Source: Anaeromyces robustus
Lineage: Eukaryota > Neocallimastigomycota > Neocallimastigomycetes > Neocallimastigales > Neocallimastigaceae
Assembly: GCA_002104895.1 (NCBI GenBank)
Contig: MCFG01000049.1
Location: forward strand, 20,001-67,500
DNA length: 47,500 bases
Direction: 5' to 3'
Shown: in pieces, positions 1-47,500 of the stretch
Position numbering within the stretch: position 1 is the stretch's first letter
How the letters are laid out: the number at the start of each line of letters is the position of its first letter
Notes under the pieces: model-generated
Databases searched by the model: none
Told to the model about the DNA's origin: nothing
Seen by the model: the letters and a program-made list of their open reading frames with translations, nothing else
Program-made: the position numbers and the translations under genes

Positions 1-50
1 TATATAACAATAATAATAATATATTTATTTGTCTGTCTGTCTGTTGATGT

Positions 51-83
<33 letters not shown>

Positions 84-819
84 GTAATAATACGTTTATT
101 TATGTATTTGTCTGTCTGTCTGTCGGTTGACGTTATTTATAATGATAATAATAATAATAATACGTTTATTTGTTATATATAATAATAATAATAATATGTT
201 CCATTTGTTTGTATGTTGATATTATTATTATATAATAATAATAATAATAATATGTTTATTCGTTTGTTTGTCTGTCTGTCTGTTGATGTTATATATATTA
301 ATAATAATAGAAATAAGAATAATAATAATAATATCTTTGTCTACTTGTTTGTTTGTTGGTCTATTTGTTAACCTTATATAATAATAATAATAATTATATG
401 TTTATTTGTTTGTTTGTCTGTCTGTTGATTTTTAATATAATAATAATAATAATATGTTTATTTGTTTGTCTGTCTGTCTGTTGATTTTAAATATGATAAC
501 AATAATATGTTTATTTGTTTGTCTGTCTGTCTGTTGATTTTAAATATAATAATAATAATATGTTTATTTGTTTCTTTGTCTATCTATTGATCTTATATAA
601 TAATAATAATAATAATAATAACATAAATAATATGTTGTTTGTTTCTTTGTCTATCTATTGTATTTCTTTGTCTATCTATTGATCTTATATAATAATAATA
701 ATAATAATAATTTTATTTGTTTTTTTATCTATCTATTGGTCTTATATATAATAATATATAATAATAATAATAATAATTTTATTTGGTTCTTTATCTATCT
801 ATTGGTCTTATATATAATA

Positions 820-855
<36 letters not shown>

Positions 856-1049
856 TTCATTTGTTTCTTTGCCTATCTATTGATCTTATATATATATAAT
901 AATAATAATAATAATAGTTTTATTTGTTTGTTTGTCTATCTATTAATCTTATCTATATAATAATAATATGTTTATTTGTTTGTCTGTTCATATTATATAA
1001 ATAAATAATAATAATATTTTGATTTGTTTCTTTGTCTATCTATTGGTCT

Positions 1050-1085
<36 letters not shown>

Positions 1086-1120
1086 GTTTTATTTTTTTGT
1101 TTGATTGTCTATTGATATTG
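1..1120. repeat. Degenerate minisatellite, about 18 units of 50-80 bp
   Basis: The stretch is a run of related units. Each has a (TAA)n block of 3-12 triplets, then a core like ATGTTTATTTGTTTG, then a (TCTG)n or (TCTA)n block ending in TTGAT or TTGGT and TTATAT. Unit ends can be followed near 50, 127, 213, 283, 426, 481, 533, 587, 681, 738, 803, 880, 941, 1043 and 1113. Units change gradually along the array: TCTG-rich on the left, TCTA-rich on the right. Open frames inside it are only poly-Asn/Ile/Leu translations of the repeat. The array reaches the window edge, so it may continue to the left. Confidence 0.9.
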
Positions 1121-1464
1121 TATATATATTACTTTATCATTTTGTTTTCTTTTTTTTTTTTTTTTTTTTTTTGTCATTTTTTCTCTATTTATATATATAT
1201 ATATCTTTTTATTTTCATTTTCATTTTCATTTCTATTTTTTTTTTTTTTTTTTTGATTAAAATTTAAATTATTCATTAATAATTGGTATCGGTTAAAAAA
1301 AAAAAGTATAAATAAATATTTTTTATTGGAAATATAATTATAAAATTAAAATTAAAATTAAAATTAAAAAAAAAAAAAGTTTTTTGTTTTGTTTTTGTTA
1401 TTTGTTTTATGTTTTTTTTTTTTATAAATATCTTCATCATGATTAGTGGTATCATTAGGGACTA
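1121..1464. other. A/T-rich spacer 3' of cdc25
   Basis: This holds long T runs (about 1148-1172 and 1239-1253), (TTTTCA)n near 1212-1232 and an (AAATTA)n run near 1345-1366. It contains the probable 3' untranslated region of the Cdc25 gene on the minus strand. I see no coding signal. Confidence 0.6.
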
Positions 1465-4400
1465 TTAATTGATGTTGTTGTTATTTGATGTTGAATTAGA
1501 ACTAACTTTCTCATGATGTTGATATTTTGATGAATAATAAAGTTCAGAGGTAGATTTAGCTTTTTTAAATAATTTTCGATGTTGTTTACATTGTTCAATA
1601 TATTTAGAATCGGCCATTTCTACATATTTTTGTGGACTACAAAATTCTTTATAATTATTATAAAATTCTTTATAACCTCCTTTTAAAACATAAACTTCTG
1701 GATAATGAAGTCTTGGATAAAAAAATCTATTTTTTTCTCGATCAGCTTTTCTAAAGAATTGAGCCATCCATGGACCACGTTCAGATGAAAATTCACAATG
1801 GAAAATAATAATAACATTTTTGGAATAATCCTTTTTATTAAAAAATAAATTATAAAGTTCAGCTGGATCATTAATATTTTTTGCATTACAAATATGACCT
1901 CCTTCATATTCATATGGGAAACGACAATCAATAATATGATATTCATCATATAATCCTTTATATTTTCCTTGTAAAAGTTTTGAAAGTGTTGTAGCTGATA
2001 TTCTTCTTAAAGAATCTTTACCACTATCATAAGGTAAAATGGAATTTTCACCATGACCAAAAGAAGAGGCATCCTTCCAATTTCTAAGATATTTTAATGA
2101 GCATTCACTATAGGTACGTAATATACGTTTTGGGAAACATTTAGAAAATGAATTTGGTGAAGTTGAATTAGAACTGGAATTAGAATTAGAATCATCTTTA
2201 ATTTTGGTATCATGATTCTTTTCTTTTTGTTCATAACCATCACCATTAATATTTTCATTTTCATTTTCATTTTCATTTATTTCTATTTTTTCTTCTTCTT
2301 CTTCTTCTTCTTCTTCATCGTTATCATTATCCTCTTCTTCTTCTACCTCTTCTACTTCTTCTTCTTCTTCTTCTTCAACACTTTTCATACTAGAAGTTGA
2401 AGCAATAGAATCAACAGATGATATAGAAAATAAAGCTTTACGACGTCTAGGAACTACAGGAGTTGGAGATATAATAGGATAACCATCCTTATCATTAGTA
2501 TTTTCTGATGAAAATGATTTAAAGAAATTATTACAACCTTCAATCATACTTTTACTTCTTCTAAACATACGATTAGAAGTTGGAGTAGGTGATAATAAAT
2601 TATGTTCAAATTGATCCTTCATAAAATCTAAAATAAGATCTGATTGATCTGAGCATTTATTAATTTTAAAATCAGAAAATTCATTATTATAAATAGTGTT
2701 AAAACGTTCTTCTGAAAAAGCAGCTAATGGTGATGAAGGTATAGGTGAAGAAGAACGTTCAAAATCATTATTAAAATTATTTATTTCATCAAAATCATTA
2801 TCATTATCATTATCATTATCATTTTGATGATATTTAAAAGAAAATATAGAAGGTGAAGGACTTACTAATAAGTCTTCAGCAGATTGATATGTACTTATAA
2901 AATTGGTAATTTTATTAGTTGATCCATCACTAATATTTGGTGTTGGAGAAGGTGATGATGATGGGGTAGGAGAACTAAAGATTTCTGTTACTTTTGGTGT
3001 TGAAGAAACCATTGCAACATTTGTTTTTTTATTAATATCACCACTAAAAGAAGGGATAGTATTAAAGGTATCAAGGTTATTAATATTAGAATCAGAATTG
3101 GAATTGGAATCAGAATTAGAATTAGAATTGGAAATAGAAGTAGAAGTAGAAGTAGAAGTAGAAGTAGGGATTGAGGAAGTATTTATCGTTGGGAATATAC
3201 ATGAAGATTTTTTTGGTGATATAGCTATACGATTTTTAAAATAATTGTATGGTGAAGTTAATGAGGAATCTGAATCATTATCATTATTAAAAATATTTTT
3301 TTCTTTCATATTAAAAAGTAAATTAGAACAAGAATATGACTTTTTAGTCATAGCTGGTGTTGGTGATTGAAGATTAATATTTTTATATCTATTATATATA
3401 CTTTGATGACGAAGGTAACAACCTTTTTCATTTTCATTATCATAATCATGATCTTCTTCGATCAAAGGGGTATCATCTTCTTGGAAAATTGAAACTTTAT
3501 TATCATTTCCAAATTCGAATTGTGTAAATGGAGAAGTATTTGATTCAGAAGGAGTTAACGCATTACCACTAGATCCAAAAGGAATATTGAAAGTAGCAGA
3601 AAGAGGAGGTAAATAATAATGTGAAATATTTGATGGGGAAGGTGTCATTTGAAATGGAGAAGGCAAATTATTAAAAGGTGAAGTTAATGTTGTTTTACTC
3701 ATAGATGGCATAGATTCACGACGAGAACTATCATCACTGGAAAGAGGTGTAGCTTGTTGTTGCTGTAAACGAAATAATCTACTACTATTGGAATTGGAAT
3801 GATGATGACTTCCATGATTGGTATGATGTTTTGTTAATTTTACTTTTGACTTTGATTTTGATTTTAATTTTGATTTTGAACTTAAAAGTTTTGATTTTAA
3901 ACCAAATAAATTTTTAGTTTTTATTTCAATACTAGCAATACGATGGTCATTTTCTTCATCAGAAGAATTAGAAAAAGAATTATTTTTACTAGATATAATT
4001 AAAGTTTTAACTCCTTCACGTTGATTCCAATGGGAAATTCCATTCTTCTTTTTTATTCCATTTTTATGTATTGGTATTAAAAATTTGGATGAATCTTTAA
4101 ATATTTGATTAATATCTTTCTTAGGTGATTTTGATAAGTTAGATGGTGAAGATATAGTAACCAATGGTGATCTCTTAACTTTATTTAATTTTTTTAATGG
4201 GATATTATCAAGACTATTAATTTTACTAATTGTATTGCTATTTATTGGCTTAAGAATATTATTATTGACATTAATATTAATATTTGAATTATTTTGTTTT
4301 AGTTGACGAGAAATTAAAACTTTCTTATTTTTAGTTAAAAGAGGTGAATGAGTTTTAAATAAACCTATACCAAATCCGGTTTTTCTCTTTACAAATCCTT

Positions 4401-4830
4401 TTGAAGTGGAAGTAGAATCTAATAAAACATTTTATACCATATTATAATTATTATAATAATATTAAAACATATAAATGAAATATTTATATTTAATTAATAG
4501 TCTTGAATAATAAATGAAATATTATAATAATTTTTTTAATTATTAAATTCTATTCTATAAATATATTTTTTTTTACTCTTATCATTATTATATAATAATA
4601 ATTTTATATACTATATAAAATATTCATTATTATTTTAATATTAACATTATCTTCTTAAAAAAAAATTCTATTATATATATAATATCATCATCAATATTAT
4701 TAATTATTATTATAAAACTTTTTTTTTTACAATAATATATATTTTTCTTTTTCTTTTATACTTTTCTAAAAACATTTATAAAAAATTTAATTAATAACTA
4801 TTACATAACAATCTTACCTATTGATTTCAT
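1465..4830 (-). CDS. cdc25: Cdc25 M-phase inducer dual-specificity phosphatase
   Basis: Likely removes inhibitory phosphates from Cdk1 to trigger mitosis. The C-terminal rhodanese-type domain has the Cdc25 hallmarks IIDCRFPYEYEGGHI, the catalytic loop HCEFSSERGP (CX5R; Cys at 1795-1797, residue 879 of my model) and YVLKGGYKEFY. The long N-terminal half is low-complexity and rich in Ser-Pro/Thr-Pro sites, with five SPTP motifs, an RRSKS sequence (possible 14-3-3 or kinase site) and an acidic Glu tract near 2290-2385. The main exon stays open upstream of the first apparent start, a TTG at 4162-4164, up to an acceptor at 4419. I propose exon 1 at 4818-4830 (ATG AAA TCA ATA G, donor GTAAGA), an intron at 4419-4817 and exon 2 at 1465-4418. 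The join restores frame and gives 988 residues. Family assignment is near certain; exon 1 is an inference. Confidence 0.93.
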
Positions 4831-5798
4831 TTTGAAAATATATATATTAAATAAATTTCGAATATAAAAAAATGATATATAATTTACAATAGTTGTTTAA
4901 AAATTAAATTTTATTTTCTATTATTATAATTGATATATAACTATTTACAGTATATATCAATATTATATTCAAGAAATATAAATTCTTCAGTAAATATATT
5001 ATACTGTTTTTTTTTTTTTTAATTATCAATGATTTTTTAAAAACGTTCTTAATGGTATATTTTTTATGAAATATATAATAATTTTCATAAAAGATTTTTT
5101 CAAAAAAAAATAAATAAAAAAGTAAAAAAAATATATAAAATAATATATCTTCGACAAATATATTACATAAAATAATATATATTACTTCTATTTTATATTA
5201 TTGCTATTACATTCAAAATTATAATTGTTACAGTAATTATTTTTTTTTTATTTTTATTTCTTTTATTATATTTTACTTTATTGTAATGTTTAAATAAATA
5301 AAAAATATTATAATAGCAAATATCTATGATAAATTTTTTTTTCTCTTTCTTTATAATAAAAAAAAAGAAAAAAGAAAAAAAGAAAAGCAGTTTTAAAATT
5401 GCATCTTTATACGTATGAAAATGTTTATGCTTAAAGCAAATAAATTAAAGCACTACTAATTCAATAATAAAAACAAAAATTTTAAAGAAAATATATTATA
5501 ATATAAGTTAATAATTATATAAATTTAAAAAAAAATACCAAATTATCAAAACTAAAATAAAAATAAAAATAAAAAAAAAAAAATTTTAAGAATAAAACAT
5601 CAAAGGACGTTTTTCGTTATATATATATAGTTCTATTTTATTTTTATTTTTATTTTATTTTATTTTTCCTTTTTTTAAAAAAAATTTAATATAAAACAAA
5701 ATAAAAAATGTTTATATATAATTTATTTATAAATTTAATTATAATTATTTAATTACTTAGAGTTATTAAATATATTAATAAATCAAATATTCTTAAAT

Positions 5799-5815
5799 TT
5801 TATTTATTTATTTAC

Positions 5816-5874
<59 letters not shown>
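5799..5874. repeat. (TTTA)n microsatellite
   Basis: About 75 bp of near-perfect TTTA tetranucleotides with one TTAC variant near the left end. It is intergenic. Confidence 0.9.
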
Positions 5875-5875
<1 letters not shown>

Positions 5876-6402
5876 ATCTTTATTTTTTAATATTTGTATA
5901 AAAGTTTTTTAATTTATTTAAATTTCTGAATATAAAAATTTTTTATAAATACATTAATATATATAACAATATAATATTTAATTGATTTAATTATATATTA
6001 AAAAAAATATGTTGAAATATATATAAAATATATTGTTTATATTAATTATAATATATTAAAATATATGAGGAGAATAATAATCAAAAAAAAAAAAAAAAAA
6101 AAAAAAAGATTTCAATATAAAATTTAAATTTCAAAATAATATATGTAATATATAATTATTTTATAATTACTTATATATATTTATATTTATAAAATAAATT
6201 TACTAAATAAAAATAATTCTATATATGAAATGTATATATTAAATATATAGACATTAATATATTATTTATAAATTATTTGTAGTTCAGTTATTATATAGTG
6301 AATATGTCAAACCTTAATAGTAAAATAGATGTATCATTTTTGGCATAATGTATACATTGATGCATATATATAATAAAAAAATAACAAATACTATAAATAA
6401 AT

Positions 6403-6408
6403 AAAAAA

Positions 6409-6439
<31 letters not shown>
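6403..6439. repeat. (AAAT)n microsatellite
   Basis: A short run of AAAT units in intergenic DNA. Confidence 0.85.
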
Positions 6440-6440
<1 letters not shown>

Positions 6441-8818
6441 ATAGTTAGAGAATAACTAGAAAATAATCTGAAAAATGGTTCTTTAACTTGGCTGTTATAA
6501 AAATATTATATTAATATTAATTCTATATAAAAATAATAATAATAGGCTAAACTATTTATTTCAATATTTTTTTATTATTTTACTTTTTAATTACCATTAT
6601 TATAATGGCTTTATTAAACCAAAAAAAAAAAATTAAATTAATTAATTAAAGGTTTTTTATTTATTAATAACTTTTTTAAATTTATATTAATACAACATAT
6701 AAGCAAATCATTACTATCCATCATTCGTTTCATCATGTATTAAGTAAAAAAAGATTAATTAAAAATTTATATTATTAAATACATTTTTAAATGTGTAAAT
6801 TATTTTATTTTATTTTATTTTATTTTTAAATAAATAAAACTTATATATATATGTTTTCCTTTTAAAATGAAAAAAGATATAAAGAAAAAAAATAAATATT
6901 AAAAAAAATAAAGGCTTTTAGGAATAAATGCCTTTTTTTTTTTTTTTTTTTATGTAAAACAGTATTTATTTAATGGTATTATTTTATGATGTGATGTTTT
7001 TATACTTTCATAGAATCTAACCTTTACATAGTTAAACCTAAAATTTTTTTAACCTTTTTGTTTTTCTTTCTTTATAGAATTTTAAGAACTTTAATGATGT
7101 AATACATTATTTAACAATAACATATTATAATAATATAAAAGATTATATTTATAATATGTTATATATAATAGATTAATGTATTATATAATATATTGATTAT
7201 TTTATTAAAATATATAATAATATAAATATTTTGAATATTAATAATGAATAATTAATTTTTTTTTTTTTTTTTAAAAAAATAATTATGTATTAATAATTTT
7301 ATATAGAAATAAATTAAAACTATAATTAATAATTGTAATTAACAATTAAACAATTATATAAATTATATAGTTTATGTATATCATGGATAAATTCACTATT
7401 ATTTTAATCTTTTATTATTATTATAGAACGTATAACATTCGTTAACTAAGGTTAGCCATATATTTATTAATTATTAATACTATTGAATTTTAATATTATA
7501 TTTACTAGTAGTAATATTAATAATTAACTGAATTTTCTTTAAAATCTAAATTAATTAAGATATTATATAAAAAAGTGTTTTATTTAGCACCATATATTAT
7601 TATTTATTCATTATTTTCTGTAATTTTTCTTTTATTTAAATTTGAGGGACAATAAAATCAGCTTTATAAATATAGTTTCTTAGCAATTTTTTTTTATATA
7701 TTTATACATTATAATTTTAAATTTTTTTATATTCATAGTATAAAAAGTAAAAATTCATATATTTATAGTTTTTAAATAATACCTAATATAGTTATAAATC
7801 ATAGTGTTTTAACATTTTAATATATAATAATTAGAATTCTCTATTTCATTTAATTGATGAAGAAAATGATTTGAATTTTAACATTATTATTTTATTTTAT
7901 ATATATTATCAGCAAAGAAAAGTAAAAGTAAAATAGAAAAAAATTTTAAATTAAATAACTATGTATATATATTATATTATTTTTATTTAATATATATATA
8001 AAAGATTTATATATTAATTTTTTTTTTAAAGGTAATAATACCATATATTTATTGTTTCAAATATTACTATTTTTCTTTATTTTCAGTTTTGTTCTATTAA
8101 TTTAAATCATTTATTAATTGATTGATATTGATATTGATATGAATAATTAATAAAAAATTAATGAGTAATTTTAATATTTATAATTAGAAATAATTAGAAT
8201 TATCATATAATTATGTTACTCATACTTTTATTAATATAATTATGTTACTCATACTTTTATTATATAACAGTTAAATTTCTCTTTTTAGAAATAAATTTTT
8301 TTATATTATAATAAAGAAATTATTATAAAGAAATTTATTATTTATTACAATTTTTCATCAGTTTAGTATTGCTTTTTACTTTTATATAATATTTGAATTG
8401 CTTTGGTGTACAATACATTTACAAGTAAAAATGAAAAATGTAATTTGGATTTAAAATTTAAAAATGAATAATATATAATATAATATAATAAAATATAATA
8501 TATATAATATAATATAATATATTACAACTAAAATTTAAATTTAAATTTATATATATATATCCATTTATAGTAGTATTAAGAAGAAATATACTTTAATATA
8601 ATTAACATATTTGAAAAATAAATAAATTTTTTTTTATCTTTTTTCTTTTTTTTTTTTTTTTTTTAACAATAATCAATGTATTATAATATATAATAATGAG
8701 TAAAATCCATTTATATTTTATTTATTATAAATATATTATAATTTAACAGTATGGACCAATAAATTCAATTCAATTACATTTTATAATATTTTATAATAAG
8801 GAATTGATAGAAGTAAAT

Positions 8819-8980
<162 letters not shown>

Positions 8981-9344
8981 TACTACTACTATTACTACTA
9001 CTACTAATTATATAATTCATAAAGAATAGTTAATAATAATAATGATACTAATAATAAATAATAGTTATCATGCCTTAATAATGAATATAACTTTTATTGT
9101 ATAATAATAAATAATAATATATACAACGGTATATACAGAACACTTATATACCAAAAATGAACTTTAATCAATTTAGTAATTCAGTAATGAATTCATAATA
9201 TATTCATTAATGCTTTAATACAAAATATTATTGCTATTTATTATTATTTATAGTAAATAAATGCATTTATTATAATTTATTTATATTAGTATTATATTCA
9301 TTGAATTGTTTTTATATATTTGTTTTTTTTTATCAGAGATAAAT

Positions 9345-9377
<33 letters not shown>

Positions 9378-9840
9378 TTTCTCGGTTTAACTTTTTTTTT
9401 ATTATTGTTAAAAAAAATTTATATATTCTATTTATTTGTAATATATTATAATACAATATTAATATATTGTTAAAAATTAAATTTTCAAAAAGAAAACTAT
9501 TTAGGTACTGTTCGTTCCAAAATTTTAAATTTAAAGATTGATTATTTTTAATTATATATTTAAAATTCATAAATTCCTTTTATGGAAAGTACTATTAAAA
9601 AAATTATATTTTGAAATGCTTTATGAAAGAAGAAAAGAATAAAAACATTGCCATTCTAGCTTATTATAAAAATTCTATAAAATCTATATATAAATATATA
9701 AATATACAAAATGTATGTAAATATTAATAATAATATATATTTTATTCTATTAAATGTTCTGTTTTATATATTTTATATATAATATTATAAAAAATTCTAA
9801 TATTTTATATATAATATTATAAAAAATTCTAATATTTTAT

Positions 9841-9966
<126 letters not shown>

Positions 9967-10256
9967 ATTTTTATAATATTTTAAAACATATTAAATTAAA
10001 ACAACATTTTAATATTTTAAAACGATTTCAAATTATAAAAAAAAAACAATCAAAGTTAATTTTTTATATTATTTCAAGGTAAAAGTTAATTGTAAATTTT
10101 ATCATTAAAATATTGTTTAATTATTTAGTTATGTATTTATATATTTAAATTACATTTTATTTATAATACACATTTTTTTTTTAAAAAAATTTCTTTTTAC
10201 ACATTCGTATGCTTATAAAAGTATATGTATATAAATTAATTAATATTAAAATTGTA

Positions 10257-10639
10257 AAATTAATTAACAATTTTAATATTACATTGATTATATATATATA
10301 TATAATATATTTATATTTTTATTGTTCTTGTTATATATTTTTTTTTATGTTTTACTTTATTTATTTCCTATAAATTTGGACTATTAAATCGGTTTAGAGT
10401 TTTCTTTGATATTATAAATTCATTAATTGAATTTGAATTATTTTACAATGTAATATCAAAATTTCTCCTCAAAAAGATTTTATTATAATATTGATAAAGA
10501 ATAATATATATATATATATATATAATATTAAAATAAATTATTTATCATTTAGAATAATACCTTTTTTTTTTTTTTTTTCCATATTTATAATACATGTTAA
10601 ATTAATTAACAATTTTAATATTACATTGATTATATATAT
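10257..10639. repeat. Direct repeat pair of about 40 bp, 342 bp apart
   Basis: A block containing AATTAACAATTTTAATATTA followed by CATTGATTATATATAT occurs at about 10257-10299 and again at 10599-10639. The copies are essentially identical over about 40 bp, which is longer than chance similarity in A/T sequence would readily give. The origin is not clear. Confidence 0.7.
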
Positions 10640-11431
10640 TTATTTTTTAAAATAAATAAAGTTGGAGGTAAAGAACCTTTAGAATTTTCATCGAATTTAT
10701 AAGAAATATCGAATAAATACTTATTTTTTATTAGTATATTTTCTAATTACTCTAACATACTTTAGCAAGGTAAAAAAAAAGTATCATGTAATTATATGTT
10801 TGCCAAAATTTATTAGAATATTATGTTATAATACAAATTTCAATAAAAATTATTAAAATTAAATGAAATTTCTACATTTTAATTTAGACATTTCAATTTT
10901 TCAAAAATTTTATTCATGTTACTGTGTTATAAAAATATCTTATATTTATATTTATATATATTTCAAATATGTAATTCTATAATTTTTTATTTGAATATAA
11001 TTAAATTTTATAGATTTTTTGGATGATTTTAAAATAAATATATATAAATTTTAATTTTAAGTATTAGATTTTATCAGTTATTTTTTTTTTTTAAAAATTA
11101 CAATGTATATATTAATTATTTTGAAATATATAATAAATAAAATATTTATTAAAAAAAATAAACAAAATTCAAAATTTTGGAAAGAAAATAGTATTATTTA
11201 AATATAAATATCTAATTTTAATAAATAACTATTATTAATTATAAAATATAATTAATAAATGTTATCATTAACTTTATTTAATAGCGAAATAGAAAAAAAA
11301 ATATTAATGTTATAAATGTATTAATATATATTTGTTAGTTTTTACTTTCTTGAATAAGAAAAAAAAAAAAGTTTATTATTTTTCTTTTCTTTTTTAAATA
11401 CTTTATATCCATTTATTAATATAAATTGAAA

Positions 11432-11573
11432 CTATGATTTCCTTCCCATTTTTACATGAGGAACATCACCTCCTAATAAAGGATTTCTACTATTATAAAT
11501 TTTTCTCTTTCATAAAATCTTATATATTTACCCTTAAAGTTGTTGAATCGTAATTTCTACTCCTTTTATATAT
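11432..11573 (-). pseudogene. Decayed partial copy of the adjacent ElaA-like acetyltransferase
   Basis: On the minus strand this aligns with the C-terminal third of the intact gene that begins about 20 bp away. Shared blocks are ATTCAACAACTT (intact: ATTCAACAGCTT), TTTTATGAAAGAGAA, and GTTCCTCATGTAAAAATGG (intact: ATTCCTCATGTAAAAATGG). The copy has in-frame stops after the first block and before the last one, a deletion of about 25 bp in the middle and a frame shift, so it cannot encode a domain. It looks like the remains of a tandem duplicate. The rest of its 5' part is missing. Confidence 0.85.
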
Positions 11574-11593
11574 TATTATTATTATTTTTTTTT

Positions 11594-12034
11594 TCAGATT
11601 ATTTTTTCCATTTTTACATGAGGAATATCGTCCTCCAAGAATGGTTCAGATACTACTTTAAATCCTTCTCTTTCATAAAATCCAATGGCATATGTTTGGG
11701 CTTCTAGATATATTTTTTTTGCATGAAGCTGTTGAATTGCAACTTCTACTCTTTTATGTAATATTTTTCCACCTAAACCTTTACCATGTTCTAAAGTAAC
11801 AACTCGTCCAATTTGTGCAACTTTATTCTCTGAATCACGCATAAATACACGTAAATATGATGATATTCTATCTTTTTCATTCCAATTAAATATATGAATT
11901 GATTGATAATCTAAACCATCTATATCCATGTATGGACAATTTTGTTCTACAACAAAAATTTCTTGTCTTATTTTTAGTAATTCATAAAGTTCTTTATTTG
12001 TTAATTCATCAAACTTTTTTATTATTAAATCCAT
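11594..12034 (-). CDS. ElaA-family GNAT N-acetyltransferase
   Basis: A 146-residue single-domain GNAT protein, about the length of bacterial ElaA (roughly 150). The N-terminal signature FVVEQNCPYMDIDGLD (from about residue 27) is diagnostic for the ElaA family. Residues 70-95 hold the acetyl-CoA loop GRVVTLEHGKGLGGK, and the C-terminus has the FYEREGF and IPHVKM blocks of the fold. It should transfer an acetyl group from acetyl-CoA to an amine; the natural substrate is not known. There is no intron, unlike Nup107, which is transcribed away from it 488 bp upstream. Intronless structure and bacterial-type family suggest transfer from a gut bacterium (inference). The ATG at 12032-12034 is the natural start and aligns with ElaA N-termini. 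Confidence 0.9.
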   Translation of the reverse strand: MDLIIKKFDELTNKELYELLKIRQEIFVVEQNCPYMDIDGLDYQSIHIFNWNEKDRISSYLRVFMRDSENKVAQIGRVVTLEHGKGLGGKILHKRVEVAIQQLHAKKIYLEAQTYAIGFYEREGFKVVSEPFLEDDIPHVKMEKII

Positions 12035-12521
12035 TATAAAATTTTTGATAATTTTCTTTATAAAAATAGGTAAATGATAAAAAAAAAAAAAAATACTAAT
12101 AAGTATTTATGATAAGGGTTAAATACAAAAATAAAAAAAAAAAATTTTTTAATTTTTGTAGATTTCATTTTTTTATGAATATATTAGTAGTAATATATAT
12201 TTCAATAGTAATTAGTAGTTTTAAGGAATAATAGCAAATTGAATAATTATATTTAGGTTAGGTTATGGAATTTAGTATTGTATATTAAATTTTTTTAAAT
12301 TATATGTAATAATTTTTTATTTTTTTCTTTTCTTTTTTTTTTTTGTTCCAAAAAATAATAATAATAAAAAAGTAATTATATTTTTAAAAGAATATAAAAA
12401 ATAATCATAATATATAAATATAATTTTTTTTTTATTTATATATAAATATATATATATATTTATTTGCAAGTGATATTAATTTATTTATAAAATTTAATCA
12501 TTATATTAAATAATATCTTAG
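12035..12521. promoter_or_regulatory. Shared upstream region of divergent acetyltransferase and Nup107 genes
   Basis: 487 bp of A/T-rich DNA between two outward-facing starts. It must contain both promoters unless there are further upstream exons. The one less A/T-rich patch is a TTTAGGTTAGGTTATGG sequence near 12252-12268 containing a tandem AGGTT. No known factor site can be named. Confidence 0.5.
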
Positions 12522-15500
12522 ATGAGTAAAGAATTAAAAGGGACTTTAGAGGAATTTCATGATGCATTTATTTCATATAAAAATAATGTTGACATCATAA
12601 CAGAAAAATATATCAGTATTTGTCAAAAAAGGTAAAATTCTGGAAAATTTTAATATATATATATATATATTTTTTTTTTGAATTAAATGGATAATTATAA
12701 CAAAATTCCAAATGTTGAATTAAATTAGTATTTTACATCTTTATTACATATTTTAATATAATTTTTAATTGTCATTAATATTTTTTTTCTTATTATTTTT
12801 TAATAGAATAAAATATTTGACAAAAAATTCAAATTCTATTCAATTTTATGATTCAGCAGAATTACTTAATGAAAAATTAGAATTAAATACTTGGAAATTA
12901 ATTCAAATATTAAATAGGTATTAAATACTTTCATCAATAGTTGTTTATCAGCGATTCTTTCGAAGAAATATTATTATTTTTATAAATTTAAAGTTATATT
13001 AAAATTATCAATTTTTATTATAAATAATTAGACATTGCAAATCTATCGGTGAACCTGATATTTGCTATATGGAAGACCCATATATTAGTGATGCATCTTT
13101 TGCTTCACAATACCTTCAAAATGAAGAATTAACAAAAGTTTGGGTATGATTCATTTTAAATAAAATATTATCCATTGAGGAGATATTAAGAAATATTCAT
13201 AATAATCAAAATATAAATATATAATTGAGAAAAAAATAAAAAAGATAAGAAAAAAGAAAAACATTTCAAAATATTCATATATATTTTAAATTATTTTAAA
13301 TTTTTTATAGACTGTAAGAGAATGGTTACAAGATATTTGTTCACCTTATTCTATTCCATCTTTAAAGAAAGAAAATCTAATTTCAATAAATAATCCATCT
13401 AAAAACATTATAAATAATGAACAACATAAATTATCATTAGAACCTGATAAGAATGATCACGTAGTTATTTCTATATATTTCTAAAATATATTTAATAATA
13501 TAATTTTAAGTTTATTTCATTATTCATTATTTATTAAATATATATCATTATTATTATTATTGTTATATAATTTATAATTTATTTTTTTTATTATATATAT
13601 ATATATAATTTATTATAATCTTAAATACAAAAACAAAAACAAAAACATTTTTACATTTATTATTGAAATGTCGATTTTAATCATTATTAAAGGAATTTGA
13701 TGAAAAATTATCTAAAGTAATTTATGAATTAATTAGAAGGGGAAAATTAGCAGATGCTATTGAATATTGTGAACAATGTGGACAACCATGGAAAGGTGCT
13801 AGTTTAAGAGGAACTTTGTTATGGGCAGATCCAAATTATGGTATGATATATCTATTTTTTTTTTTTTTTTATCATATAAGAATTATAATAATATAATAAT
13901 TTTTATAAATATTTAATAATATTTGATAATATAATAAATGATATAATTTTTAAATATTTAAAATATAATTTAAAAAAAAATATTAATATGAAATTTTTTG
14001 ATATATATATAAATATATCAAATTTTTATTATAATAAAGATAAAGAAGAAGTTAATGATATAGCTTCTGGTAATAGAAATCGTGATTTATGGAAATCTCT
14101 TTGTTATAAGCTTTCAAATGAAGTAATTATGTTTAATTCATTAACTATTGATTCAAATAATACATAATAAATTTAATTTAATTATAATAATTGGATTATA
14201 TTCATAAAAAATAAGGCTTCAAAACAAACAACGTCATCAATGTAGAAATTGTTAATATTAACAAATAATTTATAATAATTTTATTATATATTAGGAAAAA
14301 TACTGCTCACATGAAAGAGCTATTTATTCAGTAATGTCTGGTACTGTTAAGAATGTATGTACAATAATATATAATTATATAATAATATTATTATATAATA
14401 CACAAATTAACAAATAAAAAAACAAATCGAATAATAATATATTCAATACTAAATTTAAATAAATGAATATTTATAATAAATATATTAATTAAAGGCATTA
14501 CCTGTATGCAAAACATGGGAAGATTATCTTTGGGTTTATTATAATTCTTATTTAGAAAGTGAACTTAGCAAGGTATATTTAATATAAATAAATAATTAAT
14601 TTAAATGACATTATACATTATTATTATTATTATTACATTTATTTATTATTATATATATTATCAAAAATTAAATAAATGATAATATATATATTTTTATCAG
14701 GGTTTCAAAGCATCTGCTAGATATGTTGCAGAAGATAATGATGAAGCTGATTTATATTTAATAGAAGATCCACTTATACCTGAATCAACTGAATCAATTT
14801 TTGATTCCCTTTTGAAAAATGAAAATGAAAAAATTAGGTATATATAAAAAAATTAAATTATTTTTATATTTAATATTAAATATATATATATATTTATATA
14901 TATATTTAATATTAACACATATTATATTTATTTTATTATTGAATTAAAACAGAAAATCAGCTGCAGAACCATTTCATTATATTCAAAAAATGATTATATT
15001 AAATAAATATGATGAAATGATTATTCATTTTAAGAAACAACTTGAAGAATCAGAAACTATCATAGGGTATATATAATAAAAAAATAAACCATATATTTAA
15101 ATTATTTATTAATATTAATACATAAATGTAATATTAATCTTTTTATTTATTTATTTTTTTTATTATATATTTGTATTTTAAAGAACTCCTGTTAATACAG
15201 ATTTATTACGTTTCTTTGTTCACTTTATTCTTCTTTTAAAAAATTCTGGTATATCTTATCCAGAAAAAGAATCAGAATATATTATTACAGCATATATTGA
15301 TTCATTAATTAAATATAAAAAGGTAATATTTTTATTATTATTCTTATATTTTATAATTTTTAATTATATTTTTGTTTCTTGTATTATAATGGTTAAAAAT
15401 TCATATATTAATCATGTGATAACAAAAATTTTATTATTATTATTATTATTATTTTATATATATATATATAATATAGAGAACACTCGTTGCAGGATATGCT

Positions 15501-15570
15501 TCTCATTTAACTAATGAAAATCAAATTAAATCATATGTTTCATTATTAAAAAGTAAAAAAAAATATTTCA

Positions 15571-15609
<39 letters not shown>

Positions 15610-15797
15610 TTATATTAATATTTAATAATTAAATTTTTATTTGTAATAAATAAATATTTATTCATTAATATAGCTATTGATGAACCAGCCCATATTAAGA
15701 AAGAATATATTAAACTTGGTCAATTACATGGTTTAGATACAGCTTCAATATGTACTGTTACAGTAAATTCATCTTTAAGTGATTTAGAGGTAAATTT

Positions 15798-15828
<31 letters not shown>

Positions 15829-16523
15829 TTATAATTATTGCTTAATATATATATATATATATTAATTATAATATGTTAATAATAATATTAATTTTTAATT
15901 ATTTTAATAATATCAAATAGGAAACATTCCCAAAAGAAATAGATAATTCAATATTTAAGAATATGTCTACTTCAGTTGTTACAAATTCTGATATTGCTAA
16001 AATACATACTTTAGAATGGTTAACATTTGAAGTATCTTTAGTAAAAGAATTTTTCATACAAAGTAATAGATTATATAGATACTTTTTAGGTAATTAATAT
16101 CAATAGTTATTTTTTTTTTTTTTCTTTATTTATATAATATAATTCTTATATAATTATATTGTATTATTATTTATAATTATTTTTTTTTTATATTAAATTT
16201 ATATTAATTTAATAGGAACTGGAAAATTAGCTGCTGCCCAAGAATTATTTAATTTTATATTAAATATGAATTCAATTCAATGTAAACTCGATGACAGTAA
16301 AGAAGAAAATGATATAATTATGAGTGAAAGTATTGCTTATTGTGGTTTGATTGATGCTTACAATTCATATATTTCTTGGAAGAACGCAATGGACCATAAA
16401 CCAGATGAAAAGTTAGTAGATTTGAAATAATTTATAGATTTATTATTATATATTTTTATTTACAAATGTAAATTATATATTAAATAAATATATATGTATT
16501 AAAATTAATTAAACTTATATCAA

Positions 16524-16554
<31 letters not shown>

Positions 16555-17376
16555 AAATATTATAATATTAAAATAATAGAAAATCTATCAAAGAAGATGA
16601 ATGGAAAACTCAAATAATTGTAATTATTTAACAAATTTACAATAATTGAATCATGAAAATAATAACGATATATTTATTTAATTTATTTAAATATACCATA
16701 TTAAATTTTCATTTTACATATTATTTTAAAATTTATAGGAAAAGACTAAAGAAGCTGAACAATTATTAAATACTGCTATATTATTATTAGTAAATATAGT
16801 AAAACCAAATAAAACTCCAGAAATTCAAGATGGTATATTAAATATATAATTAAAAAATGCATAATAGATAAATATAAATATATATATATATATATATATA
16901 CGTAATATTAATTATATTATGTGTGTTATAATTTTGTATATTCTTAAATAATTTTTTGAATAATATATAAAAAAGATAATGCTATGGAAGGTGTAGAATA
17001 TACTGATCAAGATAGTTTAATTAAGAGAAGAACTATTCAAAATATATATATTCCACAAATATTTTTATGGTTACATAATATATACTTTGAAACTAAAGAT
17101 ATAATACCAGAGTAAGTTTTATATATAATTTCGAACAATCTTATATTTAATATTATTTAATATATTTATTAATTAAATATTTTATTATTTTTATTATATT
17201 ATAGAAATCTTAAGAAGAGTTTTGATTTAGTAAATGATGTTGCATCACAATTTTGTGATCAATTCGAATTATCTAATACTCTTGAAATATTCTTAGATGC
17301 TATTAGAAAATCAGCTATTTATTTATTAGATAGAAATCCAAATTCTGTTGTTGATATCAGTCCATTTATTATTTAA
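12522..17376 (+). CDS. NUP84: Nuclear pore protein Nup84/Nup107
   Basis: Structural nucleoporin of the Y-complex (Nup84/Nup107-160) of the nuclear pore. Exons: 12522-12631, 12807-12917, 13032-13143, 13311-13460, 13693-13840, 14040-14122, 14295-14354, 14495-14572, 14701-14837, 14953-15066, 15184-15322, 15477-15552, 15674-15789, 15921-16089, 16216-16411, 16580-16619, 16739-16832, 16976-17111, 17205-17376. All junctions are GT-AG and in phase, giving 746 residues, near yeast Nup84 (726) and shorter than human Nup107 (925). Diagnostic stretches are AIEYCEQCGQPWKGASLRG, SGNRNRDLWKSLCYKLSNE and TDLLRFFVHFILLLKNSG, with helical sequence throughout. The shortest exon is 40 bp. An acceptor-like ATCTTAG directly precedes the ATG, so another 5' exon is possible. 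Confidence 0.93.
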
Positions 17377-17382
17377 ATTTAA

Positions 17383-17413
<31 letters not shown>

Positions 17414-18171
17414 ATTTTAATATAAAAATATATTTATTTATAATTTATCAAAATAAAAAAATTATTTTTATATAAATAATAATAATAATAATTATAATGA
17501 ATTTCTTTTTTTAATGTAACAACTTTTTTAATTTTTTTTTCTCTATTTTAAGTTTTTAATTTTTTTTATTCTTTTTTATTAAATAATTATTACATTATAA
17601 TAAAAAAAACACATTTTAGTATTTTATTTATATCAATTTAAACAAATATATAATAAAAATAAATAAATAAAAAAAAGAATCATTTCAAAATAAATCAAAA
17701 ATAAAATAAAATTAATATTAAATAATATCTTAATAATATTTAAAAATATAAAATGATTATTAATTAATAAATAATTAAAAATACATAAAAATTGTATATA
17801 TATAATTATATATATATATATTATATCTTTTTTATTTTTTTTTTTATATTTTTTTTTTTTATATTTTTTTTTTATTTATTTTATTTATTTATTTTTATTT
17901 TATTTTTTTTTTTTTGTTTTGTTTTTATTTTTATTTTTATTTTCTATAAATTATAAATATATTGTTAATATTATTTATTATATTTATTATATTTATTTAT
18001 TATTTAGTTTTAGTAGTATTATTTTTTTTATATATATTTTATTATCAAATTTTATTTTTTTATTATCTATTTATTATAATTATTTATTTTATTATTATTA
18101 TTATTTTTTCTTTATTATTTTATTATATTATATATAATTTATGATTTATTATTATTCTATCTTTTTATTAT
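17377..18171. other. Convergent 3' intergenic region
   Basis: About 800 bp between the converging ends of Nup107 and Tom70. It is poly-A/T tracts and TTTA/TTTTA repeats only. The open frames at about 17919-18144 are Ile/Tyr/Leu translations of A/T sequence with no codon structure. Confidence 0.7.
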
Positions 18172-19268
18172 TTATTTGAAGAATTTTTCTTTAATATCTG
18201 GGTATTTTTTAATTACATCAAGTTGGGCTTTAGCAGCTTCTCTACACATTACTGCTTGTTGTAAGTCCATATTAGTTCTTGCTACTTCAATAGCTTTACT
18301 ATATTCTTCTACAGCTTCAGCAATATCATGCTTTTGTAAACAAATTTGTGCTAAATGAACATGAGCAATATCACAATCTGGATCAACTTCAAGAGCTTTT
18401 CTAACAAACTTTTCAGAATTAAGAAGATCCACTTTTTGTTGATATAATATAGCTTTATTAACATAAGAAAATGGAAGTTGTGGTGCAACTTTAGATGCTT
18501 TATCAAATTCATTCATAGCATCATCAAATCTTTGTAAGTCCATTAAAATTTCACCATAATAATTATGTAAATCTGGTGAATTAGGGAATTTCTTACTAGC
18601 ATCTTCAAATATTTTAATAGCGGTTGGAGTAGATCCATTACGGTAATAAGCAACACCTTGTTGAATATAACAAAAGACAAATGTTGGATCTAATTCAGCA
18701 CTCTTTTTATAATCTTCAATAGCATCATCATATTGAGTTAACATGAATTTAATATGAGCTCTATGATAATAAAGATCTGGATCATCAGATGAAATCATAG
18801 CTGCTCTATCGAATAATTCTAATGATGGTTCAAGTTCACCCTTTTCTAATAAACATGAAGCTAATTTAATATGAGTTTGAATATTTTCTGGATCAAGTTT
18901 TAATGATTCTTCTAAATCAGCAATAGCTTCATCCATTGAATTAGCTAAATAAAGATAAGTACCTCTTAAACGAAGAGCTCCAGCTTTCATCTTATTATTT
19001 TTAATTCCAGCTTGAAGAGCATGATCAACTTGTTCTGAAGCAGTTTTATAATTCTTTAATTTAGTATTTTCTATAGCATCTAAGAAAAGTGATTCACCTT
19101 GTTCTTCATTCCATACACTAGTATTTGATTCATCATAATATTCTTGTTTAGCTATTAAATAATAATTATTATTTTTTTTTTTTTTATAAATTATAAATTA
19201 TAAATTATAAAAATATTAATACAATTTATTTTTAAATTATTAAACTAATAATAATAACTTGTATTACA

Positions 19269-19334
<66 letters not shown>

Positions 19335-21332
19335 AAAAGAAATAATAAAATATAATATATATATATATATATTATAGATAACTTACTTCTAAATGAATCT
19401 AAATAAGTTGTAATGAAAGTATCAGATGGAAGTTTTGGCTTTCTATTTTTAATAATTTCATTAGTTACTTCTTCAGCATAATTTTTTAATACTGTTTCAT
19501 TGGCAGTAACAATAGAATTATCAGAAAATTCATCTAAAATACATAAAGCAGTATAATCATTTAAAGCTTGTTCTAAATTTTTAACTTTTTCATATGCTTG
19601 AGCTCTTCTTTTTAAAGCTTTAATATAATTTGGATTTAATTTTAAAGCTGATTATATTATTTATTCATATTATTTCGATATTAATAAGGGTATATAAATA
19701 TATATTAATTTAATAATTTAATAATTTTTTTATTTTTTGATTATATTATTTTTTATTATAATTAAGATTATTAATTATTTTTAAATAATTTAATTACCTT
19801 CAGTACAATCAGCAATAACTTCATCCATTTTACCTAAATTATTATAACAAGCAGCTCTGTTTCCATAATAAACGCTATCTGGATAAAGTTCAATAGCTTT
19901 TGTATATTGTTTTATAGCTGTATATATATATATAATTTTTTTTTTATAAAACAATAAATAATATAAATTATATTTAATACTCAATAAATTTTATAAAATG
20001 TCATATCTTTCTTTATTTTATTTTAAGTGAATTATATTTATGAACAATCATTATATTAAAAATATATAATAAATAAAGTTAACAATAATTATACCTTTAT
20101 TATATTTTTTAGATTGGAATAATTTATTTCCTTCATCCTTTGCCTTTTTAGCTAAATCTTTACGTTCCTATTGTTTATTAATTTATATAAATATTAATAT
20201 AATAATATAAAAAGTTTTATTTATAAATTAATTATTTGTTAAATTTTTTTTTTTTTTTCATTTCATATTATTTTTATTTTTATTTTTATTTTTATTAATT
20301 TAATTTAATTTTGTTTTATTTATATTATTATTTTAACTTACAGCTTCAGTTAAATTAAGATATTCATCTTTTGGGCTGGCATCATCATTTTCTTCTTTCA
20401 TTTCTTCTAATGGTGGTGGTAAATCATCTTCAGTTGGATTTTCAGTTGATTCTTTTTCTTTTTTACTTGATTCATCATTAAATCCATCAATAAATGGATT
20501 TAATTCTTTAACTTCTGATTCTGATAATCTAAATTTTGAATTATAATTAGCTGGTAAAGTAATGTCATCTATTTTACTTTCTGGAATAGAACTATCAGTA
20601 GCATTTACATTTATTACATTTTCAGCTTCCTTTTTCTTTCCTTTACTTGAACTTTTAGCTATTTATTATTATTATTATTATTTTATTTTATTATATTGTT
20701 ATTTATTATATAAAAATTTTAAATAATTTTATAATATTTAAATTATTAAAATTAAAATAAATATATATATATATGTAGATATAATTAATTGTATAAATAA
20801 CGAATTATGGTAAGTAAAAATTATTAATATTGAAATTCAAATTTAATTTCTTAATTTCAATTTTCAATTAAAAAATTTTTTTTAATTAAAATATTTTCAA
20901 ATTGAATAAATTGAATTTAATGAAATGTCGAAAATAATTCTTATAATTTTATAAAATAATTTTTAACTTACAACTCTTAGACTTTCTTTTACTTTTCTTT
21001 TTAGTTTTTTTTGGTGAATTTAATAAAACTTTAATATTTGATAGTATTTCTGGATTTTTATAAACATTGTATGCTGTAGCAATAAATGCTGAAGTAGCTA
21101 AAATAGCAGATATTTGTTTATAATTTAATGCTGAACCAGCTGCTTTTGAAGCAATTTCTGTTGTTGGAGCAACAACATCTCTAACCATTTTTGATGCATT
21201 ATCATTTATAACTTCAGGTACTACAGCTTCGGCAACAGAATTAGTAGTACTACTAATTGGCTCGGTAAGATTTAAATCTAAATTTGGTGCAGTCCAACTT
21301 TGTGCAATAGCTCTAGCCTCAGATCTGTACAT
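18172..21332 (-). CDS. TOM70: Mitochondrial (hydrogenosomal) import receptor Tom70
   Basis: Outer-membrane TPR receptor for Hsp70/Hsp90-bound preproteins; in a gut fungus the target organelle would be the hydrogenosome (inference). Exons in transcript order: 20972-21332, 20342-20658, 20095-20167, 19798-19917, 19387-19647, 18172-19151. All junctions are GT-AG and in phase; 703 residues, longer than yeast Tom70 (617). Order: a 70-residue N-terminal extension, a membrane segment at about 72-91 (ISAILATSAFIATAYNVY), a basic stretch KKTKKKSKRKSKS, an acidic linker, a TPR clamp from about residue 227 (DEGNKLF, YGNRAACYNNLG, KALKRRAQAYE) and a C-terminal TPR superhelix ending KYPDIKEKFFK. Yeast Tom70 has its anchor within the first 40 residues, so the extension is unusual. 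A (TAA)n run lies in the 19152-19386 intron. Confidence 0.93.
19269..19324. repeat. (TAA)n microsatellite inside a Tom70 intron
   Basis: About 18 TAA triplets, followed by a poly-A run of about 16, inside the intron at 19152-19386. Confidence 0.9.
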
Positions 21333-21344
21333 TTTTCTTTTTTT

Positions 21345-21389
<45 letters not shown>

Positions 21390-21946
21390 CCTGTTATATA
21401 ATATTTATTATTATTATATTGAAAATATTTTTAATTGTTTATATTCATAAAGTATGAGAAATTAAATTAGGGATTAATATTGGGGAAGAATTTAATAAAA
21501 TTGAATAATTGATAATTCTATTCAATTTTTCTATTAAATAAGAAATATATTATGAAATTTAATTATAAATAAAAGCAAAAAATAATTTCTTAAATTTCTA
21601 TATGTTTATTCTTTAGTAATTCATTATTATTTTGCTTTTAAAATAAATTTATAAATATTTTTATTTTTTGCTTTTTTTTTTAAGTAATGAAAAATGAATA
21701 TTTTATAAATTAATATTATTATAATTAAAATTTTTGTTATTATCTTGTATAATTTTTACTACCTATTATTTTTTTTTAAAAAAAAATAATATATTACAAT
21801 GTATTGTTTTTAATAAAATTCATATATTACTTATATTAAGTATATTATGTATTAGATCTATTTTGAATAATATTCTTAAAAATGATTGGCTTAAAATAGT
21901 TATAATTTTTTAAAATTTAAAAAAAAAACAATTCTAAATAAATTAA

Positions 21947-21981
<35 letters not shown>

Positions 21982-23211
21982 ACATTTTTAATAATTATAT
22001 ATATTATTTATTTCCAATTTCAAAAAATTCTCTTTGAAAGAATTGCTGTAATACATCCAAATAAACGAAAAGTTTTTTAATCGAAGAAAAGAAATTTTTT
22101 TAAACAATAATATTTGTAAAAAATGTTTTTTTCTTTAATAATTAAAATATTTGTACTATTTATTATACTTATGTATCATTTAATATTTATATCAATTAAA
22201 TACTTTTACAAGTAGAATACATTTATATATATATATTAATTGTTCAGATTAAATAAATACTAATAATTATTATTTAATTAATTAAGTATTTATCACTTTT
22301 ATAATTCATAAAACGTAACAAATAATATATACAAATATTAAACTTTGTAAGAAAAAAAAATTATAAGATAATAATTATTATGAAAATCATTTGATAATCA
22401 TGTAATTTTTTTTTTTATTTAATTATTGTATTCTTAAATAAATAGATATAATGACTCTTTCTTATGTTTAATTATAGTACAATAATTATTTTTAAATATT
22501 ATGTTACTATGATAATAGTATTACAATTCTTTTTAAATATTATGTTTCCATAATTGATTTGGTATAATAGCTTTTTATTCTTTATGAAATCTATAATGAA
22601 AATATTTAAAAAGATTTTTCTGTAATTAATATACAATTTTTTAAGTTATATTAAAATATAGAATTATTTATGATTAATGGGAAAAAGTTAATTTTTTAAA
22701 AAGTATTATTCTATGAATGATTAAAATTTCAAAATTATTCTAGTTCTATTGTAAAATATTTTGTAAATGATATTTATATTATTAAAGTTATTTCTTGTAT
22801 TTGTTATATAATCATTCTATTATTAAATTATTTAACATATAAAATTATTAGTGAAAAAAATAACGTATATATAAGAAAAATCTATGGGGGTTTATTTTAT
22901 AGATATTTGAATACAGTCCATGATATAAGGAAAACCAGACCCTAATATTAATATATAGATTGTTTTATATTAATTAAAAAAATTTTTTTTTATATAACCT
23001 ATTTAATTTTTTTTTTCTTTTATATTATTATTTATTATTTTATTTTATTTTATTTTTAATTTTATTTTATTTTTTATTTTTATTTATTTTTATCTTTATT
23101 TTTATTTTTATTTTATTTTACTTTACTTTATTTTATATTTTATTATATTTTTATATAGTTCAATATATATCTTATCTTACTATTTATTTTATTTTATTTT
23201 GTTTTATTATT
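21333..23211. other. Intergenic region upstream of Tom70
   Basis: It starts with a polypyrimidine tract (21333-21389, almost all T with a few C) directly before the Tom70 ATG, probably part of its promoter or leader. An (AAAT)n run lies at about 21948-21981, and T-rich TTTTA repeats occur at about 23030-23140. A slightly G/C-richer patch at about 22885-22945 could hold a decayed or extra exon of the dockerin-repeat gene but shows no clear motif. Confidence 0.55.
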
Positions 23212-23991
23212 TCACTTTATTCTTAAATTATTACTTACAAAATCAAATAAAAATAGAAAATATGGATATGATCTGTCACCAATTGTATCTTTTTTACATA
23301 TATACATATCTATGAGACAAGTCTATTATTATATAATTAAAAAAACCATAAATATTAATTAACAAGAAAATATATTTATTATATATAATTAATTGATATA
23401 ATTAATTACTTTATTATTTTCATTTCCCCAAGAATGACTTGGCTCTTCATTTACAATATTACATCCTTTACATATTGTGTAATTTTTTGATATAGGATCT
23501 ATAATACAAGTCTATTAATATAATATATATATTTTCATCATTTCATTAAAATTAATTAATTTTATACAATTTTTTTTTGTTTGTTTTATAGTTTTATTCT
23601 ATAATTTATTCGCTTTCTTACATACTTTATCATTTTCTATTCCATACGATGTTCCCATGCTTTCATATGAAACTGTATATCCAAGACAATATCCCAAATC
23701 CATTATATTTTTACATTTATTTTTATCAATTATACAAGACTATATTTAAATATAATTAATAAATATTATATCCAACTGATAAAATACATTATTTAGTATA
23801 TATAATTATTCATAATTATTTTTTACTTGTTCATTTTCCCATCCAAATTTAACATCTTTATCATATGACCCTTCTCCTGTAATTTTACAAGTTTTACATA
23901 CTGGAAAGTCTGATAAATCACATTTAATCTTGGGTATTATAAATATTATTATAAATAATAGTATTAAATTCACTTTTTTAATTTTTTCCAT
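23212..23991 (-). CDS. Small secreted protein of degenerate fungal-dockerin (CBM10-like) repeats
   Basis: Exons in transcript order: 23827-23991, 23626-23739, 23410-23511, 23212-23322; introns of 87, 114 and 87 bp, all phase 0, giving about 163 residues. The start encodes a signal peptide (VNLILLFIIIFIIPKIKC, about residues 7-24). Repeats follow the fungal dockerin pattern: C-x2-C, a spacer, then W/G-x-E-N-x2-(W)C-x-I. The three copies end GWENEQ|SCIID, GIENDK|TCIID and GNENNK|TCLID, where | is an intron, with CKTC and CKGC in copies 1 and 3. Typical gut-fungal dockerins end WGVQNGQWCGI, so the penultimate Trp is replaced by Ser or Thr. No catalytic domain is present. The end is uncertain: exon 4 keeps a TCLID start but reads into hydrophobic sequence and has a strong GTAAGT at about 23231-23236, so further exons could follow. 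It could be an intact extracellular adaptor or a decaying dockerin gene. Confidence 0.7.
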
Positions 23992-24779
23992 TAATTCTTT
24001 TTTTAAATACGATACTTTTAAGATACTTTTAAGATAATTTATATATAAAAAAAGGTTTTTTATTTTTTATTTTTAAATATATTTATTTTTATTTAACATT
24101 TATTTTATAAGAAATTTATATTGGCACTTTATATGTCCATTTTAATAGTTTTTTTTTTTTTTTTTTTTTTCCTTTTTTCCTTTTTTCCTTTTTTCTTTTT
24201 TTTTTCTTTTTTCTATATTTTCTTTTTTTTTATTTAATTTTTAAGAAAGATTTTACTTTTAAATATCTCTTATTATTATTTTCTTTTATTTTTTTCTATA
24301 TTTTTTCTCTTCTTTTTCTTTTCTTTTTTTTAAAATTTTTAAGAAAGGTTTAAATTTTAAATTTCTTTTAATATTATTTTTTTATTATGGAAAAATTGAA
24401 ACAATAGTAGGAATTTAATATTATGTTTTATTGTATATATTTATTAAATTAATTTGGTTTAGAATATTATTTATCATGATATAAAATAATATATATATAA
24501 ATTTTTGTATTATTTTGTAATTTATATAAATATAAAGTTTTGTGTTTTTTTTTTTTAATAAAAAAAAATAAAATAAAATTAATTTAATAGTTATTATAAT
24601 TATCAAATTTTAATATAAATTAAGTTTCCAATATAATTTATAATAACTAATAATAAATAATAGTAATAATAAATAATAATAATAATAAATGATAATAATT
24701 AAGTTACTAATAAAAAAATAAAATTAATATTAATAAAAATAAAATATAACATTTCAAAATAATATTAATATATTAAACA
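23992..24779. promoter_or_regulatory. Shared upstream region of dockerin-repeat and APH genes
   Basis: 788 bp between divergent starts. It contains T/C-rich tracts (about 24149-24235 and 24290-24330), including a CCTTTTTT repeat, and then (TAA)n-rich sequence close to the APH start. A 61-residue open frame at 24421-24606 is Ile/Lys-rich A/T translation and is not supported. Confidence 0.5.
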
Positions 24780-25574
24780 ATGAACAATATGAATAAACTT
24801 CCAGAAAATATAAAAAAATATATAGAACAAAAAGAATTTGAAAAAGACAATGTTGGACTTTCAAATAGTACAATCTATATTTATAATAATATGGTTTTAA
24901 AAATTGAAGATGATATATCTCAGACAGTAGAAACAGTTAATGTAATTAAATGGTTAAAAGGGAAATTACCTGTACCAAATATTATTTATCATGAAATATT
25001 TGAAAATAAAAGCTATCTATTAATGAGTAAAATTAATGGGAAAATGTCTTGTGATGATTATTATCTCGATAATTCTGAATTGTTATTAAAATTATTAGGA
25101 GAGGCATTTAATTTATTATGGAATATTAATATTAAAGATTGCCCAAGAATTAAAGATATCAATTCTAAACTTAAAGAAGCAAGAATAAGAGTTGAAAATC
25201 ATCTTATTGATTTAAAAGAATTTAATGATAATGTTGGTAATACTTTTAAAAATCCAGAAGAGCTTCTACTATGGCTTGAAGAAAATAAACCTGAAGATAA
25301 TGAACTAGTATTTTCACATGGTGATTTTTGCCTCCCAAATATTTTTTTAAAGGATGATAAAATAACAGGTTTTGTTGATCTTGGTGATAGTGGAATATGT
25401 GATAAATGGTATGATATTGCTTTATGTTACAAAAGCTTAAAAAATAATTTCAATGGAACTTTTGGAGGAAAAATATATCCTGATTTTAATCCAAATAAAT
25501 TATTTGATGTTTTAAATATTCAACCTGATTATAAAAGAATAAATTATTATCTTTTACTAGAAGAATTATTTTAA
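24780..25574 (+). CDS. APH(3')-type aminoglycoside phosphotransferase
   Basis: ATP-dependent small-molecule kinase of the APH family, closest by eye to bacterial APH(3')-III and the same length (264 residues). Visible features: MVLKIEDD with the ATP-anchoring Lys41; WLKGKLPVP; LLMSKINGK; the Brenner motif HGDFCLPNIF with catalytic Asp182 and metal-binding Asn187; FVDLGDSGICDKWYDIA with metal-binding Asp200; and the C-terminal LLLEELF, which closes the substrate pocket in APH(3'). In bacteria such enzymes phosphorylate the 3'-hydroxyl of kanamycin-like drugs. Here all key residues are present, so activity is plausible, but the substrate is unproven. It is intronless and ends at a normal TAA. 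Family identity points to transfer from a Gram-positive gut bacterium (inference); codon use has adapted fully to the A/T-rich host, so the transfer is not recent, unless the donor was A/T-rich. Confidence 0.93.
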   Translation: MNNMNKLPENIKKYIEQKEFEKDNVGLSNSTIYIYNNMVLKIEDDISQTVETVNVIKWLKGKLPVPNIIYHEIFENKSYLLMSKINGKMSCDDYYLDNSELLLKLLGEAFNLLWNINIKDCPRIKDINSKLKEARIRVENHLIDLKEFNDNVGNTFKNPEELLLWLEENKPEDNELVFSHGDFCLPNIFLKDDKITGFVDLGDSGICDKWYDIALCYKSLKNNFNGTFGGKIYPDFNPNKLFDVLNIQPDYKRINYYLLLEELF

Positions 25575-25663
25575 TGATATATTATAATAATTGAAAAAAA
25601 AATATTATTATTATTTATAAATGTTATAGATGTATTATCTATAATATGAAGTGTTATATATTG

Positions 25664-25706
25664 AAAGTTCCATACTTATATATATATATATATAAAATGG
25701 AACTTT
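25664..25706. terminator. Perfect 10-bp inverted repeat 90 bp downstream of APH gene
   Basis: AAAGTTCCAT (25664-25673) and ATGGAACTTT (25697-25706) are exact inverted copies around a 23-bp loop of mostly TA. The arms contain G/C in an otherwise A/T region. It could form a hairpin in the transcript's 3' end. A terminator or mRNA-stability role is only a guess; it is not followed by a T run. Confidence 0.45.
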
Positions 25707-26174
25707 AATTAATTTTTTATTGAATAAATAAAATAAATAAATAATGAAAATTATATATATAATAATTATATAATGGATTAAATAATTGATTTAACCAATC
25801 ATTTTTATATTATATATATTTTTTTAAAAAAGATTAAATTATCTTTTTTTTTTTCTAATAAAAAGTTTATTATATAAGCATTAAAACAAAAAGATATTTA
25901 CCATATACATATATATATATATATATATTTTAACTTCTATGCTTCAATATAATATTTATAAAGATAAAAAAAAATTATTCAAACATGTAAATGCTTTATT
26001 TATTCAAAAAAAGTACATAAATTTATATGTATAATATTTATTTATTTATATTTTACAATTATTCAAACAAAGAATATATATATTATACACTTAATAAAAA
26101 CAAAAAAAGTAAAATACAAATATGTTAGTTATATTTAATATAATCAAAAACCAAAAGATAAAATATAAAAGGAT

Positions 26175-26175
<1 letters not shown>

Positions 26176-26221
<46 letters not shown>

Positions 26222-26224
26222 TTT
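26176..26224. repeat. (TTTA)n microsatellite
   Basis: About 12 TTTA units, intergenic. Confidence 0.88.
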
Positions 26225-26358
26225 TACTATTTAATTTCAATTTTTAATACATATTCGTATATTGACATTCATTATTATTATATGTGGATAAATATAGATT
26301 TTAAATTTAATATAAAAATATAAAAGTATTTAGATATTTATACAACTAAAATTTTTTG

Positions 26359-26522
<164 letters not shown>

Positions 26523-27283
26523 TATTTTTTGTTTCATTCTTTTTATTAAATTTTTATATTATTTTAATCAAATATTTTAAAATTTTAAAATAGAATGTAT
26601 TGTTATACAAAATTCTAAATTTACTTTTAATATTGTTTACTAATAATTTTTATCAATTTTTTTATAAATTTTAATTATAATAAATAACTTATTTATATTA
26701 GAAAAATAAATATTTAATAAATTAATATCATCTTTTAATAAAATTTTCTTCATTATATCTTAACACGTTTATAATAAATATAATAATTTTATGTTTAAAT
26801 TTATTTATTCATTTGATAATTAATAATGTATTATAATCTATTTAGTCAAAAAAATATATATAAATGTATTTTTTTAAAAATTAATAAATTTAGTTAATTA
26901 TAGTAATTATTAATGAAATTATAATAATAATAAAAATCTAATATTTTTAGAATCAAATAATTTTTAAAAATTATAGCTAATTATAGATTTAATTGTTTTA
27001 TATTATATTATATATTATTTTAAGAATTATTTATATTAATTATTATTAATTAAATATGTTCAATTATTAAATATTAAAGGATTGAAAAAGTATATAAAGA
27101 GTAAAAAATTTCAAATTTTTATAAACTCATCCTTAAAATTATTAAAGGTGTGTCTTATATTACAGGGTAATATAGGGGAAAAAAGAGAATTTTAATAAAA
27201 CAAAAAGAATAAAAAAAAATAGTAAAAATCCCCCCAAAATTTAGCTAAAAAATCTAGTTGTAAAAAAAAATATACCAAAAAAA

Positions 27284-27415
27284 AAAAGCAAAAATACCAA
27301 ATAATAAAGTTACAAAAGCAAAAATACTAAATAAAAAGGTACAAAAAGCAAAAATACCAAATAAAAAGGTACAAAAAGCAAAAATACCAAATAAAAAGTT
27401 ACAAAAAGCAAAATA
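27284..27415. repeat. 30-bp tandem repeat, about 4.3 copies, upstream of PP2C
   Basis: Four and a bit copies of a unit with the core GCAAAAATACCAAATAAAAA followed by GGTACAAAAA. One variant has TACTAAAT and the outer copies have AGTTAC. The array ends about 100 bp before the PP2C ATG, so it lies in its promoter or 5' leader and is strongly purine/A-biased on the coding strand. Confidence 0.9.
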
Positions 27416-27513
27416 GTATTATTTATTAAAAAACAAAATAATAAAAATTTTATTAAACAAATTAAATTTTGAAATTAAAATAAAAAAAATAATACAAAAT
27501 CTTTTAAAAAAAA

Positions 27514-28863
27514 ATGACTGCAATTGATTCATACACAAACACACCAGAACTCTTTGACGTTCAGAAACTGAATGAAAAAGAGGAGGAACTTGAAATAAAA
27601 TATGGTAGTCCAAAAAAATTCCTTTTAAAGGACTTTTGTAATAAAAATGGTGCTTTTATAGTTAAATCGGATTCAACAAATACCCTTTGCAACAAAGATA
27701 GTGAGGTTCCACCAATAGGAATAGTATGGTCTGTAACCAATGAACAGGGTTATCGTAAAAGAAATGGTGAAAAAACCAATCTACATGAAAAATGTGAAGA
27801 TATGCATTGGCCACATAGAAATGAAAATTCCTTTTCAAGAATACATCCAATAAATGGTAAAACAATAAAAATGTATATATTAGCCGATGGACACGGTGGC
27901 CATGAAGCTCCGCAAATTTTCCTTGCAAGAGCTTGTGCCGCTTGTTTTAAGGTTATGGAAGATAAAGATTGGAATTTATCTAATCCAGAACAAGAAGTTG
28001 AATTAAGAAATATAATAACTGATACTTTCATATCACTAGATAAACAATTCTGTGATGAGAAAGTAAAAGAATATGAAGAATATAATAGAAATGGAAGACA
28101 AGGTAAAAAACCAGTAGATGATGGTTGCACTCTTATTGTAAATATAATATATGATGGCTATTTAATAAATGCTAATACCGGTGATTCAAGAACTGTCTTA
28201 GGATCAAAAAGGGAAAAAACTCATTTCTTACATAAAAAGACATATGAATATTATCCAGTCTTTTCATCTCTTGATCAGAGTCCTGATCATCCAGAAAAAG
28301 CTTATAATGTTTCAAATAATGGAGGTATATTCCTTTCATCAGGAGGTATTCCACGTAAGAGACCAAATATTGAACCTTTCGAAAAGAGAGGTATGGTCAC
28401 TTACCCAGAACTTGTTGGTACCCGTATTTACCGTCCATCTAATAAGCGTATTGAAGAATTAGGTATTAACCATTTGATGACACTTAATATGGGTGGTTCA
28501 ATGGGAGATCTTCTCTTCAAGATTGAACCAGCTGTTATATCTTGTCGTCCAGATGTATCAGTTGTTAAGATTGATAAATCTGTTGATAATATGCTTCTTA
28601 TCGCTACCGATGGTATTTGGGACCACTTAAACTGGCAAGAAACAGAAAAGCAAAATGAAAAAGTTATGAGTTATATTAGCAAGCAATTAAATGAAGAATC
28701 TGAAGTTAGTGAAGAACTTTTAAACAAAGTTACTTCTAAGTTAGTTAAACGTGAAAATAACCTTGAACTTTACGAACCACGTCAACGTTACGATGACTGT
28801 ACTGCATTCTTAGTCTATATTCCAGCTAGTTCTGAAAAGGAAGACTTAGAAGCCTCTAGCTAA
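27514..28863 (+). CDS. PP2C-type (PPM) Ser/Thr protein phosphatase
   Basis: Metal-dependent protein phosphatase of 449 residues in one exon. PP2C motifs in order: ADGHGGHEA (metal-binding Asp125, Gly126), GCTLIVNIIYDGYLINANTGDSR, a GGSMGD block (usually SRSFGD), LLIATDGIWD (Asp366) and a terminal DDCTAFLVY (Asp427, Asp428). All expected Mn/Mg ligands are present, so it should be active. The region at about residues 255-330 is an insertion relative to small PP2C enzymes. The N-terminus (about 1-80) is not part of the core, and no signal peptide or membrane segment is seen, so it is probably cytosolic or nuclear. Substrate unknown. The first ATG is used; it follows an A-rich leader. Codon choice changes along the gene: the 5' half is rich in ATA/AAT/TTA and the 3' third uses CGT/CTT/GTT/TAC. 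Confidence 0.93.
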   Translation: MTAIDSYTNTPELFDVQKLNEKEEELEIKYGSPKKFLLKDFCNKNGAFIVKSDSTNTLCNKDSEVPPIGIVWSVTNEQGYRKRNGEKTNLHEKCEDMHWPHRNENSFSRIHPINGKTIKMYILADGHGGHEAPQIFLARACAACFKVMEDKDWNLSNPEQEVELRNIITDTFISLDKQFCDEKVKEYEEYNRNGRQGKKPVDDGCTLIVNIIYDGYLINANTGDSRTVLGSKREKTHFLHKKTYEYYPVFSSLDQSPDHPEKAYNVSNNGGIFLSSGGIPRKRPNIEPFEKRGMVTYPELVGTRIYRPSNKRIEELGINHLMTLNMGGSMGDLLFKIEPAVISCRPDVSVVKIDKSVDNMLLIATDGIWDHLNWQETEKQNEKVMSYISKQLNEESEVSEELLNKVTSKLVKRENNLELYEPRQRYDDCTAFLVYIPASSEKEDLEASS

Positions 28864-29802
28864 ATTTTGGGGAGTAAGCTATGAGAACACAACTGTTTAA
28901 TTAATATATTCTCTTTTTTAAAAAAAATTTAAAAAAAAATTAAAAAAAAAATTATTGTTTTGAGAATATTAATCAAAACTTTAATTTGAGAAATCTTAAA
29001 TAAATAAAAAACATAAAACATAAAAAAAATTCTATTTTTTGTGTTATTAAAATTTAGTGTTAATGGTAGTGTGTATAATGTAGTATTTATTGTTATTTAT
29101 AATATTATTATTTTATGTTTTTTTTTGTGTTAAAAAAATTATAATAATTTTTACATAACAATTAAAAACCAATATTTGATTAATATAATAATTAATATTT
29201 TTACTATTTAAAATGATTTTAAATAAAATTATTTATCAAAAAAATATATGGTAATGGTAATTAAATATATAATTATAAAATATTGATATTAATGATCAGT
29301 AAACTAAAAATGTTACTAAATAATAAAATAATTTATCATGATATTTGTAAAAAATATATGGTAATTGAATTTAAAATCATAATAAAATATTGATATATTA
29401 AGGATCAGTAAAATAAAATAATGAAGTTTCCAAAAAAAAAAAAAAACTATTTATATTAAAAAAAAATGTTGAAGATAAAGCAAAAAAAAAATTAATTTAT
29501 CTATTTGTGTAACATGAGATATGATTTAATTAATTTTATTTATTTATTTTTTTATTTATTCTTTGTACACTATATTTAAATCTCATTTTATAATGGGAGA
29601 GGTTAGAAGTGTATATTACTTGTTTTTTAATATTTTTTTTTTTAATATTTTTAATATTTTTATTCTTCCTTTTTTGTTTGAATTTTATATCTATAAACAA
29701 TTAGTACATAAATATAATTTATAAATATAATTGTGGTAATATATATATAATTATATTAAAAAAAAAGAAAAAACACACATAACAATAATTTATATTTTTT
29801 TG

Positions 29803-29820
29803 GGTTAGTATATACTAACC
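29803..29820. repeat. 18-bp perfect palindrome GGTTAGTATATACTAACC
   Basis: The sequence equals its own reverse complement. It carries G/C at both ends in a region of nearly pure A/T. Possible roles are a dimeric factor site or a small stem. Nothing around it identifies one. Confidence 0.6.
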
Positions 29821-31157
29821 TTATTAATAGATCAAATACATTGGATAATTATTATATATTTAAGACTTATAAATATATAACAAGTAATTATTAATTATTT
29901 ATATTATTTTTATTATTTGATTAGAAAAAAAAATAATATAAATTCTTATGTATAAAGCATATGAAATAAACTAAAATTATTTAATTGAATAATAAACAAG
30001 AATAAATTACATTAATAAACCATAAAATAATATTTTTTGATATTATTATTATACATTAAAAATTGTTTATTATTATATATATTATACTATATTGCCAGAA
30101 ATATATACATCATTGAGATTTTATTTAGAATATTTTATATAACATAATATTAATATATTAGTAATATAATTAATTCAGATTAATTATATTACATATTTAT
30201 TATTTCAGTAATATCACAAAATATAAATAAATTTCTTTATATATAATTATATTTTTTCATTTTTTTTTTTTTAACTTTTTTACTACATTTAAAACTTTTT
30301 GAACTATATTAAGAAAATATTAATAAATAAACAAGAAGATAAATATATATAAATATTGAAAAAGAACTATTAAAGTGATGGTCGAGTGGATATTATTACA
30401 ACATAACTAATTTTAATAATTTTATATTTAATGGGAATTAATTTTTTAATAAAAGTATATTGTTACCCTTATTATAATTAAAACATGACTTTTTACTATT
30501 TAATAAAAAAGAAAAATCATTTTATTAAATATTAATTAAATAATTTATATTAAAAACATTGGTATTACATAAAGAAACTAAACAAAACTACTTTATTAGA
30601 TTGAAATGAAATATGATTTAATGTATTATATAAAAGGTTTGTTTTTCAATTTTTTTCTCTTTTGATAATTTATACTATACAATAAAATTGTAAATCATAT
30701 TAAATAATAAATTATATAAGATAATAAAATAAAATTATTATAAATTTTCCCATTTGTTATAATATAAATAAATAATTTAAAAATCATGGATGTTTTTAAT
30801 TGTAATGTCTTTTATTATTGTTATTATTATTATTATTAATAATAATTTTTCACATATTCAAAATTTTTAATATGACATATAGTTTAAAATAAAATTTTTT
30901 TTCTAACCAAATGATAACATCACATTTTCTGGGTTAGAATTTTAAAACTAAAAATAGTAACATTTGTAAAGATTCATTATTTCATTAAATTAGATACTAT
31001 TATTATCATTTTTATTCTATTATTATTTTTAAAGTTTTTAATAAATAATAGGAATAAAAATAATATTTCTTTCATGCTTTACATTTTATTCCTTTTTTTT
31101 ATTTCTAGTTCAAAGTTACTTTCTGTATTATATAGTATTAAAGTTCTTTTTTTATTA

Positions 31158-31189
<32 letters not shown>

Positions 31190-32540
31190 AAAAATTAATA
31201 TTTTTAAGTTTGTGATTTATTCCTTTATAGGATTTTGTTTTTTTTTTATCATAATTATTATAGAATCATTGATTGAAAATTTTTTGTTTTTAAATTTCCT
31301 ATTTTTTAAATATTAATAAAATTTCTATCTTTTATATTTATATTTAACTTTATTTTTTTTTGTTGGGTTATTTTAATTAAATATATAAAAATAAAAAAAA
31401 AGCAAAACAAAAAAAAATTATATAGTCATTAACATTTGATGGTTGCAAAATTGATGAAAGAAATAATTTAATTAGTTACAAATTTCTTTATCTATTTTTA
31501 TTGAATTTTTATTATTATAATTCATTATAAATAGTTAAATGATATTTAATTACATTATTTAGTTATAATAATCTTTTATTACATAATATTTATTATCTTT
31601 ACTTCATTGTTATCATCATCTTTACTATTTAGTAGTATTTAATTACTTTTTCAATAATTATTGTGTATAGATATAATATTTATTTATTTTTTTTTTTTTA
31701 ATTTATTTATTTTATTTTTTTTTTTTTAAATTTTAATTTAATTTTTTTTTGTTATTTATTAATTAAATATTTTATAATATTAATATTATATTTCTATATA
31801 TTAATTAATATATTTCTTCAATAGATAATGTGTATAGTTTTTCAAATTAATAAATTTAAATTAAAATTGTTAAGATTATATATAAATTAAATTTTAATGA
31901 GCGATTGATGATATAAACTTTATAAGGTAATTTAAGTTTATTTATTTTTTATATTTTAATATATATATTAATATATTATAATATATATTCATATGTATTA
32001 TTCACTCATATTAATAAACAATAGTTGTATTTATAATTAATATACTAAATTTACAATTATGATTTTTGTAATTTATATTTAAAATATATATGAAAATAAT
32101 AAATTATAATTAAATAAACATATGGAAGATTTCAATTATAATACAATTTAACAATATTATATTGTATATATAATATATTAATATAATAATATATGGTGTA
32201 TATAATATATAATATATTTTAAATATCGGTGATAAATGTATGTTAAATATTAAACTTAAATGTTTAATTACTTTAAAAATATATAAATAAAAATATATAT
32301 AAATAATTAAATAATTAAATAAACAAATAAATATATAATAAATAAAACAATATTTAAATAAATGTATAATAAATTATTATAGGAATTATATTAAATAATA
32401 ATAATAATATAAATAAAAAAAAAAAAAAAATAGAAATGAATAATATGAGTTTTTTATTATTATTATAATAATAAAATTTATTAATTTTTATAATTTAATA
32501 ATAATAAAATAAAAATAAAATATAAATAAAATATAATATA

Positions 32541-32546
<6 letters not shown>

Positions 32547-32590
<44 letters not shown>

Positions 32591-32595
32591 ATATA
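32547..32595. repeat. (AAAT)n microsatellite
   Basis: About 12 AAAT units, 400 bp upstream of the tubulin start. Confidence 0.88.
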
Positions 32596-32991
32596 ATAGG
32601 AATTAATATAAAAATAATTAATTGTTTTAATATATAAATTTAATTATTATTAAAAATTATTAAATAAATTTTATTAAATATAATAATAATAATAAGAAAT
32701 TAAACGTAAAAAAAAAATATATTTTTTTTTTATTTTTATTTTTTCTTTTAATAAAAAAAAAAAAAAAAAAAGAGTAAAATAATATATATTTTATTTATTT
32801 TTTTTTGTTAATAAAAAAAAAGTTTTTTTTCCTTTTAATTTTTTTTTTCTTCAAGCAGTTTAGTTCCATCAATAATTAACCAATTTTTTTTATAAAAAAT
32901 TATTTAAAAAGAATAAAGCAATAAATAAATTAATTTAAATTCACTTTCTCAATTCAATCAATAATCAATCAAACAATAAATAAATAAATAA

Positions 32992-34764
<1,773 letters not shown>

Positions 34765-36600
34765 ATTGCTTAAAGAAGAAAATCTTTGTAATATAATAAT
34801 ATATCTTTTAATATATTAATAAAAAGAAAATGATAAATAGATAATTATTATTTAATATTTAAAATGTTTTTACATATAAATTAAAGTAAAAAAGTTTATA
34901 ATAAAAACAAAAAACAAAAAAAAAAAAAAAAATGCAAAACAAAACATAAAAAATCAATCAAATATCAAAACAATAACATCATAAAACTAATATAATATAA
35001 TTAAGTCCACAAAAATAAATTCAAGATAAAAAAGAAGATTATCTTTTTTTTTTATAAACAAGATTATTTTTGGTATATGTGCCAATAAATTAATACATAT
35101 ATAGGATAAAAACTTCAATTAAAGAAAAATACAACTTTTTTTTTATTTTAAAAAATAAATAAAATATATAAAAAAATTTAAAAAAAAAAAAAAATCTAAA
35201 AAAAAAAAAAAAAAAAAAAAAAAATAAAAAAAAAAAAAAATAAAAAAAAAAAAGTAAAAAAAAATATGAATGTTATTTCTATATTTTTTGGCTTTGTGTG
35301 TGTATATAATAATGATAATAATATATTTTAATTACTAATTATTTCTTAACGTTTCTACAGTAATTTTTTTTTTTTTATTTATTAATCTATTATTTTTATA
35401 TAATAAATTATATGTATATATAAAAGTTTTATAATAATAACTATTAATAGTTATTAATGGTTATTAATTCAAAGTATATGAAAATTTTTATTTTTTTTTT
35501 ATGGTCAAATTATTTAATTATTCTAAATATTTTTATAAAATATTGGTTAAAGTAATAGTAATTTATCTGAAATAGTTATTATTAAGTGTTTAATTATAAA
35601 GATTTTATGAATGAATTTAAGATAAAATAAATATATTAATAAAAATTGATTTCAAAATTTATTGACTTCTGTAACAGTTTTAAATAAAAGTAAAAATATT
35701 GTCAATAAACTTTATTAATATATAAAAATGTCCATTTCATTGTATGAATTAGGTTAATATTTAAGAGGTTATATATAAAATTAATATAAAATAATATATT
35801 AAAATAAATATTAAAATAATTATTTTATTTTAACTAATAATTTCTTATACTTTTTTATACTTAATAAATAGATGAAAATGTTAATGGAATATTAATATCA
35901 TTAATAACTTAAATATAATACCATAAAAAAAATTTAATTTTACTAAAATATTTATTGCATTTTTTATAGAATTCATGTCAATCAATTATATTGATTATGG
36001 TTTATATTACTGTTAATTCTATTTAATAAATGTTTCATAATTTATTCTGGAAAGATTTTAATTAAAAAAAATGCAAAAATATACTTTTCCTTATTTAGAA
36101 TCTTTAATTATTCAACTAAAGTTGTGATTTTCATATAGTAAAAATATATAAAGACATAAAGATATAAATATGAAATTGTAATTAGATTTTTTTTTGCTGT
36201 ATGTATTCTTTCATTTAAATGTGAATTATGATAATATTTTTTTTATTGCTATATATTCTTTCATTTAAATATGAATTATATAGTATTTTTTCTTTTTTTT
36301 TTTTTATCGTTATATATATTTTTTAATTTTATTATATTCTTTAATTTATTGTTTTCTTTTGAAAATTTTTTTTTAATTTATCATTTTTTATTAATATAAA
36401 GTTTAATTATATGTTTAGTAATTAATTTTTTTACATTTATTAATAATTATTAATATAATTTTTTTTTTTCATTAAATGCTTAATAATATTTATTAAAAGA
36501 TACTGTAACACATTAAGATTTGTTATTTATATTGATTACATATTATTATTATTACTTTAAATTATGATAATTGTGTTTTTATTATTAAAAATAACCTCAA

Positions 36601-36601
<1 letters not shown>

Positions 36602-36650
<49 letters not shown>

Positions 36651-36830
36651 TAAATGAATAATAATGAATAATGAATAATGAATAATAAATAATGAATAAT
36701 GAATAATGAATAATGAATAATGAATAATGAATAATAAATAATGAATAATAAATAATAAATAATGAATAATGAATAATGAATAATGAATAATGAATAATGA
36801 ATAATAATAATAATAATAATAAAAATAAAC
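36602..36830. repeat. (TAA)n followed by a (TAATGAA)n heptamer array
   Basis: About 15 TAA triplets, then about 22 copies of a 7-bp TAATGAA unit with occasional TAATAAA variants, then TAA triplets again. The mixture suggests that one mutated repeat unit was amplified inside a TAA tract. Confidence 0.9.
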
Positions 36831-37217
36831 AATATAGTGTATATAAATACCTATATTAGCATTTAATTAATATTTTTAATATTTAAATAATTCATATTTA
36901 TTAATATGATATTTATGATTGTTAATATTATTTGAATTGGTTTTTTTATTTTTTTTTATTTTGGTAACTTCGTAATAAATTTAACAATATTATTAAATTA
37001 AATAAAATGAATAATATAAGGAAAGAAGTAAAATTGATAATATATAGAAAAGACTATATAACTTAGTATTTATTGATAAAAATTTAAATGTTAAATAATT
37101 AATATCAATTATTTAGCATGATATGTCTATAAAGGTAATAATTTATGAAACAATTATGAACATTGTAATAAAGATTCTATGCTTAATAATAATAAAAATA
37201 ACAATAACAATAATAAT

Positions 37218-37236
37218 TAATAATGATTGATAATTG

Positions 37237-37287
<51 letters not shown>

Positions 37288-37293
37288 GTAGTA

Positions 37294-37331
<38 letters not shown>

Positions 37332-37332
37332 T
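37218..37332. repeat. (TAA)n array with central (TAG)n
   Basis: About 35 TAA triplets interrupted by three TAG triplets near 37287. Confidence 0.9.
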
Positions 37333-38417
37333 GAATAATATTTAAAGTAATAATAAATTATTCAATATTATCATTAACAAATTTTTTTAATAGAAGAATA
37401 TAGCTACTATTTATATTATTTTTTAAAATACAAAAAACAAAAAATATGAAAAAACATGGTTGATGAATTTTAATATTATTTGATGTAAATAATTAATAAA
37501 TATATTTGATGTAAATATATTATATTTTTATAAATATTAAATGATTCATATAATGATTCAAATAATATTAAAATTTATCAACCATTTTGAAATTGTAAAA
37601 CGGCATTTTTTTTTGTAAGAGTCAAATAAATTATATATAAATTAATTCAAAACATTACATTAATATATAATGTATTGAATAAAATTTGTAACGTATTATT
37701 CATTTTTTGTATTTCCTATTTTTTCATATATAATATATATATAATATAATATTAATATATCAAATAATTATTTATTATATATATAAAATCATTATTATTC
37801 AATCAATTTATGTTAAAAAATTTTCATAATAATTATTAACTATTTATTATAATATATAATAATATATTTTTATTTATTGATGTATTAATGTATTAATATA
37901 TTATTTTTATATACTATGGCTAAATAATACATTTTTTATATTTTATTAAATTTTCATTATAAATAATGATTATATAATTAATATTTAGAATAATATATCA
38001 ATTTTATTTAGTTTATAATATTAGTGATTTAATATATTTTAATTATTAAATATTACTGAAAGTTTATTCACACATATAATAATAATATATTACATTTTAT
38101 ATTATTTATATTATACTATTATTTTTTATTGTAATAAAATTTTATAATAAAAAAAAAAGAAATTTTTTTTTTTATATAATAAATTATTTTTCTTAATTTT
38201 ATTCATTGTTAGATAAATAAAAATAAACATAAAGTAAATAAAAACGAAACAAAATAAATAATAAATTGACTTATATAATATCTTTTCAAAGACTAACAAA
38301 TCATTAATAATTAAATATTTTTATTTACTTTTATATTATTTTTTTAAATTTTTTAATAATTTGATAATTATAAAATACAATAATATATTAATTTTAAAAT
38401 AAACAAGGAAAAGTAAA

Positions 38418-38543
38418 ATGTCATCACCAAACAATTTCATTGGTATTGCTAATCTTCCAAATCAAAGACATAAGATTGTTTCCAGAAAGGGTGCCCATTT
38501 CACCATTATGGTTGTTGGTAAGATATCAAAATAAAACAAAAGT

Positions 38544-38575
<32 letters not shown>

Positions 38576-38687
38576 CCATTCTTGTTTTTATCATATTTTT
38601 ATTTATATTACATATTTAAAACATAAATGAATTAAACAAGTAAATAAATATTACTTGGAAGATAAACAATGAAAGCTCTTTAAATAA

Positions 38688-38738
<51 letters not shown>

Positions 38739-39186
38739 AAAATAAAAATAATATAAAAACAAAATAAAATATGAATTGAGATATTTTATAGATTTATCGT
38801 ATATATAAACAATGATTTTTCAAAATAAATAAACATTAAGGATTTTCTGTTTATTATTTACATATTGAAACTCAATGTCAAATAATCACTCTATTCAATT
38901 ATTATTAAAAATAAGGAAATGCATTTAAAATAAACGTAATAACTCGGAAATTGTGAATATTAAAATTATAATGTTTATGCTAAAATTATTAGAATTTATT
39001 TTCATTCAATACTTTGTTTATAGAAATTAATATAATTTTATTATTAATTTCCATAAAGTATTTTTCCTTGTTATTTAAATCATTGATTATCAATTTATAT
39101 AAGCATATAAATTCTTGTAAATGATAAATAAAATAGGTATAAACAACAAAGACAAAAGTAATAAAATATAATAATGTCAAGTGTAA

Positions 39187-39242
<56 letters not shown>

Positions 39243-41888
39243 AAATAAATAATAAATAAATAATAAATAATAAATAAATAAATAAATAAATGAAAAAACA
39301 AATATTGTATTATATATTTAATAAACGATAAAAACATTTTTTTAAGAAATAATATTTATAATATTTATAATTTTTTTTTATAAAGAAGTACTACTAACAG
39401 AAATTTATTAAATATTAATTTTTTTAATTTTAAAAAATTAAAAAAGGTGAATCTGGTGCTGGTAAGACTACGTAAGTAAATTACATTTAAAATACTTATT
39501 ATTTTGTAAAATATAATGTTTTGATAAAAATCTAATATAAAATTTAAATAACTATTATAAATATTGATGATGAATCATTTTAAAATTAATTGAAAAAATC
39601 AAAATAAATAATAAATCAAATGAATATTTATATATATATCATAATAAATAGTTTTATTAATACTTTATTTGCTGCTTTAATGAGAGAATACCAAAATGAA
39701 GAAAAGAGATTCCAAAAGCAATTAGAAAGAACTGTTGAAATTGAAATTATTAGAGCTGGTAATTTTTATTTATATTTTTTTTTTCATTTTTTTTATTAGT
39801 AAAATTTTATTAATAACTCAATTAATTTATATTACTTTTATGTATATAAATATTAAAAATAATTTAATTTAATTTAATTTAATTTAATTTAATTTAATTT
39901 AATTTAATTTAATTTAATTTAATTTAATTTAATTTAATTTAATTTAATTTAATTTAATTTAATTTAATTTAATTTAATTTAATTTAATTTAATTTAATTT
40001 AATTTAATTTAATTTAATTTAATTTAATTTAATTTAATTTAATTTAATTTAATTTAATTTAATTTAATTTAATTTAATTTAATTTAATTTAATTTAATTT
40101 AATTTAATTTAATTTAATTTAATTTAATTTAATTTAATTTAATTTATAATGTATACCAACAATTTATTTAATATTAACAGAAATTGAAGAAAAAGGTTTC
40201 AACGTTCAATTAACTATTATCGATACTCCAGGATTTGGTGATTATGTCAATAATTCTGATTGTTGGGTTCCAATTGTTGAATTTATTGATGAACAACACT
40301 TAAATTACATGAAACAAGAAAGAAAAGCTAATAGAAGAAATATTGATGATATGAGAGTTCATGCTTGTTTATATTTCATTCAACCAACTGGTCATACGTA
40401 AGTTCAAATATTTTTTTTATAAAATAACATTTTAAATCTTTTTTAAAATAATAATTAAAATATTGATATATAATAATGGTATACATATTTCCATTATATA
40501 GTTTAAAGCCATTAGATATTGAAGTTATGAAACAATTAGGTTCTAGAGTTAATTTAATTCCAGTTATTTCTAAGGCTGATACCATTACTCGTGCCGATCT
40601 TACTGCTTTCAAGAATAGAGTAAATATTAATAAAAAATATATATATTTGATCTACTCTATATATGTTAAAATATAAATTAATACCATTTTTTTTTTCTAA
40701 ATAGATTCTTGATTGTATTAAATTCCACAATATTAATGTCTTCTGTCCACCAATTCAAAGTGATGATGAAGATACCACTAGAAGAAATACTGCTATCGCT
40801 GTAAGTATTATATTTATATATTTTATAAAATAATTAAAAATAATTATTGTACAATTGTTTAATACGTAAATTAATGTTATAATATTTATTTAATATTATA
40901 GAATGCTATGCCATATGCTGTTATTGGTAGTGAACAAGATGTTGTTACTCCAGATGGTCGTCGTGTTAAGGGTCGCCAATATTTATGGGGTGTTGCTGAA
41001 GGTAATAAATAAATTGAAATATATAATATTAAATTTTATATTCATATATAATTAAATTAAAATTTAAAGAAAATTAAATTATTATTAATTTTATATTATT
41101 TATTATTTTTGTTATTATTATTTTTTTATATTGTATAATATAGTTGAAAATGAAGAACATTGTGACTTCAAGAAACTTAGAAACTTATTAATTAGGTAAA
41201 AAAAAATAATAATAAAGATAATAATAACAACATTAATAATCATAATAATGATTGTAATAATATTTAATAAATAATAACAATAAAAAATTGTATAAAATAA
41301 TTTTAATCAATAATAGAACTCATATGGATAGTTTAATTTCTACTACCGAAGAAGTTCATTATGAAGATTACAGAGCTAACAGACTTACCAAGGAAGGTAG
41401 AACTGATGATGATCCACAAGTCAGGTAATTATATCAGTGATAATTCATATATATATAGTATATTTTTTAATGTATATTGATTTTATTATATATATAATAA
41501 TTATAATTAAATATTATAGAGCTAGAAAATTATTCGATGCTAAGATGAAGGAAGAAGAAGATGCACTTAGAAAGCGTTTCACTGAACAAGTTCGTACTGA
41601 AGAAAGTAAATTCAGAAAGTGGGAACAAGAAGTAAGTTTATTTATTTATTTATTATTATTATTATTTTTTTTCAATAGATTTAAAATTTGAAAATGAATA
41701 TAATAATTATTAATATAAATATTCTAACAATTATTATTATTATTTGTTATTATGATTTTTATTAGTTAATTGATGAACGTGATAGACTTAACAAGGATCT
41801 TGAAGCTGAACATTCAGCTGTTCAAGCTTTGAAGGCAGAAATTGAAGCATTAAAATCACCTGTTCAAGCACGCAGTCCAAGAAAGTAA
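38418..41888 (+). CDS. CDC12: Septin, Cdc12-like
   Basis: GTP-binding filament protein of the septin ring or scaffold at division and branching sites. Exons: 38418-38517, 39447-39471, 39652-39758, 40181-40397, 40502-40619, 40705-40800, 40902-41001, 41144-41195, 41317-41424, 41520-41631, 41766-41888. All junctions are GT-AG and in phase; 385 residues. Motifs: GIANLPNQRHKIV start, P-loop GESGAGKTT (encoded across exons 1-3, with a 25-bp exon 2), TIIDTPGFGD (G3), SKAD (G4), septin-unique element around RQYLWGVAEVENEEHCDFKK, and a C-terminal coiled coil from about residue 315. The N-terminus and the VNN segment after G3 resemble yeast Cdc12 more than Cdc3, Cdc10 or Cdc11, judged by eye. Intron 1 (929 bp) holds an (AAAT)n array and intron 3 (422 bp) is mostly a (TTTAA)n satellite. 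Confidence 0.94.
38683..38738. repeat. (AAAT)n microsatellite in septin intron 1
   Basis: About 13 AAAT units inside the 929-bp first intron. Confidence 0.88.
39186..39291. repeat. (AAAT)n array in septin intron 1
   Basis: AAAT units with interspersed AATAAAT variants, about 105 bp. The open frames reading through it on the minus strand are repeat translations. Confidence 0.88.
39861..40146. repeat. (TTTAA)n pentanucleotide satellite, about 57 perfect copies, in septin intron 3
   Basis: An uninterrupted run of AATTT/TTTAA units over about 285 bp fills most of intron 3 (39759-40180). It starts about 100 bp after the donor and ends about 35 bp before the acceptor at 40179-40180. Its perfection shows recent expansion. 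Confidence 0.97.
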
Positions 41889-42647
41889 TTGAATTAATAA
41901 TATTAAATCCGTAGGAATAATATTACCGTGAATTTATTAAATATATATATTTTTTACATAAAAGAATATATATTTTACTCACTATTATCAATATTTAAAA
42001 AATCAATAAACTATAAAAAGTAAAAAATTTAAAGATAAAAACATAAAGCAAAATAAAACAAAACAAAAATTAAAAATAATAATTATAATACTACTAATAA
42101 TAAAAAAAACAGAAAAAAAAAAAAGAAAGATTCATAATAAAAGCAAGAAAAAAAAATTAAAAAAACATATTAAAAATACTTTTAAAAAGAAGTAAAGTTA
42201 AAAATTTAAAATTTTACTTTTTTTATAATTATCATAAAAAAAAAAAAAATTCAAACAATCATAGATTTTTTTTCTTTTTATAATTTAATTTTTTATAATT
42301 AAATACTATAAATTATATATGAAATTTTTGTATTTACCATATGTAAAACAGTATATATACATTTATAAAACGAAATAGAATAAATAAAATAAAAATAAAT
42401 TAAATAATAAAAAATATTTTTTTTTTTTAACAAATAAAAATAAAAATATATTAAAAAAAATTAAATAAAAATAAAAATAATAAAAATAATAAAAATAATA
42501 ATAAATAATCTAAAAAATAAATAAAATAAATAAACAATAATAATTATAAATAATAATAATAATAACAATAATATTAATGTTAGTATTGGTAATGCCATAA
42601 ATAAATAAAAAAAAAAATTCAGATTATTTTATTATGTTTTATTTTTA

Positions 42648-42684
<37 letters not shown>

Positions 42685-43337
42685 GTTAAATAATAAGAAT
42701 TGTATAAAAAAAGTTATTTAGATTTTAGATTATTCAGAACTTGTTAATTTTTTACAATTATCATTAAATGATATTTTAATTTTTTTATAACTATAATTAA
42801 ATTATATTTTTTTTTTAGATTTTAGATTATTCAGAACTTGTAAAAAAATTAAAATATCATTTAATGATAATTGTAAAAAAATTAACAATTATCATTAAAT
42901 TATATTTTAATTTTTTTATAACTATAATTAAATTATATTTTTTTTATTATTGATTTTTAAATAAATACATTTAAATTAAATAATAGTAGTAATATTAATT
43001 GTAGTACAGTAAAATATTGCATAAATTTATTTATCTTAACTTTTATTTTTATTCTATTATTATTAAAAAATTTTTTTATTGATATTTTTAACTATAATCT
43101 TGGCTTATAAAAACTATTATTATTTTAACTTTTATTAATATTTTTTATTTTTATTTTAAAAAAAAGTATGTAAATTATATATAATTATATATAAAGTATA
43201 ATATAAAATTTTAATATAAAAGTATTAATTTATTAATTAATATATTTTTTTTTATCCATTTCTTTACCAATAATAAATTTTTATATCTAATTACTTTATA
43301 TACCTTATTTTTTTTTTATCTTTAAAAAGAATTTTAA

Positions 43338-43385
<48 letters not shown>

Positions 43386-44219
43386 TTATTTATTTTGTAA
43401 ATAAATTTCTCTATTACAATATCTAGTTTTTTTTTGTTATTTTTGATATTACAATATCATTTTTTTTGAACCATTAATAATTATAATATTATAATTATAT
43501 ATATATATGGTTTAATATAAAATATTAATTCATTTATTAATATATAATAATATATATAATAATATATATAATATAAATAAATAAATAATGAATTAATAAA
43601 TATTAGAGAATTATTATAATAATAATATAATAATAAAATTATAAAAAAATTTATTGTATAAAAATATAAAAATATTAATGAAACCAAAGTAAAAAATATT
43701 ATCTGAAACATTATTAATTCTGAATGAAAATATTTAATTATTTATTATTTAATCAAGTAAATTTATATTTACAGAAGTATAGAATTAATAATATTAAAAT
43801 ATATACAAGGATTTTTAATTTTTTTTATGGATATTCTTTTTACTTATATATCAGTAATAAATATTTAGTCAAGTATTAGAAAAAAAAAAAAAAAAAAGAA
43901 ATATAATCGTTTGGGGAAAATATTTTAATGTATAAATAATAATTAAAGAGTGAAATTAATAATATTGTCATATATTATAATATTGTGATAGAAAAAAAAA
44001 AAAAAAGAAAAAGGAGAGATAATTTTATTATTATTTTTTTTCCTTTTTTATTTATTTTTTTTATTACAAAATTTCTATTCATTTAAATATTTAATTATTA
44101 TTTAATTGCAATTTCTCTATTATTATTTTTTATTATATAATTTTTAAATTGTTACTATTTTAATATATTTGATATTTAATATCATCATTTCATATATAAT
44201 TTAATAAATAATATTAACC
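41889..44219. other. Intergenic region downstream of septin
   Basis: About 2.3 kb, A/T only: A-rich tracts (42090-42150 and 42380-42540), a (TA)n run at 42655-42682, a direct/inverted repeat cluster at 42717-42945, and a poly-T run of about 43 at 43341-43383. No gene is supported. The 76-residue open frame at 43481-43711 is A/T translation. Confidence 0.6.
42717..42945. repeat. Foldback cluster: three copies of a roughly 44-bp block in +/-/+ orientation
   Basis: A block (TTTACAATTATCATTAAATG and following, 42744-42787) is present in inverted orientation at 42841-42885 and again in direct orientation from 42884 to about 42945. The preceding TTTAGATTATTCAGAACTTG element occurs at about 42724-42743 and again at 42821-42840. 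The first two blocks could form a 44-bp stem with a loop of about 53 bases. Confidence 0.8.
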
Positions 44220-45395
44220 ATGGGAGATGTCGAATATTCACCTACTTCACCTTCTATTACACCTTCAAATTGTAGTTTTTCACAACAAAATTATAGACCA
44301 AATTCTAACGGAAATATAGTAATGTCACCAATTAAACATGTATTAATAATATGTATAAATGGATTTTCCATTCCAACAGATAAAACTATAACATCATTAA
44401 AAACTATAAATAAATTAATGAAAACAGGAACATATACGAAATCATGTAGAAGTATATATCCAACAGAAGCTTTACCTAATCTTGCTTCGTTTTTATTTTC
44501 AGCAGATCCTGTTTTTACTGGTATAAATTCAGATAAATATGATCCTTATCATTCTGGTATAATATCATCTGAAGGTATAGGTTCTCATTACCCAAATTTG
44601 TTTTCAGTTATTCGTTGTAATTTAAAAAATTCTTTTTTATTAGATGAATCAACATTATGTCAAGATTCTTTTGATAATCTTAATTCAAAATCATATTCGG
44701 CTGATACAAAGAGCTTAAGTAGTAATTGGAAATGTGGTGTATTTATGAGTTATGGTATGAGTAATAATCCAGTTACAGGGGTTGTTACTACTAGTAATAA
44801 TGGTGATAATTTTGAAAAATTAATGATACCAAATGAATATCTTGATATAGTAAGTAAAGGAAAAGACGATAAAGAAACTATTGAAAGTGTTAAAAGTTTT
44901 ATAAGAAATGAAGAAATTACAGATAGTGAAAAACATAGTGTTATTTTTGTATCGCTGGAAAATTCCAATAGAGAAGGTTGCCATTCAGGGTTTTCAAAAA
45001 AATATTGGGAACAATTAGAAATGACCGATGAACTTATTGGTCAATTGATAGAAGAATATAATGACATTTGGAGTAGTACTTTATGTGTAATAATGTCTGA
45101 CCATGGTAGAAGTATGGATGGAAAAGGTAATAATAATTATAGTAATTGCATAGTACTTTTTTTTTTTTTTTTTTTTTTTTTTTAGTATTTATATATAATT
45201 TTATTATTATTGTTCGGTTATAATATATATATAATATATATACATTTTTTTTTATTTTAATTTTTATTTTTATTACTTTTTATTTTTTTTAAAAAAAAAA
45301 AATTTTTTTATTATTAATTTTTATTTTATTTTATTATTACTTTTTTTTTTTTATTTTTAATTTCTATTTTCATTACTTTTTATTTTATTTTATTA

Positions 45396-45450
<55 letters not shown>

Positions 45451-45920
45451 GAATTAATAATTCTAACATAATATGATATGATTTTTATTATTTTAAATAA
45501 ATCTATATGGAAATAGATTATGGAAAATTATCAATGGAAGAATTAATAACACCACTTATATTTAATGGTCCAGGAATTGAAGAAGGTCATCAGCTTTACA
45601 CTTCACCTATATCTATAATTGATATTGCACCAACTATTATATATAGTTTATGTATGTCGTCGCCTATTCAATGGAGAGGTCGTGTGATAAAAGAAGTATT
45701 TGATGAAGAAGATGGTTGGATGTATACTGAAGAATTAGGAAAAAATCAAGATATTATTAAAAAATTTAGAATATTAACACCCAAAAAGAGTTATCAAAAA
45801 GTTGTAAAATATAGTTTATCTTTTATATTAATTATAACTTTTTTCATAGTTGAAGTACTTATATTGCTATTATGGTTTTTCATGAAATCTGAACGTGAAA
45901 ATGTTCATAACGAATTATGA
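44220..45920 (+). CDS. Alkaline-phosphatase/nucleotide-pyrophosphatase-like protein, probably inactive
   Basis: Exons 44220-45126 and 45517-45920, intron 390 bp (mostly poly-T), in phase; 436 residues. The fold is recognisable from VLIICINGFS, PTEALPNLASF, EQLEMTDELIGQLIEEY, VIMSDHGRSMDGK, TPLIFNGPGI and IIDIAPTIIYSLC. In active members the first motif has Asp (here Asn47), the nucleophile Thr or Ser precedes the Pro-Asn pair (here Ala84), the central metal Asp and His sit in a DxxGH-type motif (here Asn250 and Cys254) and a GK.HG motif supplies a His (here Tyr304). Only Asp270, Asp294 and His295 seem kept. One C-terminal membrane segment lies at about 401-425 with a short charged tail; no signal peptide is visible. 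So it is likely a tail-anchored pseudoenzyme. Alignment was by eye; a missed exon in the intron is possible. Confidence 0.8.
45395..45443. repeat. Poly-T tract in phosphodiesterase-like gene intron
   Basis: A run of about 43 T with little interruption, ending about 70 bp before the acceptor at 45515-45516. A second T run (about 23) follows the donor at 45160-45183. Confidence 0.85.
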
Positions 45921-47500
45921 AAAAACATTGTCAAACCATCAATTTAATTAATTTAATTAATTTAATTAATTAATAATAATTAAAAATAATATATATATAT
46001 ATATATAAAATAAAAATTATATTAAATCAAAATAAGTAATACGCAACAAAACAAAACAAAAAATATTAAAGAAAAATAATCATTATATTATTAATGAATG
46101 AATTTATTAATAAATAACATATAGTTAAAATAATACTATTACCATATACAAATAATTAATAAACAAATTAAGTATGGTAATATAAATAAAAGGATATATG
46201 TAATGGTAATATTCATAATAAAATAATAATAATAATAATAATAGTAATAATAATAATAATAATAATAAAACAAAATAAATAATAAAAAATAAAGTAAATA
46301 TATAATTAAATAACAATAAATAAATAAATAAATAAAAAAAATAAATAAAAGAATAAGAAAAAATAATAATAAAAAAAAGATATTAAAAAAAAAAAAAACG
46401 ATAATCTATAATAAGAAAAATAATGAATAAATTGTTGCAATTATTAATATTTTAAATTTAATGTTTAAGTACAGTACATATTCTTTTATTAAAAATCCTT
46501 TTTATGCTTTCATTTTTTTTTTTTCTCATAAATACTATTTAATTTATATTTTGATATTAATGTAATATATCATAATCATAATAATAATCATAAGATTAAT
46601 ATAACAAATAAAGTAAATAAAAAATTCCAAAATGAAAAAAATTTATAAAAATACTGATAGTAATAATTTTAAAAACAAGTTACGTTACTTTTGTTAATAT
46701 ATGAATAAATGTTTTTTAAGATGTTAAAAATAAAATATAAATTATATTGCATTAATCTTTTAATTATGATTGTTTATATAATTTGATTTTTAGACTTGTT
46801 TTTTTATCAAATTATGTATAATGTAAAGATTTAATGAGATTATGTTAACAGATGGTTAGGAATAATATTACATTTTATTAATTTATATGAATTTGAAAAT
46901 AATAAAATATATTATTGGCCGGGCAGCAAACTTAAAAAAAAAAAAAAAAATTATAAAGTTTAGTAGCCCCATTAGAGAAATAAATCATTTTACTTTTTTC
47001 TGATGTATAAGAAAGTTAATAATAATATTGATAAAATTTATCAATAGATATCTTTATTCTTTTGAATTTTAATTTACAATTATTGATTGTATTTAATATA
47101 TTTTGTTTAATATTTATATTTATATTTAAGTTTTTTTTTTTATTTTATTTATTTCTTTATTTCTTTATTTCTTTATTTCTTTATTTCTTTATTTCTTTAT
47201 TTCTTTATTTCTTTATTTCTTTATTTTCTTTTTTTTTTTATAAATTATGAAATTATGTAGTTAAGTATATATAATACATGAAAAAATATATTTATAAGTA
47301 ATTTATTTTAACATTAAATTTATATAATAAGATCTTTAAACTTTTATTATATTTAATTTAAATAAATCTTCTTTATTATAAAATAAAATTTATTATATAA
47401 TAAAATTTGATTTTATTTATATATAATATTTAAATATAAAACAGGCTATATACAAAAAAGTTTAATAGATTAAATATATATCAATTATGTGTATAATATA
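45921..47500. other. Right-end intergenic region
   Basis: About 1.6 kb of A/T-rich DNA with (TAA)n at 46226-46268, an ATTTCTTT octamer array (47149-47227) and one isolated G/C-rich patch GGCCGGGCAGC near 46918-46928. No gene is supported. Confidence 0.6.
47149..47227. repeat. (ATTTCTTT)n octamer array, about 9 copies
   Basis: A perfect 8-bp period with strongly pyrimidine-biased sequence on the plus strand. Confidence 0.92.

Follow-up and report, generated by a model that had tools for sequence, protein, structure and literature searches.

Gene structure at the locus

The window, the whole stretch of DNA analysed here, comprises 47,500 nucleotides (C434:20001-67500) of the Anaeromyces robustus genome (70.2 Mb, 769 contigs). 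A gene on its minus strand runs from an ATG at 23991 to a TGA at 23214-23212 and consists of four in-frame exons of 165, 114, 102, and 111 nt (the last including the stop codon), separated by three introns of 87, 114, and 87 bp that are all GT..TAG and all in phase 0. The four exons are richer in GC (0.22-0.26) than the three introns (0.08-0.13). The gene model is sound and yields the spliced product of 163 residues proposed in the initial annotation; its splicing in the living fungus is predicted from the sequence. The features of the gene and its possible 3' extension are as follows.

Exon 1: 23827..23991, minus strand; signal-peptide-like start MEKIKKVNLILLFIIIFIIPKIKC followed by the opening part of module 1 FPVCKTCKITGEGSYDKDVKFGWENEQ, from translation and splice sites
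Intron 1: 23740..23826, minus strand; 87 bp, phase 0, cuts module 1 before SCIID, a position common to genes on contigs C96 and C712
Exon 2: 23626..23739, minus strand; rest of module 1 (SCIIDKNKC) followed by the opening part of module 2 GYCLGYTVSYESMGTSYGIENDK
Intron 2: 23512..23625, minus strand; 114 bp, phase 0, cuts module 2 before TCIID
Exon 3: 23410..23511, minus strand; rest of module 2 (TCIID) followed by the opening part of module 3 YTICKGCNIVNEEPSHSWGNENNK
Intron 3: 23323..23409, minus strand; 87 bp, phase 0, cuts module 3 before TCLID
Exon 4 (if not spliced further): 23212..23322, minus strand; rest of module 3 (TCLIDMYIC), then a tail with the stop codon at 23214-23212
Possible intron 4: 22942..23238, minus strand; 297 bp, GTAAGT...ATTAG, GC 0.07, from a reading of the splice sites
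Possible exon 5: 22897..22941, minus strand; GLVFLISWTVFKYL and stop codon, a putative hydrophobic C-terminal tail, from an in-frame reading

The stretch LILLFIIIFIIP in exon 1 has a mean hydropathy of 3.5. At the other end of the gene, a straight read-through of exon 4 yields ...SYPYFLFLFDFVSNNLRIK, with the end of the frame at 23212. Alternatively, splicing from the consensus donor GTAAGT at 23238 to an in-frame acceptor whose last base is 22942 would produce ...SYPYFLFLFDF-GLVFLISWTVFKYL, making the protein 169 residues long with a hydrophobic end. Possible exon 5 is present as a single copy in the genome and has a GC content of 0.31 versus 0.07 in the adjoining possible intron 4; for comparison, of the window's 798 60-bp steps outside ORFs, 13 have a GC content of at least 0.30. 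The best 15-residue hydropathy mean at the C-terminus is 2.15 with this exon and 0.95 without it, and ranges from 1.75 to 3.2 in the four kin genes described below. The gene may end in an extra exon at 22941-22897 that encodes a hydrophobic tail. A transcript running on into a catalytic domain was also considered and rejected: possible exon 5 stops after 14 residues, and no minus-strand frame of at least 60 aa lies between 21405 and 23211.

Within the gene, the donor of intron 2, GTATGT, also codes for V-C in frame at the position of T-C, and the reading continues as V-C-K-K-A-N-K-L-stop. If intron 2 is left unspliced, the frame stops after ...YGIENDKVCKKANKL, and a product ending at this point of the read-through is possible.

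Two other genes of the window were recorded. The plus-strand frame at 24777-25574, a single open frame, belongs to the APH(3') aminoglycoside phosphotransferase family (NF033068, 225.1 bits, cut-off 205); this bacterial-type gene in a fungal genome was likely acquired by horizontal transfer. The minus-strand frame at 11594-12106 is a GNAT acetyltransferase frame similar to the bacterial PRK10314 (99.4 bits, below the cut-off of 171).

CBM_10 modules of the encoded protein

The spliced protein had initially been described as a secreted dockerin-repeat protein without a catalytic domain, comprising a signal peptide, three modules, and the start of a fourth. The suggested HMMER-type check against PF02013 (CBM_10) gave 37.5 bits (cut-off 23, E 3.4e-9), and since no other family reached its own cut-off in the Pfam scan, the protein indeed appears as one without a catalytic domain. 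A PDB search with the spliced protein (E up to 1) gave no match. Under both fungal module profiles, none of 2000 plain and none of 2000 Cys-preserving shuffles reached the score of any of the three modules. With the bacterial profile, modules 1 and 3 again exceeded all shuffles, and module 2 was reached by seven plain and two Cys-preserving shuffles of 2000. The homology of the modules to CBM_10 is far above chance.

The second half of each module follows the pattern [ST]C-x-I-D, with a last Cys added in modules 1 and 3, and all three introns are located just before this [ST]C, whose Cys is the third (core) Cys of the module (FGWENEQ^SCIIDKNKC, YGIENDK^TCIID, and WGNENNK^TCLIDMYIC, where ^ marks the intron). 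Because every intron precedes the [ST]C of its module, exon 4 contains the end of module 3 and a tail. Of the earlier description, the three modules and secretion from a signal-peptide-like start are supported, and the start of a fourth module is ruled out, as the last exon opens with the second half of module 3. The three junctions have a 26-nt repeat in common (88% and 73% identity to the reference copy), as expected from the tandem duplication of an intron-split exon. The modules adjoin one another, with no long linker between them.

As noted in the initial annotation, the Trp before the last Cys is replaced; the residues at this place are S, T, and T in modules 1, 2, and 3, respectively. 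The CC pair of dockerins is replaced by CxxC, a single C, and CxxC. Modules 1 and 3 have four Cys residues and module 2, as spliced in the model, has two of the four. At the places corresponding to residues 22 and 24 of bacterial CBM10, the three modules carry F/W, Y/I, and W/N, respectively, and the second Trp is kept in module 1 only.

Trp-less and canonical modules in the genome

A total of 683 PF02013 candidates were found in the genome, and all 150 candidates that were scored match the family, a mark of an anaerobic gut fungus. In canonical fungal dockerins, the first Trp of WGWE is kept and the second place is mostly V or I, and both the Trp before Cys (WCGI) and the CC pair after GY are present in each of the 12 aligned canonical modules. 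Trp35 and Asp23 are binding residues of the dockerin. By pattern count, Trp precedes the Cys in 327 of the 354 WGxENxxxC sites genome-wide. WGWEN sites behave differently, with Trp absent before the Cys in 13 of 14, the exception being on contig C561. The 14 sites are distributed over seven contigs, five of them in a gene cluster on C13, and because of this clustering the Fisher value of 1.5e-15 overstates their independence. Absence of the Trp characterizes a class of modules in this genome, and degeneration as its sole cause is ruled out as a statement about the class. Decay, which the initial annotation had offered to account for the divergence, is kept as a less likely reading of the window gene, above all for modules 2 and 3.

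The consensus of the Trp-less modules is near YPYCxxCxVTATGGDGSLWGWENxxSCxIDxxKC, and judged by sequence the class is clearly not canonical. According to Pfam, such modules are attached to GH5 (C107, C533, and C283) and GH45 (C13) cellulases; they were also seen, by sight, on a gene of C81. Both classes occur together in the C107 cellulase, with two modules each in a single chain, an arrangement suggesting that they may have different roles. When the C283 enzyme and two C13 enzymes were scanned, their Trp-less modules fell short of E 0.001 against PF02013. In the C13 cluster (C13:54.9-69.0k; L061, L063, and L047), the genes are of the GH45 type and combine Trp-less CBM_10-like modules with Asn-rich linkers; scanning of L061 and L047 confirmed GH45, with the modules below the E 0.001 limit for PF02013.

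Kin genes sharing the module-splitting intron

A loose intron scan covered 112 loci (33 of them bacterial) and the window. A phase-0 intron splitting a module before xC was found only in the window gene (three introns), in two genes of C96 (two and one), and in one gene of C712 (one). A genome-wide search with the acceptor-side [ST]C pattern returned at least seven places, namely six with [ST]C in the window, C96, and C712 genes and one non-coding place on C46; the count is a lower bound because the fixed-letter pattern missed C96:28-30k. Together with an intronless gene of C96, the two C96 genes and the C712 gene make up four Trp-less, non-catalytic kin, with no enzyme detected by sight or by Pfam.

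C96:12.2-15.3k: two splits (C96:12-15k), WGWESET^SCIIDLKKC and WGWEDNA^SCIIDNVKC
C96:22.5-25.5k: one open frame, intronless; 18.8 bits against the PF02013 cut-off of 23
C96:28.2-30.0k: one split (C96:28-30k), WGFEYDN^VCILSEEC, missed by a stricter first scan
C712:44.6-47.6k: one split, WGFENEK^SCIVDATKC

By eye, each of the four starts with a stretch like a signal peptide, and linkers lie between its modules. The last two modules are similar from gene to gene and are followed by a hydrophobic C-terminal end, before which no further intron occurs. The linkers are Ser/Thr- or Asn-rich in the C712 gene and two of the C96 genes. Three of the kin were scanned: two scored above the PF02013 cut-off, at 46.3 and 52.9 bits, and the third scored below it, at 18.8 bits; no other Pfam family was over its cut-off in any of them. 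The three C96 genes (C96:12.2-30.0k; L066, L067, and L112) are located on one strand within 18 kb.

The module-splitting intron is the best clue to the kinship of the window gene, which shares with the four genes a signal-peptide-like start, Trp-less CBM_10-like modules, and the lack of an enzyme, and with three of them the split intron. In contrast, the kin are longer and have linkers and a hydrophobic tail; in the window gene, three modules directly adjoin and the tail is uncertain. The combination of a signal peptide and a hydrophobic end suggests that the kin may carry a GPI anchor. The label of dockerin for the window protein was not upheld: none of its three modules has the Trp before Cys or the CC pair, and its nearest gene family by intron position is Trp-less and non-catalytic.

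Placement of the window modules by profiles and phylogeny

Module profiles were built from 88 canonical and 24 Trp-less modules, the latter being what was left of 27 modules without the Trp after omission of an L048 mis-hit and two L056 modules. The profiles separated the classes completely (88 of 88 canonical modules in five-fold validation, and 24 of 24 Trp-less modules with their own locus left out), a separation that is partly built in, since class membership had been assigned from the residue preceding the Cys. Module 1 scored 35.4 bits with the Trp-less profile versus 26.2 with the canonical one, module 2 gave a tie (18.2 versus 19.2), and module 3 scored 4.5 bits higher as a dockerin (25.0 versus 29.5). 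All three modules score lower than any of the 24 Trp-less ones (42.6-75.3) and lower than the canonical mean (63). By profile, membership of the Trp-less class is clear for module 1 alone, with module 2 undecided and module 3 closer to the dockerins.

The phylogenetic tree included 81 modules over 41 columns, with 40 of the 88 canonical modules, 12 of the 35 bacterial modules, and the structures 1E8R and 1E8P. For modules of 40 residues, 48 of the 78 inner branches were open and the bootstrap was unsettled, and only one strong split was used. The smallest strongly supported set (99/93) comprises the three window modules, 21 of the 24 Trp-less modules, and all 13 bacterial rows; on the other side of this branch are all 41 canonical rows and three of the 24 Trp-less rows. 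The branches leading to modules 2 and 3 are very long, with 2.66 and 1.59 changes per column. The Trp-less rows did not form one clade in the tree, which has five changes, and the starred branches force at least two; a single clade of the Trp-less rows and module 1 was not rejected (p-AU 0.565).

Comparison with dockerins, bacterial CBM10, and CBM_10-only proteins

The window protein resembles the fungal dockerin (PF02013; Piromyces equi Cel45A, 1E8P/2J4M) in its Pfam family, tandem copies, and secretion, but differs in lacking the Trp before Cys, the CC pair, and an enzyme or CotH partner. In the PDB, the canonical profile finds 2J4M and 1E8P and does not find 1E8R. The Trp-less profile used for this comparison (A1, built from nine Trp-less modules and module 1 of the window) did not find the fungal dockerins at E up to 10; its match to 1E8R is at chance level (14 bits, E 0.38, 16 residues aligned), second of six matches of which the other five are unrelated.

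The likeness to bacterial CBM10 (Cellvibrio XynA CBM10, 1E8R) consists of the YPxC motif, the WGWE..SC...C pattern, and the last Cys. On the other hand, the first Cys of the bacterial module (Cys5) and Tyr8 have no counterpart in the window modules (Tyr8 as aligned by eye), an extra Cys is present three places after YPxC in the four-Cys modules 1 and 3, and the score is weak. Among the bacterial modules, 30 of 35 prefer the Trp-less profile, by 3.5 bits on average only. In 18 tabulated bacterial CBM10 modules, the residue before the Cys is Ser in 17, Asn in one, and Trp in none, and the second aromatic place is Trp in seven and Tyr in 11. A link between the Trp-less class and bacterial CBM10 is no more than suggested.

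It is reported that Tyr8, Trp22, and Trp24 of the Cellvibrio CBM10 bind cellulose, Trp22 and Trp24 being the two Trp residues of WGWE (Ponyi 2000; PMC8121702, Table 1). Table 1 of the same paper contains CBM10 modules with YFW and YWN triads, and the CBM10 of CjAA10, a W/N form like WGNEN in module 3, still binds insoluble cellulose (PMC8121702). Specificities are described there as varying among bacterial CBM10 modules (PMC8121702). Cys5 and Cys38 of bacterial CBM10 form one disulphide, and a subgroup without both shows weak mannan binding (PMC4642672). By analogy, the two Cys residues missing from module 2 may correspond to one disulphide.

A dockerin repeat without an enzyme is not new, since two such cases exist. 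For celsome_120 of Piromyces finnis, Table 1 of PMC12421816 gives no modules other than CBM10. In the present genome, a 511-aa frame on C561 (L048:1177-2709) has a signal-peptide-like start, six CBM_10 stretches, and Thr-rich linkers; it has no other Pfam family, its modules are Trp-bearing, and it holds the sole WGWEN site with Trp before Cys. Both resemble the window protein in having CBM_10 modules and no listed catalytic domain; unlike it, they are regarded as dockerins, and the C561 modules carry the Trp before Cys. When proteins annotated as dockerin- or CBM-only were modelled, hidden esterase domains were reported in several (PMC12341934); the window protein has no room for such a domain. 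Two further loci were observed in this genome. The dockerin-like modules of a 423-aa frame on C423 (L056:1402-2670), several in number, are highly degenerate, and a Pfam scan to E 0.001 gave no further family there; L035 (C106:20.6-24.0k) encodes three canonical dockerins followed, by eye, by a serpin-like stretch.

Possible function of the window protein

The reading preferred here, with about even confidence, is that the window protein belongs to a non-catalytic surface family binding plant-wall polysaccharide and is a short, diverged representative of it. The three-module CBM_10 protein would be secreted via its signal peptide and perhaps held at or near the fungal surface by a hydrophobic, GPI-like C-terminal tail. 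It would then bind cellulose or mannan of the plant cell wall weakly and multivalently through its remaining aromatic face, which would be formed by F/W in module 1 and W in module 3; the anchoring, the ligand, and the binding mode are all predicted from sequence features. Weak multivalent binding to the plant wall is favoured because of the aromatic residues that are kept, the W/N form of CjAA10, and an expansin-like protein with CBM_10. This gut-fungal protein is reported to adsorb more strongly to lignocellulose than one without the module (PMC12632131); its module may be of either class. Several observations speak against plant-wall binding by a surface family member: module 3 leans to the dockerins and module 2 gives a tie, scores are low, branches are long, and the second Trp is kept in module 1 only; moreover, the likeness to bacterial CBM10 is weak, linkers of the kin type are missing, the tail depends on possible exon 5, and intron 2 can be read through.

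A decaying gene is a less probable explanation and is considered unlikely. The gene would have been a member of the Trp-less family that lost its linkers, its last modules, and its anchor, and is now drifting. The long branches of modules 2 and 3, the low scores against both module classes, and a protein with three modules only and no linkers would all be expected of such a gene, as would the two of four Cys residues in module 2 as modelled and the stop codon reached when intron 2 is unspliced. The gene nonetheless keeps four exons in frame, GT..AG sites, a start codon, and a signal-peptide-like start, and modules 1 and 3 keep all four Cys residues. The Cys pair missing from module 2 would fit a single disulphide, as in the bacterial subgroup (PMC4642672), with the fungal pairing assumed by that analogy.

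The dockerin-only protein of the initial annotation would cap or bridge the cohesins of scaffoldins, its diverged modules competing with or cross-linking the dockerins of enzymes. The match to PF02013 over the cut-off, the 4.5-bit preference of module 3 for the canonical profile, and the existence on C561 of a chain of six Trp-bearing CBM_10 stretches and nothing else are consistent with such a role. Against it, the Trp before Cys or the CC pair found in 12 of 12 canonical modules occurs in none of the three window modules, the intron ties the gene to Trp-less genes, and the tree sets the window modules apart from canonical dockerins, and docking is therefore regarded as improbable. A secreted module protein with another ligand, such as the fungus's own wall or the surface of a partner microbe, is very improbable: the varied specificities of bacterial CBM10 (PMC8121702) and the many dockerin genes of no assigned function reported to be upregulated with a methanogen in another gut fungus (PMC8665504) would allow it, but nothing direct in the sequence points to it.

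Two possible lineages of CBM_10 modules in gut fungi

A broader proposal is tentative and held with less than even confidence. In gut fungi, the CBM_10 fold may have diverged into two functionally distinct lineages: the true dockerins, with WGVEN..WC, and Trp-less binders of cellulose or mannan, the latter being partly counted as dockerins and partly missed by PF02013. The Trp-less lineage would include surface-anchored, non-catalytic fibre binders that spread by tandem duplication of intron-split exons, and the window gene would be a reduced member of it.

Gut-fungal dockerins have been tabulated by PF02013 matching (PMC12341934), and a table note states that "CBM10 is considered a dockerin in fungi" (PMC12421816). 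In a literature search of titles, abstract openings, and passages, mainly of the open literature, no paper was found that divides the CBM_10 modules of gut fungi into Trp-less and canonical ones, nor did passages of related papers contain a statement on a surface family with intron-split modules. If part of the PF02013 family indeed binds fibre and not scaffoldin, the parts lists of cellulosomes would be inflated, and the surface members would be candidates for gripping plant tissue or for holding complexes.
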